A program made the position numbers and the translations under genes. DNA of 64,000 nt from Adlercreutzia sp. ZJ176 (GTDB lineage: Bacteria > Actinomycetota > Coriobacteriia > Coriobacteriales > Eggerthellaceae). Of this stretch, positions 1 through 64,000 are shown piece after piece. Every line of letters begins with the position of its first letter. The stretch's first letter is position 1. The stretch is from positions 1 to 64,000 of the forward strand of contig NZ_JAAKEC010000004.1 in assembly GCF_011038975.1 (NCBI RefSeq), read 5' to 3'. The notes beneath the pieces are model-generated. The model saw nothing but the letters and a program-made list of their open reading frames with translations, made no database searches and had not been told where the DNA came from.

Positions 1-5
1 TCCCG

Positions 6-608
6 TCAGCCCTTCTCGGGCACGTTGAGCGCGGCCTTCAGCAGGAAGCCGCCGCCCGGCTCGTCGAAGCGCACGTAGGCCATGCGCTTGCGGCGGTTCA
101 CGCTCCCGACGGAGCGCTCATGCCCCATGAGCGGGCCGCGCGTCACCGTGAGCCTCCCGCCCTCGATGACGCCCTCGCTCGCTCGCAGGACGCCCTCGGC
201 GTCGAGCGCCGAGGCGAGCCATGCCTGGACGTCCGGGGAAAGGGCCGCGTGCGCGGCCTTTCGGCCGCCCGCCAGCGCCACGGGGAACGACAGCCCCCCG
301 AGCGCCCGCGAGAGCGCCCGCGCGTCGCGCGCGGCGACGAAGAAGTACCCGCGGAAGACGGGGTCGACCACCAGCCGCCACGAGCCCCGCTGGCGCAGGA
401 ACTTCTCGTAGCGCGGGGCGACGCAGCCCTCGGCCACCTCCGGCGAAAGCACGCTTGCGCACTTGGCGGCCATGGCCTCCTCATGCCCCTCGCGCACGCG
501 CACCGCGTACCACCTGAGCGCACCCGGCGATGCGGCATGCGGCTCCCCCGGCGTAACCGCCGACGGGAAGCCGATGCACTCCGCAGGCTGGGCGCTCAAC
601 TCAGACAC
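6..608 (-). CDS. NusG/LoaP-like transcription antiterminator
   Basis: About 200 residues. The N-terminal NGN-like domain has WYAVRVREGHEE near residue 32 and the FRGYFFV block typical of NusG-family proteins. A KOW-like segment (GPLMGHERSVG) lies near residue 155. Family knowledge: specialised NusG paralogues (LoaP, RfaH, UpxY) bind RNA polymerase and allow read-through of terminators in long operons. The start is taken at GTG 608 because GAGGAG lies nine bases upstream. An ATG at 671 in the same frame has no ribosome site. The target operon is probably beyond the left edge. The upstream region carries a 12-base inverted repeat (690-701 and 791-802). Housekeeping NusG is less likely, because no secE or ribosomal genes are adjacent. 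Confidence 0.8.
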   Translation of the reverse strand: MSELSAQPAECIGFPSAVTPGEPHAASPGALRWYAVRVREGHEEAMAAKCASVLSPEVAEGCVAPRYEKFLRQRGSWRLVVDPVFRGYFFVAARDARALSRALGGLSFPVALAGGRKAAHAALSPDVQAWLASALDAEGVLRASEGVIEGGRLTVTRGPLMGHERSVGSVNRRKRMAYVRFDEPGGGFLLKAALNVPEKG

Positions 609-689
609 GCTCGCATTCTCCTCGCGGCCGAGCGTCACCCCATGCCGCGCGAGGCGGCGCTGAGCCCGCATCCAAGCTGGTGAGATAAA

Positions 690-802
690 GTAGACTTTTT
701 GTCAGGGGAAGGCTATCCTGAACGAGTTTGAAGAAAGGGCAGGTCAAGCGTTTTCGCATGAGGTCCCTCCAAGCTGGTTCCGGGGGTAGGCAAAAAGTCT
801 AC
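690..802. repeat. 12-base inverted repeat with nested direct repeat
   Basis: GTAGACTTTTTG at 690-701 is the exact reverse complement of CAAAAAGTCTAC at 791-802. Inside and beside it, TCCAAGCTGG occurs twice in direct orientation (671-680 and 768-777). The pair sits between the divergent antiterminator gene and the small gene at 951. It could be an operator pair or the ends of a small decayed element. Confidence 0.6.
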
Positions 803-950
803 CTTTTGACGACCCTAAATCCGCCCTTGAGCTAAGTGACGCGATTTTCGCACCCAACGCAACGTGCGAAGTGAACGCAAATTTATTCAATTGCTTAGAA
901 TGAAACTAGAGTGTTTTTGCAGAAAAGAACAACCGGGCAAGGAGGGCGCC

Positions 951-1226
951 ATGGAAGCCGCGTGCGAGGTCATCACCATCGGGAGCGAGGAGAGCTACGA
1001 GGATCTCAAAGAGGCCATGCGGGCGCAGACGTACTGGGTGCGCTTCTTCATGCGCCCCTGCTGCCCGGCGCCGGGCGAGAGCACGGCCCGCAGCCTCGCC
1101 GAGCGCCTCAAGTCAGAGATAGACGCGCGCGTCGACTTCACCGAGGAGCAGCGCGCCGACCTGAGGGGCGTCGTCGACGAGCGGCTCGCCTGGTACCTCG
1201 CCCTCCCTGTGCGCCACACCGCCTAG
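951..1226 (+). CDS. Small hypothetical protein, 91 residues
   Basis: The start is ATG 951, preceded by AAGGAGG with five bases of spacing. A longer in-frame version from 864 has no ribosome site. The protein is mixed in charge. It has a CCPAP segment near residue 39, after WVRFFMRP, and ends in a likely helical region. No family was recognised. It is convergent with pntB and leaves only about 40 bases between the two stops. Confidence 0.55.
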   Translation: MEAACEVITIGSEESYEDLKEAMRAQTYWVRFFMRPCCPAPGESTARSLAERLKSEIDARVDFTEEQRADLRGVVDERLAWYLALPVRHTA

Positions 1227-1267
1227 AGGCGGGAGGCGCGGCGCACCCACGGCGCACCCGCGGCGCG

Positions 1268-2734
1268 CTACAGCGCGGCGATGATGGCCTCGACGGACGC
1301 CTTCGCGTCACCGAGCAGCATGTCGGTGTTGTCGTTGAAGAACAGCGGATTCTGCACGCCAGCGTAGCCCGCGTTGCCCATGGAGCGCTTGGAGACCACC
1401 ACACGCTCAGCCTCCCACACGCGCAGCACCGGCATGCCCGCGATGGGCGAGTCGGGCTCGGTCTCGGCGGAGGGGTTCACCGTGTCATTGGCGCCGATGA
1501 CCAGCACCACGTCCACGTCCGGGAACTCGTCGTTGATCTCGTCCATCTCGTACACGCTGTCGTAGGGCACCTTCGCCTCGGCCAGAAGGACGTTCATGTG
1601 GCCCGGCATGCGACCCGCCACCGGGTGGATGCCGAAGCGCACGTCCACGCCGCGGTCGATGAGCTTGCGCGTGAGGTCGGCCACGGGGAACTGGGCCTGC
1701 GCCACCGCCATGCCGTAGCCCGGCGCCACCACCACGCGCTTGGCCTCCTTGAGCATCTCGGCCACCTCGGCGGGCGTGACCTCGGTGTGCGTGCCCATCT
1801 CGCGCGCCTCGCCGCCGGACTTCCGCGGGGCGCCGCCGCCGAAGCCGCCCAGGATGACCGCCGCGAACGAGCGGTTCATGCCCTGGCACATGATGTAGGA
1901 CAGAAACGCGCCCGAGGAGCCCACCAGAGCACCCGTGATGATGAGCAGGTCGTTGCCCAGCGTGAAGCCGGCCATGGCCGCCGCCCAGCCTGAGAACGAG
2001 TTGAGCATGGACACCACCACCGGCATGTCGCCGCCGCCGATGGCCAGCACGAAGTGCGCGCCCAGCACCAGCGACACCACCGTGATGACGGCGATGGGCA
2101 CCACGCCCTCGTCGACGCCGACCGTGCTCACCAGCCAGCCGATGCAGGCGAGGCACACCACGATCATGGCCAGGTTCAGGGCGTTGCGCCCAGGCAGCGT
2201 GAGCGGCTTGCCCGAGATCTTCGCCGACAGCTTCAGGTAGGCCACGATGGAACCCGTGAACGTCACCGCGCCGATGAAGATAGCGAGGCCCACCTCCCCC
2301 ATGTGGAAGGCGTTCTCGTAGGCTCCCGTGCCCGGGTTGACCAGAAACGAGTTGAACCCGACCAGAACGGCGGCCGCGCCCACGAAGGAGTGCAGCAGCG
2401 CCACCAGCTCGGGCATGCCCGTCATCTGGACGCGCACGGCCTTGAACACGCCGACGGCGGCGCCCACGGCCACCGCGGCCACGATGAGCAGCGCCGTCAG
2501 GGGCACGCCCGCATCGTCGGTCAGGATGGCGACGGCCACGGTCGCCACCAGGGCCACGGCCATGCCGGCGATGCCGGACAGGTTGCCGCGCGCGGCGGTC
2601 TTCTGCTTGGACAGGCCCGCCAGCGCCAGGATGAACAGCAGCGCCGCCAGGATGTAGGAGAGCGTCTGGAAGCGCTCCAAGACGTCAAGCATCTCAGGGG
2701 ACGCCAGCGCCCCCGCATACGCAAGGTTCTCCAT
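1268..2734 (-). CDS. pntB: NAD(P) transhydrogenase subunit beta
   Basis: 488 residues, normal length for PntB. It forms the membrane domain dII (many hydrophobic helices in residues 1-295) and the NADP(H)-binding domain dIII (about 305-488). The NADP-binding motifs are [10 protein letters not shown] and [11 protein letters not shown]. Together with PntA it couples hydride transfer between NADH and NADP+ to proton translocation across the cytoplasmic membrane. The start codon overlaps the pntA stop by one base (TGATG), so the two are translationally coupled. Confidence 0.95.
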
Positions 2735-4284
2735 CAGTCGTTGCTCCTCTCGAACATCTTGAGCATGCGACGCGTGACCAGAAAGCCTCCGAACACGTTG
2801 ATGGACGCTATGGCCACGGCGACGAACGAGAGGGCCGCCACGACGGGGTTGTCCGACCCCACCAGCAGAAGCGCGCCCACCACGATGATGCCCGATATGG
2901 CGTTGGTGACCGACATGAGCGGCGTGTGCAGCGAGTGGGACACGCCCGTGATGACGTAGAAGCCCACGACGACCGCCAGCTCGAACACGATGAAGTGGCT
3001 CGCCATGTCAGAGGGCGCGGCCACGATCAAAGCGACGCCCAGAAGCCCCAGGAGGACCTTCCACCAGTGCTTGGCGAAGGCCGACTTCTCCGCCTTGGGC
3101 GAGGGCGCGGCGTCGCCCGCGGCCTCGACCGCAGGCTCGGCCTTCTGCGCGGGCGCGGCCGACACCTTCACCGGAGGCGGCGGCCACATGATGGCGCCCT
3201 CGAGCGTGACCGTCATGCCGCGCACCACCTCGTCGTCCATGTCCCAGACGGGGACGCCGTCCTTCGCCTTGGTGACCAGCTTCATGAGGTTCACGACGTT
3301 CTGGCCGAACAGCTGCGAGGACTGGCCGGGCAGGCGGCTCGGCAGGTCGTCGTAGCCCACCACCTTCACGCCGTTCTGCGTGGTGACCACCTCGCCGGGG
3401 CGCGACAGCGGGCAGTTGCCGCCGAGCGACGAGGCCCCCATGTCCACGATGACCGAGCCCGGGCGCATGGCGGCCACGGCCTCCTCGGTCAGGAGCAGCG
3501 GCGCGGGGCGTCCCGGCACCTGCGCCGTGGTAATGACGATGTCGCACTTGGCGGCCTGCTCGGCGTAGGTCTTGAGCACCGCCGCCTGCTCCTCGTCGGT
3601 GAGCGCCCGCGCGTAGCCGTCGGCGCTCTCCTGCTTGACCGGGATCTCCACGAACGTGGCGCCCAGCGACGCCACCTGGTCGGCCACCTCGGCGCGCACG
3701 TCGGTCGCGTAGACCTCGGCGCCCATGGACCCCGCGGCGCCGATGGCCGCGAGCCCCGCCACGCCCACGCCGATGACGTAGACCTTCGCAGGCGCCACCT
3801 TGCCAGCCGCGGTCACCTGGCCGCAGAACAAGCGGCCGAACTGGGAAGCCGCCTCAATGACGGCGCGGTTGCCCGCCACGTTCATCATCGACGAGCGCAC
3901 GTCGAGCGCCTGGGCGCGCGAGATGCGCGGCACCATGTCGAGCGCCAGGGCCGTCATGCCCCGGCGCGCCAGCTCGTCCACCAGGTCAGGGCGCTGCCCT
4001 GGCGCCATGCGGGCCACCAGCGTCGCCCCGTCGCGCATGAGCGCCAGCTCGTGGGCGGGCGGCGCGTCCAGGCACGTCACCACATCAGCGCCCCACGCCT
4101 CCTCGGCAGGCACCACCTGGGCGCCCGCCGCACGGTACTGCGCGTCGTCGTAGCTGGCCCGCGCGCCCGCGCCCTCCTCGACGCAGACGTCATAGCCCAG
4201 CTTGACGAGCTTCTTGACCGTGTCAGGCGAGGCGGCGACCAAAGTCTGCCCGTCAAGCGGCTCCTTCGGTATGCCAATGCGCAT
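2734..4284 (-). CDS. pntA: NAD(P) transhydrogenase subunit alpha
   Basis: 516 residues. The N-terminus MRIGIPKEP and the Rossmann motif [18 protein letters not shown] (near residue 170) mark the NAD(H)-binding domain dI. A Pro/Ala/Lys-rich linker (about 360-395) joins it to a C-terminal membrane domain of about four helices. This is the fused one-chain alpha form, as in Escherichia coli, not the split PntAA/PntAB form. An AGAGGGG ribosome site lies five bases before ATG 4284. It is the first gene of the pntAB operon. Confidence 0.95.
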
Positions 4285-4405
4285 AAAATCCCCTCTTTTC
4301 TTCCCCGAAAGAAAGCAAGCATCTCATGAGAGGCGCTCTCGCGCCATAAAGAGAAAATTTTAGCACCGAATGAGCCCGCCAGCCATTCCAGCTCGCGGAA
4401 GGTCG

Positions 4406-5119
4406 CTACAGCTCGCGGGAGCGGTACACGCGCAGGGACACCACCAAGCTCACCGCGTAGAGCACGAGCGGCACCACCACGAGGGCGGCGAACAGGCCCG
4501 CGAATCCGCCGTTGAAGAGCGACTCCAACCCGCCCGCGGGCAGAAGCCCGGCGAGCAGGCCGTTGTCGACGGCGAGGCAGAAGCCGCCCGCACCGCACAG
4601 CATCGCGAGCGGCAGCAAGCGCGTAGCAAGCGACATGCCGAAGCGCATGATGAGCGGCAGCGTGACGGCCGACGCCACCAGCACCGCCGCCGTGCCCATC
4701 AAGCCAGCGGCTACGATCATCTCGGGCGGGTTGTTCTCCAGAAGCAGGCTCTCGAGCGGCGCGCCCTGCCCCATCGCGCCGGAAAGCAGCGCCGCTGCGC
4801 CCGTGACGGCAAACGAGCACGCCACGCTCACCCCGAGCGACAGCGCGGTCACCAGAAGCAGGCTCGCGTAGCGCCCCGCCACCACGCCACGGCGGCTCAT
4901 GGGCATGGCCAGGCGAAACGACTCCCACTTGTTTATCTCGTCATAAGCTGCGACGTTGAACATGAACATGAAGGGGATCATGACCGCAGCGCACGCTGCC
5001 GTGGCGGCCAGCGTTTCCACGGTGACCGCCAAAAAGAGGGAAACCGCCGCCATGATGCCGAGCAGCTGGATCAAGATGCGGCGCATGGTGGTCAAGTCAG
5101 ATAAGATCATCGCCTTCAT
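4406..5119 (-). CDS. ABC-2 type transporter permease
   Basis: 237 residues with about six hydrophobic segments and short polar loops. The motif FNVAAYDEINKWESFRLAMP near residue 55 is typical of ABC-2 permeases of small exporters encoded next to YtrA-type regulators. ATG 5119 overlaps the stop of the ATPase gene by four bases (ATGA), which fixes the start. It forms an exporter with the ATPase at 5116-6141. The substrate is unknown; cell-envelope stress or antimicrobial peptides are usual for this arrangement. Confidence 0.85.
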   Translation of the reverse strand: MKAMILSDLTTMRRILIQLLGIMAAVSLFLAVTVETLAATAACAAVMIPFMFMFNVAAYDEINKWESFRLAMPMSRRGVVAGRYASLLLVTALSLGVSVACSFAVTGAAALLSGAMGQGAPLESLLLENNPPEMIVAAGLMGTAAVLVASAVTLPLIMRFGMSLATRLLPLAMLCGAGGFCLAVDNGLLAGLLPAGGLESLFNGGFAGLFAALVVVPLVLYAVSLVVSLRVYRSREL

Positions 5120-6141
5120 CGGGCCTCTCCCTTCAACATCAGCCTCATGTAGTCCTCGATGCCCACGCGCTCGCACGCCACCTTCGGAAAGCGGCGGGAC
5201 AGCAGCGCGCGGTCAGGCACGAGCACCTCGTGCGCGTACGCGCCAGCCATGACGCGCAGGCTGCCCGGCGCGAACGTACCGCTCTCGACGATGGCCCGCG
5301 CCTGCTCGGCGCCGCAGCGCGCCACACCCGCTATGTCGCAGATCGCATCCACCGCGCAGTCGAACATCACGCGCCCCTTGTCGATGCACACCGCGTAGTC
5401 GGCGATTTTCTCCAGGTCAGACGTGATATGGCTCGACATGAGGATGCCGCGACGCTCGTCGGCCATGAAGGCGCGCAGGATGTCGAGCACCTCGTCGCGC
5501 GCCATGGGGTCGAGCCCCGCCGTCACCTCGTCGAGGATGAGCAGCTCGGGCGCGTGCGCCAGCGCGAACGCAAGCTGCAGCTTCATGCCCATGCCGCGCG
5601 AGAGCTCCTTCACCCGCTTCTTCGCGTCGAGGTCGAACTGGCGCGCGTACCGCTCGAACACGCCGCGCTCCCACGTGGGGAACGCGAAGCGGCCGACGCG
5701 CTCCACGTCGCTCACGCACAGCTCGCTCGGGAAGGGGCAGGTGTCGAACACCACGCCGATGCGCGCCTTCGCGCGGACGAGCGCCGCATCGTGGACTTGA
5801 GGAGCGGGACCCGCGGGGCTGGCGGGCGCGGGCGCGGTTGCGGGGTTGGCGGATGACGCGCCGCCCGTTGCTGCTGCGCCGTTTTCGTTCGCCATGTTTT
5901 TCGAATCTGTTGATAAATCCTCAGCTTCGGTGAATCCGCAGACGAGCTCGCCGAAGAGCGCGACGTTGCCCGCGCTCGGGCGGATGAGCCCGAGAATAGC
6001 CTTGATGGTGGTGGTTTTGCCAGCGCCGTTCGATCCGATGAATCCGGTCACGCAGCCGGCTGGCACACTCAGGCTCACGCGATCAAGCGCGAACCCGGGG
6101 TATTCTTTTGCAAGGTTCTCAACCCTGACGAGGTCGTACAT
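5116..6141 (-). CDS. ABC transporter ATP-binding protein with internal insert
   Basis: 341 residues. Walker A is GSNGAGKTTT near residue 37, the signature is LSRGMGMKLQ, and Walker B is LLILDEVTAGLD. The start ATG 6141 has AAAGGA six bases upstream. An unusual insert of about 50 residues between Walker A and the Q loop is rich in Ala, Pro and Gly and contains no recognisable domain. The gene is co-directional with the GntR regulator upstream and overlaps the permease gene. Confidence 0.9.
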   Translation of the reverse strand: MYDLVRVENLAKEYPGFALDRVSLSVPAGCVTGFIGSNGAGKTTTIKAILGLIRPSAGNVALFGELVCGFTEAEDLSTDSKNMANENGAAATGGASSANPATAPAPASPAGPAPQVHDAALVRAKARIGVVFDTCPFPSELCVSDVERVGRFAFPTWERGVFERYARQFDLDAKKRVKELSRGMGMKLQLAFALAHAPELLILDEVTAGLDPMARDEVLDILRAFMADERRGILMSSHITSDLEKIADYAVCIDKGRVMFDCAVDAICDIAGVARCGAEQARAIVESGTFAPGSLRVMAGAYAHEVLVPDRALLSRRFPKVACERVGIEDYMRLMLKGEAR

Positions 6142-6227
6142 GGTCATTCCTTTTCTGGACGTTTCTCGCAATGCAAGAATGTTTCACGTGAAACATTCGT
6201 TCGTGAACCACAACGCACTTCGGCGCC

Positions 6228-6611
6228 CTATGCGCCGGGCGTGTCTTCGGCCAGCACGTCGAGCATGTCGTGCAGGTCGCGCACCGTCACCCCCGCCGCC
6301 AGTGCGTCGGAGAGCGCCTGCTCGAGCAGCTCCTCCACGTGGCGCAGCCGCTCCTCGCGCAGAAGCTCGAGGTTACCGCCGGCCACGAAGCTGCCCTTGC
6401 CGTGCACCGTCTCGATGAAGCCGAGCTCCTCGAGGTCGGCGTAGGCGCGCTTGGTGGTGATGACGCTCACGTGCAGGTCGTTCGCCAGCGTGCGGATGGA
6501 CGGGAGGGGCGCGCCCTCGTCCAGCTCGCCTGCGAGGATGGCGTCCTTTATCTGGGTCGCTATCTGCTCGTAGATGGGCTTGCTGCTCGCATTCGAGATG
6601 ATTATCTCCAC
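6228..6611 (-). CDS. GntR family regulator, YtrA type
   Basis: About 127 residues from GTG 6611 (AAGG upstream). The winged helix-turn-helix starts with KPIYEQIATQIKDAIL and continues through LPSIRTLANDLHVS and VHGKGSFV, as in GntR proteins. The short C-terminal helical part of about 50 residues, with no ligand-binding domain, fits the YtrA subfamily. These repress adjacent ABC exporter operons. It is likely to be autoregulated through the inverted repeat at 6697-6746, which covers its promoter. Confidence 0.88.
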   Translation of the reverse strand: MEIIISNASSKPIYEQIATQIKDAILAGELDEGAPLPSIRTLANDLHVSVITTKRAYADLEELGFIETVHGKGSFVAGGNLELLREERLRHVEELLEQALSDALAAGVTVRDLHDMLDVLAEDTPGA

Positions 6612-6696
6612 GTTGCCTGCCTTCTCCGTAGTGCGTTTTTTGTAATGCGTTGCGCGAATTCGCTCGCACAGCCCCGCGCGTTGATCAGGCGCACGA

Positions 6697-6746
6697 TAAC
6701 TGTGCATATCATGATATATACACTATATACACAGTATGCACAGTTA
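6697..6746 (-). promoter_or_regulatory. Promoter and palindromic operator of the GntR/ABC operon
   Basis: TAACTGTGCATA (6697-6708) and TATGCACAGTTA (6735-6746) form a perfect 12-base inverted repeat with a 26-base centre. On the minus strand a -35-like TTGCTA (6745-6750) is followed after 17 bases by TATAGT (6722-6727). The repeat therefore covers the promoter exactly, as expected for repression. A smaller palindrome ATATCATGATAT lies at 6706-6717. Confidence 0.75.
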
Positions 6747-6793
6747 GCAAGAGGCAACCACGAATAATTTTTGCCAAAGCCCCTTGAAGCAAA

Positions 6794-6826
6794 GGAGGCG
6801 CCCCGGCATATTGCCAGGGCGCCTCC
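6794..6826 (-). terminator. Terminator after the flavodiiron gene
   Basis: GGAGGCGCCC (6794-6803) pairs with GGGCGCCTCC (6817-6826). On the minus strand the hairpin is followed by TTTGCTTC. It lies 25 bases after the fprA stop. Confidence 0.7.
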
Positions 6827-6850
6827 GCTTGCGCTAATGTCCGATGCCCG

Positions 6851-8038
6851 CTACTTCCCGAGTCCGGCGAGAACGGCCTCGTGCAGCTGATTCAAGCCCT
6901 CCTCGTCTTCGGTCCACTGGCGCGTCAGCGTGCCGAAGGCCAGCTCGAAGCCGCACTTCTCCAGCGACTCGGCCACCTCGTCCGGGCCGTTCTTCCCCCA
7001 GCCGAACGAGCCGAACGGGATGCCCACGCGGCCCGGCCAGCCGCCCTTCGGCGAGAGCCCCTTCAGGTAGCACAGAAACGCCGCCACCGTGGGCATCATG
7101 CCGTTGTTGAGCGTGGGCGAGCCCACCGCCACGTACTTCGCCGGCAGGACCTCGGTCATGATGTCGGAGATGTGGTTGGCCTTCAGGTCGAACAGGCGCG
7201 TCGGCGTGCCCGCCTCGATGAACGCCTCGACGATCTGATGCGCCATGGCCTCGGTGGTGTGCCACATGGAGTCGTACACCACCACCGCGTACTCCTCGGG
7301 CTCGAGCGAGCTCCAACGCGCGTACTCCGCCATGATCTCGGGCACGTGGCTGCGCCAGATGACGCCGTGGCTCGGCGCGATCACGTCGATGTCGGCGTCG
7401 GCGAGCGCCCCGAGGGCGCGCACCACGTGGCGCGAGTACGGCATCACGATGTTGGCGTAGTACTTCTTCGCCTGCGCGAGCACCTCGGGCAGGCCCACCT
7501 CGTCGTCGAAGTGCTTGGACGAGGCGAAGTGCTGGCCGAACGCGTCGTTGGAGAACAGGATCTTGTCGTGCGGCGAGTAGGTGACCATGTTGTCGGGCCA
7601 GTGCACCATCACCGTGGCGGTGAACTCGAGCGTGCGCTTGCCGATGCAGAGGGTGTCGCCCGTCTTCACGGGCACGTACTCGTAGGCGTCGCCGTAGTGC
7701 GCGGCAAGGCCCTTGAGCCCGTGCGGGCTGCTCGTGACGATCTTCGCGTGCGGCGCGCGCTCCATGATGGCGGGGATCGCGCCCGAGTGGTCCTGCTCCA
7801 CGTGGTTCGACACCACGTACTCGATGCGCGCCGGGTCGATGATGTCGCCGATGCGCTCGATGAGCTCGTCGGCGAACTCGGGCTTGCAGGTGTCGATGAG
7901 CGTCACGTGCTCGTCGAGGATCAGGTACGCGTTGTAGGTTGACCCGCGGTCGGTGGTGTAGCCGTGGAAGTTGCGCTCGTTCCAGTCGATGCCGCCCACC
8001 CAGTACACGTCGGGCTTGATCTCAAGTGCTCTGAGCAT
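6851..8038 (-). CDS. fprA: Flavodiiron protein (FprA family)
   Basis: 395 residues. The N-terminal metallo-beta-lactamase-like domain carries the diiron motif HVEQDH near residue 79 and a later conserved His in the segment PSHGV. The C-terminal flavodoxin domain begins at AVVVYDSMWHTTEAMA (near residue 252). Such proteins reduce oxygen to water and/or nitric oxide to nitrous oxide in the cytoplasm of anaerobes. AAGGAG lies five bases before ATG 8038. No rubredoxin gene is adjacent, so the electron donor is unknown. It is flanked by two terminators and is probably monocistronic. Confidence 0.93.
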   Translation of the reverse strand: MLRALEIKPDVYWVGGIDWNERNFHGYTTDRGSTYNAYLILDEHVTLIDTCKPEFADELIERIGDIIDPARIEYVVSNHVEQDHSGAIPAIMERAPHAKIVTSSPHGLKGLAAHYGDAYEYVPVKTGDTLCIGKRTLEFTATVMVHWPDNMVTYSPHDKILFSNDAFGQHFASSKHFDDEVGLPEVLAQAKKYYANIVMPYSRHVVRALGALADADIDVIAPSHGVIWRSHVPEIMAEYARWSSLEPEEYAVVVYDSMWHTTEAMAHQIVEAFIEAGTPTRLFDLKANHISDIMTEVLPAKYVAVGSPTLNNGMMPTVAAFLCYLKGLSPKGGWPGRVGIPFGSFGWGKNGPDEVAESLEKCGFELAFGTLTRQWTEDEEGLNQLHEAVLAGLGK

Positions 8039-8107
8039 GTGGTCTCCTTCTCGAAAGGGCCGTCGTCGGTGTGCTTGCGCCGCATTGTAGCGCCCAGAAA
8101 GCGCAAA

Positions 8108-8131
8108 AGCCGCCTCCCTGAGGAGACGGCT
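8108..8131 (-). terminator. Terminator after the 63-residue gene
   Basis: The stem AGCCG-CTCC pairs with GGAG-CGGCT with one mismatch and the loop CTGA. On the minus strand it is followed by TTTTGCGC. It separates the small gene from fprA. Confidence 0.7.
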
Positions 8132-8176
8132 CCGAATAATCAGAATGAGCAGGCTGCGATGAGCCCGCTTCGTCCC

Positions 8177-8368
8177 TTACGCGGCGCGGAAGAAGCTCTT
8201 GAGCAAGCTGGGACGAGACATGATCCGGGCCTTGGCCTTCAGGTCACACCCAGCGCCGCGGCCGAGCGCCTCAACCTGGTAGTCAGGCAGGTTCGCCTCG
8301 ATGGCGCGCCCGACGTGCTGGTTGACTTCCCACGCGTTCGCCTTTGCGACGATCAGATTGGCATTCAT
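8177..8368 (-). CDS. Small hypothetical protein, 63 residues
   Basis: MNANLIVAKANAWEVNQHVG begins a short basic protein ending in KSFFRAA. AAAGGAG precedes ATG 8368 by eight bases and a clear terminator follows, so this is very likely a real independent gene. No membrane segment, Cys or known motif was seen, and the function is unknown. Confidence 0.7.
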   Translation of the reverse strand: MNANLIVAKANAWEVNQHVGRAIEANLPDYQVEALGRGAGCDLKAKARIMSRPSLLKSFFRAA

Positions 8369-8699
8369 GGTGAATGCTCCTTTCTGGAACGTTTGCCCGT
8401 TGCCTGCGGGCGGTTGACAGTGCCGCGCTTCCTTTGCGGTCGCGCAAGGCTACCATAGAACCGCCGTGTTTTGAAGCGGTAAGCCGAAAATTAGCGCGGA
8501 GTCAAATTCCCGTTACCTTTTCATCAGACTTCCTCCACAGGACGCACCGGCCCTCGCGGATACGTGGCCCCAGAGACTGGTTTAGAATGGGAGCTGCCGG
8601 CGCGCTTGCGGGCGCGAAACCCGCGGGGCCGCGATGCCGCAGGCGCAGCCCCGCCAGCCAACCGTCGCGCACCAGCCGGCCCGACCACGAAGGAGCACC

Positions 8700-9710
8700 A
8701 TGCCCGTCATCCGCTTGACTACCCTAGACGACGCCCGCCTCGCGCCGTTCTCGCGCATGACCGACGCCGAGCTGCGCGACGCGCGCCAGCTGGTGGGCCT
8801 CGCACGCGCCGTCGACGCGCAGGCCCGGGCTGCGGCGGACGGAGCGGGCGGGGCGGACGCGGTTGCGGTTGCGGGCGCGGAAGCGGACGGAACGGACGCG
8901 GTTGCGGTTGCGGGCGCGGGCCGCGCAACGCACGCGGCGCGGGCCGCCGACCCCAACCGCCTCGCGGACGGCCTGTTCATCGGCGAGTCGAGAAACGTGA
9001 TCGAGCGCGCGCTCGCGGCCGGCATCGAGCCCTTCGCGCTGCTTGTGGAGGACTGCTGGCTCGACGCCACGCGCCCGCTCATCGAGCGCCTGCTCGCGCG
9101 CGACCCCTCGCTGCCCGCGTTCGTCGCCACGCGCGAGCAGATGCGCGCGCTCACCGGGTTCACGCGCACCCGCGGCGCGCTCGCGGCCTTTCTGCGCCCG
9201 CCTCTGCCCCGCGCACAGGACCTGCTCGCCGGCGCGCGACGCGTCGCCGTGCTCGAGGACGTCACGAACTACACCAACGTCGGCGCCATCTTCCGCTCGG
9301 CAGCCGCGCTCGGCGTGGACGCGGTGCTCGTCACGCCTGCCTGCCACGACCCCTTCTACCGCCGCGCGGCGCGCGTGTCGATGGGCACCGTGTTCCAGGT
9401 GCCGTGGACGCGCATCGGGAGCGGCCGCGACTGGACGCGCGAGGGCCTGCCGCTCCTGCGCGCGGCGGGCTTCACCACCTGCGCGCTCGCGCTGTCGGAC
9501 GACTCCGTCCCGCTGCAGGACCGCCGCCTGCACGCCTGCGACAAGCTGGCCCTCGTGCTGGGGACCGAGGGCGACGGCCTCGCCCCCGCCACCATCGCCG
9601 CGTGCGACTACACGGTGCGCATCCCCATGGACCACGCCGTGGACTCGCTCAACGTGGCCGCCGCCTCAGCCGTGGCGTTCTGGGAGCTCCGCGTGAGCCA
9701 CCGCGACTGA
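8700..9710 (+). CDS. TrmH/SpoU family RNA methyltransferase
   Basis: 336 residues from ATG 8700 (AAGGAG four bases upstream). The C-terminal SPOUT domain shows the three family blocks: DVTNYTNVGAIFRSAAALG, LVLGTEGDGL and IPMDHAVDSLNVAAASAVAF. It is expected to methylate a ribose in tRNA or rRNA using SAM; the exact target cannot be read from sequence. An N-terminal extension contains a low-complexity Ala/Asp/Gly/Val stretch made by a 39-base repeat (8854-8919). Confidence 0.88.
   Translation: MPVIRLTTLDDARLAPFSRMTDAELRDARQLVGLARAVDAQARAAADGAGGADAVAVAGAEADGTDAVAVAGAGRATHAARAADPNRLADGLFIGESRNVIERALAAGIEPFALLVEDCWLDATRPLIERLLARDPSLPAFVATREQMRALTGFTRTRGALAAFLRPPLPRAQDLLAGARRVAVLEDVTNYTNVGAIFRSAAALGVDAVLVTPACHDPFYRRAARVSMGTVFQVPWTRIGSGRDWTREGLPLLRAAGFTTCALALSDDSVPLQDRRLHACDKLALVLGTEGDGLAPATIAACDYTVRIPMDHAVDSLNVAAASAVAFWELRVSHRD
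8854..8919 (+). repeat. 39-base period direct repeat inside the methyltransferase gene
   Basis: A 27-base unit occurs identically at 8854-8880 and 8893-8919. It encodes the repeated peptide DAVAVAGA and probably arose by slippage in the linker before the catalytic domain. Confidence 0.75.
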
Positions 9711-9802
9711 GCGGGCCAAGCACGCTGCCGGGGCCGGACGCAGACCGAACGCAGGCCGGACGCCCGCGTAAGGCCGCGCGCCGCCAAGCGATCCCGACAG
9801 CC

Positions 9803-11158
9803 CTACCCGATGCCTCCGTAGAAGATCCCGAGCACGATCACGAGCGCAGTGATCCCCACGAACACGTACTTCGGCAGATAGTCGAACCAGGCGCCCAGCG
9901 GCTTGTCATGCCCGAGCTGCGCCTGCTCGCGCGCGAACCCCTTCGGGCACACCCAGAAGAACATGATGGCGGCCAGAAGCGCGCCGGTGGGCATCACGTA
10001 GATCGACACCACGTCCATCCACGTCGACACCACGTCTCCGCTCTCCAAGAACAGGCCCACGCCCACGGCGACGACGGCGATGATGCCCACCGCCACGCCG
10101 CGCGAGAGGCCGAACTGCGCCTGCAGCGCCTCCACCGGCGCCTCGAACAGGTTCATGAGGCTCGTGACCGCGGCGAACGTCACTGCGATGAAGAAGATGA
10201 CCACGAAGATGCTCCCGAACGGCATCTCCTGGAACACGCTCGGCAGCGTGATGAACATGAGCGGCGGGCCGCTCGCCACGTCCAAGCCGAACACGAACAC
10301 GGCCGGCACCACCGCGCACGCCGCCACCATGGCCGCCAGCGTGTCGAAGATGGCCACGTTGCGCGCCGACGTGACCACGTCGACGTCGCGCTTCAGGTAG
10401 CTGCCGTACACGAGCGTGCCGTTGCCGGCGATCGACAGGCTGAAGAACGCCTGGCCGAGCGCATACACCCAGGTGGTGGGGTTGGAAAGCGCCTCCCAGC
10501 GCGGCACGAGCAGGTACTCGTAGCCCGCGCTCGCGCCCGGCAGCGTGGCCACGCGCACCACCACGATCACGAACAGCACGAAGAACGCCGGCATGAGCAC
10601 CTTGTTGATGCGCTCGATGCCGCGCGAGACGCCCAGGATCATGACGGCGAACGTCACCGCGAGGCCGAGCACGTGGAAGCCCACGTTGCCGAACTCCGAC
10701 GCGATGCCGCCGAAGAACGCGCCCATGCTCTCCTGGGCCATGAGCTGGCCGTCGAACGACGCCACCAGGTAGTTGAACGCCCAGCCGAGCACCACGGCGT
10801 AGCCGATGGCGATGGCGAGCGAGCCGAGCGTGGGGATGAGGCCGATGGCCTTGCCGATGCCGCGCGCATGCGCCACGCCGCGCTTCTCCAGGGCGAACGC
10901 GAACGCGCCCATGGGGCCCGTACCCGCCGCGCGGCCGAACGCCATCTCGCCGATGACGCCCGTGAACCCGATCAAGACCACGAACAGCAGGTACGGGATC
11001 AGAAACGCCGCGCCGCCGAGCTCGGCCACGCGATACGGGAACAGCCAGATGTTGGCCATGCCCACCGCGCTTCCCACGCACGCCAGGATGAAGCCCGTGC
11101 GCGTGGCGAAGCTGTCGCGGCTCCCCTTCCGCTTAGTCTCACTTATTTCCTCAGCCAT
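9803..11158 (-). CDS. Sodium-dependent transporter, NSS (SNF) family
   Basis: 451 residues and about 12 hydrophobic segments. The family signature GSAVGMANIWLFPYRVAELG is near residue 30, with GGAAFLIPYLLF following. Family members co-transport amino acids or related compounds with sodium across the cytoplasmic membrane. GGAGTGAGCA precedes ATG 11158. It follows the DAP dehydrogenase gene in the same direction, separated by about 155 bases. Confidence 0.9.
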   Translation of the reverse strand: MAEEISETKRKGSRDSFATRTGFILACVGSAVGMANIWLFPYRVAELGGAAFLIPYLLFVVLIGFTGVIGEMAFGRAAGTGPMGAFAFALEKRGVAHARGIGKAIGLIPTLGSLAIAIGYAVVLGWAFNYLVASFDGQLMAQESMGAFFGGIASEFGNVGFHVLGLAVTFAVMILGVSRGIERINKVLMPAFFVLFVIVVVRVATLPGASAGYEYLLVPRWEALSNPTTWVYALGQAFFSLSIAGNGTLVYGSYLKRDVDVVTSARNVAIFDTLAAMVAACAVVPAVFVFGLDVASGPPLMFITLPSVFQEMPFGSIFVVIFFIAVTFAAVTSLMNLFEAPVEALQAQFGLSRGVAVGIIAVVAVGVGLFLESGDVVSTWMDVVSIYVMPTGALLAAIMFFWVCPKGFAREQAQLGHDKPLGAWFDYLPKYVFVGITALVIVLGIFYGGIG

Positions 11159-11313
11159 TGCTCACTCCTTCGAAAACGCAAGTCGTTCCATGATACGACA
11201 ACTGAGGAAAAACGCACCCCGCGACCTTCGCCTATTTAGCAGGCGCGCCAGGGCGCAAGAGCACCCAGGCGCGTCTTGGCGCAACCCCTCCGCGGAAAAA
11301 CCGCGAGACGCGC

Positions 11314-12303
11314 TCAGAGCATGTGTGCGCGCAGCTCCTCGGGGGTCTGGGCGCTCAGGTACGCCGGCGCGATGTCGAAGATGGTCTTGCAGCCGCGCGC
11401 GCCCTCCTGGCTCAGGCGGTGCGCCGCGCGCGCGAAGGCCACGAGCACGCTGCCCGTGAACTCGGGGTTCGAGTCGAGCTTGAGCGAGAACTCGATGACG
11501 TGGGTGTTCTCGCCATCTGCGCCCGTGGCGCCCGTGCGGATGACCGAGCCGCCGTGCGGGATGCCCGCGTGGTCGCGGTCGAGCTCCTCCTTGCTGATGA
11601 ACGTCACCGTGGTGTCGTAGTCGGCGAAGTAGTTGGGCATCTCCACGATGGCGCGCTCGATGGCCTTCTCGTCGGCGCCCGGCTCGGCCACCACGAAGCA
11701 CTCGCGCGTGTGCTTCTGGCGCGTGGTGAGCTCAGGGTTCTCGCCGGCGCGCACCGCGGCGAGCGCCTCCGGCACCGGCACCGTGTACTGGCGCGCGTCC
11801 ACCACGCCGGGGATGCGGCGGATGGCGTCGGAGTGCCCCTGGCTCACGCCGCGGCCCCAGAACGTGTAGTCGGCGCCCGCGGGCATGATGGCGTTGGCGT
11901 ACAGGCGCGACACCGAGAACATGCCCGGGTCCCAGCCCACCGAGATCACGGCCACGTGCCCGCTCTCGCGCGCCGCCTCGTCCACCGCGGCGAAGTGCGC
12001 GGGGATGTTGGCGTGCGTGTCGAACGAGTCCACCACGTTGAACAGGCGCGCGGCGGCCGGCGTCTGCTCGGGCAGGTCGGTGGCGCTGCCGCCCGCGAGC
12101 ACGAGCACGTCGATGTCGTCCGCATGCGCCTCCAGGTCGGCCGCCGGCCAGACCGCCACGCCCGCGGTGCGGACCTTCACGCTCTCCGGGTCGCGGCGCG
12201 TGAACACCGCCACCAGCTCGGTGTCGGGGTTCGCCGCACACGCCAGCTCCACGCCGCGGCCGAGGTTTCCGTATCCCAAGATGCCAATGCAAATGTTGCC
12301 CAT
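11314..12303 (-). CDS. ddh: meso-Diaminopimelate dehydrogenase
   Basis: 329 residues from ATG 12303 (AAGGAG six bases upstream), the usual length. The N-terminal NADP-binding motif is GILGYGNLGRGVE. The substrate region contains VGWDPGMFSVSRLYANAI and FWGRGVSQGHSDAIRRIPGV, both characteristic of Ddh. The enzyme reductively aminates tetrahydrodipicolinate to meso-DAP in one step, feeding lysine and peptidoglycan synthesis. A longer frame from 12321 has no better ribosome site. Confidence 0.93.
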   Translation of the reverse strand: MGNICIGILGYGNLGRGVELACAANPDTELVAVFTRRDPESVKVRTAGVAVWPAADLEAHADDIDVLVLAGGSATDLPEQTPAAARLFNVVDSFDTHANIPAHFAAVDEAARESGHVAVISVGWDPGMFSVSRLYANAIMPAGADYTFWGRGVSQGHSDAIRRIPGVVDARQYTVPVPEALAAVRAGENPELTTRQKHTRECFVVAEPGADEKAIERAIVEMPNYFADYDTTVTFISKEELDRDHAGIPHGGSVIRTGATGADGENTHVIEFSLKLDSNPEFTGSVLVAFARAAHRLSQEGARGCKTIFDIAPAYLSAQTPEELRAHML

Positions 12304-12526
12304 GAGGTTCTCCTTGTCCATCGCTCAAACTCAAAGGGGAGGCGCCGGCAGCCCGCAAGGGGCGCGCCGCCGAAGCGCTCTGCGCGAAGAGGGCCCCGGC
12401 GAGCTTCGCCGCCCGAGGCTCCCTTCTCGGATTTCCAGATGCAGGAGGCGGGGCGTGCGCCCCGCCGCGAGCAGTATACGCTGCCGCGAGCGCGCCGCAG
12501 CGAGCGGCGCGGGCAGGCGCACGAAA

Positions 12527-12552
12527 AAAGCCCCTCGCGAGCGAGGGGCTTT
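12527..12552 (-). terminator. Strong terminator after the zinc-ribbon gene
   Basis: AAAGCCCCTCGC (12527-12538) pairs with GCGAGGGGCTTT (12541-12552). The minus strand then runs into six T residues. It serves the gene ending at 12590. Confidence 0.85.
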
Positions 12553-12589
12553 CAGGCTTGCCAAACGCGGGCTTACTGGCTGCGCGGGC

Positions 12590-12838
12590 TTACTGGCCGG
12601 GAGCCTTCGGGGCCGCAGGGGCGCCGGGAGCCGCAGGAGCACCGGGGGCGCCAGGCGCGCCGGGCGCCGCGGGGGCGCCGGGGACGGCCTTCTCGCCGTT
12701 GAGATAGGGGGTGAAGTCGCACTTGCAGAAGGGGCAGGACTTCAGGACGAGGCCGCCCATGGCCTGGATCTTCTTGCCGCACTCGGGGCACTCGTTCGGG
12801 CCGCCGCCCGCGGATGCATCTGCCGGTCTAAAACACAT
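12590..12838 (-). CDS. Small zinc-ribbon protein with Ala/Pro/Gly tail
   Basis: 82 residues from ATG 12838 (AAAGGAG eight bases upstream). CPECGKK and CPFCKC (about residues 17 and 36) form a two-CxxC zinc ribbon. The last 30 residues are an APGAP repeat likely to be disordered. Function unknown. A strong terminator follows, and it is separated from ddh by about 290 bases. Confidence 0.75.
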   Translation of the reverse strand: MCFRPADASAGGGPNECPECGKKIQAMGGLVLKSCPFCKCDFTPYLNGEKAVPGAPAAPGAPGAPGAPAAPGAPAAPKAPGQ

Positions 12839-13075
12839 AATCCGTTCTCCTTTCGGAACCAACCTCAGCGCGGCACCGCTTCCGTTTGAGCCGTGCCTCG
12901 CCCGCCAACGCAGGCCGCCGTGGCGCGCATGACGCCGGCGTGACGCCGAAGGCGCATGCCGATCATGCCAGCCTGCCGATATAGGCAAAGCTTATGCCCT
13001 CGCGCGCGCGAACGCCTCCCGAAGCGCCCTGAATTCCGCGAACGGTCATCCCCGAAGGGCATGAGCGGACGCGAA

Positions 13076-13147
13076 CGCCACCGCGCGCCAGAGGCGCCCG
13101 CCCCACGCGACCGCCACCGCACGCCAGAGGCGCCCGCCCCATGCGAA
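13076..13147. repeat. 36-base tandem duplication in an intergenic region
   Basis: A 36-base GC-rich unit at 13076-13111 is repeated with few changes at 13112-13147. The gap between the zinc-ribbon gene (start 12838) and the kinase stop (13174) otherwise shows no gene. Confidence 0.6.
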
Positions 13148-13173
13148 CGGGGCACCCCACCACCCGCGCTCCC

Positions 13174-14391
13174 TTAGAGCAGCGCGATGGTGAACGTGGT
13201 GACGCCGCCCGCACTCTCGGCGCGAATGCCGCCGCCGTGCGCGATGACGATCTCCTTCGCGATGGCGAGCCCGAGGCCCGCGCCCCCGCCGCCGGAAGCG
13301 CGCGAGGCGTCCTCGCGGTAGAACTTGTCGAACACGCTCTGCAGGTGCGCCTCGGAGATCTCGCGACCTTCGTTGGAGACGGTGAGCAGCCACGCGTCCG
13401 TCACCGCGCTGCGCCGTGCGCGCAGCTCCACGACCGTGCCTTCGCTCGCGTAGGCCACCGCGTTGCGCAGCATGTTGCCCACGGCGCGCGCGAGTTTGTC
13501 CGGGTCGACGAAGAACGTCTCGTCAGCGGGCGCCTCCACCCTGATCTCAAGCCCGCGGGCCTGCGCGTCGGGGTAGAACGCCTCGGCGACCTGCTCGCAG
13601 AACAGCTGCACGTCGACGGTGGCGCGCTCGATGGGGATGGCCTGCAGGTTGTAGCGCGTGATCTCGAAGAACTCGTCGATCAGGCCCTCGAGGCGCTCGG
13701 CCTTCCCCAGCGCCACCGCGGCGTACCGCGCGCGCGTCTCGCTTGGGAGGTCGGGTGCGTCGGCGAGCAGCGACAGGTAGCCCACCACCGAGGTGAGCGG
13801 GGTCCTCACGTCATGCGCGAGGTAGGCCACCAGCTCGTTCTTGCGGCGCTCAGCCGCCGCGGCGGCGCGCTCGTCGGCAAGCGACGCCTCGCGGACGGCG
13901 TTGAGCTCGCCTTGCACGATGCTCAAGCTCGGCGAGAGCGCCACGGGCCTCTCGCGGTCGGCGATGAGGCCCGCCACCGCGCCCGCGAGCTCGTCGAAGT
14001 AGCGCAGCGAGCGGTTGACGCTCAGAAGCGCCGCCACGATCACGCCGCCCAGGTACACGGCGAGGGCAACGGGGACCTTGAGCGCCTTGAACGCGTTGTA
14101 GACCCCCAGCTGGCGCACGTAGTAGAGCTGGTCGTCATCAGACCAGATGACCTGGTAGTCCGAAGGGGTGGTGCCCTCGCTCTCGAGGTACGCGTTCATC
14201 TTCTCAACGGACACCTTGGTCCACGTGGAGGTGTGGTCGGCGATCCAGTTGCCCGCCGCGTCGAGCACGAAGGCGTCAAGCATAAGCGCGATCAGGGCGA
14301 ACGCGAGCGTGAAGGCGCCCACGTGGATGAGGATGCGCCTGAAGAGGTGGCGGCGTAGCGCGCGCGTCTGGGCGCTTTGCGCGGCGGCCAT
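13174..14391 (-). CDS. Sensor histidine kinase, VanS-like
   Basis: 405 residues. Two membrane segments (about 20-45 and 110-130) flank a short extracytoplasmic loop. The phosphoacceptor box LAHDVRTPLTSVVGYLSLL is near residue 185. The ATP-binding N box (MLRNAVAYAS) and G box (GGAGLGLAIAKEI) are intact. The start overlaps the regulator stop by one base (TGATG). It phosphorylates the regulator encoded upstream. The signal is unknown; an envelope or peptide signal is plausible from the divergent C39-like peptidase. Confidence 0.92.
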   Translation of the reverse strand: MAAAQSAQTRALRRHLFRRILIHVGAFTLAFALIALMLDAFVLDAAGNWIADHTSTWTKVSVEKMNAYLESEGTTPSDYQVIWSDDDQLYYVRQLGVYNAFKALKVPVALAVYLGGVIVAALLSVNRSLRYFDELAGAVAGLIADRERPVALSPSLSIVQGELNAVREASLADERAAAAAERRKNELVAYLAHDVRTPLTSVVGYLSLLADAPDLPSETRARYAAVALGKAERLEGLIDEFFEITRYNLQAIPIERATVDVQLFCEQVAEAFYPDAQARGLEIRVEAPADETFFVDPDKLARAVGNMLRNAVAYASEGTVVELRARRSAVTDAWLLTVSNEGREISEAHLQSVFDKFYREDASRASGGGGAGLGLAIAKEIVIAHGGGIRAESAGGVTTFTIALL

Positions 14392-15122
14392 CACGCGCCC
14401 CCGCCCGCGCCGGCCGCCAGCTTGTACCCCACGCCCCACGCCGTCTCGATGAACGGAGTCGAGGCGTCCACGGCGGCCAGCTTCTTGCGCACGTGGCGGA
14501 TGTGAACCATCACGGTGTTGGCAGCCGAGGCGTCGTAGCGCTCGCCCCACACCTCCTCGAAGATGTCGCGCGTGGACACCGGCGCGCCCGCGCGGCGCGC
14601 GAGGAGCGCCAGGATGGCGAACTCCTTCGGCGTGAGGGGAAGCGCCTCGCCGTGCAGCGCGGCCTTGTGCGCCCGCAGGTCGACCTCGATGCCGCCCGCG
14701 ACCACCACGTCGGGGCTTTCGCGCGCAGCCTGGTCGCGGCGCGCGCGGCGCAGACGCGCCTTCACGCGCGCCACCAGCTCGCGCGGCTTGAACGGCTTGG
14801 TCACGTAGTCGTCGGCGCCAAGCGTGAAGCCCACCACCTGGTCGGCTTCCTCGTCGCGCGCCGTGAGGAACATGATGGGGACCTCGGAGGCGGCCCGCAT
14901 GCGGCAGCACAGCTCGAACCCGTCCATCCCGGGCATCATGACGTCGAGGATCACCAGGTCGAACGGCTGCTCTTCGAAAAGCTCGAGCGCCTGGCGCGCG
15001 CCGTAGCACGCCTGCACGCGCATGCCCGCGTCGGCGAGCAGGCTGGCCACCAGCTCGGCGATGGCCGCCTCATCGTCGCACACGAGCACGCGCGGCGTGT
15101 CTTTGTCCACCTGCGTTTCCAT
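14391..15122 (-). CDS. OmpR/PhoB family response regulator
   Basis: 243 residues. The receiver domain has the acidic pair CDDEAA, the phosphorylation Asp in LVILDVMMPGMDG, and the Lys in DYVTKPF. The C-terminal winged helix shows LTPKEFAILALLARRAG and VMVHIRHVRKKL. Start ATG 15122 lacks a ribosome site but lies six bases after a -10-like TAAGAT (minus strand, 15129-15134), so the mRNA may be leaderless. Confidence 0.92.
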   Translation of the reverse strand: METQVDKDTPRVLVCDDEAAIAELVASLLADAGMRVQACYGARQALELFEEQPFDLVILDVMMPGMDGFELCCRMRAASEVPIMFLTARDEEADQVVGFTLGADDYVTKPFKPRELVARVKARLRRARRDQAARESPDVVVAGGIEVDLRAHKAALHGEALPLTPKEFAILALLARRAGAPVSTRDIFEEVWGERYDASAANTVMVHIRHVRKKLAAVDASTPFIETAWGVGYKLAAGAGGGA

Positions 15123-15183
15123 GGGTGCATCTTAGCGCGGAATCCGCCGCAGGTCCCCGCCCGCGCGCAAGCCCCATGCGAAG

Positions 15184-15242
15184 TTAAGGAAATATCAACA
15201 AGCGCTTAAGCAATGCTCAGCTTTCGCTATGGGAACGTTAAG
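15184..15242. promoter_or_regulatory. Candidate response-regulator sites (TTAAG repeats)
   Basis: TTAAG occurs at 15184-15188, 15206-15210 and 15238-15242. The first two are 22 bases apart (two helical turns) inside the related contexts GTTAAGGAAAT and CTTAAGCAAT. The location between the divergent regulator gene and the C39-like peptidase gene fits OmpR-type direct repeats. This is an inference from spacing only. Confidence 0.35.
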
Positions 15243-15417
15243 GGGCGCTTCGTCCATCATGGAGCCGACGCGCAGGGCATGCGCCGGCGTAACCTATCCC
15301 TACCCCGCATTCCTCCTCCTCGTGAGCAGCGGAGCCGAGGGCCCCGCCTCCCGCAAGCGCCGCGCATGCCGCGCGTTGCCCAAGAGCAGCGAAGATGCGG
15401 GTCGGAAAGGACGAGGC

Positions 15418-16221
15418 ATGGACGAGACCAAGATCACGCATGCGCGCCGTCAGGCGGGACGCGTCGTCTACACGGCGGAGGACCCCTTCCCCGCCCCGCG
15501 TCCCTTCGAGCGCGCCGCCTTGCGCGCCCGCCGCGCGCCGCGGCGCATCTTCTCGCGCCGCCCTTCGCGCCGTCGCCTCACCGCCCGTGCGCTGTGCATG
15601 GTAGCCGCCGTCGCGCTCGTGGTGGTGGCGATCACAGGCGTGCTCATCGTGGCGAGCACGCTGCAAGCCGACCTCGCCGCAAGCGCCAACGCCCCGGCGA
15701 CGGCGAGGAGCACGCCGCGAAGCGCATGGAGGGAGGGCGAGGTCCCCTTCCTCTACCAAACCGACGCGGAGTGGGCGAACGCCGCATACGCAGGCGGCAC
15801 CGTAGCCGAGAACGGGTGCGGGCCGACCTGCCTGTCCATGGTTTACGTGGCGCTCACGGGCAAGACCGACCGCGACCCCGCCGCGATGTGCTCGTTCTCG
15901 CAGAACGGCGGCTACGTCGTAGAAGGCGAGACGAGCTGGGAGCTCATGACCGACGGCGCACGCCAGATCGGCCTGCGCTCGCACGAGGTGCCGGCCGACG
16001 CGACCGCAATCACCGCCGAGCTCGAGGCCGGGCACCCCCTGATAGCGAGCGTCCGCCCCGGCGACTTCACCGCCACCGGGCACTTCATCGTGATAGCCGG
16101 GACCGACGGCGCCGGCAACCTCACGATCCACGACCCCAACAGCCCCGAGCGCAGCGCCCAGTCCTGGCCCGTCGCCCGGGTGATCCCCCAATGCGCCAAC
16201 CTCTGGGCCTTCGAAGCATAA
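15418..16221 (+). CDS. C39-like cysteine peptidase, membrane-anchored
   Basis: 267 residues from ATG 15418 (GGAAAGGA upstream). A basic N-terminus of about 60 residues precedes one membrane segment (CMVAAVALVVVAITGVLIVA), so the C-terminal domain is probably outside. That domain has the papain-like C39 pattern: NGCGPTCLSMVY with the Cys, GHFIVIAG with the His, and HDPNS with the Asp. The substrate is unknown. It is divergent from the two-component system and may be controlled by it. Confidence 0.82.
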   Translation: MDETKITHARRQAGRVVYTAEDPFPAPRPFERAALRARRAPRRIFSRRPSRRRLTARALCMVAAVALVVVAITGVLIVASTLQADLAASANAPATARSTPRSAWREGEVPFLYQTDAEWANAAYAGGTVAENGCGPTCLSMVYVALTGKTDRDPAAMCSFSQNGGYVVEGETSWELMTDGARQIGLRSHEVPADATAITAELEAGHPLIASVRPGDFTATGHFIVIAGTDGAGNLTIHDPNSPERSAQSWPVARVIPQCANLWAFEA

Positions 16222-16276
16222 CCGCGCACAAGGGCAACAAAGATCGGGGTCGCTTCTTCCCCTGTTGAAGGGCTTA

Positions 16277-16342
16277 TAGCAACTTTAGCAACTGTAGTAA
16301 CTGTAGTAACTGTAGCAACTGTAGCAAGAATAGCAGCGCTAG
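16277..16342. repeat. Nine-base tandem repeat array
   Basis: Seven consecutive nine-base units of the form TAG(C/T)AACTG start at 16277, 16286, 16295, 16304, 16313, 16322 and 16331; the last two are divergent. It lies 55 bases after the peptidase stop. Confidence 0.85.
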
Positions 16343-16689
16343 ATGATGGCGTGATGCGCCTTTTCCCTGCAAACTGGCGAGAAGTGATTATTCGTGCTAA
16401 TGGCGCTCACTGATTTCACGATTGCGCGCACCCGTTTGCGCCGATATGCGCACCTAGGCCGATAAGCCGTTTTTACCAATGTGCTCGCTTCCTAGAAACA
16501 GCACAGAGACGGGGGCTAATACAACAAACACAGGGGTATTGACCCTGTGTTTCGGCATAAAGCACTGTGTGCCATTTGGCGCCGTGGCCCTTCGTCACAT
16601 GCCGGTGGCGCACGCAGCGGCGCTCGTCGCCGTCTACCGGCTGCTTGGCTACCACGTCGTCCGCGAGAGCGAGGATGGATAGGACTCTC
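16343..16689. other. Intergenic stretch without a convincing gene
   Basis: About 350 bases between the nine-base array and the DUF1016 gene. A short frame on the plus strand (ending at 16682) encodes HMPVAHAAALVAVYRLLGYH, which could be a fragment of a decayed gene, but no ribosome site or family was recognised. Nothing else was seen. Confidence 0.4.
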
Positions 16690-17448
16690 CTACAACGCGG
16701 AATTCTCCCGATCGTTCGCACTGTCCCCGGGCGACCCTAATGCCCTGCGTTCGTTTGCCTCTATCGTCCGGCGCACCTGATCCTCCAGCTGCTCCTCGTC
16801 GGGCAGATCCAAGAACTCCAGCACATAGGGGTTGCGGACGGCGTCCTTGGGCTCCTGGTAGACCACGCCCTTGTTGGCGAGCGCCAGGATGTCGCCGCGC
16901 CGCGCGTCGTCGCGTGCGTTGAGCGTCCGCTCGAACAGCATGCTGTTCATCTGGCGACGAAGCTCCCGCACGCTCCATCCGGAGTTTGCCGCCTCGCGCT
17001 CGTAGAAGGAGCGCTTGATGTCGTCGTCCAGATCCAATAGCTCGCAGTAATGCGACCATGTCAATTTAACAGACAGCGTCTGTTGTTTCTGATGAGTGAG
17101 ATAGAAGCGACGCATGTACTGGAGGTTCGTCACCGAAAAGCCCTTACCAAGTCGATCGGCGAGCAGCTTGGAGAGCCGTCGAAGCGTGCCTTCTCCGTAC
17201 TCCGCCCTGTCACGCCCTCCCTGCTCGTAGACGACAATCATCCTGCCATTGTTCCAGTACGAAAGCAGCTGGTCTACGTTGACGTGGCGCGCCGCCGCAT
17301 TGCGAGCGCTGTCGATGGATCGTTCGATCGCGTCCGCGAGCTCCTCAAACGATGGGTGCTCTCCGATGTTGCCGGCATCCTCCTGGATATTCCAGACGCT
17401 GTCTGGAATATCCACCATCAGCTCGTTGTTCTTGCTGGTATGCGACAT
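16690..17448 (-). CDS. DUF1016 (YhcG-like) N-terminal domain protein, lacking the nuclease domain
   Basis: 252 residues from ATG 17448 (GGAGGG four bases upstream). The segments LLSYWNNGRMIVVYEQGG, LADRLGKGFSVTNLQYMRRF and LTWSHYCELLDLDD are typical of DUF1016_N. In full-length YhcG-type proteins this is followed by a PDDEXK nuclease domain after VLEFLDL. Here the frame ends about 35 residues after that point, so the nuclease part is absent. It may be a truncated gene or a stand-alone specificity or antitoxin-like unit. Confidence 0.8.
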   Translation of the reverse strand: MSHTSKNNELMVDIPDSVWNIQEDAGNIGEHPSFEELADAIERSIDSARNAAARHVNVDQLLSYWNNGRMIVVYEQGGRDRAEYGEGTLRRLSKLLADRLGKGFSVTNLQYMRRFYLTHQKQQTLSVKLTWSHYCELLDLDDDIKRSFYEREAANSGWSVRELRRQMNSMLFERTLNARDDARRGDILALANKGVVYQEPKDAVRNPYVLEFLDLPDEEQLEDQVRRTIEANERRALGSPGDSANDRENSAL

Positions 17449-17564
17449 TCGCCCTCCGACTTTCAGATTCACGTTAAACGCCAGCACCCCAGCTTGTCAA
17501 ATCGTATCGACGCTGGGCCCTGACGAAGCCCTGTGTCTCGCGCGGACGCAGGCGCACTGTCCCG

Positions 17565-18845
17565 CTATATCCTCGAGAGCACCTCCAAACGGGGATAGAC
17601 CTCCTCTTGAAGGTCATCCGCTATATGGGGCGCCGCCGCAAACCCTTGCTCCCCCAGGACATCGCCTTCGGTGCCGAGAGCGGCTGTGGCGCGCTCCTGA
17701 AAGTCTTTCACCACAGTTCGCATCAGACGAACGTTGACGCCCATCTGCTCAGCCAGGAGGCGGAAGTCGGCGGTTTCCACCTCGGTTATCTCCATATGGC
17801 TTCCTATGGCCATGCCCATGGTCGAGGAGAACCGAGCGAAGTAGGTGGTGCTCACCAAATCATAGGCAGGCGCCAGCTGGAACGACTGCCAGTTGGGCGC
17901 ATAGAGGATCGAGATGTTCTTCAGATGGTTATCGCAGTTGCCGATAAGGTAGTTGAACAGCACGAGGCGCACGAGATTCGCGATGTCTTGGGCCGGCCCG
18001 GCCGAGTTCTGTCGGAGGAAGGCGGCAAGGGCAGCGGCGGTGCTCGGCTCGAGCTGGCGGTACTTCGCGGCGGGCACGATGGCGAACGCCTGGGCGATGT
18101 CCTCCTGGTGACGCCGCAAGGGGACACCCATGCCGTCAACGGTCTCGTCGGTGCTGAGCAGCCGATCATAGCGCTCCACGCAGATAATGGGCTGCGGAGG
18201 GTTGATGAGCGAGGTTTTAGCCGCCGGCACGCCGCATGCCCGGGCACAGGCTGAAGACAGGTGCTCGACCGTCATCAGGTCACGCACGTCCTCTCGAGCG
18301 AACTTGACGATGTAGTTCGAAGGGGCGCCGCCCAAAGGCTGATACCAACCTTCGTCAAGCGGAGCGGTAGAATCATGGAAGAGCCCGCACTTGCTCTGGG
18401 TGCCAGCCAGCGAAAGGCGTGCCAACTCAACAGAGGCGTCGATCTTTCCCGGCTTTCCCGCCATAGACGTGACGTCTTGCAGAGTGAGAGCCTCGTAGGC
18501 GCGCTTGCGCTGGTAGGCATCTGGGTTGATGACGATGTCACCCAAGCAGTCCAATCCGCAGCTTCCCAGCATGGTGAAGTAGTCGGTGGTGAGCATTCCC
18601 ATAGCACGACAGAGGTTCTCGAGCGCCTCGCCTTCGGGCAGGAGGCCCTTGAAGTAGGGCAGCAGCTCCTCTTCCGTGAAAGGTTCGGGGCGAAGGGGGA
18701 GCGACAGTGACACAGCGGCGGCATCGCTGCGGCTCAGGTAATTCACGTCGTAGAGAAAGCTCGTGACGCCGTTTTCACGCACAAGCCTCCCCAAGGGCAC
18801 AGGGCCTTCGGGACAGTCGCGGTAGACGATGAGCTCCAAGTTCAC
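17565..18845 (-). CDS. hipA: HipA family kinase toxin
   Basis: 426 residues, normal for HipA. NYIVKFARED holds the ATP-binding Lys, NYLIGNCDNHLKNIS the catalytic Asp/Asn loop, and LAPAYDLVST the metal-binding Asp. HipA proteins phosphorylate glutamyl-tRNA synthetase or other targets and cause growth arrest. ATG 18845 overlaps the hipB stop by four bases. It is in the accessory cluster next to the truncated DUF1016 gene. Confidence 0.93.
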   Translation of the reverse strand: MNLELIVYRDCPEGPVPLGRLVRENGVTSFLYDVNYLSRSDAAAVSLSLPLRPEPFTEEELLPYFKGLLPEGEALENLCRAMGMLTTDYFTMLGSCGLDCLGDIVINPDAYQRKRAYEALTLQDVTSMAGKPGKIDASVELARLSLAGTQSKCGLFHDSTAPLDEGWYQPLGGAPSNYIVKFAREDVRDLMTVEHLSSACARACGVPAAKTSLINPPQPIICVERYDRLLSTDETVDGMGVPLRRHQEDIAQAFAIVPAAKYRQLEPSTAAALAAFLRQNSAGPAQDIANLVRLVLFNYLIGNCDNHLKNISILYAPNWQSFQLAPAYDLVSTTYFARFSSTMGMAIGSHMEITEVETADFRLLAEQMGVNVRLMRTVVKDFQERATAALGTEGDVLGEQGFAAAPHIADDLQEEVYPRLEVLSRI

Positions 18846-19060
18846 TCACCTCGCTTTGCGAGAACCACATCGAACCCAAGGGTGTTGATGACGTTCAGGG
18901 CCTTCGCCAGCTCGGTGGTAGGCTTCCCGTTTTCCAGGTTCGAGACGAACGAAAGACTTACGGCACAAAGATCAGCCAGCTCAGTTTGGGTCAGATTCTG
19001 TCTCTTGCGCTCTGCGCGGATAGCGGCTCCAATGTCGCTCGCGGTGCTGACGAGGATCAT
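18842..19060 (-). CDS. hipB: HipB-like antitoxin, XRE helix-turn-helix
   Basis: 72 residues from ATG 19060 (AAGGAG six bases upstream). The helix-turn-helix is LTQTELADLCAVSLSFVSNLENGKP, split across about residues 23-47. It binds operator DNA and neutralises HipA. Two operator-like palindromes flank the -10 region upstream (19078-19128). Confidence 0.92.
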   Translation of the reverse strand: MILVSTASDIGAAIRAERKRQNLTQTELADLCAVSLSFVSNLENGKPTTELAKALNVINTLGFDVVLAKRGE

Positions 19061-19077
19061 GACAGGCTCCTTCATTT

Positions 19078-19128
19078 CTGCGTACGCCGTAATTATGCCA
19101 CGGATGATGGAAATTTCTGCGAACGCAG
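19078..19128 (-). promoter_or_regulatory. Paired operators around the hipBA -10
   Basis: CTGCGAACGCAG (19117-19128) is a perfect 5+2+5 palindrome. CTGCGTACGCCG (19078-19089) matches it with one arm mismatch. Both are embedded in TTTCTGCG direct repeats 39 bases apart. A -10-like CATAAT on the minus strand (19092-19097) lies between them. The arrangement fits cooperative HipB autorepression. Confidence 0.6.
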
Positions 19129-19173
19129 CAATAGAACAAAAGAACCGAACTCAAAAACCAGGGAGGCAGCCGC

Positions 19174-19255
19174 CATGGACAACCCCTTCACCCCGAAAAC
19201 GGCACGCGCGCGACGGTGCTTGCGCGCCGCCGCAAGGCGCAACTGGCTCGAGTAG
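19174..19255 (+). CDS. Possible 26-residue peptide or ATPase gene remnant
   Basis: ATG 19174 has GGGAGG eight bases upstream and reads MDNPFTPKTARARR to a stop at 19255. The opening resembles the start MDNPFTP seen in several AAA ATPases (from memory), so this may be the decayed 5' end of such a gene. It could also be chance. Confidence 0.25.
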
Positions 19256-19390
19256 GTCAATCCGCCGAAGAGCACCTTAACGGCAGATGCGGCGAATGAG
19301 CCGGTCATCATGCGTGGGAGCGCAGACGCGGCTGCCTCAAGCCGCTGACGGCGGCCTTTCCCGTCGTCAGCACCAACTGTTGCGGATTTG

Positions 19391-20311
19391 CTAGCGGGTG
19401 AGCAGGAACACCAGCACTATCACGAGCACCACGATCACGGGGACGGCGATCTTCACGACCAGCGGGAGGCCCGCCCACAAGCCCATAAGGCCGCTTCGAG
19501 GAGCGGCGTACTGGGCGCGGCCGCTCATGACGCCGCCGGAGAACCCGACGCCGCCCTGGCGCGGCGCGCGCTGGGAGCCGCGATGGGCCGAGCCGCTGTC
19601 GGGCACGTCAGAGAAGCCCTGACCGGCACGCGAGTGCCAGCGCGTGCTGGTGAAGCTGTCGTCAACCGCAGCGCGCGGGCGGTCGCGGTCGTCGGCGGAG
19701 TAGCCCACCAGTTCGCCCTGCTCGTTGAAGGCGCGCGAGTCGATGCTGCCGCGCGCGTCGATCACCTCGCGATTGCCCGCGCGGGCACGCCGCGACTCCG
19801 ACAGCGCGTCACGCTGGGCGCGGGCGCGCTCATAGCCCTCCATGGACGAGCGCGTGCGATCATAGCTTTCCTGCGTGGACAGCGGCGGCACCACGCGCGT
19901 GCGCGGGCGCGCCACGCGGCCGGCCTGGGTCTGCATGCCCTGGCGCTGCGCCTCGGCCTCGCGCTCGGCTGCACGGCTGGCCTCGCGCGCGGCGCGCTGG
20001 GCGGCCAGCTCCACCTCGCGCTCACGGCGGTGCGCCTCGAGCTCGGCGCGCTGGGCGGCGCGGACCTGCGCGCGCGACGCGCTCTCCTGGTACACCTGGG
20101 ATACCGCCTGCGAGTACATGCGCGCGTTGCGCGCGCGCTCGGCGTCCTGGGCGGCGTATGACTGCAAGATGCTGTCGCGCGAGGGACGTGAGGTCACCTT
20201 GCCGCGCGAACCGGTGGGTCGCTGCTGCGCGCCCACCTCGGCGCCGTCTGCCCGACGCGCGCCCTGGGGGTTCCCGCCCTGAGTGTAGTGTTCTTCGGAA
20301 TACATGCCCAC
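19391..20311 (-). CDS. Tail-anchored, Arg/Ala/Glu-rich coiled-coil protein
   Basis: About 306 residues. A long polar region of Ala-, Arg- and Glu-rich helix (residues 50-130) suggests a coiled coil. It is followed by a low-complexity Ser/Arg/Gly region and one C-terminal membrane segment (LPLVVKIAVPVIVVLVIVLV) with only a few residues after it. There is no signal peptide, so a cytoplasmic protein anchored by its tail is likely. Start: GTG 20311 has AGAGG nine bases upstream; ATG 20305 is also possible. Function unknown. Confidence 0.65.
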   Translation of the reverse strand: MGMYSEEHYTQGGNPQGARRADGAEVGAQQRPTGSRGKVTSRPSRDSILQSYAAQDAERARNARMYSQAVSQVYQESASRAQVRAAQRAELEAHRREREVELAAQRAAREASRAAEREAEAQRQGMQTQAGRVARPRTRVVPPLSTQESYDRTRSSMEGYERARAQRDALSESRRARAGNREVIDARGSIDSRAFNEQGELVGYSADDRDRPRAAVDDSFTSTRWHSRAGQGFSDVPDSGSAHRGSQRAPRQGGVGFSGGVMSGRAQYAAPRSGLMGLWAGLPLVVKIAVPVIVVLVIVLVFLLTR

Positions 20312-20514
20312 GAAAGCCAACCTCTTGTTCGTATGATGTGCGTTTACCTGCTGTTGTCTTTGATGAGATTGAAGGTGACTCCATTATAAGCACTCCCGCG
20401 CACCCGCGGGAGACGCGTTATCAGATTCGCATATTATGCAGGCGCGCGGCGTAGCGCGGCGCAGATTGGGAGCGCAAGCACCGCATGCGCGGGCAATGCG
20501 CGCGGCGCACACGG

Positions 20515-20528
20515 TATAATGCACGCCA
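20515..20528 (+). promoter_or_regulatory. -10 element placing the start codon at +1 (thrE)
   Basis: TATAAT at 20515-20520 is followed by seven bases and then ATG at 20528, with no ribosome site. A transcript starting at the usual distance would begin at the A of ATG, giving a leaderless mRNA. No good -35 is visible. Confidence 0.55.
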
Positions 20529-21916
20529 TGAAGCCAACGACGCATACCACGAGCAACGTCGCCAACTCACCCGCGCCGGCGGGAGAGGCCAGCCGCGCCT
20601 CCGCGCCCGGCCACGCTCCTGCTGACGCCAGCTCCGCGCCCGCATCTGCCCCCGCATCCGCACCTGCGTCCGCACCCGCATCCGCCCCCGCGAGCGCGGT
20701 GCTCCCCTGCCTGCTCGATATCGGCGAGCTCATGCTGATCGCCGGCGCCGACGTGAGCCTCGTCGAGCGCACGCTCGACCGCATGGGGCATGCCTACGGA
20801 GCGCGCAAGATGCACGCGTTCGTGATCACCGCCGTCATCATGGTCACCATGACCAACCCCGACGGCACCGAGGTCACGCTCACGCGCCGCATCGACACCA
20901 AGGGCGACACCAACTTCGGCAAGCTCGAGAAGCTCAACCGCCTCGCCGAGGAGTGCTGCGCGCACCCCGTGCCCAAAGACGAGCTCAGCCGCCGCACCAG
21001 CGCGATCGCGCGCGAGCCCTTCCCGCGGCGCGCCCTGTACGCAGGCGGCGTGCTCGCGGCGGGGAGCTTCGCCATGTTCTTCGGCGGAACGCTGCTCGAC
21101 GGCGTGGTCTCGGCCGCGTTCGCCGTGCTCATCTGCTGGCTCATGGAGCACTTGAAGCCGCTCTCCCCCAACAACATCGTGTTCAACTTCGCCGCCGCGC
21201 TCGTGGCGGGCCTCGGGATCGGCATGACCGCGCGCGTGGTGCCCGGCGTGTCGGTCGACATGGTCATGATCGGCGACATCATGCTGCTCATCCCCGGCAT
21301 CGCCATGACCAACGCCGCGCGCGACATGCTCGCCGGCGACACCGTCACCGGCGTGATGCGCCTGGTAGAGAGCTTGCTGTGGGCCATGGCGCTGGCGCTG
21401 GGGTTCATGGCGGCGCTCTGGCTCACCGACGTGAGCGCGCTCTCGGCCGCAGTGCGCGACACGGGCCCGCTCGCAGACGCGATCATCCAGCTCGTCGTGT
21501 CGCTGCCCGCCTCAGCCGGGTTCGCGCTGCTGTTCAACCTGCGCGGGCCGCTCGTGATCCCCGCGTCAATCGGCGGCGTGCTCAGCTGGGGCATCTACCT
21601 CGCGTGCGGCCAGGTCATCGAGGGGATCTTCTTCCCCTGCCTCGTCGCGTCGGCGTTCTCGGCCGTCTTCGCCGAGCTGCTCGCGCGCCACTACCGCGCG
21701 CCGGGCGCCCTGTTCTTCATCATCGCCGTGATCCCGCTCGTCCCCGGGCGCGGGCTGTTCTACACCATGGACGCCGCCATGCGCGCCGACTGGGCGGCCT
21801 TCTCCGACTTCGCCCTGCTCACGCTGCAGTTCGCGCTCGCCATCGCCGTGGGCATCTCGGTGGTGTGGGCCGTGCGCGAGGTCATGCGCCGACTTGAGGA
21901 GGCGCGCCGCGCATGA
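20528..21916 (+). CDS. Threonine/serine exporter, ThrE family
   Basis: 462 residues. After a low-complexity N-terminus with repeated APAS peptides, the DUF1212-like domain (LLDIGELMLIAGADVSLVER) precedes five or so membrane segments. A second block (about 320-455) corresponds to the DUF3815-like half and includes NLRGPLVIPASIGGVLSWGIY. Both halves are fused in one chain, as in actinobacterial ThrE. Such carriers export threonine and serine. The downstream DMT gene overlaps by four bases. Confidence 0.85.
   Translation: MKPTTHTTSNVANSPAPAGEASRASAPGHAPADASSAPASAPASAPASAPASAPASAVLPCLLDIGELMLIAGADVSLVERTLDRMGHAYGARKMHAFVITAVIMVTMTNPDGTEVTLTRRIDTKGDTNFGKLEKLNRLAEECCAHPVPKDELSRRTSAIAREPFPRRALYAGGVLAAGSFAMFFGGTLLDGVVSAAFAVLICWLMEHLKPLSPNNIVFNFAAALVAGLGIGMTARVVPGVSVDMVMIGDIMLLIPGIAMTNAARDMLAGDTVTGVMRLVESLLWAMALALGFMAALWLTDVSALSAAVRDTGPLADAIIQLVVSLPASAGFALLFNLRGPLVIPASIGGVLSWGIYLACGQVIEGIFFPCLVASAFSAVFAELLARHYRAPGALFFIIAVIPLVPGRGLFYTMDAAMRADWAAFSDFALLTLQFALAIAVGISVVWAVREVMRRLEEARRA
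20633..20694 (+). repeat. 12-base repeats encoding Ala-Pro-Ala-Ser
   Basis: Five to six imperfect 12-base units of the form GCATCCGCCCCC encode the APAS repeat near the N-terminus of the ThrE-like protein. Confidence 0.6.
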
Positions 21917-22836
21917 GGCCGAGCCCGCTCGCCAGCGCGCTGCTCGTGTTCGCGGGCGGCGCGTGCTACGGCGCGATGGCGCCCGTCATACGCGTCGAGT
22001 ACGCCGCCGGCTTCACCTGGCAGCAGACCACCGCCGGACAGGCCACCTTCGGCCTGCTTCTGTTCGCGGCGCTGCTCGCCGTGCAGCTCGCACGCGGGAG
22101 AAGGCTCGCGCCCGTGAGCGCGTCCGGCGCGCTCAAGCTGGTCGGTACGGGCATGACCACGTGCTGCACCTGCATCTTCTACTCGATATCGCTTTCGTAC
22201 CTGCCGGTGGCGGTGGCCATCACGCTTCTGTTCCAGTTCACCTGGATCGGCCTCGTCATCCAGATGCTGGTCACGCGCACGCCGCCGCGCGCCACCGAGC
22301 TGGCCGCCGCGGCGCTGGTGGTCGCGGGCACGCTCCTGGCGAGCGGGCTGCTCTCCTCCGAACTCGAGGTGGACTACCACCCCGTCGGCGTGGCGTGCGG
22401 CCTCGTCTCGGCCGTGAGCTGCGCGCTGTTCATGTTCTTCTCGGGCCGCGTCGAGACCGAGATGCCGCCCGTCCAGCGCGGGCTCATCGTGTGCGCGGGC
22501 GCGGCGCTTCTGGCCAACGCCGTGTGCCCGACGTTCATACCGGGCGACACCATGGCGGCGATCGCGCCGTACGGCCTGGTGCAGGGCCTCTTCGCGCTCT
22601 TTCTGCCCGTTATCCTGTTCGGGCTGGGCACGCCGCAGCTGCCCTGCGGCATCTCCACCATCCTGGCGTCGGCCGAGCTGCCCTGCTCCATCATCCTGAC
22701 GTTCCTCGTCGTCGGCGAAGGCGTCGACGCGCTGCAGGCCGCCGGCGTGGCGACCATCCTCGCCGGCGTGACGGTCTCGCAGCTCCCCGCGCTGCGCCCG
22801 CTGCTCGCAAGGGCGCAAAAGGCGCGGGGCCGCTAA
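21913..22836 (+). CDS. EamA/DMT superfamily transporter
   Basis: 307 residues with about ten hydrophobic segments arranged as two EamA halves. The segment CTCIFYSISLSYLPVAVAIT and the C-terminal LASAELPCSIILTFLVVGE match the family pattern. These are small-metabolite exporters. ATG 21913 overlaps the thrE-like stop by four bases (ATGA), so the two exporters are co-expressed. Confidence 0.88.
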   Translation: MRPSPLASALLVFAGGACYGAMAPVIRVEYAAGFTWQQTTAGQATFGLLLFAALLAVQLARGRRLAPVSASGALKLVGTGMTTCCTCIFYSISLSYLPVAVAITLLFQFTWIGLVIQMLVTRTPPRATELAAAALVVAGTLLASGLLSSELEVDYHPVGVACGLVSAVSCALFMFFSGRVETEMPPVQRGLIVCAGAALLANAVCPTFIPGDTMAAIAPYGLVQGLFALFLPVILFGLGTPQLPCGISTILASAELPCSIILTFLVVGEGVDALQAAGVATILAGVTVSQLPALRPLLARAQKARGR

Positions 22837-23011
22837 CTGCGGATTGCGAAGCCCCGCAAGAAAAGCAAGAGCTCACTAGCAGATGGCAGAAACAATCACG
22901 CGCGGGCAACGGAGCGTCGCCCGCGTCACCGCGCTCGCCTTCGCACCATTCAGTCGCGACAACTGCCATCAGTTACAGACAGAACGCCTATTCAGCAAGG
23001 AAAACATGCGG
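22837..23011. other. Intergenic stretch, nothing recognised
   Basis: About 175 bases between the DMT exporter gene and the ATPase remnant. No gene, hairpin with a T-run or repeat was recognised. Confidence 0.4.
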
Positions 23012-23672
23012 CTACCCCACCTTAAGCGGTTTCAGGTACGACAAGTACTGGGTGCCCACACGCTTGCTGAGCCCCACTTTGTACTTATCGAGTAAGCCCG
23101 TCGCGCAACACCCTTCGCCCGACTTCACTTCAACAGGGCAGATGCGCAGACGTATGACAGCGTTCTCGTACGCACCACCAACAAAGAGGCTGATCTCCAT
23201 GTGCTCTATTCCACTCCCATTCCGCCAGAAGAAGAGCATCTGGTATCTTAAGACGCAAAACTGCTGAATCACAACGCCCTCCGCAAGCCTCCCCTCGTTG
23301 ACCTCGAACCTCCCGAATAAAATGCCCTCGTACGCCTCGCTCGGCGTAGTCGCCCCGTCGGCGAACACATGGGAACAAGTAGGTCCGTATCCGCTATGTG
23401 GCATTTCAGGGACAAACTCTCCTGGCTCATGACGAGCCCAATGGACGGGTCGGTGGAGTCGAGACGCAAGTTTGCAGTGCGCGCCCGCAAGACAGAAGAA
23501 AGCCCCCGTACGTCCGACTACGCGCGTTCTTGTCGAGCGCAACCAAGGTGAGCCTCTTCTCATGCTTGGCAAGCCACTCGGTTATCGCGTCGAAGGCTGT
23601 CGGGGGCGCTCCTCTCCCCTCGACAAATTTGACCATATCGTCGCGGCAGAACCGCAGGGCGCGACGCTTCAC
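23012..23672 (-). pseudogene. Decayed DUF4143-type AAA ATPase
   Basis: Three minus-strand frames each carry part of one protein in the correct order: FDAITEWLAKHEKRLTLVAL and LDKNARSRTYGGF, then TDPSIGLVMSQESLSLKC, then FEVNEGRLAEGVVIQQ and LRICPVEVKSG with KRVGTQYLSYLKPLKV. These match the middle and C-terminal parts of ATPases with a DUF4143 domain, as I know that family. At least two frameshifts are needed to join them. The N-terminal ATPase part is missing or unrecognisable, although sequence up to about 23845 may belong to it. It forms the left flank of the AT-rich island. Confidence 0.75.
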
Positions 23673-23825
23673 GCGGTCGACGTGCCCCTACCAGCAGACG
23701 TTTGCGCCAAAGTGCCAAGCACCTATGGTGCAGCGCGTCGGGAATCACCTCGCCCTCATGGAGCATGAGAAGCATCCGGACGAGGGAGCGCTCTCTCGGG
23801 GTCAGAACACTTTTCTTCGTTGCGA

Positions 23826-23831
23826 TATAAT
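23826..23831 (+). promoter_or_regulatory. -10 element for the two-gene island
   Basis: A consensus TATAAT lies 45 bases before ATG 23877. No convincing -35 was seen at 16-18 bases upstream. Confidence 0.45.
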
Positions 23832-23876
23832 CGAAGCACGTCATTGAGCGTATCGAGGTTTAAATTAGGAGCTGCC

Positions 23877-26795
23877 ATGTTTGAAAATGGCGTTGTGGTT
23901 AGATACGGAGTTGCAGACCGGGCTCATGAGAATGAATTCTTCCGCTATTTCGCACGTTCCGTAAAGGCATATTTCGATAAAAAGAGCATTCCTGCGCTGT
24001 TGATTGGGATGCCGGAATGCAGAGTCGACAGCAGGCTTCAAATTGACGCTCTTTTGATTACAGCGAAGACTTTAACTATCATTGATTTCAAGGACTACGG
24101 CGGAACGCTAGTGCTTCCAGACGAGCCTTCTTTCAAGAAGGGGCAATGGAAGACCGTCGAAGGATTAATCGTAAAGGGAGGATGCAGCCCAAATCCTTTC
24201 TACCAAACCGGCCTTCAGCGCGAACGCCTAATAAAGATCCTCGAAACGTTTTGCAGAAATCTCACATCGTTCAACGCACGGCATATCTCGACCATGATCT
24301 GCTTCTCTAAAAAAATGCAGATCAGGGGACACATACCTGGAAGTTACAGAAGTTATTTCCATATTGCAGATGAAGAATCGTTTTTGGAGAAGCTCTTCGA
24401 TACCGTATGCGCTGGTCGCGAGAACAACGACCTGCTGAGTAAATTGTTCCTCGATTGTTTCAATAAAAAGATATTCAGTTCCACGGAATATGATCTTGTA
24501 GTTAATCCCAAATCGTTGGGTATCGAATGTGCCCAAATTCCTCCTGCGCAATTTGCCAAGCACCAACAGCAGCATAAAAGACCCGCAACGTTCATTGATA
24601 AAATCAGATCATTTTTAAAAGGTAATTCTCCGGTCCTTATCGTCACAGGAACTGTTGGATCTGACAAAGCCCAGCTGGCACCAATCATTCGAGAGGAAGC
24701 TTTCCGAGTTGGGTTCTCCTCAGCTCGAGTCTTCGCTTTGTCTAACAGAGTCAAACGAAACCTTACGAGTGCCATCGACGAGGTAGAGAGCCTATATTCA
24801 ACGCTTTTCGATTTTTCTGCTGCAAAGATCGATGAAAACGGTAAGCGGTTCATCCCAAGAGCATCCTTGGAGGAATGCAGCCCGTTTAGTGATTGCATGA
24901 GTTCCGACGAAGAGAATCACCGTCATGTTTTCGTCGTGTATGAAAGCCAGTTGATTACCAATTCTGATCGCACCGAAGAAATGGTTCAATTCGGCACGGG
25001 ACATCTTCTTTCTGATCTGCTGAGCCATCTTGGCATCGGCAACGAAAAGTGCGTAAACAAGATTGTCTTCGTTGGCGACAGATTCCAGCTTGGGTTTGGC
25101 TCTTGGAGCGAATCCTGCCTCAATGAGAATTGGTACAAAGATAGTATTTCGGTTGAAACAATCGAGCTTCCTGATGTGCAGAACCCGACGGGAATCCAGG
25201 AAACATGCCTTCAGATCGCGAATGCAATCCGTCAGGGTAGAACCACAAATCTTGTGCTCGAGGAGAATGATCAAGTAAAGATCTGCGATGGGAGACTCGA
25301 GCGAGAGCTACTTGAGAATGCAGGTGAAAACAGCTTTCATCACAAAGTGCTTGCCTATACCAATAAGCAAGCAAGCGATCTCAACAACTACACGAAAACA
25401 AGTATCATCGGTAATGGCAAGCAACCCACAACCGGGGATGTCGTGGTTTTCGAAAACCAAGCTTTTGCATACCCTTCTGCTCATCACAACCAGCCTCTTG
25501 GTTCAGTTCCGCAGTTCGACGACACGGAACCAAAACGAGTCGAGAACGGAAAGACTGGCACCATCGTCAATGTGGATAAGAACGAAGAAAACTGGCTTGT
25601 ATTGGAGGAGCAGGTTGCAAAAGACGAAGCACCTGTTCGTCTGACACTCGTTAATGCCGACATTCGTCTAGACTCATCAAGGGCATCGGAAACATATCGG
25701 ATTCCATTTATCCTCGAGCTCCTTCAGTCTGATAGTGCAAAACTCAGCCCGATGCAGGAAATGGCTCTCAAGATCCATCTCTCGAGACTTTTAGAAAGCC
25801 ACATGAAGACTCGTCCTTTTGAGAAAAGCCATTATTTTAACGAAATGATGATTTCAGGAGATTATTTTATTAATGAAGCCGGCCAGTATAGGGATAAAAA
25901 AGACCACCGATTCTTGACCGTTTACGAAAGACGCTATCGCAATGAGATGCAGCGGGAAATCCTAGAGGGAAACAGCGAATATTCAAGGTGGCTTAACGCC
26001 GCACAGATCAAATACGGCTGGTGCATGACCGTCCACAAAGCCATGTCAAATGAGTACGACGAGATCACTTTCTCGACAAATTACGAGGGGGGCAGACGTA
26101 ATGAGATGTATTTCAAGTTCTTGTACACCGGAATCAGCAGGGCTCGCAACCGCGTTAACCTAGTCCGATGGAAACCCGTCTCTCCATTTGAGAAAACCGA
26201 ATTCGGCTTTCTCGATCAGCCTACTAAAAACTCCTCAAGAAAGCTGACTATCCTCGTATCAACAATGGATGCAGTGACTTCCGATATTAGAAGTCTAGTC
26301 GAAAGATCGCTTGCCGATGGCATGACGATAACGACAGCAAAGTCAGTTCGCTATCAGGAAATCTACGAAATCGCTCAAGGCGATAAAAGCTTCAAGATGA
26401 TCTTTGACTATGACAGCAACGGAAAGGTTAGATCTCCTCGTTACGCAAAGGGAGACAAAGGGCTATTCAACGCCTTCAGAGAAGGTGTCTCGGGCTCACC
26501 TTTATCTTCAGGTGCCGCAGAGAAGGGGCAGATGACCTGGCTTTACGATATTGTCTCCATGGATATTCTTAAGGATTGCGAGGTGTCTGTCGAATCGTCT
26601 TCAAACTATAGAGACATTCTGGCAATAAAGAAAAACGCGTCCACGGTAAACGTGTGTGTTGACTACAAAAAGGACAACTCAGTAAGCAGGTTCAGAGCTC
26701 AATCGGGAGATAAGGGGTTGTTCTCCTGCATAGTGCAAGCAATCTGCTCCTATTATGCGATTCCATATCCCGAAACAGCCTTGTGGAGGGAATAG
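23877..26795 (+). CDS. NERD nuclease-like domain fused to SF1 helicase, altered ATPase motifs
   Basis: 972 residues from ATG 23877 (TTAGGAG five bases upstream). Residues about 15-110 resemble a NERD (PDDEXK-type) nuclease: ENEFF, then LQIDALLIT and IDFKDYGG (Asp57, Asp70, Lys72). Residues about 250-765 follow the SF1/RecD-UvrD order. Walker A-like GTVGSDKA is near 258, Walker B-like VFVVYES near 351, motif III FVGDRFQL near 398, motif V MTVHKAMSNEYDE near 717, and motif VI YTGISRARNRV near 750. Walker A lacks the usual GK(S/T) and Walker B has Tyr-Glu for Asp-Glu. The C-terminus holds two copies of a domain ending in GDKGLF (about 817-871 and 901-956). Codon use is AT-rich and unlike the neighbours. 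It lies three bases before the partner gene. A role in defence against foreign DNA is an inference. Confidence 0.8.
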   Translation: MFENGVVVRYGVADRAHENEFFRYFARSVKAYFDKKSIPALLIGMPECRVDSRLQIDALLITAKTLTIIDFKDYGGTLVLPDEPSFKKGQWKTVEGLIVKGGCSPNPFYQTGLQRERLIKILETFCRNLTSFNARHISTMICFSKKMQIRGHIPGSYRSYFHIADEESFLEKLFDTVCAGRENNDLLSKLFLDCFNKKIFSSTEYDLVVNPKSLGIECAQIPPAQFAKHQQQHKRPATFIDKIRSFLKGNSPVLIVTGTVGSDKAQLAPIIREEAFRVGFSSARVFALSNRVKRNLTSAIDEVESLYSTLFDFSAAKIDENGKRFIPRASLEECSPFSDCMSSDEENHRHVFVVYESQLITNSDRTEEMVQFGTGHLLSDLLSHLGIGNEKCVNKIVFVGDRFQLGFGSWSESCLNENWYKDSISVETIELPDVQNPTGIQETCLQIANAIRQGRTTNLVLEENDQVKICDGRLERELLENAGENSFHHKVLAYTNKQASDLNNYTKTSIIGNGKQPTTGDVVVFENQAFAYPSAHHNQPLGSVPQFDDTEPKRVENGKTGTIVNVDKNEENWLVLEEQVAKDEAPVRLTLVNADIRLDSSRASETYRIPFILELLQSDSAKLSPMQEMALKIHLSRLLESHMKTRPFEKSHYFNEMMISGDYFINEAGQYRDKKDHRFLTVYERRYRNEMQREILEGNSEYSRWLNAAQIKYGWCMTVHKAMSNEYDEITFSTNYEGGRRNEMYFKFLYTGISRARNRVNLVRWKPVSPFEKTEFGFLDQPTKNSSRKLTILVSTMDAVTSDIRSLVERSLADGMTITTAKSVRYQEIYEIAQGDKSFKMIFDYDSNGKVRSPRYAKGDKGLFNAFREGVSGSPLSSGAAEKGQMTWLYDIVSMDILKDCEVSVESSSNYRDILAIKKNASTVNVCVDYKKDNSVSRFRAQSGDKGLFSCIVQAICSYYAIPYPETALWRE

Positions 26796-26798
26796 GGA

Positions 26799-29081
26799 AT
26801 GGCATACCAACCTAGCGCTGAAGCAGCCCATGTTACGGAACTAAGGAAGTCAGGAAAGCTAAAGGAGTCATACGACTACGCGAAAGCGGAATTCATAGCT
26901 GGCAATCGTGAGGATACGTTCATGAGCGCCTATACATGGGTACTTCACGATTGCCTAAAGAGGTACTTTGACAGCAGCTCGAGATTCTATCAAGACACAA
27001 CCGCCTTTGTTCGCACCTTGGCCCAAATTCGCTCCTTCCCAATTGACGAAGCTAGAGACGGTCTTTTCATCGACAATCTTACCAACAAGGTTCGCACCGT
27101 AATCTGGGAGCAGGTTAAGCAAAACAATATCGAGAATACTCAACGGCTAGCATTCGAGGTGTGTCAATGGAGACGCGGCGAGGCTCTGTATTCGACCGAT
27201 ATCGCCAGGCCCTTGCTCGTCGGCCTAAAAGCCGATTGTGAGAGAAGCGGCCTTGTTCTCAACTGGCTGGGCATCCAGGCAAGATCCTGGGCGGATTTTC
27301 TTACATTGCCTCCAGAAGCAATCAAATCCCAGGTCAGTCAAGACAAAGTGGCAAGCGTCGCAGCTCTATGGGCGCTTTACGATGATCTGAAACGCTACTC
27401 GGGAGACGATCAAGGACGTGGCGTCTCGATGGATCGTTTCGTGAATACGTTGGCGCTGTTTCGTTGCTTCGACAGCAATGCACACGAAATACGTGAGGTG
27501 CTTGCACACGCCGTGAACAAGCTTGTTCACGTTGGCTGGAATTGCAGAAAGGCTAAGAATCAACAATGTTTATCCATTTTGCTTCAAGAGGCAACCCAAT
27601 GGCATCATAACTCTCCTATGCACGATTCGAATGTGCTGCTGATGTTCTCAAAGGGTCTCCAAGGCAACGGTTTGGATTTGATTAAGCTGGTCGAGTGGTA
27701 TGGGATCGATAGTCTCAGTAGCCAGGATTTCTCAGAAAGAAGAGACGGAGATAAGGTCTACCCCTCACTCGCCCAATCACTCATATCGCAATACATGGAG
27801 TCACTCATGTCGTACGACAGAGACGGACGGGCATTCACGACTGACGAGCAAAAGAAAACCGCCGCGAGTGATCTGGAGAAACTCCTTGGTTCTGATCTCT
27901 GCAAGACGTGGAAATGGGAATCTTATAAACTTGGTCTCCTGCTGATCGATGTCGGTCGCTATAAATCAGCAAGAGCTCGTCTTGCAAACATCGTTTCCAC
28001 CGAAGCTAGGCAAGCTTGGTCTTGGGCTGCCTATGGGCGAGCATGGAAAGATGATTCAGAAGAGAGGTACGAACAGTGTCTGTTTAAGGGCCTCTCAGTT
28101 TCAAATGACATACGAACCTCTCTCAGCGTTCATGAAGAAGCGTTGCAGATTTTTGCGAAGAAAGGTATGTTCAGCGACGCAAAAGCTGAAGCTGAACTGA
28201 TAGAAAATTTCAGGTCAGAACGCGAATGGAAGCCATCAGCTATCGTTGAGCAGGTAAAAACCCAAGATTGGTTTGAGTCAAGCGAAGCAAACAACAATTG
28301 CAGGGAAACATACGAGGCGCTCTCCCAAAATGCAGAGGACATTCTTGCCGAAGATCTTCCCTGGACCGAGTTTTATGTTGAATGGGAAAATCGCGAAAAA
28401 GGCCTTGTGGGCATCGTAATTCCTACCGGCTACAGCAGGACTAACTCATTGAACGTCAGCAGGGAAATTGCACGTGGCGCCCTCGCCGAACAACTGAAAA
28501 TCGGCTTATGCTACAGAGGGCATTGCGGTCCCGAAAAGAAGATGATTCTGGGTAAGGTAGAGGAATATCCCCAAGCTAAAATACGCAGCTACTTCTTGAA
28601 TAACTACTCTGGTTTGATCGACCTTGTGAAGGATTTTGGTTTTGTTCGAGGCAAACCAGATAGCGTATGGGTGCCCCCAGCTCTCCTTTCTGGCTTGGAC
28701 GTCAAGCAATACCAAAAAGCGTCTGGCGAATGCCGGAGCGTATTTCGGAAGGACAAGGGCTGGGTTTGGGAGGCTTCAAGCATTAACCTCGGAGAAGAAT
28801 CTCCAGCTGATTCCTTTGAAAAAGTGTTTGAAGGCTACCTTGACGTAACGAGCAGGGGCTTTGGCTTCGTTAGTGACTGCTTTGTCCCTGCGCCTTTAGT
28901 TGCGAAAGTCGGAGAATGCGGCCGCATAAAGGTTAAGGCAAAAAAGAGCTGGGATAGCAAGAAGAATCGATGGAGCTGGTCTGCATACGAGCTTTTAGGC
29001 ACCGATATGAATAACAATGGCGAATGCGATTATGCCAAATCAAATGGCAGTGTGCCCATTGCTGGTGCAGATGCGCCCTAG
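26799..29081 (+). CDS. Large helical-repeat protein with C-terminal OB-like domain, partner of the NERD-helicase
   Basis: 760 residues; GGAGGG precedes ATG 26799, and the previous stop is three bases upstream. Two similar blocks of about 125 residues (44-167 and 189-311) share the pattern W-x-L-x-D-x-LKRY, a central Trp motif, W-x-GI and a closing DF. Residues about 330-480 look like TPR-type helices. The region 520-650 may contain a first OB-like unit (GLVGIVIPTGYSR), and 685-745 a second (GFGFVSDCFVPAPLV, then KAKKSWDSKKNRWSWSAYEL). Similar TPR-plus-OB proteins are known to me from predicted conflict systems (possibly those called TOTE), but I cannot confirm the family. AT-rich like its partner. 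Confidence 0.7.
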   Translation: MAYQPSAEAAHVTELRKSGKLKESYDYAKAEFIAGNREDTFMSAYTWVLHDCLKRYFDSSSRFYQDTTAFVRTLAQIRSFPIDEARDGLFIDNLTNKVRTVIWEQVKQNNIENTQRLAFEVCQWRRGEALYSTDIARPLLVGLKADCERSGLVLNWLGIQARSWADFLTLPPEAIKSQVSQDKVASVAALWALYDDLKRYSGDDQGRGVSMDRFVNTLALFRCFDSNAHEIREVLAHAVNKLVHVGWNCRKAKNQQCLSILLQEATQWHHNSPMHDSNVLLMFSKGLQGNGLDLIKLVEWYGIDSLSSQDFSERRDGDKVYPSLAQSLISQYMESLMSYDRDGRAFTTDEQKKTAASDLEKLLGSDLCKTWKWESYKLGLLLIDVGRYKSARARLANIVSTEARQAWSWAAYGRAWKDDSEERYEQCLFKGLSVSNDIRTSLSVHEEALQIFAKKGMFSDAKAEAELIENFRSEREWKPSAIVEQVKTQDWFESSEANNNCRETYEALSQNAEDILAEDLPWTEFYVEWENREKGLVGIVIPTGYSRTNSLNVSREIARGALAEQLKIGLCYRGHCGPEKKMILGKVEEYPQAKIRSYFLNNYSGLIDLVKDFGFVRGKPDSVWVPPALLSGLDVKQYQKASGECRSVFRKDKGWVWEASSINLGEESPADSFEKVFEGYLDVTSRGFGFVSDCFVPAPLVAKVGECGRIKVKAKKSWDSKKNRWSWSAYELLGTDMNNNGECDYAKSNGSVPIAGADAP

Positions 29082-29126
29082 CGCTCCATAAGGAGTCTAA
29101 TGTAGGCGATCAGATGACAGCTTCCT

Positions 29127-29547
29127 CTACAAGCAGAACGCCATGTACAGCGGGAGGAAGATGCGACTGCCCTCCACCTTCAGCTGCTTAGGGTGGAACA
29201 CGACCTCCGCGCCGACGCGCTTGTCGAATCGGGCCTTGAAGTCGTCGAGGGAGACCGTTCTGTACGCCTTGGTCGACTTGACCTCGATGGGGCATACCCG
29301 GAGCCTCCCCGCCGCATCGGAGAACCCCCTGGTCGTGAGGAAGTCGATTTCCCGAGCAAGCGGCTTGCCGCCGTCCCTCTTCGGCTCCTCGTTCCACGAG
29401 TAGTAGTAGAGCTTGCAGCCCAGCGCGACCAGCTGCTGGGCGATGGCGTTCTCGACGAACATCCCCTTGTTGATCGATGTCTTGCCGAACTGCAGGTCGC
29501 GGTAGATTATAATCCTAATGCCCTGACCTGCCAGTTGTCAGCTTTCC
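29127..29547 (-). pseudogene. C-terminal fragment of a DUF4143-type ATPase
   Basis: An open minus-strand frame reads IYRDLQFGKTSINKGMFVEN, then REIDFLTTRGF, RVCPIEVKSTKAYRTVSLDD and KRVGAEVVFHPKQLKVEG, and ends normally with LPLYMAFCL. This is the C-terminal nuclease-like part of DUF4143 ATPases. The AAA domain and the true start are absent; homology stops near 29520 and the frame meets a TGA just upstream. It flanks the AT-rich island on the right, in the same orientation as the left remnant. Confidence 0.75.
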
Positions 29548-29627
29548 GCGATATTACATAACTCCAAATCGTCAGCTTTCCACGATATTATAGCAGCTTA
29601 TATCGTCAGCTTTCTGCGATAAGGTAA
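29535..29627. repeat. Three 34-base-period direct repeats
   Basis: The core GTCAGCTTTCCGCGATATTA recurs at 29537, 29571 and 29605 (period exactly 34). The third copy has the flanks TATCG and CGATA, so a complete unit is also an interrupted inverted repeat of 21 bases. They lie immediately upstream of the ATPase fragment in its reading direction. Confidence 0.75.
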
Positions 29628-29766
29628 TGATTGGTTAGCAGCAGGCTGTACCAGATGACGCGCTTGGGAGAGATGGGCTGCAATCCCGCCATCCCTCCCA
29701 GGCAATACGCTGCGTCATCGCCGACAAGATCGCGGTGCGCTCGCACACATCGAGCCGGAAAATGCG
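29628..29766. other. Intergenic stretch, no gene recognised
   Basis: About 140 bases between the 34-base repeats and the MazF stop. A minus-strand frame reads GMAGLQPISPKRVIWYSLLL but has no start signal or recognised homology. Confidence 0.3.
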
Positions 29767-30099
29767 CTAACGTAAGCCGAACATGCCGCGGATGTAGCTG
29801 AGGATGGTCTTCATGGACGCGTCGTCGGCGTAGCCGATGACGCGGTAACCACGATGGGCGACGTCGATGTTGCGAAGCGCCTCCACGCAAGCCCAGCCGG
29901 CTGCGGCGTCCGTCTCGATGGGCACGTGGAGGGGGTAGTCGTGTCGCTTGGTCGTTATGGGCACGACGCTGACCAGGCTCGACCGCGCATTGAAGCCGAA
30001 CACGCTGACCACGACGGCCGGGCGCAGCTTCGCGGGCTCATGGCCGACCGAGGGGTTGAAGTCGACCTCGATGATGTCTCCCTGCTCAAGCGCGGTCAT
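29767..30099 (-). CDS. MazF/PemK family toxin
   Basis: 110 residues from ATG 30099 (GGAGG seven bases upstream). QGDIIEVDFNPSVGHEPAKL, then RPAVVVSVFGFN and LVSVVPITTK, is the MazF/PemK fold pattern including the conserved basic and Pro-Ile-Thr segment. MazF toxins are sequence-specific mRNA or tRNA endoribonucleases. The start overlaps the stop of the upstream antitoxin-like gene by four bases (ATGA), which supports a toxin-antitoxin pair. Confidence 0.9.
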   Translation of the reverse strand: MTALEQGDIIEVDFNPSVGHEPAKLRPAVVVSVFGFNARSSLVSVVPITTKRHDYPLHVPIETDAAAGWACVEALRNIDVAHRGYRVIGYADDASMKTILSYIRGMFGLR

Positions 30100-31415
30100 T
30101 CGACGACCTCCGCCCCGACGTCTCGCCCCCAATCGAATTCCGCCGGCTGGAAAGGACCTACGTGCTCGGAGAACAGCTCATCCATGGAGACGTACGGCGC
30201 GTCGCCGTAGGAGCGGTGCTCGCCTGAGGGGCGGATGACGATGAAGCCCCCCCTGCTGTCGCTGCCCGCATGCATTTCCAGGGCCGAGCCCACGCCGATG
30301 CCCACGCTCTCGCACATCCGCTTCGGGATGCGCACCGCATGGGAAGATCCCCACTTGCACAACCGCGTGCTCACCTCAAGCTCGCGAGGCTTCTCTTCCG
30401 CCAGGGGCATGACGGCCTCCCTGAGCTGCGCGACGGCGTCCGCGAGGCGGACGTCATCCTCTCCCGCGTCTTTCATCTCCGCGTACAGCCCAAGCGCGTC
30501 GAGCGTCGCGAGGCCCGTCGCGGGCACTGAGGTGTTATTGGAGCCGTCGAGTTCATAGGCCCACTCCTCCACGATGACATCAGGGGCCTCGAACCACTCC
30601 GCCTCCACCCAGTCGTCTCCAGCCTCCTCCTGCGCCCCCGTCAGGCTCTTCCGGTAGAGCGCGACCCGGACGACGCCCACATCGTGCGCCAAGTCGGAGT
30701 AGTACGGCAGCGCGCTCTCGCCGGAGAGCAGCGCACCGAAGCGCCTCAGCGCCGCGAGCGCGCCGCGTCCCTTCAGCAGCTTCCTGCCCTTCACCGGCGA
30801 TACGAGGTACGGCTCGAACGCTTCGAGCATCCCGTCCTTCGACATGCCGGGGTTCCTCAGCACGCGCCTCTTCCACTCGGTGGAGAGAGCCGACGGGAGG
30901 ATGGCCTCGATCTCGGCAAGGCAGTTCGTCACGGTCGACCTGCTCACGCTCGCAGCCTTCGCAAGCTCGCCCGCCGCCAGGCCGTTCCACCTTCCCGCTA
31001 TCAGGTTGAGGGCCATCCTCTGGGCATGGGGTGAAAGCGGACGGGCGGCCCTCCCCTCGGGCACCGGGGAGGCTGCCATCCCCAAGAAGGGCAGAAAGAC
31101 GTTGCCCTCGTCCTTGATGTAGGCGATTCCCTCGGAGGCGAGCGCCCTCATCATCCCGTGATCCAGATAAGGCGAGCAGATGGCGACGCGTCGGGGATCG
31201 GCCTTCGCAACCGCCCGCACGAGCGACTTCGAGGACAGCACCGTCGGACGGCCGACGGCGACCGCGGCCAAAAACTCCCGTCCCTCGCCCAGCTCGGCCG
31301 CCCTCAAGTTGAACTCATCGGAGTAATGCCTCGGGATTTTCGCCGACACATCGTCCAGCGCATCCGGCGAGAGCACCAGCGGCATCGAGAACAGGTACCT
31401 CGGAACGTTCTCCAT
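30096..31415 (-). CDS. AbiEi-like regulator fused to a MazE-type AbrB antitoxin domain
   Basis: 439 residues from ATG 31415 (GGAGG six bases upstream). The C-terminal 90 residues contain STRLCKWGSSHAVRIPKRM followed by a short beta-rich segment, the swapped-hairpin AbrB/MazE DNA-binding domain. The N-terminal 300 residues resemble AbiEi-type antitoxin regulators: ALASEGIAYIKDEGNVFL precedes a winged helix in GRWNGLAAGELAKAASVSRS. Partner of the MazF toxin downstream. Most MazE proteins are about 80 residues, so the large N-terminal part is unusual. Operator candidate at 31440-31474. Confidence 0.75.
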   Translation of the reverse strand: MENVPRYLFSMPLVLSPDALDDVSAKIPRHYSDEFNLRAAELGEGREFLAAVAVGRPTVLSSKSLVRAVAKADPRRVAICSPYLDHGMMRALASEGIAYIKDEGNVFLPFLGMAASPVPEGRAARPLSPHAQRMALNLIAGRWNGLAAGELAKAASVSRSTVTNCLAEIEAILPSALSTEWKRRVLRNPGMSKDGMLEAFEPYLVSPVKGRKLLKGRGALAALRRFGALLSGESALPYYSDLAHDVGVVRVALYRKSLTGAQEEAGDDWVEAEWFEAPDVIVEEWAYELDGSNNTSVPATGLATLDALGLYAEMKDAGEDDVRLADAVAQLREAVMPLAEEKPRELEVSTRLCKWGSSHAVRIPKRMCESVGIGVGSALEMHAGSDSRGGFIVIRPSGEHRSYGDAPYVSMDELFSEHVGPFQPAEFDWGRDVGAEVVE

Positions 31416-31439
31416 CTCCAACCTCCAATCATTTCGCTG

Positions 31440-31474
31440 TCATTTTAGTACTTCTTGTAATGACCGTAAAATGA
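31440..31474 (-). promoter_or_regulatory. Candidate operator of the MazE-fusion/MazF operon
   Basis: TCATTTTA (31440-31447) and TAAAATGA (31467-31474) form an 8-base inverted repeat with a 19-base centre. It lies about 25 bases upstream of the antitoxin start, where autoregulation would be expected. Confidence 0.45.
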
Positions 31475-31553
31475 TGCTTTGAGGAAAAGCGTGTGCGCCA
31501 GCAGCTCTCTTTGCCGAAAAGGACCCGGGGATAGCAGCCCGCTCCGCTCGCGC

Positions 31554-32981
31554 TTACGCGGCCTTCTTGCCGTCGAGGAAGTCAGAGCTCACCACGGCGG
31601 TCTTGTCCTCGAGCACCTTGCGGTCGAGCTGGCCGGTGACGTTGGAGGCGGTGACGCCGGCCACCATGGCGTCGCTCACGTTGACGGCGGTGCGGCCCAT
31701 GTCGATCAGGGGCTCCACCGACGCCAGGATCGCGGAGATCTCGATGGGCAGCCCCATGGTCCCGAGCACGATGAGCGACGCGAAGGTGGCGCCGCCGCCG
31801 ACGCCCGCCACGCCGAACGAGCTGATGACCACCACAGCCACGAGCATGATCACGAACGACGGGTCGAGCACGTTGATGCCCACCGTCGGCGCGATGATGG
31901 TGGCGAGCATGGCCGGGTAGATGCCCGCGCAGCCGTTCTGGCCGATGGACAGGCCGAACGAGCCGGACAGGTTGGCGCTCGCCGCGTCAACGCCGAGCGC
32001 GCGCTGCTGGGTCTCGATGTTGAGCGGCAGCGCGCCCGCGCTCGTGCGCGACACGAACGCGAAGCCGAGCACGCCGGCCACCTTGCGGAAGTACGTGAGC
32101 GGGTTCACGCGGTTGCCCAGGAGCACGAGCGCGTGCACCACGAGCACCAGAAGCAGCGCCACGTAGGAGGCGATCACGAACTTCGACAAATCGAGGATCG
32201 CCACGTAGTCGCTCGTGGCCAGCACCTTCGCGATGAGGGCGAGCACGCCGTAGGGCGTGAGCCCGATCACGATGCGCACCACGCGCATGACGATGCCGTA
32301 GAGCGCGTCGATGAAGTTGGCGAAGAAGTCAGCCTGGCGGTTGGAGTCCTCGGTGTCGAGCCCGCGCAGCTTGAGGTAGGCCACGCCGAGGAAGGCCGCG
32401 AAGATGACCACCGCGATGGTGGAGGTGTCGCGCGTGCCGGCCAGGTCGGCGAAGAAGTTGGTGGGGATGAACGACAGAATCTCCTGCGGGATGGTGAGCG
32501 CCTCTGTCTTGGCCGCGCCCGCCTCGAGCGAGGCCATCTTGCCCGCGTCGGCCGCCTGCGTGAAGCTCGCGCCCGCCAAGTCGAACGCCACCACCGAGCC
32601 CCAGCCGATGAGTCCCGCGATGGCGACCGTCACCATCAGAACCGCGAGCACGATGCCGCTGATCTTGCCGAACTGGTTGGTGACGCCCGAGCGCGTGAAC
32701 GCGCCCACGATGGACACGAACACGAGCGGCATCACGAGCATCTTCAAGAGCGACACGTAGCCCGTGCCCACGATGGCCATCCAGTCAAGCGCGATCTTGG
32801 CCGCCTCGGTGCCGCGCCCGAGCACCATCTGCATCCCAATGCCGAGCACGATGCCCGCGCCGAGCGCCGTGAACACGCGGAACGTGAACGACTTCCCCTT
32901 CATGTTCAAGAACTTGAGGCCCAGAAGCAGGGCCACGAAGATCGCCAGCGTCACAATCGCCGGCAAAACCGCTTCCGACAT
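31554..32981 (-). CDS. Dicarboxylate/amino acid:cation symporter, cystine TcyP-like
   Basis: 475 residues with about nine membrane segments and re-entrant loops. The glutamate-transporter family features are GTGYVSLLKMLVMPLVFVSI, the serine-rich FVSRTSAGALPLNIE, and GQNGCAGIYPAML. This sub-pattern fits the L-cystine symporters TcyP/YdjN, from family knowledge. It lies downstream of no related gene. A purine-rich stretch (GAGAGGATTGGGA) precedes ATG 32981. Confidence 0.88.
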   Translation of the reverse strand: MSEAVLPAIVTLAIFVALLLGLKFLNMKGKSFTFRVFTALGAGIVLGIGMQMVLGRGTEAAKIALDWMAIVGTGYVSLLKMLVMPLVFVSIVGAFTRSGVTNQFGKISGIVLAVLMVTVAIAGLIGWGSVVAFDLAGASFTQAADAGKMASLEAGAAKTEALTIPQEILSFIPTNFFADLAGTRDTSTIAVVIFAAFLGVAYLKLRGLDTEDSNRQADFFANFIDALYGIVMRVVRIVIGLTPYGVLALIAKVLATSDYVAILDLSKFVIASYVALLLVLVVHALVLLGNRVNPLTYFRKVAGVLGFAFVSRTSAGALPLNIETQQRALGVDAASANLSGSFGLSIGQNGCAGIYPAMLATIIAPTVGINVLDPSFVIMLVAVVVISSFGVAGVGGGATFASLIVLGTMGLPIEISAILASVEPLIDMGRTAVNVSDAMVAGVTASNVTGQLDRKVLEDKTAVVSSDFLDGKKAA

Positions 32982-33427
32982 TTCCCAATCCTCTCTTCTT
33001 GCCTGACGAGAAGGCCCTCGCCATCCTGCGCCGCGCCTGCGCCTGCGCCTGTGCCTCGCCGGCGCCGCCTGCCGCGGCCCGCACGCTGGCGAACGCCTTC
33101 CCTCCTCGTGAATTAGTATGACCCTTAAAGTCTAGTAATTCAATGGGTTTATTCGACTAAAGCGAAGCGAACCCGAAGGCATTTTCCTACAATCAGCTGC
33201 CACGAGCGCGTCCGCGCCCCGCAAACGGCGCGCATGGCGCCTGAACGTGCACGTCCGGCTTTTGAGGATGGGCAGCAGGAGGAAGGCAGTGCGAACGGCG
33301 GCGCGTACCGCGCGTCCGCGGCATGCGGGCATGCGGGCATGCGGGCTGCGGCTCACGAACGCACGCCGCAGCCGCGCCGCGAGAGCCCGGACCGCCTCAC
33401 AGCAGCGCCGCAAACGCGCGAGCCGCC
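32982..33427. other. Gap between the cystine-type symporter and the ClC gene
   Basis: About 445 bases. The part next to the symporter start contains an AT-richer stretch (33110-33170) on the minus strand that could hold its promoter, with TTGAAT and TACTAA 19 bases apart. The rest is GC-rich and shows no gene or clear terminator. Confidence 0.4.
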
Positions 33428-34675
33428 TCACAGCAGCGCGGGCAGCACCAGAAGCTCGACCCCCAGCGCGCACGCCGACAGCGGGCAGGAGCGCGCGGCC
33501 GCGAGAAACGCCAGCATGCCCGCGGCGGCGGCCTGGGGTGCGAAGGAGGCGGGGGCGCCGGCGGCGGACGCGAGCGCGCTTCCGAGGAGCGCGCCGATGA
33601 CCAGGGCGGGCATGATCTCGCCGCCCTTGAGCCCGCAAGCCAAGGCCCCCATCGTGAGCAGCATCTTCGCCGCCACGAGCGCAGGCGTAGCAGCGCCCGC
33701 AAACGCCGCGGGCAGGAGATCGAACCCCGAACCGCCGCACGCCTGCAGGCCGAGCCCGTCGGCTGCGCACGCAAGGGCGAGCCCGCCGACGGCCACAATG
33801 GCGAACGGCATGACGTCCCTCCCGCCGACCAGGCAGTTCATGCGCGCGAGCGCCGCATGCACGCCGCGCAGGGCAACGCGGTAGAGCGCGCCCGACGCCG
33901 CGCACACGAGCACCACCCCGAAAAGCAGCGCCCACCCCGCAACAGGCACCCCCTGCGCGAACACGAGCGAGGAGATCGTCCCGGGCAGAAGCGCTCGCCC
34001 CTCGATCACGACGGCCACCGCCGCCGCGCACGCCGACGCCAGAAGCACGCACCCCGCGCGAGCCGCCGATGAACGCCCGCCGCGCAGGACGCTCCACCCC
34101 GTGGCCTCGAACGCCATGAGGGCGCCGGTGACCGGCGCGTGGAACAGCGCGCCGATGCCCGCCGCCATGCCGCATTGCATCACCAGGCCCCCGTCGGCGC
34201 ACGCGGCGCCTGCGAACGCCGCGCCACCCGAGGCGCTTGCGTCACCCGAGTCACGCGCGCCACCGGGCGCAACGGCGCCGCACGCGCGCCCCGACACCCG
34301 CCTCGCGGCAAGGGCGATCCCGGCAGCTGCCGCAGCGCACAGCTGGACCGCCGCGGCCTCCTTGCCCACCGAGGCTCCGCACGCCACGCTCAGGCACGTG
34401 GCCGCGAATATCGCCGGAGCGAGCGCAAGCGGAACGAGCTCGCCCGCGCGCGCGGCGCGTGCGACGTCCTCGCCGCCGAAGCCCGCGGGCAGGCCGAGCG
34501 CGCGGTACAGCACGAGCTCGGCCACGCCGGCTGCCGGCAGCGCCCAGAGCGCCCCGGGGTTGGCGCAGAACCACCCCCACGCCGCGTCGAACGCCGCGCT
34601 AAGAGCGATCGCCAAGATCCCTCCGACGATGCCTATGATGATGACGAGGAGAACGCGGCCTGACGCCGCGCGCAT
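33428..34675 (-). CDS. ClC family chloride channel or antiporter
   Basis: 415 residues and many hydrophobic segments. GASVGKEAAAVQ corresponds to the G-(K/R)-E-G-P filter motif of ClC proteins with the gating Glu kept but the Gly-Pro replaced. GGEIMPALVIGALLG matches the later conserved GGxxxP block. Start: ATG 34675 overlaps the fdhD stop (TGATG), and a GTG at 34678 is an alternative. It is at the 3' end of the formate operon, where a halide or fluoride role is not obvious from context. Confidence 0.85.
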   Translation of the reverse strand: MRAASGRVLLVIIIGIVGGILAIALSAAFDAAWGWFCANPGALWALPAAGVAELVLYRALGLPAGFGGEDVARAARAGELVPLALAPAIFAATCLSVACGASVGKEAAAVQLCAAAAAGIALAARRVSGRACGAVAPGGARDSGDASASGGAAFAGAACADGGLVMQCGMAAGIGALFHAPVTGALMAFEATGWSVLRGGRSSAARAGCVLLASACAAAVAVVIEGRALLPGTISSLVFAQGVPVAGWALLFGVVLVCAASGALYRVALRGVHAALARMNCLVGGRDVMPFAIVAVGGLALACAADGLGLQACGGSGFDLLPAAFAGAATPALVAAKMLLTMGALACGLKGGEIMPALVIGALLGSALASAAGAPASFAPQAAAAGMLAFLAAARSCPLSACALGVELLVLPALL

Positions 34676-35601
34676 CACGCGCCTTCGTGTTCGAGAGCTT
34701 GCGAGCCCGCAGCCTTCTCAACGCCCGCGCCCGCGGGCCGTCCCGTCCCCGCGACGTCCGCAGCCGCAAGCTGTCCCGCGTCCGCGACGCCGCGGCGCCG
34801 CTCCCCCAGCGGGTCGTGGCACACGCGCATGCTGTCAGGGCGCGCTGAGCAGATGAGCGTGAGGTCATACGCGCGCGCGAGCTCGATGGTGGCGTCAGTG
34901 GGCACGGCCTTCGTGGCGAGCACCGGCACGCCCGCGCGGATGGCCTTCATCACCATGTCAACCGGGATGCGCCCGCTCGAGAACACCATCGCCTGCCGAA
35001 GGTCGACCCCGCCGCGCAGCGCGGCGCCGAGCGCCTTGTCGAACGCGTTGTGGCGCCCCAAATCCTCGCGGCAGCACACGATGTCGCCGCCGGTCAGCAG
35101 GTAGCAGCTGTGCGTGCCGAACGTACGCCGATGCAGCGGCGAGTCCTGCGCGAACGCGTGCGCCGCGGCGAACACCCACGCGCGCTCCCACGTGATGGGC
35201 GTCACCTTCGCCGGCGCCTCGTCGGCGTCGAAGTAGTGGTTGAAGGATCGGTTGCCCGTGCAGCAGCTGGGCACCACGTCGACGCCGGTCTTGGAGAAGT
35301 CAGCCGCGTGCCCGCTCAGGATCACGCGCGCCCGCGTCCCGTGCTCGCACAGGTACACCGAGGCCACGTCGTCGATCCCCGCGATGATCCCCTCGGAGAA
35401 GAGCCGCCCAACCACCAGGTCGACCAGGTGGTTGGGCGTGCACACGATGCGCATGGTCAGGATCTCGTTCACATACACGTCCATGTTGTGCTCGACGAGC
35501 ACCGCCACGTCCTCGGACGCCTCGACGCCGTCCGCGCTCACGCAGCACGCCACGTACGGCGCGACGACCTCGCCTTCCGCATGTCGGTCAATGACGTCCA
35601 T
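34675..35601 (-). CDS. fdhD: Formate dehydrogenase accessory sulfurtransferase FdhD
   Basis: 308 residues. SCCTGNRSF near residue 112 carries the active Cys pair in the loop that in other FdhD proteins is CxxC. HNAFDKALG and FSSGRIPVDMVMKAIRAGVP are conserved. FdhD passes sulfur from IscS to the molybdenum cofactor of FdhF. A C-terminal tail of about 45 residues is rich in Ala and Gly and may be disordered. Directly downstream of focA, supporting a shared role in FdhF maturation. Confidence 0.92.
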   Translation of the reverse strand: MDVIDRHAEGEVVAPYVACCVSADGVEASEDVAVLVEHNMDVYVNEILTMRIVCTPNHLVDLVVGRLFSEGIIAGIDDVASVYLCEHGTRARVILSGHAADFSKTGVDVVPSCCTGNRSFNHYFDADEAPAKVTPITWERAWVFAAAHAFAQDSPLHRRTFGTHSCYLLTGGDIVCCREDLGRHNAFDKALGAALRGGVDLRQAMVFSSGRIPVDMVMKAIRAGVPVLATKAVPTDATIELARAYDLTLICSARPDSMRVCHDPLGERRRGVADAGQLAAADVAGTGRPAGAGVEKAAGSQALEHEGA

Positions 35602-35621
35602 GGAACCTTCCCTGCCCCTTC

Positions 35622-36461
35622 CTACTTCTCGGACTTCACATGGTACACGAACCAGTACGCAAGCCCCACGAAGACGAAGCCGCCGACGATATTGCCCAGC
35701 GTAGCGGCGGAGAGGTTGTAGAGGATGCCCGTGACGTCAAGCGCCTCCGCGCTGACCGTCGCGTAGCCCGTCATCTTGCACAGAAGGCCCATGGGCAGAA
35801 AGAACATGTTGGCGACGCAGTGCTCGAACCCACAGGCCACGAACGCCGAGATGGGGAGCAGGATGCCCACCACCTTGTCGACCACGCTACGCGCGGAGAA
35901 GCCGATCCACACGGCCAGGCACACGAGGATGTTGCACATGATGCCCTTGAAGAACAGCGTCATCCACTCAGGCGTCACCTTGCCGAGGGCCACGGACACG
36001 AACGTCGCGCCCACATTGCCCCCGTTCATGTCGGGCACGGCAGCCATGAACACCAGAAACACCGCCAGAAGCGCGCCGGCGAGGTTGCCGAACCACACGA
36101 TGGCCCAGTTCTTCAACATGCCGCCCCAGGTGATCTTCTTCGACGCCAGGCCGCAGACCATGAGCGAGTTTCCCGTGAACAGCTCGGCGCCGCAGCACAG
36201 CACCAAGATGAGGCCCAGGCAGAAGCACAAGCCGCCGACCAGGCGCTGCACGCCGAACGGCATCGTCGAGTCACCTAGGAACGTGCAGAAGAACATGGCG
36301 CCGAACCCGATGAAGGCGCCGGCGAACATGGCGAGCACGAAGCACTTCGCGGGCGCCATGCTCGCCTTGCCCACGGCGAGCGTCTCGGCCTTCGCCTCGA
36401 CGGCGGCAGGTGCGAGCGCGTCGGGCTTCAACGCGTCGAGATCAGACTTGTCGATAGTCAT
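35622..36461 (-). CDS. focA: Formate/nitrite transporter FocA family
   Basis: 279 residues, six membrane segments, normal for pentameric FNT channels. FAGAFIGFGAMFFC and NWAIVWFGNLAGALLAVFLV match the conserved loops. In this context it most likely moves formate or formic acid across the cytoplasmic membrane for the formate hydrogenlyase. AAGGAGG precedes ATG 36461. Confidence 0.93.
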   Translation of the reverse strand: MTIDKSDLDALKPDALAPAAVEAKAETLAVGKASMAPAKCFVLAMFAGAFIGFGAMFFCTFLGDSTMPFGVQRLVGGLCFCLGLILVLCCGAELFTGNSLMVCGLASKKITWGGMLKNWAIVWFGNLAGALLAVFLVFMAAVPDMNGGNVGATFVSVALGKVTPEWMTLFFKGIMCNILVCLAVWIGFSARSVVDKVVGILLPISAFVACGFEHCVANMFFLPMGLLCKMTGYATVSAEALDVTGILYNLSAATLGNIVGGFVFVGLAYWFVYHVKSEK

Positions 36462-36658
36462 TTTGAACGTACCTCCTTGAGGGCATGGCGCGCATGCCCC
36501 GTTGCGAACGGTTGGTTGGGTGGGGATGAGGCCGGCCCGCCCAGGTCAGAGACGGAGAGACACCCTGGGCAGGCCGCCCGCAGGACGAGGCCGAAGGCGC
36601 GCGGGAGAGAGAAGGACGAGAGGCGCGCCTCGGCGGGGATGGCTTTAGGGAACTGAGC
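36462..36658. other. Gap between hycI and focA
   Basis: About 200 bases, GC-rich. CCCAGG (36541-36546) and CCTGGG (36565-36570) could form a hairpin, but no T-run follows. No gene seen. Confidence 0.35.
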
Positions 36659-37111
36659 TCACGCTGGGTCGAAGCATGTGAAGTCGCCTCCTCGCTCCAA
36701 ACAGGCGTACAGGACGTCAACCGCGCGGCGCACCGGCGCGCTCAGCGGGTCGAAGAACTCCGTCGTGGCAGGCTGGATGCCCAGAAACGTCACGTCGTCG
36801 CACAGCTGCTCGAGCTCGCCTAAGAGGAACGCGATGGGCAGCGTGTGCGTGGTTATGAGGAATTGGGTGGCCACGTCATCGGCGGTCACCACGCGTATCT
36901 CCCCCGGCTCGTGCCCCATGGCCGCCGCGTCGACGAGCAGCAGCCGCTCGGGCGCCAGGCGGCGCAGGTACCCCAGGTCGTCCTCGGGCGTCTGCCCGCC
37001 GTCGACCACCGTCCAGCCCGCGACGGGCGCGTCGGCGAGGCGCTTGGCCAGGGCGGGGCCCGCCGCGTCGTCGCCGCGCAGCACGCTTCCCACCGTGAAC
37101 ACCACGTTCAT
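36659..37111 (-). CDS. hycI: Hydrogenase maturation protease, HycI family
   Basis: 150 residues from ATG 37111 (AAGGAGG eight bases upstream). FTVGSVLRGDDAAGPAL holds the conserved nickel-sensing Asp, and LLLVDAAAMG and TTHTLP follow as in hydrogenase endopeptidases. It removes the C-terminal extension of the large subunit after nickel insertion. It overlaps hycH by four bases. Confidence 0.9.
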   Translation of the reverse strand: MNVVFTVGSVLRGDDAAGPALAKRLADAPVAGWTVVDGGQTPEDDLGYLRRLAPERLLLVDAAAMGHEPGEIRVVTADDVATQFLITTHTLPIAFLLGELEQLCDDVTFLGIQPATTEFFDPLSAPVRRAVDVLYACLERGGDFTCFDPA

Positions 37112-37755
37112 GGGGTCACCCTCCTTCCCATCACGTACACCTGAGGCTCGCGCTCCACTTCGCCTAAGAGCACGTCGAGCTCCTCGAGCCACGAGGGCGC
37201 GTCGACAGCATGCACGTAGGGCCGCCGGGCGTCCCCAGCAGACGAGGAGTCCTCGGCGGAAGGCCCGCCCGCCGGCAGATCATGTGCGGAAGGCCCGCCC
37301 GCCGGCAGCTCACCCGTTGGCAGCTCGCCCGCCGGCGCCGCCATGCCCGCGCGCGCAAGCGTCACGCGCACGGCCGCGCGCAGCTCGCCCACATGCTCCT
37401 TGCCCAGCTCTATCTCGCCGAAGCGCTCCACGCCGGCGAGCTTGTCGCGCGCCGGACCGGCGGGAAACGCGTCGAGCACCTCGGCGAACACCGCCCGCGA
37501 GGCGCCGATGCGCGGCTCCAGGCAGTCGATGACACCCGTGTGGTGCCCGATGGCCAGCGTGTAGTACAAAACCGAGCGCACGTCCTCGGGAATGGACCGC
37601 TCGTGGTCCACGAACTTCCGCCCCAGCCGGTAGAACACCACCTCGCGAGCCGTGCGCGCGTCGGTGGTGTGCCCGCCGGCCGCACGGCCGGCCAGGCGCG
37701 CCGGGCCGCCTTCCGCGCGCGCCGCCGAGCGGGGGATGCTGGGAACAGCGTCCAT
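37108..37755 (-). CDS. hycH: Formate hydrogenlyase maturation protein, HycH family
   Basis: 215 residues from ATG 37755, overlapping the small-subunit stop by one base. VVFYRLGRKFVDHERSIP and YYTLAIGHHTGVIDCLEPRI match HycH. A repeated Ala/Gly/Pro/Leu linker (about 145-175) divides it from a short C-terminal part. HycH is needed for assembly of the FHL hydrogenase; its biochemical action is not established. Confidence 0.88.
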   Translation of the reverse strand: MDAVPSIPRSAARAEGGPARLAGRAAGGHTTDARTAREVVFYRLGRKFVDHERSIPEDVRSVLYYTLAIGHHTGVIDCLEPRIGASRAVFAEVLDAFPAGPARDKLAGVERFGEIELGKEHVGELRAAVRVTLARAGMAAPAGELPTGELPAGGPSAHDLPAGGPSAEDSSSAGDARRPYVHAVDAPSWLEELDVLLGEVEREPQVYVMGRRVTP

Positions 37756-38534
37756 CAGGCGACGACCTTCGCCATCAGCACGCCGCGAAGCGCGGCGAGC
37801 ACCTCGGCGCGGCGCGGGTCGGGCTCGCGCTCGATGAGCGCGTCGACCTCGCCGAGCACGTCGGCGCCGCCCGCGTCCAAGACGCCCAAAAACTCGTCGG
37901 CGATCTCCTTGCCCCAGCGGTAGCCCGACAGGGAGCGAGCCTCGCGCTCGATCGCCACACGCACCTTGTACGGCACTTCGGGAAACGCCAGCGGCGCGGC
38001 GACGCCCGGCTCCTCCACGTGGTGGCTCGCGTGCAGCTTCTGCTCGAGCAGCCCGAGCGCCACGGCAAACCCGTAGATGGTCTGCGCCGGCGTGGGCGGG
38101 CAGCCCGGGATGAAGACGTCCACCGGCAGGATCTTGTCGGTGCCGCCCCACACGCAGTAGTTGTCGTGGAAGATGCCGCCCGTGCAGCCGCACGCACCGT
38201 AGGACACCACGATCTTCGGATCGGGCGCGGCGTGGTAGGCGCGCAGGGCCGGCATGCGCATGGCGCGCGTCACCGCGCCGGTGTATATCAGCACGTCGGC
38301 GTGGCGGGGACTCGGCACCACCTTGATGCCGAAGCGCTCCGCGTCGAAGGCCGCCGTGATGGTGCCGAATATCTCGATCTCGCACCCGTTGCAGCCGCCG
38401 CAGTCGACGCGGTACACGCACACCGAGCGCTTGATGCTCTCGAGCAGCTTGGCCTTCGCCTCGGCCACCTTCGCGTCGAGCACCACCGGATCGGGCTGGT
38501 GCTGCAGCGCCGCGGGGAAACTTGCCTCTAACAT
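37755..38534 (-). CDS. hyfI: Group 4 [NiFe] hydrogenase small subunit (HyfI/HycG)
   Basis: 259 residues from ATG 38534 (AAGGAGG six bases upstream). The proximal [4Fe-4S] ligands are visible in [25 protein letters not shown] and [14 protein letters not shown]. As in HycG and NuoB there is no twin-arginine signal, so the hydrogenase module faces the cytoplasm. The C-terminal extension after about residue 170 is longer than in NuoB. Confidence 0.93.
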
Positions 38535-39142
38535 AGCGCACCTCCTTGCGCCGGCGCGTGCCGGACGGCCGCCACGCCGTCGTCGCGACGGCGGCACTCC
38601 AGGCACAGGTCGATCTTGCTCAGGCTCGCCGCCACGTCCGCCGCCACATCCGCTGACGCCGCCGTCGAAGCGGCAGACGCGCCAGACGCTGCGGCGGGCG
38701 CGTCCGCCGACGCCCCGCCCGCCCGCGCGAGCACGCGGCGCGCGTAGTCGATCTCCTTGGCCGAGGCGTAGGGCTTGCCGCAGCACGCGCACGTGGCGAC
38801 CGGGTACGCGCAGCTCTCCTCCAGATCCTCCTTGCTCATGACCGCCAGCTCGAACTCATCCGAGAGCTTGATGGCGAACGTGGGGCACACCTCCTCGCAG
38901 CGGCCGCAGAAGACGCAGCGCCCGTAGTTGATGGCCCAGGTGATCTGGTCTTGGCTGGACGTAAGCTCCATCGAGATGGCGTTCGGCGGGCAGGCCACCG
39001 CGCAGGCGCCGCAGGCGATGCACGCCTCCTCGAGGTGGCTCGGCTTGCCGCGGTAGCCCTTCGGCAGATCGAGCGGCGCGTACGGGTAGCCCACTGTGCC
39101 GCAGCCTGTCTTGCGTATCTCCTTGAACAGCTTCAACATCAT
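38528..39142 (-). CDS. hyfH: Formate hydrogenlyase ferredoxin-like subunit (HyfH/HycF)
   Basis: 204 residues. Two [4Fe-4S] motifs are seen: [12 protein letters not shown] near residue 41 and [12 protein letters not shown] near 76. An additional CACCGK and CLECRR pair in the C-terminal part, separated by an Ala/Ser-rich linker, could bind a further metal. It passes electrons within the peripheral arm. The start (ATGATG at 39142) overlaps the large subunit stop by four bases. Confidence 0.92.
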
Positions 39143-40881
39143 GCATCACCCCTGCCCTGAAGCGGCGAGTGGGTGCGACGCCGGCAGTAGCCCTCGAGCT
39201 GGCTCTTCGTGAGGACCGTCTCGGTGCGCTTATTCACGTCGACCACCGTCACGCGGTCGGTGCACGAGTAGCACGGGTCGAGGCTACCCACGATGATGGC
39301 CGCGTCGGCCACCGTGTTGCCGCGGAACATATGGCGCAGGATCGGCCAGTTCGAGTACGTGGCCGCCTTCGCGCGCCAGCGGTAGCACTTCTGGTTGTCG
39401 CCCACCATCGCCCAGTGCATGTCCTCGCCGCGCGGCGCCTCGGTGTAGCCGAGCGCGAACTTGTGCGGCGTGTAAGCCCAGTCCTCGGTGAGCACGGGGC
39501 CGGCCGGCGCGCCGTCGAGCAGCTGCTCGATCATCGCGAGCGAGTCCGTGAACTCCTCGATGCGCACGAGCGTGCGGCTCTGCACGTCGCAGCCGGAACG
39601 GGTGCGCACGCCGAAGCCCTCGAGGTGAGCGTACCCGTCGAAGGGGTGGTTGAAGCGCACGTCGCGGGCGAAGCCGCTCCCGCGCACCACGGGCCCCACC
39701 GGGCTGTAGTCGCGCGCCACCTTCGGGTCGAGCCGCCCGATGCCGGCCGTGCGCGACTCGAAGTTCGCCGTGGACACGAGCATGTCCACGAGCGCCTCCA
39801 CGTCATCGCGCAGCTCGCGCACGAGACGCACCGTGGCCATCTTCTGGTCCTCCAGGATGTCAAAGCGCACGCCGCCGATCAGGTTCAGCCCGTAGGTCTT
39901 GCGGGCGCCCGTGATCAGCTCGGCGAGGTCCATCGCCTTCTCGCGCACGCGGAAGAAGTGCTGGAAGCCCGTGTCGAAGCCGCAGTAGTGACACACGAGG
40001 CCCAGGTTCAGCAGATGCGAGTGCAGCCGCTCCACCTCGAGCAGGATGGTGCGGATGTACTGGGCGCGCAGCGGCACCTCGATGCCCTGCGCGCGCTCGA
40101 CCGACTCGACGTAGGCCACCGAGTGCGCGCACCCGCAGATGCCGCAGATGCGGTCGGCCAGAAACGTCACGGCGTCGTAGTTCAGGCGACTCTCGGCCAC
40201 CTTCTCCATGCCGCGGTGCACGTAGAACAGCCGGTAGTCGGCGTCGATGATCTCCTCGCCTTCGACGAACAGGCGGAAGTGCCCCGGCTCGTCGGAGGTA
40301 ATGTGCAGAGGACCCATGGGCACCTCGGTGGTCTCCTCGACGTCGCCCTCGTAGAGGAACGAGTAGTTCTCCACGTCGGTGGCAGGCGCGGGGCGCCGGC
40401 GGTAGTCCATCGAGTCCTTGCGCAGCGGGTAGAGATCGTCCGGCCAGTCGTCCGGCAGCACGAGCCGGCGCTCGTCGGGCAGGCCCACGGGCACCAGGCC
40501 AAACATGTCGCGCACCTCGCGCTCGCTCCACACGCAGGCGGGCACGCGCGGCGTGACGCTCGGGAACTCGCGCGTAGCCGGGTCGACCTCGGCGCGCACG
40601 GTCACGAAGCTCGGGTCGGCGCCCTCCATCGACAGCAGGTAGTACAGCGCGTAGCGCCCGTTCAGGGGCCGCTCGTCGTTGCCCACCATGTTGGGCAGCC
40701 ACCCGTCGCGCCCGTAGTAGAGAAACTCCACCACGTCGGGCAGCATGTCGGCCGGGATGGTGATGGTCACCTGGTCGGCGGCCTGCCACGCGGCGTCGAG
40801 CACGGCGCCCGGGAAGGTGTCGCGCACCGCCTCGACGTGCGTCTGCCCCGGACGCACCTTCGCAGCTTCTTTCCTCGTCAT
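39139..40881 (-). CDS. hyfG: Group 4 [NiFe] hydrogenase large subunit (HyfG/HycE), fused NuoC-NuoD type
   Basis: 580 residues from ATG 40881 (overlaps hyfF by four bases). Residues 1-160 are the NuoC-like 30 kDa domain. The rest is the catalytic NuoD-like domain. Nickel ligands are present: RICGICGCAHS (Cys246, Cys249) and DPCYSC (Cys537, Cys540), followed by a C-terminal extension of about 40 residues that HycI would remove. It catalyses proton reduction to H2. Confidence 0.95.
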   Translation of the reverse strand: MTRKEAAKVRPGQTHVEAVRDTFPGAVLDAAWQAADQVTITIPADMLPDVVEFLYYGRDGWLPNMVGNDERPLNGRYALYYLLSMEGADPSFVTVRAEVDPATREFPSVTPRVPACVWSEREVRDMFGLVPVGLPDERRLVLPDDWPDDLYPLRKDSMDYRRRPAPATDVENYSFLYEGDVEETTEVPMGPLHITSDEPGHFRLFVEGEEIIDADYRLFYVHRGMEKVAESRLNYDAVTFLADRICGICGCAHSVAYVESVERAQGIEVPLRAQYIRTILLEVERLHSHLLNLGLVCHYCGFDTGFQHFFRVREKAMDLAELITGARKTYGLNLIGGVRFDILEDQKMATVRLVRELRDDVEALVDMLVSTANFESRTAGIGRLDPKVARDYSPVGPVVRGSGFARDVRFNHPFDGYAHLEGFGVRTRSGCDVQSRTLVRIEEFTDSLAMIEQLLDGAPAGPVLTEDWAYTPHKFALGYTEAPRGEDMHWAMVGDNQKCYRWRAKAATYSNWPILRHMFRGNTVADAAIIVGSLDPCYSCTDRVTVVDVNKRTETVLTKSQLEGYCRRRTHSPLQGRGDA

Positions 40882-42449
40882 GAGCGCACCCCTTCCGCTC
40901 CTCCAGCGAACACGCCGCTGATCTCTACGAACCAACCGTCATGGGCGAAGTCCTGCATGTCCTGCTGCAGCACGATGCCCGTGGCGTCGCCAATGCTCGC
41001 GGCGAGCGGCCCCGGCATCGCCACGCCCATCCACACGATGAGCGCAAGCAGGACCACCTCGGGGGCGAGCGCGAGCGGGCTCACGTCCCCACGCTCGACG
41101 CCGGCGGGCGCCTCGCCCAAGACCGAGCCGGTGATCACGTGGGCGAACGCCATGATGACCACCACGAGCGCCGCCACCACGATCACCACGACGGCCACCT
41201 GGCCTGCGGCCACGCCGCCGAGCACAAAGCCCATCTCGCTCACGAACAGGGCGAACGGCGGGAAGCCCGCGATGGCCAGACACCCGGCGGCCAGAAGCGC
41301 GCCCGTGACCGGGGCCACGCGCACGACGCCTCTGATCACGCCGAGGTCACGCGTGCCGTACTTCATCATCACGTTGCCCGACAGGCAGAACATGAGGGAC
41401 TTGACCAGGCCGTGGCCGATGCAGTGGATGAGGCCCGCGGCGATGCCGATCGGCCCGCCGATGCCGAAGCACACGGCGATGAGGCCCACGTTCTCGCACG
41501 AGCTGTAGGCCAGCTTGCGCTTGACGTCGCTCTGGCGGTACACCATGAGCGCCGCGTAGCACACGGACAGCACGCCGAGGATCATCATGACCACCTGCGG
41601 GAACGCAGGCCCCACGCACAGCGAGGCCAGGATGAAGAAGCGCAGGACCACGAGGATCGCGCACTTCAAAAGCACGCCCGAGAGCAGGCCCGACACCGGA
41701 CTCGGCGCCTCGGAGTGCGCGTCGGGCAGCCACGTGTGCATGGGGAACAACCCCGCCTTCGTGCCGAAGCCGATGGCTGCGAACACGAACGCGATCATCA
41801 TGAGGCCGTGGTCCATCTGCCCCGCGTAGGGCAGGATGGCCGTCCAGAACACCGCCTGGTGCGCGTCAGCCATGATGTCGGCTGCGTTCGCGTACACGAG
41901 CAGCGTGCCGAACAGGCCAAACGCCACGCCCGCAGTGCACACGATGATGTACTTCCACGCCGCCTCGAGCGCGAGCTTCGTGCCGTACACGCCCACCAGA
42001 AACACGGTCGACAGCGTGGTGAGCTCCACCGACACCCACATCATGATGATGTTGTTGGAGGCGACGGTCAAAAGCATCGAGAAGAGGAACAGGCTGAAGA
42101 AGGCGTAGTACTGCTTGACCTGCGAAGGGTCGAGCCTGCCCTCCTCGACGTCGTGGCGCACGTACGGGATGGAGTACACGCCCGTGCACGTCCCGATCAC
42201 CGCGATGAGCGCCACGAACAGCGCCGCCAGGCGGTCCACGTGGAACCACTCGCCGAGCGCGTACACCTCAAGCCCCGTGAACACCGAGACGACGAGCATC
42301 GTGCCGGCTGCGCACACGGCGGCGAGGCTTGCCACGTGCAGCGCCACGAAGGCCGTGCGCGGCACGCTTTTCGAAGGCAGCGCCGCCATGGCGAGCGCCG
42401 CCGCCAGGGGCGCTGCCAGGAGGGCTACCAGAATCTGAGACATATCCAT
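40878..42449 (-). CDS. hyfF: Antiporter-like membrane subunit (HyfF type)
   Basis: 523 residues and about 14 membrane segments. VELTTLSTVFLVGVYGTKLA, the half-channel segment KAGLFPMHTWLPDAHSEAPS and KRKLAYSSCENVGLI are typical of NuoN/NuoM-like proton-conducting subunits. Length matches HyfF. AAGGGA lies seven bases before ATG 42449. Expected to take part in ion pumping coupled to formate oxidation. Confidence 0.92.
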   Translation of the reverse strand: MDMSQILVALLAAPLAAALAMAALPSKSVPRTAFVALHVASLAAVCAAGTMLVVSVFTGLEVYALGEWFHVDRLAALFVALIAVIGTCTGVYSIPYVRHDVEEGRLDPSQVKQYYAFFSLFLFSMLLTVASNNIIMMWVSVELTTLSTVFLVGVYGTKLALEAAWKYIIVCTAGVAFGLFGTLLVYANAADIMADAHQAVFWTAILPYAGQMDHGLMMIAFVFAAIGFGTKAGLFPMHTWLPDAHSEAPSPVSGLLSGVLLKCAILVVLRFFILASLCVGPAFPQVVMMILGVLSVCYAALMVYRQSDVKRKLAYSSCENVGLIAVCFGIGGPIGIAAGLIHCIGHGLVKSLMFCLSGNVMMKYGTRDLGVIRGVVRVAPVTGALLAAGCLAIAGFPPFALFVSEMGFVLGGVAAGQVAVVVIVVAALVVVIMAFAHVITGSVLGEAPAGVERGDVSPLALAPEVVLLALIVWMGVAMPGPLAASIGDATGIVLQQDMQDFAHDGWFVEISGVFAGGAEGVRS

Positions 42450-42453
42450 GGCG

Positions 42454-43110
42454 CTATCCCTTCAACTCGGCTAGGTCGTCGGCGTCAAGCGTGTGGGTGG
42501 TGCGCGCAATGCGGCACACCATGACCGCGAGGATGATCACCGCGAAGATGGCGTCGGTTGCGATGCCGACCTCGACCAGCTCGGGGGCCTGCGGCGCCAG
42601 CAGCGCGAGCGCCACGTGGGATCCGTTCTCCATCAGGCAGTACCCGAAGATCTGCTTGAAGATGGAACGCTGGATCACGATGCACGTGAGCCCGATGAAG
42701 AAGTGGGCAAGCGCCACCGCGAGCGTGGGCTTGACCGCGGCCGCCGTGGGCAGGTCGATGCCCGAGACGGCCACGAAGCACACGAACACCTCGACGGCCA
42801 CGAGCCCCACGCACTTCATGGGAGAGAGCTTCGGGGCAAGGTCCACCTCGGCGCTGTCGCCGACCTTCCGCAGCGTGAACAGCAGGATGCCCGGCACGAG
42901 CAGGACCTTGGTCACGAACGCCGAGACCGACCACATGTACAGCTCGGTCGAGCCCGTCACCGCGCCCAGCGCGACGAGCAGGGCCACGAGCACCGCTGAC
43001 TGCAGCGCGTAGAGCTGCGCGGAGACGCGCCCCGTGCGCGCGAGTACCACTGCCATCGACGTGATGATGAGGCAAGCACCCAGTACGTTTACCAGGGAGA
43101 AGTCAAGCAT
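42454..43110 (-). CDS. hyfE: HyfE-like membrane subunit (extended NuoK type)
   Basis: 218 residues, about seven membrane segments. FFIGLTCIVIQRSIFKQIFG and YCLMENGSHVALALLAPQAP match the HyfE pattern. The first part resembles extended NuoK or MrpC proteins. It lies five bases before hyfF and 13 bases after hyfC. Confidence 0.88.
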   Translation of the reverse strand: MLDFSLVNVLGACLIITSMAVVLARTGRVSAQLYALQSAVLVALLVALGAVTGSTELYMWSVSAFVTKVLLVPGILLFTLRKVGDSAEVDLAPKLSPMKCVGLVAVEVFVCFVAVSGIDLPTAAAVKPTLAVALAHFFIGLTCIVIQRSIFKQIFGYCLMENGSHVALALLAPQAPELVEVGIATDAIFAVIILAVMVCRIARTTHTLDADDLAELKG

Positions 43111-43123
43111 GACATCACCACCC

Positions 43124-44053
43124 CTAAATCCCTATGACGAGGAACACGAACGACAGCGCCGCCAGGCCGAACACGAACCACGTGTAGCGGCCCAGGAACT
43201 GGTAGCGCACGCGCATGACGGCGTTTTCGATGACGGCGGCCACGAGCAGCACCGCGGCGAGTTTCGCCACGAAGAGAGCAAGCCCCACGGCCAGCCCGAG
43301 CGGCGTGGCAACACTCGCGGCGCCGAAGGGCAAAAACACCGCCACGAACAGCGACGCCACCACGAGCTGCTTGACCGACATGCCGAGCTTCAGCATGGCG
43401 AGCGAGGGGCCGGAGAACTCCGCGAGCGGGCCCTCCTGGAGCTCCTGCTCGGCCTCGGCCACGTCGAAGGGCAGCTTGCCCATCTCCACGTAGCACGCGC
43501 ACGCGAACGCCACGCCCGCCACCACCACGGCAACCGGCGGGTAGGCCACCAGCGAGGCCACCGAGTCCGCCATGACGCCGAGGTTGGTGGACCCGCACGC
43601 GAGCGCGAGCACCATGAGCGTCAGGATGAGCGCGGGCTCCACCAGCACGCCGAGCAGAAGCTCGCGCACGCCGCCGACGGCGGTGTAGGAGCCCGCCGAG
43701 TCGAGGGCCGCCAGGCTGAACATGAAGCGCGGCAGCGCCATCAGGTAGAGCACGGTGATGACGTCGCCCAGAAGCGGCACCGGGCACGCGCGTGCGATGA
43801 GCGGCAGGCCCGCCGCGACGATGACCATGGTGCCCAGGAAGACCGGCGGCATGGCGCGCGAGACGAGTCCCGCGCCGCCCGGCTGCACCTCGCAGCGCCG
43901 CCACAGCTTGGCCAGGTCGTAGTAGTCCTGGAAGATGCTCGTGCCCTGGCGGGTGTGCATCTTGGCGCGTATCTTGCGCGCCACGCCCGACGCCAGCGGC
44001 GCCAGGAGCACCAGGAGGAGGACCTGGATCACGGCAACGGTGAATTCAATCAT
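43124..44053 (-). CDS. hyfC: HyfC/HycD membrane subunit (NuoH type)
   Basis: 309 residues with about eight membrane segments. Features are KMHTRQGTSIFQDYYDLAKL after the first helix and YVEMGKLPFDVAEAEQELQE, the acidic loop at the quinone-module junction in NuoH-like proteins. It anchors the hydrogenase arm to the membrane arm. Confidence 0.92.
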   Translation of the reverse strand: MIEFTVAVIQVLLLVLLAPLASGVARKIRAKMHTRQGTSIFQDYYDLAKLWRRCEVQPGGAGLVSRAMPPVFLGTMVIVAAGLPLIARACPVPLLGDVITVLYLMALPRFMFSLAALDSAGSYTAVGGVRELLLGVLVEPALILTLMVLALACGSTNLGVMADSVASLVAYPPVAVVVAGVAFACACYVEMGKLPFDVAEAEQELQEGPLAEFSGPSLAMLKLGMSVKQLVVASLFVAVFLPFGAASVATPLGLAVGLALFVAKLAAVLLVAAVIENAVMRVRYQFLGRYTWFVFGLAALSFVFLVIGI

Positions 44054-44063
44054 TCCAGCCTCC

Positions 44064-46109
44064 TTACCGAACCAGGATGATGAGCGCCAGGAAGAACACG
44101 AGCGCGCCCACGATGTACACGATGTAAGTGCGGAAGTCGCCGCCCTCGAGGCGCGAGAACCACGCGCCGACCGACCGCAGGACCGACATGACGGACTCGG
44201 ACAGCGGCACGCGGACGCGCTGCTCGCGCGACGGCGGCGCAGGAGCGGCCCCCTGCCCGCACGCCCCCGCCTCGAACGCGCGGCCGAACACGCCGGCCAC
44301 CGCGGCGCCGGCGCTGTTCACGCCCTCGCGGATGCCGTAGAGCGGTCCCATGAAGCCGCGCACGCCGGCGGCCACCGTGGAGGCGAGCGTCTCCATGTGC
44401 ACGTCGGGCGCGTAGCCGCAGGCCCACGGCTCGGGGTCGACCTTCAGCCCGTGCGCGCGGTTGGCCGCGTTGCGCGCAAGCGCGCACGCGCCCACCACGA
44501 CCGCCAGCAGGACGGCAATGAGCAGCGGGGAGGTGACGCTTATGGTGTCGAGCGACACGAGCGCCGTGCCCGCCGCCACCGGCATGGCCGGCGCCGCCAG
44601 AACCGACGCGGCGATGCCGCTCATGACCGGCGCGAACCACGCGGCGCCGAGGCCCAAGGCCGCGCAGAGCGCCGTGAGGGCCACCATGCCGAGCCTCATG
44701 CTCGCAGGGACCTCATGCGCGGCCTTCGCCGCGTCGGAGCGCGGCTTGCCGAGGAACGTCACGCCGAACGCCTTCACGAAGCAGGTCACGGCCAGAGCGC
44801 CCGTGATGGCGAGTGCCACCACCGCGAACGCGAACACCACGCGCAGCCCGATGCCGCCGGCCATGGCCGCGCCGATGAGCGCCTGGTAGGTGAACCACTC
44901 GGACACGAAGCCGTTCAGAGGCGGGATGGCCGATATGGCGAGCGAGCCGGCCAGGAAGCACACGGCCGTCACCGGCATGAGGCGCGCCAGGCCGCCGAGC
45001 GCCTCCATGTTGCGCGTGCCCGTGGCGTGCAGCACGCTGCCGGCGCCGAGGAACAGCAGCCCCTTGAACATGGCGTGGTTCACCAAATGGTAGAGCCCCG
45101 CCGCAAGGCCGACGCCCGCGAGCCACAGGTTTCCGCAGGCCCAGCCCACGATGCCCGTGCCCACGCCCAGAAGGATGATGCCGATGTTCTCGACCGAGTG
45201 GTACGCGAGCAGACTCTTGAGGTCATGCTCGCCAAGCGCGTACACCACGCCGAGCACCGACGAGACGGCCCCGATGACGACCACGAGCACGCCCCAGCCG
45301 AGCTGGCCGCCCGACAGGGCGAGGAGGTCGAAGCACACCTTCATGATGCCGAAGACGCCGATCTTGATCATGCCGCCCGACATGAGCGCACTCACGTTGG
45401 ACGGGGCGGCGGGATGCGCCTGGGGCAGCCACGAGTGGAACGGCACGATGCCCGCCTTTGCGCCGAAGCCGAAGAAGGCCAGCGCGAAGGCCGCCGTCGC
45501 CAGCGCCGGGTCGAACGCCGTGGCGCGGAAGGCCGCAAACTCGAGGCTCCCGCACGCGCTCGCCATGAGGAAGAACGACACGGCGATCATCAGAAAGCCG
45601 ATGTGCGCCATGACCAGGTACAGAAAGCCGCCCTTGAACGACTTCTCGTCCCCCTCGACGATGACGAGCATGTACGACGTGAGCGACATGAGCTCGAAGA
45701 ACACCAGGAACCAGAACGCGTTGTCACACAGTATGACCATCATCATGGACGCCACGAACAGGTTCATGAAGCACCCCAAGGTGCCGATGCCCTTGTCGTA
45801 GTACTCGTTGAAGTAGGAGAGTCCGAACAGCCACGCCACGAGCGCCAGGACCGATATCACGGCGACGAGCAGGCCGGAAAGCGGGTTAAACAGTACCGTG
45901 AGGTCGGCGAAGGGCACCGGCCCGCCCAAGTTCGCCAGGAGCGCCGGCGAGCCGATGGCCGCGACGCCCGAGGCAAGCGAGGCGGCCGCCGCGCCCATGC
46001 CGAGCGTGCACGCCGCCGTCTTAGCGGCTGCAGGCGCGCGCATGAGCAGCAGCGAGAGCACCGCGCCTGTCGCCGAAAGCCCCAAGGAGAGCAGCATAAG
46101 CTCAAGCAT
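44064..46109 (-). CDS. hyfB: HyfB/HycC antiporter-like membrane subunit (NuoL type)
   Basis: 681 residues, about 16 membrane segments. FFELMSLTSYMLVIVEGDEK, KAGIVPFHSWLPQAHPAAPS and DLKSLLAYHSVENIGIILLG are the usual NuoL/HycC motifs with the conserved Glu and Lys. The start overlaps hyfA by eight bases. The C-terminal part carries an extra amphipathic region and a last helix as in NuoL-type proteins. Confidence 0.93.
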   Translation of the reverse strand: MLELMLLSLGLSATGAVLSLLLMRAPAAAKTAACTLGMGAAAASLASGVAAIGSPALLANLGGPVPFADLTVLFNPLSGLLVAVISVLALVAWLFGLSYFNEYYDKGIGTLGCFMNLFVASMMMVILCDNAFWFLVFFELMSLTSYMLVIVEGDEKSFKGGFLYLVMAHIGFLMIAVSFFLMASACGSLEFAAFRATAFDPALATAAFALAFFGFGAKAGIVPFHSWLPQAHPAAPSNVSALMSGGMIKIGVFGIMKVCFDLLALSGGQLGWGVLVVVIGAVSSVLGVVYALGEHDLKSLLAYHSVENIGIILLGVGTGIVGWACGNLWLAGVGLAAGLYHLVNHAMFKGLLFLGAGSVLHATGTRNMEALGGLARLMPVTAVCFLAGSLAISAIPPLNGFVSEWFTYQALIGAAMAGGIGLRVVFAFAVVALAITGALAVTCFVKAFGVTFLGKPRSDAAKAAHEVPASMRLGMVALTALCAALGLGAAWFAPVMSGIAASVLAAPAMPVAAGTALVSLDTISVTSPLLIAVLLAVVVGACALARNAANRAHGLKVDPEPWACGYAPDVHMETLASTVAAGVRGFMGPLYGIREGVNSAGAAVAGVFGRAFEAGACGQGAAPAPPSREQRVRVPLSESVMSVLRSVGAWFSRLEGGDFRTYIVYIVGALVFFLALIILVR

Positions 46110-46698
46110 CCCAAGGCCTCCTTATCGTCGATGAGCCGCGCATGGCCAGCTCGTTGGCCTTCGCCGCAGCTACCAGCTTCTCCTTGCGCGCAGCCGCCGC
46201 GCACGGCGCGTCCTGCACGCTCAGCGCGCCGGTGAGGCACGCCGTGACGCAATGGGGTCCCGCAGGGTCGAACGCGCACATGTCGCACTTGACCGCGCGG
46301 GTGTACACGCCGATCTCCCATGACAGGAGCGCAGAGGTTCCGCGCGGGAACGTCGGCGTGTCGAACTTGACGCCAGCAACGCCGGCAATGGATGTGCCCG
46401 AGGGATGGATGGCCCCGAACGGGCAGACGCACGCGCACAGCTTGCAGCCCACGCACGTCTGCTCGTTCACCAGCACCGCCCCGTCGGCGCGCGTGATGGC
46501 GCCGACGGGGCACACGGCCATGCAGGGCGCCCCCTCACAGTGATGGCACGTGACCGCGGCGGTCACGTCGAGCGTGCTCGCCAGGGCGAGGCGAGGCTGG
46601 GCTTGAAGCCCGGCCTCGCGATGCCCCGAGCTGCAGGCGGCGAGGCAGGTTCCGCATCCAATGCACACGTCCGGCTCTATTGCGATGAACTTGTTCAT
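46102..46698 (-). CDS. hyfA: Four-cluster ferredoxin-like protein (HyfA)
   Basis: 198 residues from ATG 46698 (AAGGAC six bases upstream). Four [4Fe-4S] motifs are seen in order: CIGCGTCLAAC, CHHCEGAPCMAVCP, CVGCKLCACVCP, and CDMCAFDP with HCVTACLTGAL. It connects FdhF to the hydrogenase arm. It lies 44 bases after fdhF. Confidence 0.92.
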   Translation of the reverse strand: MNKFIAIEPDVCIGCGTCLAACSSGHREAGLQAQPRLALASTLDVTAAVTCHHCEGAPCMAVCPVGAITRADGAVLVNEQTCVGCKLCACVCPFGAIHPSGTSIAGVAGVKFDTPTFPRGTSALLSWEIGVYTRAVKCDMCAFDPAGPHCVTACLTGALSVQDAPCAAAARKEKLVAAAKANELAMRGSSTIRRPWDA

Positions 46699-46742
46699 GG
46701 GTAAGTCCTTAAAGCCGAATGGTTTTGAGACCGGAATCGGGC

Positions 46743-48917
46743 TTACGCCAGCGCCGGCTCCTTGTCCTGGGCGGCAGCCTCCCCCGCCAGCCAGTCCTTC
46801 ATCTGGGCGTAAAGCGTCTGCGCGTGGCGCTCGGCCCACACCTGGTCGGCGATGGCCTCAACCTGGCAGGCGGAGTGCTTGTCCTCCGGCGTGCCCGACA
46901 GCGGGTCGGTCGCGTGCATGGTCAGGTCGTTGCACTTGCCGATCCACCACTGGTAGGTCATGTAGACCGCGCCCTTGTTGATGCGCTCGTCGACGGCGGC
47001 GCGCGAGATCACCTTGCCGCGGCGCGAGCTCACCCAGACGAGCTGCTGGTCGCGGATGCCGCGCGCGGCGGCGTCGGCGGGGTTGATGCTCACGTAGCCC
47101 GGCTCGTCGGCCAGAAGCGTGAGCGCACGGCAGTTGCCCGTCATCGAGCGGCAGGAGTAGTGCCCCACCTCGCGCACGGTGCACAGCACGAGCGGGTAGC
47201 CCTCGTCGGGCATCTCGGTCGGCTCGACGAAGTCGTGGGCCAGAAGGCGCGCCTTCTTGTCAGGCGTGTTGAACTGGCCGTTGCGGTAGAGCGTGGGGGT
47301 GCCGGGGCACTCGATGGTGGGAATGGGCCACTGGGCATGCCCGGTGCCGGCCATCTTCTCGTAGGTCGCGCCGTAGAAGTTCGGGCACAGCTCGCGGACC
47401 TCGTTCCAGATCTCCTCGGTGTCGTGGTAGTGCATCGGGTAGCCCATGCGGGTGGAGAGCTCGCTGAAGATCTGCCAGTCGTGCTTGCACTCGCCCTTCG
47501 GCGGCACGGCGGCCGTGAAACGCTGGAAGGTGCGGTCGGAGGCGGAGAACACGCCGTCGTGCTCGCCCCAGGAGGTGCCGGGCAGCACCACGTCGGCGAG
47601 CGCCGTAGTCTGGGTCATGAAGATGTCCTGGCTGATGAGCAGGTCCAGGTTCTGGAGCGTCTCGCGCATGTCGGCGGAGTCGGGCTCGGTCTGCAGCGGG
47701 TCCTCGCCGAAGTTGTAGAACGCGCGGATCGTGCCCTCCTTCACGCCATGCGGCAGGTCGGTGAGCTTGAAGCCCTCGCGCGCCGAGAGCTTGCCCGCGG
47801 GCAGCCCCCACGCCTTCTCGAACTTGGCGCGCACCTCGGGGTCGGTGACCTTCTGGTAGCCCGGGAACAGGCTCGGCCACATGCCCATGTCACACGAGCC
47901 CTGCACGTTGTTCTGGCCGCGCACGGGGGCCAGGCCGGCGTTGTCGCGGCCGATCTGGCCGGAGATGCAGGCGATGGCGGCGATTTGGTGGACGCTCTTC
48001 ACGCCCTGGCGCTGCTGGGTGACGCCCATGCCCCAGCCGATGACGGAGTTCGGGGCGGTGGCGTACAGGCGCGCGGCGCGGCGGATGTCCTCGGGCGAGC
48101 AGCCGCAGATGTCAGCGACCGACTCGGGCGTGTAGTTCTTGACGACCTCCCACCACGCGTCGAAGCCCGTGGTGTGCGCCTCGACGAACGCGCGGTCATG
48201 CAGGTTCTCGGTCACGATCGCGTTGGCGAACGCGTTCAGGAAGGCCAGGTTGCAGCCGTTCTTGATCTGGATGTACAAATCGGCGATGCGCGCGGTCTCG
48301 ATGGAGCGCGGGTCGATGACGATGATCTTGGCGCCCTTCTCCTTCGCTTTCACGATGCGGCGCGCCACGATGGGGTGGCTGGCGGAGGGGTTGTAGCCGA
48401 ACAGCATGATGAGGTCGGCGTTCTCGAGGTTCGGGATTGACACGCTCATGGCGCCGGAGCCCACCGTGTCCATGAGGCCGATCACACTCGGTCCGTGGCA
48501 GGTGCGGGCGCAGTTGTCGATGTTGTTGGTGCCCACGCAGGCGCGCGTGAACTTCTGCATCACGAAGTTGGCCTCGTTCCCCGGGCCGCGCGAGCTGCCG
48601 GTGAGCATGATGGCGTCCGCGCCGTACTTCTCCTTGATCTCGGTGAGCTTGCGCGCCGTGAAGTCGAGCGCCTCGTCCCAGGTGACGCGCTCGAGCTCGG
48701 CGCCCTTGGTGCGGCGGATCATCGGATGCAGGATGCGCGGGGTGAGGATCTTCGTGTCGTTGATGAAGTCGAAGCCCGACAGGCCCTTCAGGCAGAGCTC
48801 GCCTTCGTTGGTGATGCCGTCAAGCCCCTCGGCGCCGACGACCATGCCGTCCTCCACGAGCAGGTTGAGCTTGCAGCCGGCGCCGCAGTAAGGACAAACC
48901 GCCATGTGCTTTTCCAT
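46743..48917 (-). CDS. fdhF: Formate dehydrogenase H, cysteine form
   Basis: 724 residues. The N-terminal cluster ligands are Cys8, Cys11, Cys15 and Cys42, as in E. coli FdhF. The molybdenum ligand position, residue 140 in CARTCHGPSV, is Cys, whereas E. coli has selenocysteine there. Cofactor-binding segments GYNPSASHPIVARRI and GWGMGVTQQRQG are present. It oxidises formate to CO2 with the bis-MGD cofactor on the cytoplasmic side. GAGGGGG lies eight bases before ATG 48917. Confidence 0.95.
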   Translation of the reverse strand: MEKHMAVCPYCGAGCKLNLLVEDGMVVGAEGLDGITNEGELCLKGLSGFDFINDTKILTPRILHPMIRRTKGAELERVTWDEALDFTARKLTEIKEKYGADAIMLTGSSRGPGNEANFVMQKFTRACVGTNNIDNCARTCHGPSVIGLMDTVGSGAMSVSIPNLENADLIMLFGYNPSASHPIVARRIVKAKEKGAKIIVIDPRSIETARIADLYIQIKNGCNLAFLNAFANAIVTENLHDRAFVEAHTTGFDAWWEVVKNYTPESVADICGCSPEDIRRAARLYATAPNSVIGWGMGVTQQRQGVKSVHQIAAIACISGQIGRDNAGLAPVRGQNNVQGSCDMGMWPSLFPGYQKVTDPEVRAKFEKAWGLPAGKLSAREGFKLTDLPHGVKEGTIRAFYNFGEDPLQTEPDSADMRETLQNLDLLISQDIFMTQTTALADVVLPGTSWGEHDGVFSASDRTFQRFTAAVPPKGECKHDWQIFSELSTRMGYPMHYHDTEEIWNEVRELCPNFYGATYEKMAGTGHAQWPIPTIECPGTPTLYRNGQFNTPDKKARLLAHDFVEPTEMPDEGYPLVLCTVREVGHYSCRSMTGNCRALTLLADEPGYVSINPADAAARGIRDQQLVWVSSRRGKVISRAAVDERINKGAVYMTYQWWIGKCNDLTMHATDPLSGTPEDKHSACQVEAIADQVWAERHAQTLYAQMKDWLAGEAAAQDKEPALA

Positions 48918-48933
48918 TGAGTGTACCCCCTCT

Positions 48934-49482
48934 TTAAGCCAGTGCCGTATTCAGCTGAACGCTTGAGATCGCCGCGCTTGCAGCCGCCGCGGCCAGGCGC
49001 TTCTTGCGCGAGCGCTCCTGAAGCTCCTCCTCGTCGACCACCTGCAGGCCGCCGGTGGGGCATGCCGCCACGCAGGCCGGGCCGCCGGGGCGGTCGTAGC
49101 ACAGGTCGCACTTCACGAGCATCGCGCGCCCCGGGTCGCCCACGCTCAAGTTGCCGATCTTGGTGACGCGGTTCTCGCTCACCACGTCGCAGGCGCCGTA
49201 TGGGCACGCCATGACGCAGCTGCGGCAGCCGATGCAGCGCTCCTGCGCGATGGCCACGCGGTCGCCGTCGAAGTACAACGCGTTCTGCGGGCACGACGCC
49301 ACACACGGCGCGTCAGCGCAGTGATGGCACACGATCGGCGCCGAGATGGTGAGCGTGGTCACCAGGTTCAGGCGCGGCACCGCCACGTCCCCTGGCACGC
49401 TGTGCTTGAGCAGGCACCCGGCCAGACAGGTTTGGCAGCCGATGCACAAACCCGGGTCTGCGATTACGAATTTTGAACCCAT
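48934..49482 (-). CDS. HycB/HydN-like electron-transfer protein
   Basis: 182 residues from ATG 49482 (AGGGGG four bases upstream). It carries four [4Fe-4S] motifs: CIGCQTCLAGC, CHHCADAPCVASCP, CIGCRSCVMACP, and CDLCYDRPGGP with CVAACP. It lies 16 bases upstream of fdhF, so it probably serves as its partner, as HycB or HydN do. It is similar in layout to HyfA, implying two related ferredoxin-like subunits in one operon. First gene of the operon. Confidence 0.9.
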   Translation of the reverse strand: MGSKFVIADPGLCIGCQTCLAGCLLKHSVPGDVAVPRLNLVTTLTISAPIVCHHCADAPCVASCPQNALYFDGDRVAIAQERCIGCRSCVMACPYGACDVVSENRVTKIGNLSVGDPGRAMLVKCDLCYDRPGGPACVAACPTGGLQVVDEEELQERSRKKRLAAAAASAAISSVQLNTALA

Positions 49483-49937
49483 GTGTCCCCCTAAGCTTGG
49501 TGGCGAACTGTTCTCTCTTCCGGCTACCGCCGACCACGCGCCGCAGGCCCTCCTCAGCCGACTCCCGGCGCCGCAAGCCTGAGGCCCAGCGTCACCCTCC
49601 CTGGTCGCCTGGCGCGGGCTCTGCGGGGAGCCGCATGCCCTGCGCCCTGCGGGAGGCCCCGCCCCCCTCGCGAAAGAGGGCAGAGCTCGCCTCGGAGATG
49701 CGCGCGCCACGTGGACGCGATAGACAGTTGATTGATGGAAAATCGGTGAACGGAAGCTGTTTTTCGGCTTTCGGAAGAATCTGACGCATTGCCTTATACG
49801 CTGATTCACCCAGCCTTGCAAGCCCCTTTTCAGGTGATTTGGAAAATAATTTCCGTCCCCTGATCTTGCCCCCAAGGTGAAAGGTATACTGTATCGTAGT
49901 ACGTTCGTAATACAAGTTGAGCAAGTGAGCAGGTGCC
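49483..49937 (-). promoter_or_regulatory. Long structured leader of the formate hydrogenlyase operon
   Basis: 455 bases separate this operon from the divergent relB gene. In the 150 bases before the first start codon, CGACCA (49531-49536) can pair with TGGTCG (49602-49607). Inside, 49544-49548 can pair with 49577-49581, or 49552-49557 with 49579-49584. The two inner options exclude each other. This is what a riboswitch-like leader would look like. A molybdenum cofactor sensor is a guess from the gene content only. Confidence 0.35.
49887..49918 (+). promoter_or_regulatory. Promoter and possible operator of the relB/PIN operon
   Basis: TATACT near 49886 fits a -10 element. Downstream, the segment GTATCGTAGTACGTTCGTAA contains repeated CGTA/GTAC motifs and ends in ATAC, giving a weak interrupted palindrome. 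It lies 20-50 bases before the antitoxin start. Confidence 0.35.
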
Positions 49938-50219
49938 ATGCCGAAGCAATCAACCATCCAGGTGCGCATCGAGAGCGATCTCAAGGAGAGCGCCGAGGAG
50001 CTGTTCGCCACGCTGGGGACGTCGCTCTCCGAGGCGGTGCGCCTCTTCGTGGCCCAGAGCGTGCACGACCGGGCCCTTCCCTTCACGCCGAGCGTGCGGC
50101 GCCTCTCCGGCGACGACCGCGCGTTCGGCGCGCTCGCGCACTACGCGAACCCCACGCTCGTGCCCTCGGAGCGCGGCGCGTGGATCAAGGCCCAGGGAGA
50201 ACGCCATGCCCGCCGCTAA
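49938..50219 (+). CDS. RelB/DinJ family antitoxin
   Basis: 93 residues. IQVRIESDLKESAEELFATL and SLSEAVRLFVAQSV form the ribbon-helix-helix domain of RelB/DinJ proteins. The C-terminal 45 residues would wrap the toxin. ATG 49938 has AGGT five bases upstream. The next gene overlaps by 14 bases. Confidence 0.88.
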   Translation: MPKQSTIQVRIESDLKESAEELFATLGTSLSEAVRLFVAQSVHDRALPFTPSVRRLSGDDRAFGALAHYANPTLVPSERGAWIKAQGERHARR

Positions 50220-50586
50220 GCGCCGCCGCGACGCCGTCACCATCATCGACGAGACGGTGCTCCTGCGCTACCTCCTCGACGACGACGCCGCCAAGTCCGC
50301 GCGCGCCCGCAGCCTCGTCCTCGGCGGCAACGTGCGCGTCTACCCCGAGACCATCGTGCGCACGGTGTGCGTGCTCACCGAGGTGTACGGGGTGCCGCGC
50401 TCGCTCGTCGGCAACGTGGTGGAGCTCCTGCTCGACGACGTGAGCGTGGAGGACGAGGCGAGCGTCCGTTTGGCCGCGCGCCTCTTCGGCTCCGGCAAGC
50501 TCGACTTCGACGCCTGCCTCGCGTCCGCCCGCAGCACCCTCCACGGCTACCAGACCTACTCCTTCGCCCGCCCGTCCCGGAGGTAG
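50206..50586 (+). CDS. PIN domain toxin (VapC-like)
   Basis: 126 residues from ATG 50206 (GGGAG six bases upstream). The acidic residues of a PIN nuclease are seen: IIDETVLLRYLLDDD near the N-terminus, ETIVRTVCVLTEVY in the middle, and KLDFDACLAS near the C-terminus. PIN toxins cleave tRNA or rRNA. Pairing with a RelB-type antitoxin, rather than VapB, is a mixed combination. Confidence 0.85.
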   Translation: MPAAKRRRDAVTIIDETVLLRYLLDDDAAKSARARSLVLGGNVRVYPETIVRTVCVLTEVYGVPRSLVGNVVELLLDDVSVEDEASVRLAARLFGSGKLDFDACLASARSTLHGYQTYSFARPSRR

Positions 50587-50784
50587 GGCGCGCCGGGCCG
50601 GGCCGCCTGGAGGCAGGTGGGCCAGGCAAGCCCAACCCACCTCACCCGGAGGAAGGACGCACCGCGCCCAACTTGCCCCGCCTACCGCCCGGGTTTGGCC
50701 TTTTCCGCTTGCGTCACGAACTTGAAACGTTTTTCACGCATAATCGACCCGATAACAGCCGATGACCCGAAAAGGAGCTTTCCC

Positions 50785-51384
50785 ATGAACGTTGTATGCC
50801 TCGACCTCGAAGGCGTTCTCGTACCGGAGATCTGGATCGCGTTCTCCGAGGCGACCGGCATCCCCGAGCTCAAGCGCACCACGCGCGACGAGCCCGACTA
50901 TGACAAGCTCATGGAGTTCCGCCTGGGCATCCTGGAGGAGCACGGGCTGGGCCTGCGCGAGATCCAGGAGGTCATCGCGGGCATCGACCCCATGCCCGGC
51001 GCGCGCGAGTTCCTCGACGAGCTGCGCCCGCTCGCGCAGGTCATCATCATCTCCGACACGTTCTCCCAGTTCGCCAAGCCCCTCATGGAGAAGCTCGGCT
51101 GGCCCACCATCTTCTGCAACGAGCTTCTGGTCGGCGAGGACGGCCGCATCACCGGCTACAAGATGCGCTGCCCGCAGACCAAGCTCACCACGGTGAACGC
51201 CCTGCACGACGCGGGCCTGACCACCTTGGCCGCAGGCGACTCGCACAACGACCTCGGCATGATCCGCGCGTCGAAGGCCGGCTGGCTGTTCAAGAGCACC
51301 GAGGCCATCCGCGCCGAGAACCCCGACATCCCCTCCTGCGAGGAGTACGCCGAGCTTCTGGCCGGCATCAAGGCCGCGCTGTAG
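50785..51384 (+). CDS. thrH: Phosphoserine phosphatase / homoserine phosphotransferase, ThrH type
   Basis: 199 residues from ATG 50785 (AAAGGAG seven bases upstream). HAD motifs: CLDLEGVLVPE with the nucleophile Asp, IISDTFSQF, KLTTVNAL and AAGDSHNDLGMIRAS. The Glu after the first Asp (DLEG instead of DxDG) is the ThrH hallmark. It dephosphorylates phosphoserine and can transfer phosphate to homoserine. Monocistronic; converges with the next gene. Confidence 0.92.
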   Translation: MNVVCLDLEGVLVPEIWIAFSEATGIPELKRTTRDEPDYDKLMEFRLGILEEHGLGLREIQEVIAGIDPMPGAREFLDELRPLAQVIIISDTFSQFAKPLMEKLGWPTIFCNELLVGEDGRITGYKMRCPQTKLTTVNALHDAGLTTLAAGDSHNDLGMIRASKAGWLFKSTEAIRAENPDIPSCEEYAELLAGIKAAL

Positions 51385-51458
51385 GGCGCGGGGACGCGCG
51401 AAGCGCAGCCGGGTGCGGAACGGAAGCAGCCCGAACCCGCCCCTCCCTGAAAGCCCTC

Positions 51459-51481
51459 AGGCCCGCGCTAGGCGCGGGCCT
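51459..51481. terminator. Hairpin shared by convergent genes and overlapping a stop codon
   Basis: AGGCCCGCG (51459-51467) pairs with CGCGGGCCT (51473-51481). The loop contains the TAG stop of the minus-strand gene (51468-51470). Neither side has a long T-run, so it may act as a bidirectional weak terminator or RNA end protector. Confidence 0.55.
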
Positions 51482-52148
51482 TCTCGCGCGTGCGGCTCAT
51501 CAGCTCATGCTCGAGGTCCTGGATGCTCGGCGGGGTCCACGTGAGCGCATCGGCTCCGGCGTCGACGGTCGCCGCAGCCGTCTGCTCGGTGGGCCCGCTG
51601 CTCGCCATGATGGGCATGTCGGGGTACGCGGCGCGCACCGCCGCCACCACGCGCGCCGTGTCGCGCCCCGCCGCCACGTTCACGATCGACGCGCTCGTCT
51701 CGATGATCGCGCGCGTCACCTCGTCGAAGCGGCACACCGTGGTCACCACCGGCACGTCGACGTGCGCCGCCACCGCGCGCACCGTCTCAGCCGACGCCGT
51801 CACGTTGAGCACCACCGCCGAGACGCCCTGCATCTCAGCATGCGACGCCAGGTCCACCGAGCGCTCGCCCGTGGTCACGCCGCCGCCGACGCCCACGAAC
51901 ACCGGGCGCTCCGACGCCATGATGAGCGCGTTGTTCACGATGGGGTGGCTGGGGAACGGGTAGACCGCCAGCACCGCGTCAGCGTCGCAGTGGCAGATCA
52001 CGGCCACGTCGGTGGAGAACACGAGCGAGCGGATGTGGTGCCCCGCGATCTCGAATCCGGGGCAGGTGCGCATGACCTCGGGCACCTTGAGGGCGATGTG
52101 GCGGTAGGTCTGCTCGACGTGCTTGGGGTCTGCCTGCTGCATGCTCAT
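51468..52148 (-). CDS. TIM-barrel-like protein of unknown function
   Basis: 226 residues (AGGAG eight bases before ATG 52148). FVGVGGGVTTGERSVDLASH, NVAAGRDTARVVAAVRAAYP and GADALTWTPPSIQDLEHEL suggest a beta/alpha barrel with phosphate-binding loops, somewhat like ThiG or quinolinate phosphoribosyltransferase. The HCDAD segment near residue 53 could bind metal. Often annotated simply as hydrolase; I cannot name the reaction. It is separate from its neighbours. Confidence 0.6.
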   Translation of the reverse strand: MSMQQADPKHVEQTYRHIALKVPEVMRTCPGFEIAGHHIRSLVFSTDVAVICHCDADAVLAVYPFPSHPIVNNALIMASERPVFVGVGGGVTTGERSVDLASHAEMQGVSAVVLNVTASAETVRAVAAHVDVPVVTTVCRFDEVTRAIIETSASIVNVAAGRDTARVVAAVRAAYPDMPIMASSGPTEQTAAATVDAGADALTWTPPSIQDLEHELMSRTREKARA

Positions 52149-52248
52149 GTTCGCATCTCCTGGAGTGTGGGGGGGAACGGCGGGGCGGGAACGGGGCGGC
52201 CGGCGGCGACGAGATGCCGCGGATCCTTTTCGTCAAGATTACCGTATT

Positions 52249-54201
52249 CTACGCAAGCGGCCTTCGTTGGTAAAGACCGCAATCCAAGAAACCTAAGGCC
52301 CTGTAGTAACGGCGCGTGCCCACCGAGCTGATGACGTTCACGGCGACGTACCCCGCCGCCTGAGCCTGCGCGCACGCCTCCTCCACCAGGCGGCGCCCGA
52401 GCCCCGCATGCTGCGCGCCCTCGCCCGCTGCGTGCAGCCGCGCCACGCGCCCGTACACGTGGACCTCGCGGATCATGGCCTCGCGCACGGGCACGGGGAA
52501 CTGCGCGCGCTCCTCCGGTGTGAGGCACGGGGCGTCGAAGCGCGGGAGCGACAGCCGCAAGAACCCCGCGATCCTGCCCTCGGGCGTCACCCACTGCAGG
52601 AAGCGCTCCTGCGCCACCGACGTGGCGTACGTCACGCAATCGAGGCGCAGCGCGTCGAGCTCCACCGCGCCCGTCGCTATCTCGCGTTGGCGGATCTCGC
52701 GCACGGGGCGGCCCTCCGCGCGCGAGCGCTCATCCACGCGCGCCTCCACCAACTGGCGCAGGTTGGTCTTCTTGTTGCCCGCCACGATGTCGCCCGAGGA
52801 GATGTCGCGGATCATGCGCGAGATGCGCGTGTAGGCGGGCGTGGCGAGCACGTCTCTCACGAGCACGTCCACGAGCGCGTCCTCGGGATAGGGCGCCCAC
52901 GCGCCCGCTGCGTAGCGCTCCGTCAGCTGCGCGCTCTCCACCAGGCAGCACGGGTAGAGCTTCACCTCGTCGGGGAGGAAGCGCTCGTCGGTGACGAGCC
53001 GGCGGTAGTCGGCCACGTCGCCCACGGGCGAGGCCCCGAGGAGGTTCACCATGAAGTGCACGTGGATCTTGAAGCCGAACAGGCGCAGCAGCGAGAACGC
53101 CTGCGCGATGCGCGCGGGCGTCACGTTTCGCCGGTTCGCGCGCAGGATGGACTCGTCGAGGCTCTGGATGCCCATCTGCACCTTCGTGCACCCGAGGCGG
53201 CGCATGACGGTGAGGCTCTCGGGCGTGATGAGGTCGGGGCGCGTCTCGATCACGAGGCCCACCACGCGATGCGCGGCGCCTTCGTTGCGCGCGTGCTCGC
53301 GCTCGAGCTCGGCGAGGGAGGCGTGCTGGATGCGTGCGGCGCGCTCCCAGGCATCAGCGGCGTAGAGCGCGCGGACGGCCTGGTTGTACGTGCGCTCGCC
53401 CGCGGTGACGCGCTTCTGCTCGGCGCGCGTGAGGCGCGCGAGCTCGTCGGCGTCGCAGGCGAGGCCGCAGGACGCGTAGAAGGCCGCGCGGGCCGCGGCG
53501 TCATGGCGGGCGGAATCGCAGGTGGCGGCCGACGCAGGGCCGTCTGCCGCGTGGGCCGCGGCGCGAGGCGCAGCTCCTTCGCGAGGCGCGGGCGCGTCGC
53601 CCGCCTGGTCGCCTGCGTCGTTGAGCGCGCGGAAGAGCTCCGCCACGAACCACACCTGGTAGTCCTGCGGGTAGTCGCTCCACGTGCCGCCGAGCACGAT
53701 GAGCTCCACCTTGTCGGTCACGTGCCCCATGTCGGTGAGCGCGCGCAGGCGCGAGGTCACCTGCAGGTACGGGTCGAAGTAGTTGCGCTCGGCGCGCTGG
53801 CAGGCGGGCTCGTCGGCGAGGTAGCTCTTCGGCATGCGCACGTCGTTCGGGCAGTAGAGACAGTCGCTCGAGCAGGGGTGCGGCTTGGTGATCACCGTGA
53901 TGGTGGCCACGCCCGACGCGGTGCGCCGCGGCTTGGCCTTCAGGAGGCGCACGAGCTGCTCCTCGCATGCCGCGTCGACGCCCCAGCTCTCCCAACGCGT
54001 TGGATCCTCGGCCTTGCACCGCAGGTAGTACGGCAAAAGCCGCTTCTTCGCCACGCTCCGCGCGCCGTCGTGCATGGCGCGGTTGCGCCGCCGCACGAGC
54101 TTGTCGAGCCACGCCGCGTCAAGCGGCTTGCCGTCCTCGCCACAGCCTCGGCACCTCCCTGCCTTGATGGCTGCGATTATCTCCAAGAGCGCCACTTCCA
54201 C
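52249..54201 (-). CDS. Elp3 family tRNA uridine-34 modification enzyme
   Basis: About 650 residues. The radical SAM motif is CSSDCLYC (near residue 110), and KVQMGIQSLDE and KIHVHFMVNLLGA follow. The C-terminal GNAT acetyltransferase domain contains HAAGEGAQHAGLGRRLVEEA and ends with FLDCGLYQRRPL. Bacterial Elp3 adds a carboxymethyl group at tRNA wobble uridine. An Ala-rich insert (about 200-240) interrupts the radical SAM domain. Start uncertain: GTG 54201 lies 12 bases after AGGAGG; an upstream TTG at 54231 has no ribosome site. Confidence 0.9.
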   Translation of the reverse strand: MEVALLEIIAAIKAGRCRGCGEDGKPLDAAWLDKLVRRRNRAMHDGARSVAKKRLLPYYLRCKAEDPTRWESWGVDAACEEQLVRLLKAKPRRTASGVATITVITKPHPCSSDCLYCPNDVRMPKSYLADEPACQRAERNYFDPYLQVTSRLRALTDMGHVTDKVELIVLGGTWSDYPQDYQVWFVAELFRALNDAGDQAGDAPAPREGAAPRAAAHAADGPASAATCDSARHDAAARAAFYASCGLACDADELARLTRAEQKRVTAGERTYNQAVRALYAADAWERAARIQHASLAELEREHARNEGAAHRVVGLVIETRPDLITPESLTVMRRLGCTKVQMGIQSLDESILRANRRNVTPARIAQAFSLLRLFGFKIHVHFMVNLLGASPVGDVADYRRLVTDERFLPDEVKLYPCCLVESAQLTERYAAGAWAPYPEDALVDVLVRDVLATPAYTRISRMIRDISSGDIVAGNKKTNLRQLVEARVDERSRAEGRPVREIRQREIATGAVELDALRLDCVTYATSVAQERFLQWVTPEGRIAGFLRLSLPRFDAPCLTPEERAQFPVPVREAMIREVHVYGRVARLHAAGEGAQHAGLGRRLVEEACAQAQAAGYVAVNVISSVGTRRYYRALGFLDCGLYQRRPLA

Positions 54202-54224
54202 GCGATCCGGCTTCCTCCTGCTCC

Positions 54225-54253
54225 TTGGCAACGTCAGAACGGCATGTTAAAAT
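54225..54253 (+). promoter_or_regulatory. Near-consensus promoter of a candidate small RNA
   Basis: TTGGCA (54225-54230) and TAAAAT (54248-54253) are separated by exactly 17 bases, each matching the sigma-70-type consensus at five of six positions. The predicted start is near 54261. Confidence 0.65.
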
Positions 54254-54260
54254 GCCCAAT

Positions 54261-54341
54261 GAACGATGCCCCGCCGATCCGGGCAGCTTCGTTCTTTTGG
54301 GTCGAGCCCCGCGAGCCTGCAAGCATTAGCGGGGCTTTTCC
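54261..54341 (+). ncRNA. Candidate small RNA or attenuator with two hairpins
   Basis: Immediately at the predicted start, GAACGA-TGCCC (54261-54271) pairs with GGGCA (54281-54285) and TCGTTC (54289-54294), followed by four T. A second hairpin, AGCCCCGC (54305-54312) with GCGGGGCT (54329-54336), is followed by TTTCCTTT, an intrinsic terminator. The RNA would be about 80 nucleotides with no open frame. It lies between divergent elp3 and the methyltransferase gene, which has its own -10 element. A transcription attenuator is the alternative. Confidence 0.5.
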
Positions 54342-54411
54342 TTTGGGATACTCAGTATCGTTCGAGCATCATAGCACAGCCCCGCCCTCGCCTTCGAGGG
54401 CCATTGCGTAT

Positions 54412-54425
54412 TACAATGCCGCCCA
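54412..54425 (+). promoter_or_regulatory. -10 element giving a leaderless methyltransferase mRNA
   Basis: TACAAT (54412-54417) is followed by seven bases and ATG at 54425, with no ribosome site. The spacing is identical to the thrE case at 20515-20528. Confidence 0.5.
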
Positions 54426-55312
54426 TGGATCCCATCACCGCACAGAGGCTCAGCGACCTCACCCGCGACTTCTACCAGCGCGTAAGTGCGTCGTTCTCCG
54501 AGACGCGCTCACGCGCCTGGGAGGGTTGGGAGCGCATGCTCGAAGAGTGCGAAATCACGGGAGATGCGGGCGAGCGCGAACAGGCGAGCAGGTGCGAAGG
54601 CGCAGGCGAGGGCATGCGCGCAGGCGGGCAAGCGGACCTATTCGCAGCCGCCCACGCAGCCATGACCGCGCCCGAGCCGACCCTGCGCGTGCTCGACCTG
54701 GGGTGCGGCAACCTGCGCTTCGAGCGCTTCCTGGCCGCGCGTGCCGGCAGGCCCGTCGAGGCGTTCGCCGTGGACAACTGCGCGCCGCTCGTCGCGCAGG
54801 GCGCGCGCGACGAGTTCCCCGAAGACGTACGCATCCGCTTCCAGCTCCTCGACGTCACGGGCGCGCTGCATGCGGGAGCAGACCTCGTCCGCGCCCTCGA
54901 CGCGCCCGCATGCGACCTCGCGGTGGCGTTCGGCCTCATGCACCACGTGCCGACCTTCGACCAGCGCGTGCGCGTGCTCGAGGCGCTCGCCGACCACGTG
55001 CGCCCCGGCGGCCACGTGGCCGTAGCGCTCTGGCAGTTCGCCCGCAGCGACAAGCTGCGCGCCAAGGCCGAGGCGGCCACCGCGCGCGGATGCGCCGCCT
55101 GCGGGATTGACCCCGAAAAGCTCGAAGAGGGCGACTACCTCATGGGCTGGCAGGACGAGCAGGATGTCTTCCGCTACTGCCACCACTTCGACGAGGCCGA
55201 GGCGGACGCCCTCGCCCGCGCGATGGGGCCGCGCGCCCGGGAGGTCGCGCGCTTCTCGGCGGACGGGAAGGACGCGCCCCTCAACCGCTACCTCGTCTTC
55301 AAGGTCAGATAG
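54425..55312 (+). CDS. SAM-dependent methyltransferase, class I
   Basis: 295 residues from ATG 54425; ATG 54416 is also possible. Motif I is VLDLGCGNLRFERFLAAR near residue 90, with AVDNCAPLV and the acidic LLDVTG further on. LMHHVPTFDQRVRVLEALAD and VRPGGHVAVALWQFA complete the fold. It resembles tRNA wobble methyltransferases of the Trm9/ALKBH8 type and lies next to elp3, which would supply the substrate group; this link is an inference. An insert of about 35 residues before motif I is low complexity. Its 3' end overlaps ksgA by 25 bases. Confidence 0.8.
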   Translation: MDPITAQRLSDLTRDFYQRVSASFSETRSRAWEGWERMLEECEITGDAGEREQASRCEGAGEGMRAGGQADLFAAAHAAMTAPEPTLRVLDLGCGNLRFERFLAARAGRPVEAFAVDNCAPLVAQGARDEFPEDVRIRFQLLDVTGALHAGADLVRALDAPACDLAVAFGLMHHVPTFDQRVRVLEALADHVRPGGHVAVALWQFARSDKLRAKAEAATARGCAACGIDPEKLEEGDYLMGWQDEQDVFRYCHHFDEAEADALARAMGPRAREVARFSADGKDAPLNRYLVFKVR

Positions 55313-56235
55313 GCCTCGCCGAGCGCCACGAACTCCTGCACGTCGAGGGTCTCCCCGCGGCGCTTGGGGCTGATGCCGGCGCTCTCGAGCAGGTCCTCGA
55401 CGCGCGCCGCAACCGCGCAGCCCTGCGCGCCCCGGCCCGCGAAGTACGTCTTGCACGAGTTCGCGATGGTCTTGCGACGGCTGGCGAAGGCCGCGTCGGC
55501 CATAGTGCACGTCGCCCGCACCACCTCAGGAGCAAGCGGCGCGCCGTCGGCGCCCGCGGGCGTGCGGCGGTTCAACCTCAGCACCGCGCTGTCGACGTGC
55601 GGCGGCGGGAAGAAGTTGCCCGGGCTCACCGCGAAGCGCCCCGCAGGCTCGGCGTACATCGAGAGCTTCACCGTGTACGCGCCGTAGTTCTTGCTGCCCG
55701 GCGCGGCGGCCATGCGGTCGGCCACCTCCTTCTGCACCATCACCGTGGCGCTCTCGATCCCACCGAAGCGCTCGAAGAACCCCAGCACTACCGTGGCCGC
55801 CACCGCGTAGGGCAGGTTCGCCACCAGCTTGTTGGGGAAGGTTCGCGCTGCCCCCTCGACGGGGCAGCGCGCGAGGGCGGCCTCGACGTCGCCCTCCGTC
55901 AGGTCGAGGGCGTCCTTGCTGATGAGCGCGAAGCGGTCGGGCCATGCCGCGAGGGTCTCCGCGAGCACGGCGGGGAGGTCGGCGTCGCGCTCGACCGACA
56001 CCACGCGCCGCGCGCGCTTGAGCAGCGCGACGGTGAGCGTGCCGATGCCCGGCCCCACTTCGAGCACGTCGTCGCCGGCGTCCAGCTCGGCGAGCGCGAC
56101 GATCTTGCGCAGGACGTCGTCGTTGACGAGGAAGTTCTGGCCGAGCGCATGCTTGGTCGCAAGCCCGTGGCGCTCGAGCACCGCGCGCGTGGCCGCCACG
56201 CTGGCCAGCGGCGACAGCCGCTCGGCGCTACCCAC
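55288..56235 (-). CDS. rsmA: 16S rRNA dimethyladenosine transferase
   Basis: 315 residues from GTG 56235. The SAM motif is VLEVGPGIGTLTVALL, and the catalytic NLPYAVAATVVL loop is intact. HALGQNFLVNDDV and FPPPHVDSAVLRL are KsgA hallmarks. It dimethylates two adjacent adenosines near the 3' end of 16S rRNA. The start overlaps the reductase stop by eight bases, with AAGGG upstream; the exact start is less sure. Confidence 0.93.
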   Translation of the reverse strand: MGSAERLSPLASVAATRAVLERHGLATKHALGQNFLVNDDVLRKIVALAELDAGDDVLEVGPGIGTLTVALLKRARRVVSVERDADLPAVLAETLAAWPDRFALISKDALDLTEGDVEAALARCPVEGAARTFPNKLVANLPYAVAATVVLGFFERFGGIESATVMVQKEVADRMAAAPGSKNYGAYTVKLSMYAEPAGRFAVSPGNFFPPPHVDSAVLRLNRRTPAGADGAPLAPEVVRATCTMADAAFASRRKTIANSCKTYFAGRGAQGCAVAARVEDLLESAGISPKRRGETLDVQEFVALGEAYLTLKTR

Positions 56236-57070
56236 GGCGCGCGCCGCCCTTGTGCTTCTTGCTCCTGCCGCCCTGAGAGGAGCCGCCCCGGGGCTTGCCG
56301 CCCTGCGGGGAAGTCCCCTGCTTGCGCGGCTTGGATGACCGGGGCTGCTGGGACTGCTGGGATCGTTGGGGCTGCGGGGGCTGCTGGGGCTGCGCGTCGC
56401 CCCCGGCCTTGGCCGCCTCACCCTCGCCAGCCGCGCCGAGGGCGGCGAAGCCTCCCACGGGCGGGAGGGGGTATTCCTCGGCCTCGGCCGTGATCTCGCC
56501 GTTCTCGTCAATCTTCCCCACCCAGTCGAGCACGAGCTCGAGCTCGAAGCCCGCGCAGGCGAACGCCGAGCGCACGCACCCGATGAGCGGCTCGAAGCCG
56601 TGCGGGTCGCCGCCCTCGCCCACCACATGCAAGACCATCGGGCGTTTGGGCTGCGCGCGCACGTCTGACCAAAAGTACGGCTGCAGGCGGTCGAGCAGGC
56701 ACTTGAGCTGGGCCGGAGCGCCCGCGAAGTACACCGGCGACACCACGATGAGCTCGTCGGCCGCGTCGAGGTGCTTGCGCACCTCGGTCATGTCGTCGTG
56801 GATCACGCAGCGGTGCACGAGCGCGTCGCTCGCCGCCACCGCAGGCCCCACGGCCAGGTTGTCGTCGCTTTCCGGCAGCTTGTCGGGTGCCTCCGTGGCC
56901 GCGCGGCACGCGTCGCACCCGCGGCACGGCCCCACCTCGATGCTCGCCACCGACACGATGGACACGCCGTCCTCCGGGCACTCGTCGATGCACGCGTTGA
57001 ACAGCTCGTCGGCCAAGCTCGCGCTGCGCCCGTTCGTACGCGGCGACCCCACCACAATGACTCGATGCAT
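56228..57070 (-). CDS. NAD(P)H-dependent FMN reductase-like protein with basic tail
   Basis: 280 residues from ATG 57070 (AGAGG six bases upstream; ATG 57076 possible). The flavodoxin-like fold shows VVGSPRTNGRSASLADEL with the FMN phosphate loop, CRGCDACRAA and VVSPVYFAGAPAQLKCLLDR. It belongs to iron-sulfur flavoprotein-like reductases. The last 75 residues are low complexity, rich in Gln, Pro, Ser, Gly and Lys, and could bind nucleic acid or be disordered. Next to ksgA. Confidence 0.8.
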   Translation of the reverse strand: MHRVIVVGSPRTNGRSASLADELFNACIDECPEDGVSIVSVASIEVGPCRGCDACRAATEAPDKLPESDDNLAVGPAVAASDALVHRCVIHDDMTEVRKHLDAADELIVVSPVYFAGAPAQLKCLLDRLQPYFWSDVRAQPKRPMVLHVVGEGGDPHGFEPLIGCVRSAFACAGFELELVLDWVGKIDENGEITAEAEEYPLPPVGGFAALGAAGEGEAAKAGGDAQPQQPPQPQRSQQSQQPRSSKPRKQGTSPQGGKPRGGSSQGGRSKKHKGGARRG

Positions 57071-57227
57071 GCTCATCCTCTCCTCGTCAGCCGCCGCCTC
57101 GCGGCTCGCCATCGCCCCACATCGTCGGCCGCTCGCGGCCCTTCGCCACCCGCAGCCGCCCCGCAGTCCCGCCGCCGACCGCGCCCGCTGCGCCAGCAGC
57201 GCCCGTCACCGCTGTCCGCCGACCGCC

Positions 57228-58208
57228 CTAGCGCGGCGCGCCCGCCTGCCAGGCCGTCGGCTTGCGGTCGAGCAGCTCCAGCGCGTTTCCCTGCGTCGCG
57301 AGCAGAAGCGCGCGACGCTCGTCCTCATCATCTGCGCCGCGCACCTCGCACAGGCGCTCGGCCGTGAACACCATCTGCGCCGGCTCGCACTTCTGCCCGC
57401 GCAGGGGCTTCGGCGCCATGTAGGGCGCGTCGGTCTCCAGCAGCAGCTGCCCGACCGGCACGCGCGCTGCCGCGTCGCGGATCGCGTCGGCGTTGCCGAA
57501 CGTGATCGCGCCGCCGAACGACACCCGGCACCCCGCCTCGATCCACGGCTCGAGCGCCTCCCACGTGTCCGTGAAGCAGTGCAGCAGGACCCCCGCCTCG
57601 GGGATCCCCTCGTCCTGCACGATCTCCCACGCGTCGGCGAGCGCCTCGCGCACGTGCAGCACCACGGGCAGGCCCGCCTCCTTCGCCAAGCACAGCTGCG
57701 CGCGGAAGACGCGCTTCTGGTCGGCCACCGGCGAGAAGTCGTAGTGGTAGTCCAGCCCGATCTCGCCGAGCGCCACCACGTCGGGCTTGCGCAGCCACGC
57801 GCGCAGCTTTTCCTCGAGCGCCGCGTCGTAGTGCGCGGCGTTGTGCGGATGGCAGCCAGCCGCAACCTTGACCCGCGGCACGCGCGGGCGGGGCGTCCCT
57901 CAACAGTGCGGCACCGCGCGCTGCATGCTGACGGCGGCCTGGTGCGTCCACGGCCGCAAGCGGCCGAACACCGCCTCGTCGTCCTCGAACACGTCGAGCA
58001 CCGTGCAGACGAAGCTCACGCCGGCGAGCCCCGCGCGCGCGAGGGCGCGCACCGGGTCAGCCAGGTACTGCAGGTGCGTGTGCGCGTCGGCGAGCGTCAC
58101 GTCGAACGTCGGGGCCGCCACGGCCTTCCACGCGCCGTTCTTCTTCCTCACGCGGAACAGGTCGTCCGCGGACAGGGGCTCCTCGCCCGCCAGCAGCTCT
58201 TCACTCAT
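57228..58208 (-). pseudogene. tatD: TatD family hydrolase interrupted by an in-frame TGA
   Basis: Both parts lie in one frame. The first (58208 to 57903) has DAHTHLQYLADPV; after TGA at 57900-57902 the same frame continues with VAAGCHPHNAAHYD, GEIGLDYHYDF, LHVREA, LHCFT and ETDAPYMAP. All TatD metal ligands are present across the two parts. ATG 58208 has AGGAAGG six bases upstream. It encodes a metal-dependent nuclease or peptidase-like hydrolase. The TGA follows VPHC and precedes GTPRPRVPRV. It may be a nonsense mutation, a sequence error or, less likely, recoding. The gene lies directly downstream of metG, as often seen. Confidence 0.85.
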
Positions 58209-58262
58209 CGGCAGCCTTCCTCTCCTCTCACGCGCCACGCGCCGCGCCGTCGCGGGGCGCGC

Positions 58263-59855
58263 CTACTCCACGCCCAGGTCGATGGCGTCCACGTCGAGGC
58301 GCGGGAACAGCACGTCGCCGACCTCCACCGCGTTGCCGGCGGGCAGCTGCCCCCACGCGGTCGCGGCCTCGATGTCGGCCACGGCCGTGATGTCGCCGAG
58401 CGACAGGCGGCGAAACACCTCGGCGGAGGTGTTCGGCGCGAACGGCGCCATGTACAGCGCCGTGATGCGGATGGCCTCGAGCAGGTTGTACATCACGAAG
58501 GCCAGGTCATCGGCGCGCTCGGGGTCCTTCGCCAGCTTGAAGGGCTCCGTCTCCTCGATGTAGCGGTTCGCGCGCTCGGCGAGCTTCTGCACCGCCGCGG
58601 CGGCCGCGGTGAAGTCGACTTCGGCCATGGCCGCGTCGTAGGCCGCGTACAGGCCCGACGCCACCTCGGCCAGCGGGTTCTCGGCGCCCGCGAGCCCCTC
58701 GGGCACGCGCGGCACCTGCGCGCCGAAGTACTTCTTGGTCATGTTGGTCACGCGGCTCACGAGGTTGCCCCACGTGTTCGCCAAATCGGCGTTGTACACC
58801 TGCACCATGCGCTCCATGGAGATGTTGCCGTCGTGCCCGAACTGCACGTCGCTCATGAAGTAGTAGCGGTACGCGTCCACGCCGAAGACCTTCACCAGGT
58901 CGGCGGGCATGAGGCCGTTGCCCTTGGACTTCGACATCTTCTCGCCCTTGGTGAGCAGAAAGCCGTGGCCGAACACCGTGTTCGTAACGGGCAGGCCCGC
59001 GGCCATGAGCATGGCCGGCCAGATCACGCAGTGGAAGCGCGTGATGTCCTTGCCCACGAAGTGATAGCGCATGGGCCAGGAGCGCTCGAACTCGCCTGCG
59101 CGCTCGTCCTCGTCGCCGTACCCGATGCCCGTGAGGTACGCGAGCAGCGCGTCGGCCCACACGTAGGCCACGTGCCCCTCGTCGAACGGCAGCGGCACGC
59201 CCCAGTTGAACGTCGAGCGCGAGATGGAGAGGTCCTTCAGGCCCGCGCTCACGAACGACACGATCTCGTTGCGGCGCGTCTCGGGGCGGATGAACTCAGG
59301 GTGCTCCTCATAGAACGCCAAAAGCGGCTCCTGGAAGTCGGACAGCTTGAAGAACCAGTTCTCCTCACCCGAGGCCATCAGCTGCACGGGGCGCTTGCAG
59401 TCGGGGCACACGAACTGCCCCTCCTCGTTCTTCTCGAGGTCGCTCTCGGCGTAGTAGGTCTCCTCGTGCACGCAGTACCAGCCCTCGTAGCTGCCCTTGT
59501 ACAGGTAGCCGCGATCGTAGAGGTCCTGCCAGAACTTCTGCACGGTGCGCGCGTGGCGCGGCTCGGTGGTGCGCACGAAGTCGGTGTAGGTGATGCCGAG
59601 CAGGTCCCACGCGTCGCGGAAGGCGGGCTCCATGGAGTCGCACCACTCCTGCGGCGTCATGCCCTTCGCGGCGGCGGTGTCGGCCACCTTCTGGCCGTGC
59701 TCGTCCATGCCCGTCACGAACGACACGTCGTAGCCGTTCATGCGCTGGTAGCGCGCCACGGTGTCGGCGGCAACGGTGGTGTAGGCCGTGCCGAGGTGCG
59801 GCGCGGCGTTGACGTAGTAGATGGGGGTGGTGAACGAGTAGGTTCCCTTGGACAT
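58263..59855 (-). CDS. metG: Methionyl-tRNA synthetase
   Basis: 530 residues from ATG 59855 (AAGGAG eight bases upstream). TTPIYYVNAAPHLGTAYTTV holds the HIGH-type motif (PHLG) and GEKMSKSKGN the KMSKS motif. CPDCKRP marks the zinc-binding knuckle. The C-terminal tRNA-binding dimer domain is absent, as in the short form. Its neighbour order metG-tatD-ksgA is common in Gram-positive-type genomes. Confidence 0.96.
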   Translation of the reverse strand: MSKGTYSFTTPIYYVNAAPHLGTAYTTVAADTVARYQRMNGYDVSFVTGMDEHGQKVADTAAAKGMTPQEWCDSMEPAFRDAWDLLGITYTDFVRTTEPRHARTVQKFWQDLYDRGYLYKGSYEGWYCVHEETYYAESDLEKNEEGQFVCPDCKRPVQLMASGEENWFFKLSDFQEPLLAFYEEHPEFIRPETRRNEIVSFVSAGLKDLSISRSTFNWGVPLPFDEGHVAYVWADALLAYLTGIGYGDEDERAGEFERSWPMRYHFVGKDITRFHCVIWPAMLMAAGLPVTNTVFGHGFLLTKGEKMSKSKGNGLMPADLVKVFGVDAYRYYFMSDVQFGHDGNISMERMVQVYNADLANTWGNLVSRVTNMTKKYFGAQVPRVPEGLAGAENPLAEVASGLYAAYDAAMAEVDFTAAAAAVQKLAERANRYIEETEPFKLAKDPERADDLAFVMYNLLEAIRITALYMAPFAPNTSAEVFRRLSLGDITAVADIEAATAWGQLPAGNAVEVGDVLFPRLDVDAIDLGVE

Positions 59856-60014
59856 GAGTTGTGCTCCTTCCGAGCGCGCCGGCCAATGGCGCCCGCGCAC
59901 CCACATGCGGCCCCGCGACCAATGACATCGCGCGCCTCGTACGGTTCATTGCATAAGCCGTATGATTCTAGCACTAACGGGAGGCTCAAGGGGCGAAGAG
60001 GAGGCGCGGCGCCC

Positions 60015-60725
60015 CTACTCCTGCGGGCCGGGGAAGTACGGACACGCGGTGCGCAGGCACTCCTTGTTGCGCGGGTAGTGCGTGCACGTGATGCGCTCGG
60101 GCATCTCCATCTGCACGCCGAGCGTCTCGCCCACGTACGCCGCGGTCACCTCGATGGCGGAGAACCCCGTGCGCTTGCAGCAGCGCGGGCCGCCCAGATC
60201 AGCCAGGCGCCCCAAGATGAGCGAGGTCAGACGCTGGGTGCGCGCCCACGGGTCGCGCGTCATGGGCGTCGATCCCGCCACGATGGAGTAGAACTGCCCC
60301 GCGCTCGTGGCGGCGCCGCACGTGCCCCAGAAGCCGCACGTGCCGCCCGGCACCTGCAGCGAGCGCTTCCTCAGCTCGGCGAGCCCCTTCTCCAAGTCGA
60401 CGTCGCCGCCGGCGTTCGCGTACGCCGTCATGAGCGCCGCGCCCACGAGCGTGTGGTGCTCGGGCCCGTTCGGGAACACCGCCCTGTCGGCCATGAGCGC
60501 CTGCGCGATCTCCACCGGGTTCTTCGACGCGCACGTCGTGCAGAAGTCCATGATCCACGCCACGCCGCCCGCGCGGTGGCACGCGTCGCACACGTAGTGC
60601 CCCGCGGTGCAGATGGAGTGCCCCGTCTCCCTCTTCCCGCAGAGGTGGCACGTCACCTCCTGGGCCTCCTCGAAGTAGTCGAGCGGCTCCCCGCACACCA
60701 GGCACACGGCCAATCCAGCTGACAT
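60015..60725 (-). CDS. Cys-rich protein, DUF5714-like
   Basis: 236 residues with 20 or so Cys. CLVCGEPL, CHLCGKRETG, HYVCDACHR and FCTTCASKNP lie in the first 70 residues, followed by GGTCGFWGTCGAATSAGQFY, PRCCKRTGFSAI and CPYFPGPQE. It looks like a metal or iron-sulfur binding protein. I recall this pattern as DUF5714, encoded by many anaerobes; the function is unknown. GAGGAG precedes ATG 60725. Confidence 0.75.
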   Translation of the reverse strand: MSAGLAVCLVCGEPLDYFEEAQEVTCHLCGKRETGHSICTAGHYVCDACHRAGGVAWIMDFCTTCASKNPVEIAQALMADRAVFPNGPEHHTLVGAALMTAYANAGGDVDLEKGLAELRKRSLQVPGGTCGFWGTCGAATSAGQFYSIVAGSTPMTRDPWARTQRLTSLILGRLADLGGPRCCKRTGFSAIEVTAAYVGETLGVQMEMPERITCTHYPRNKECLRTACPYFPGPQE

Positions 60726-60797
60726 CGCATCTCTCCTCTCTTGATTACGCTTATCTTCGCACGTTTTGCGCGCAATCTCGCATGGCTTCGCGCGAAA

Positions 60798-60910
60798 GCG
60801 GTATCAGAACGCGTGTTTCTCGCCCCGCCTCTGACCTGGAACTATTCCAAGAAACACCAGATCATAAGGGTAGTCTGCAAAGGCGCGAGAAACACGCGTT
60901 CTGATACCGC
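60798..60910. repeat. 26-base perfect inverted repeat with 61-base centre
   Basis: The arm at 60798-60823 is the exact reverse complement of 60885-60910. Each arm contains a near-palindrome AGAAACACGCGTTCT or its complement. The centre (60824-60884) holds no gene. It lies in the gap between the Cys-rich gene and the ABC importer operon and could fold into one long hairpin or be a miniature transposable element. Confidence 0.85.
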
Positions 60911-60965
60911 GCCACCGCCTCCCACACCCACACGCGCCGCGCGCCCCCACGTCGCCGCACGCGGA

Positions 60966-61997
60966 TCATTCGCTCCACTTCACCGTCTTGCGCACGAGCA
61001 GGCTCACCAGGCCGTCGAGCACCGTCACCACGACGCCCACCATGATGATGCCCGCCACCACGTTGGTGTAGTTCGCGTAGTTCGTGTAGTTGATGACGAA
61101 GTACCCCAGGCCGCTCGTGGCACCGTACATCTCCGCCATGACGAGCATGAGCATGGCAGAGGGCAGCTGCGTCTTCAGGCCTTGGGCGATGGTGGGGTAC
61201 ATGAAGGGCAGCAGCACCTGGAAGATCATCTCAGGGGTCGTAAGCCCCAGCATGCGCGCCGACTCCACGATGCGGTGGTCCATCGACTCCACGCGCAGGA
61301 TGGTGCCGAGCAGCGTGGGCCAGAAGATCCCGAGGAAGATGACGGCGACAGCCGCCATCTTGAACGACGGCAGGAGCATCACCAGATACGGCGCGAACAC
61401 GATGGCCGGCACGGGCGCGAGCACGTGCGCGATGGGATACACCGCCTCGCGCAGCTGCGGCACCCAGCCCACGAACAGCCCGACGAGGTAGCCCGCCACG
61501 AGCGCCGTGATGAAGCCCTGGGCCAGAAGCGCCATCGACGACGCCACGTTGAGCGCAAGCTCGTCGTAGAGCTTCGGGAACACCGCGAACACGTTCTCAG
61601 GGATGGGGATGAGCACCGGGTGCGTGAGCTTGAGGTCAGTCGACGCCACCTCCCACACGATGAGCAGCGCCCACACCACGATGGCGATGTGGCAGGTCGA
61701 GCGCTTCTTGCCGCCCGCCACGTAGCGCCACAGAAACAGCGCCTCCATGAGCGCCGCGGCCACGTAGAACGGCACGCTCGTACGCGGCGTCACCTTGCCG
61801 GGGACGGCGATGGCCACCAGGAGCGCCGCGAACATGACGGTCGCTACCAGAAACGACGCCGTGACGAACTTGTGCGGCGCGGCCTCCCCCGCGGGCGCGG
61901 GTGCCCCGGCTGCCGCGCACGCTGCGACGCTAGCCCCAGCCGCGCTGCCCGCCCCAGCCGCGCCGCCCGCGGCCGCCTTCTTCCTCCACGCCGTCAT
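60966..61997 (-). CDS. ABC importer permease, SsuC/TauC type
   Basis: 343 residues from ATG 61997, overlapping the ATPase stop by four bases. The C-terminal 250 residues match binding-protein-dependent permeases: SSMALLAQGFITALVAGYLV, VESMDHRIVESARMLG and the EAA-like loop. An N-terminal part with an Ala/Gly-rich stretch and three extra hydrophobic segments is longer than usual for SsuC. Confidence 0.88.
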   Translation of the reverse strand: MTAWRKKAAAGGAAGAGSAAGASVAACAAAGAPAPAGEAAPHKFVTASFLVATVMFAALLVAIAVPGKVTPRTSVPFYVAAALMEALFLWRYVAGGKKRSTCHIAIVVWALLIVWEVASTDLKLTHPVLIPIPENVFAVFPKLYDELALNVASSMALLAQGFITALVAGYLVGLFVGWVPQLREAVYPIAHVLAPVPAIVFAPYLVMLLPSFKMAAVAVIFLGIFWPTLLGTILRVESMDHRIVESARMLGLTTPEMIFQVLLPFMYPTIAQGLKTQLPSAMLMLVMAEMYGATSGLGYFVINYTNYANYTNVVAGIIMVGVVVTVLDGLVSLLVRKTVKWSE

Positions 61998-62776
61998 GCG
62001 TCCTCCCCTCCCGTCGCCGTCGCCTCGAAGAGCGCGAGCACCTCGTCCTTCACCGCGCGCACAGCTGGGTCGCTGGCGAGCGCCTCGGGGTCGCGCGAGC
62101 GGCCGCGCGGCAGCTCGAAGCTGCGCACCACGTGGCGCGGCTCCATGAACACGATGCGGTCGGCCAGGATGAGCGCCTCGTCGATGTCGTGGGTGACGAA
62201 CACCGCCGTCTTGCAGCACGCGCCCTTCCACAAATCGAGCAGCAGCAGCTGCAGCTTGCGGCGGATCATGGGGTCGAGCGCGCCGAACGGTTCGTCGAGC
62301 AGCATCGTGGGCGCGTCGATGGCCAGGGCGCGCGCGATGGCGACGCGCTGGCGCATGCCGCCCGAGAGCTGGAACGGGTAGCGATCCGCCGCATCGCCGA
62401 CGCCCACCTGCCCGAGCAGCTCGAGCGCCCGGGTGCGGGCCTGCCCCTTCGACGCCTTCCGGTCAGTCTTGCGGATGGCGAACATGACGTTGCGCAGCGC
62501 GGTCTGCCACGGGAACAGCGAGTAGCTCTGGAACACGATGGAGCGGTCGGGGCCGGGGCCGGCGACGGGCTCGCCGCCGATGAGCACCTCGCCGCGCGTG
62601 GGGCGCGCCAAGCCTGCGATCAGGCTCAGCATGGTCGACTTGCCGCACCCCGAGTGCCCCACCAGGCACAGAAACTCGCCCTCCCCGATCTCGAGGCTGA
62701 CGTCCTCGAGCGCCGGGAAGGACTCGCCGTTGTTGACGTAGGAGTACGTGACGTCCTTGAAAACGATGGATGGCAT
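61994..62776 (-). CDS. ABC importer ATP-binding protein, SsuB/TauB type
   Basis: 260 residues. Walker A GHSGCGKSTMLSLIAGL, Q loop VFQSYSLFPWQTA, signature LSGGMRQRVAIARAL, Walker B MLLDEPFGALD and switch FVTHDIDEALILADRI. Sulfonate/nitrate/taurine family. It lies between the binding protein and permease genes in one operon. Confidence 0.93.
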   Translation of the reverse strand: MPSIVFKDVTYSYVNNGESFPALEDVSLEIGEGEFLCLVGHSGCGKSTMLSLIAGLARPTRGEVLIGGEPVAGPGPDRSIVFQSYSLFPWQTALRNVMFAIRKTDRKASKGQARTRALELLGQVGVGDAADRYPFQLSGGMRQRVAIARALAIDAPTMLLDEPFGALDPMIRRKLQLLLLDLWKGACCKTAVFVTHDIDEALILADRIVFMEPRHVVRSFELPRGRSRDPEALASDPAVRAVKDEVLALFEATATGGEDA

Positions 62777-62839
62777 GGAAGTCCTCGACGAAGAAAGCGC
62801 GCCCGCGAGAAGCGAGCGCGCATGCCTGCATGACAGGGG

Positions 62840-64000
62840 CTACACGCCCAGGGTGTTGTGGGCCTCGTAGACCTTGAGGAGGCCCTCGTAGAACTCCTTG
62901 TTCTCGCCGCGCTCGATCAGCGCGTCAAGCGCCGCCTTGTAGATGGTGGAGTCGAGGTGCGCGTCGATGAGGTCCTTGTTCGCATCCTCGATGTCGCCGT
63001 TGTCGACCATGTCGCCGTAGAACGCCTTCACGTCGTCGGTGTAGGGATCCATCTCGAACGTCATGGCCGCCACGTAGTCGCCCTTGCCGTACGTGATGTT
63101 CTCGACGTACTCCTCGGGCTGGCCGGAGTACGCGGTGATGATGGCGATGGTGCCCTCGTGGTCGTTGGCGATGTCGTACATGGCGCGCAAGTTGGCGATC
63201 TCGAACTTGATGAGCGCCGAGCGCTTCTCCTCGAACGCCGTGCGGTTGGTGGACTGGCGGCAGCAGGGGAAGTCCTTGCCGATGAGCTCGTTGGGGCGGA
63301 ACGCCACGGCGCACTTGCCGCCCTGCGTGGCCACGTAGCCGTAGCCGCTGTTCACGAAGCACATGTCGATCTCGCCGTTCTCAACGGCGGCCACCTCGGC
63401 GGCCGAGCTCTCCAGCAGGATGAACTCCACGTCCTTGCCGTCCTCGATGCCGTTTTGGCGCAGCCAGCTCTTGGTGACCATGTGCCCGGTCTCCATGCGG
63501 AAGCAGCCGATCTTCTTGCCCCTGAAGTCCTCGGGCTTGGTGTAGCGGTCCTTGTTCTCGATGAGGGTGACGCACTCGGAGCCGTTGGCCACCGTGCCGC
63601 CGAAGATCACGAGGTCGTCGCCCTGCCCCACGTAGGTGCAGGTGGGGATGGAGCCGAAGGGAAGCACGTCAACCGAGCCGTTGAAGAGCGCCGGCATGGC
63701 CTCAGGGAAGCCGCCGGAGACCACCTGCGTGGACAGCGTGAGCTTCTCCTCGTCGTAGTAGCCCTTGTTGAGCGCCACGATGATGGCCGCGATCTTGGAG
63801 TCCTTGCCCAGAAGGACGGCCTTGAGCTCCTCCACCTCGGGGTTGATGGTGTTGTCGAACGTCGGCGCCTCCCCGGCCGCGCTGCTCGCCGCCGAGCTCG
63901 CGCCGCCCGCGCCGCTGCCGCCCGCGCAGCCCGCAAGCGCCGTCATCCCCGCCATGGCCGCCGCAGCACCCGCGACCTTGACGAAGGTGCGACGCGTCAT
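62840..64000 (-). CDS. ABC importer substrate-binding lipoprotein, NMT1/SsuA-like
   Basis: 386 residues; the ATG is at the very edge of the window. The N-terminus has a twin-arginine motif (TRRTFVKVAG) and a lipobox (ALAGC), so it is a Tat-exported lipoprotein. The mature part resembles NMT1/SsuA-type periplasmic binding proteins: IPTCTYVGQGDDLV, GKKIGCFRMETGHMVTKSWL and EVAAVENGEIDMCFVNSGYG. The ligand (sulfonate, nitrate, thiamine precursor or other) is not clear. Confidence 0.88.
   Translation of the reverse strand: MTRRTFVKVAGAAAAMAGMTALAGCAGGSGAGGASSAASSAAGEAPTFDNTINPEVEELKAVLLGKDSKIAAIIVALNKGYYDEEKLTLSTQVVSGGFPEAMPALFNGSVDVLPFGSIPTCTYVGQGDDLVIFGGTVANGSECVTLIENKDRYTKPEDFRGKKIGCFRMETGHMVTKSWLRQNGIEDGKDVEFILLESSAAEVAAVENGEIDMCFVNSGYGYVATQGGKCAVAFRPNELIGKDFPCCRQSTNRTAFEEKRSALIKFEIANLRAMYDIANDHEGTIAIITAYSGQPEEYVENITYGKGDYVAAMTFEMDPYTDDVKAFYGDMVDNGDIEDANKDLIDAHLDSTIYKAALDALIERGENKEFYEGLLKVYEAHNTLGV

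Follow-up and report, generated by a model that had tools for sequence, protein, structure and literature searches.

A candidate anti-invader gene pair of the NERD-type TOTE kind with degraded helicase motifs in Adlercreutzia

Two adjacent genes of Adlercreutzia sp. ZJ176, here referred to as genes A and B, constitute a candidate anti-invader system whose kind has been named before as TOTE (PADLOC PDC-M16). They lie in a stretch of 64,000 nucleotides that was analysed as a whole and is called the window below. Judged from sequence and predicted structure, the pair probably represents a NERD-type TOTE module, in which sensors and a helicase fold without motor function are coupled to DNA cleavage by a NERD domain. 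Gene B, with its TPR and S1/cold-shock (CSD) OB domains, and the TBP repeats of gene A would recognize nucleic acid that is foreign or abnormal, or else an infection intermediate bound to nucleic acid. The SF1B fold, lacking an ATP-driven motor, may then hold the nucleic acid as a clamp or relay the signal as a scaffold, and the output would be DNA cleavage by the N-terminal NERD nuclease. We infer the defence role, the sensed target, the cleavage of DNA from the invader instead of the host and the lack of helicase ATPase activity. An earlier note on this DNA had likewise guessed that genes A and B constitute an anti-invader module, which appears reasonable.

Gene A (23877..26795, plus strand) encodes a protein of 972 residues consisting of a NERD domain, an SF1B-like pseudo-helicase and two TBP-like repeats (PADLOC PDC-M16A). 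Gene B (26799..29081, plus strand) encodes 760 residues that are predicted to form a TPR-like superhelix with S1/cold-shock OB domains (PADLOC PDC-M16B). Both open reading frames were recovered where two large genes had been described, and three bases separate the stop of gene A at 26795 from the start of gene B at 26799. The longest reading of gene A begins with TTG at 23820 and comprises 991 residues; the ATG at 23877 is preferred because an AGGAG motif (23867-23871) is located five bases ahead of it. A promoter scan gave a match count not above that of shuffled sequences, with no match upstream of gene A. The AT-rich codon use claimed for the pair in a GC-rich region is borne out by GC3 values of 0.51 and 0.52, compared with mostly 0.85-0.97 in neighbouring host genes, and GC content amounts to 0.45-0.50 over 24-29 kb against mostly 0.65-0.75 in the surroundings. 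The pair therefore looks foreign to the genome.

The assignment to a named family follows from several matches. PDC-M16A and PDC-M16B match the adjacent genes A and B at 2.5e-68 and 8.3e-56, respectively, covering nearly the full length of gene A and most of gene B, and some PDC-M16A models extend over the NERD part. TOTE conflict systems combine TPR, OB, TBP and Effector components (Aravind, Iyer et al. 2022, as quoted in PMC12458937). Predicted TPR, OB, TBP-like and effector enzyme components are each present in the A/B pair, and Pfam domains named after TOTE occur in both genes and in their relatives. Hence, the earlier description of the system as undescribed has to be abandoned. Among the papers that could be searched, none was found to report an assay of TOTE or PDC-M16 systems.

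The N-terminal part of gene A (residues 1-205; 23877..24491, plus strand) is a predicted PD-(D/E)XK-type nuclease domain that matches Pfam NERD at 1.1e-5, above the cut-off. NERD also matches all 20 alignment members of the gene A family. Its catalytic residues (23928..24092, plus strand) include, besides the previously proposed Asp57 (24045-24047), Asp70 (24084-24086) and Lys72 (24090-24092), also Glu18 (23928-23930). These four residues and Gln110 are invariant in 22/22 NERD-bearing proteins. With the acidic residues and a D/E-x-K motif (Asp70-x-Lys72) in place, nuclease activity can be predicted. A comparison by sequence of a NERD-part profile with solved structures returned no match, a weak search whose alignment had a mis-set fragment as its first row.

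Residues 240-775 (24594..26201, plus strand) adopt an SF1B (Dda/RecD2-like) helicase fold according to a UvrD_C_2 match (7e-7) and an AlphaFold2 model of gene A (mean pLDDT 79) that resembles T4 Dda and RecD2-type SF1B helicases, with T4 Dda (3upu, 2.3e-20) as the best Foldseek match. The fusion of a nuclease with an SF1 helicase fold put forward in the earlier note thus stands in both parts, but the note had missed that the catalytic motifs of the helicase are broken; an active motor is very improbable. At the Walker A position (24648..24671, plus strand), GTVGSDKA is found instead of the expected GxxxxGK[TS], and at the Walker B position (24939..24944, plus strand) Tyr-Glu takes the place of Asp-Glu. 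The domain list was also incomplete in that the final 180 residues, which consist of two copies of one TBP-like domain, had been overlooked. Repeat 1 (residues 796-875; 26262..26501, plus strand) is detected by hhalign and by a TBP-TOTE match of 2.5e-4, under the Pfam cut-off; the same model matches 7/20 alignment members, at best with 6.3e-13. Repeat 2 (residues 884-965; 26526..26771, plus strand) is recognized by hhalign of its profile with that of repeat 1 (probability 97.7%, E 1.9e-12) and by a helix-strands-helix pattern in the model.

For gene B, the view of a helical-repeat protein with an OB-like C-terminus is well matched by the predicted architecture. In the structural model (pLDDT 86), a long superhelix of helices leads into beta domains. 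The TPR-like repeat region (residues 7-517; 26817..28349, plus strand), which includes DUF7017 (residues 372-512; 1.1e-31), was delineated by the helices of the model and by Foldseek, whose matches are mostly TPR proteins, each with a low TM-score. TPR models match up to 8/18 members of the gene B family, and the window protein itself is matched by DUF7017 and by no TPR model. A first beta-rich domain, DUF7016 (residues 522-589; 28362..28565, plus strand; Pfam 1e-32), precedes an S1CSD-TOTE-2 OB domain (residues 675-731; 28821..28991, plus strand; Pfam 8.5e-23). DUF7016 was considered as a marker for gene B and proved too narrow, as 3/18 members match it.

The state of the helicase in the wider family was assessed by scoring four features (Walker A, Walker B Asp, motif III Gln and motif VI Arg) in 22 NERD-bearing proteins and in nine NERD-less ones, comprising a small sample of seven TOTE relatives, all from plasmids, and two outgroup RecD-like helicases. 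All four are intact in 0/22 of the former versus 9/9 of the latter. The window copy departs from an active SF1 helicase at Walker A and at the Walker B Asp and retains the Walker A Lys264, Glu356, the motif III Gln404 and the motif VI Arg755. Coriobacteriia copies have lost the Walker B Asp, with motif III Gln, motif VI Arg and Walker A Lys surviving; in Bacillota copies, Walker A (GKT) and Walker B (DE/DD) are kept, and the losses concern the Gln of motif III and the Arg of motif VI. All four features have disappeared from the Bacteroidota and Neomarinimicrobiota copies, which share a conserved Arg-Asp where the P-loop ended, and in Bacteroidota a conserved non-P-loop stretch ending in this Arg-Asp replaces the P-loop. 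These data bear on the proposal of an active helicase-nuclease, in which the SF1 part would hydrolyse ATP, translocate and feed DNA to the NERD domain in the manner of RecBCD-like enzymes or ordinary NERD-SF1 fusions. The residues surviving in Coriobacteriia and Bacillota are compatible with such a motor, and the helicase motifs are intact in a NERD-SF1 protein outside TOTE, encoded by an Ignavibacteriales MAG, so that NERD fusions can be active motors and NERD fusion alone does not dictate motor loss. Yet, with the whole motif set in none of the NERD-bearing TOTE proteins and the P-loop of Bacteroidota replaced altogether, we consider an active motor in this family quite unlikely. The gene A helicase is very probably not an active motor, bearing in mind that residue loss predicts, and does not prove, the loss of ATPase activity.

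In a tree built without the motif columns, the NERD-bearing proteins form one clade with 100/100 support. Without restrictions, a minimum of 3, 2, 3 and 2 changes is needed for Walker A, Walker B Asp, motif III Gln and motif VI Arg, respectively; assuming no regain, a count from the tree gives three or more losses of motif VI Arg and two or more of Walker B Asp. The repeated residue loss suggests that the helicase part may now serve as a sensor or scaffold for the nuclease. Alternatively, the lost motifs could reflect plain pseudogene damage in decaying remnants, given that the genes flanking the pair are remnants and motif loss is widespread. This seems scarcely credible, however: both frames are open and at full length in most genomes, the NERD residues are invariant, the motif losses are common to whole lineages, and dN/dS stays far below 1, at 0.06-0.19 for the helicase part and 0.05-0.16 for NERD in five pairs with unsaturated synonymous sites. 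The TBP repeats show higher dN/dS than either. The helicase fold is still under purifying selection.

A scan of genome contigs with the single proteins yielded no matches, and relatives were recovered by an alignment-based scan. PDLC04474 matches many ordinary helicases over the order, so only matches below 1e-30 were counted; by this measure, a strong match occurs in 6/397 genomes of the order and in neither of two same-genus genomes. Hosts of NERD-bearing pairs found in the genome scan belong to Actinomycetota, Bacillota, Bacteroidota and Neomarinimicrobiota. The nearest named relative, with 67% identity, is from Ellagibacter (Actinomycetota), which the kinship table places in the same family as the window genome (G631). 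In the genome scan, gene B directly follows gene A in all but one full-length NERD-bearing locus, the exception being a Neomarinimicrobiota MAG (L049:1968-6811) with swapped order, in which the TPR gene is ahead of the NERD gene. The co-occurrence on which the idea of a two-gene system hinges is thus widespread, with A-B adjacency kept in several phyla. Distances between A proteins and between B proteins correlate (26 pairs; Mantel r 0.85, reached in 0/5000 permutations), in agreement with co-inheritance.

NERD-less pairs with the same A-B layout are carried on plasmids of Sulfurospirillum, Acinetobacter, Klebsiella, Pseudomonas, Frigidibacter, Chryseobacterium and Rhodothermus (n=7), and close copies exist on E. 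coli plasmids. TBP-TOTE matches these plasmid relatives in two stretches (lowest E value 2.2e-44), and in their partners DUF7017 is found together with S1CSD-TOTE-1/2. Enterobacterial and Acinetobacter plasmids frequently carry such NERD-less TOTE pairs. Among 72,556 plasmids searched with NERD-bearing queries, no full-length NERD-bearing copy was found; a match on a Leptolyngbya plasmid was dismissed, being a short NERD protein whose downstream neighbour is unlike gene B. Scans of viral contigs with A and B and of phage records brought up no relatives. A phage-borne origin is accordingly not supported, though in a same-family genome (L026) the pair directly follows prophage tail genes, suggesting carriage as prophage cargo. 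At another locus (L028), it lies near an integrase.

A non-defensive explanation would be a housekeeping module or one for plasmid or prophage stability, with a role for instance in DNA repair or in the quality control of RNA, which is carried along in islands. The many plasmids with NERD-less relatives and the NERD copy beside prophage tail genes would agree with this notion. The patchy occurrence described above is unlike that of a housekeeping gene, and defence neighbours recur around the pair, which renders this explanation improbable.

These neighbours were identified in a targeted look at selected loci, without a random-gene comparison. In Flagellimonas, the pair resides inside a full BREX operon recognized by PADLOC models, brxA-brxB-brxC-pglX-[A-B]-pglZ-brxL, with one PLD-nuclease-like gene between pglX and the A/B pair. 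Haloflavibacter and a Bacteroidia MAG share this BREX order with A-B between pglX and pglZ, which amounts to three Bacteroidota genomes with BREX-embedded loci (L047, L048 and L053). In a Bacteroidales MAG, the pair adjoins BrxC, PglXI, PglZ and helicase genes, and AbiEi/AbiEii are found alongside it at two other Bacteroidales loci. A type I methyltransferase is encoded near the pair in Gillisia, and a Gabija pair is located ca. 6 kb from it in Ellagibacter. Targeted though this look was, it is difficult to account for entire BREX operons around the pair without a defence role. As a counterpoint, the island in the window is situated outside a dense defence cluster, and its neighbours are MazF-like and HipA-type toxin genes as well as ATPase remnants.

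A variant of the proposed module with another target would be abortive infection or dormancy: the OB/S1 and TBP domains would sense invader transcripts or RNA-DNA hybrids, upon which NERD would cut host DNA (or RNA) and stop the cell. OB/S1 and cold-shock domains commonly bind RNA or single-stranded DNA, in line with this variant. Moreover, NERD has been proposed as a suicidal back-up effector in BREX and Dnd systems (PMC12839542; PMC10853773), and the A/B pair might similarly provide an abortive back-up in BREX operons. The placement in BREX operons, however, fits a back-up role and does not show it, and we regard the variant as somewhat unlikely. The 2026 BREX survey (PMC12839542) discusses NERD in PglW, its main text making no reference to TPR or TBP.

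In the window, the island occupies a locus that differs between relatives. The same-genus genome G607 shares the left flank (to 22798) and the right flank (from 31547) and harbours 4.1 kb of unrelated two-component and ABC genes in between; the segment 22.8-31.5 kb thus varies within the genus. G607, with its other genes at this position, does not offer a clean empty site, and none was found. The flanking gene remnants mentioned in the earlier note derive from DUF4143-type ATPases: one C-terminal fragment lies to the left of the pair (23012-23572) and another to the right (29127-29504), both on the minus strand and 33% identical to each other. No terminal repeats were detected at the island ends and no recombinase among the neighbouring ORFs scanned. 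Of the suggested mobile module, horizontal acquisition (from GC and GC3) and a variable locus can thus be upheld, but neither an integrase nor terminal repeats or other mobility genes accompany it. The described location among toxin-antitoxin genes proved accurate, with a MazF/PemK-like toxin at 29767-30132 (minus strand) and HipA at 17565-18845 (minus strand), both from Pfam matches of neighbour ORFs.

Some further features of the surroundings deserve mention. On the minus strand of 29767-31421, the MazF/PemK-like toxin is preceded by an ORF of 441 residues, an antitoxin-like partner of unusual length with a MazE match at residues 356-400. HipA together with a DUF1016_N protein (16690-18845, minus strand) makes up a second patch of lower GC (0.58-0.61) that is probably another acquired segment. 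Beside the right-hand DUF4143 remnant, 29537-29621 contains three direct repeats GTCAGCTTTC[C/T][G/A]CGATA with a spacing of exactly 34 bases, which were not found elsewhere in the 64-kb window.

Taken together, the NERD-type TOTE module with a helicase fold that is not a motor remains our preferred reading, and the dead-motor pattern leads to a sharp prediction on the roles of weapon (NERD) and switch. The placement in BREX operons suggests a combined, two-layer defence. As a tentative extension, which we deem possible yet would not expect to hold in full, NERD TOTE may constitute a distinct immune mechanism: gain of NERD would have freed the SF1 motor from catalytic selection, at least three lineages would independently have made of it a sensor of nucleic acid, or a gate, that does not hydrolyse ATP, and in some bacteria the pair would be a built-in BREX back-up effector. 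If true, this would clearly exemplify a transition from motor to sensor, helicase catalysis having been lost repeatedly once the effector was gained while the fold was retained.

Several known systems invite comparison. With TOTE conflict systems, known here via a citing paper, the pair shares the TPR-OB partner, the TBP-like domains and an effector, which differs in being a NERD domain joined to a helicase fold without full catalytic residues. PADLOC PDC-M16 covers both genes, but is itself a candidate label without mechanism or motor status. TALON (PMC12458937) likewise brings together a NERD nuclease with TPR-CSD and TBP proteins, but it is centred on a YprA-family helicase and distributes the NERD, TPR-CSD and TBP parts over other genes; no YprA-like gene adjoins the A/B pair, whose neighbours have Pfam matches to transporters, DUF4143, PemK, MazE, HipA and DUF1016. 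T4 Dda and RecD2 SF1B helicases correspond to gene A in overall fold across residues 240-775 (3upu, 2.3e-20), whereas gene A has degraded catalytic residues and additional NERD and TBP domains. The NERD-less plasmid TOTE pairs also encode an SF1B helicase-TBP-TBP protein followed by a TPR-OB partner, but their helicase motifs are intact, and their N-terminus is DUF4145 or absent, with no NERD. Set against these systems, the repeated, NERD-linked loss of helicase catalysis and the BREX-embedded copies are new as far as checked.
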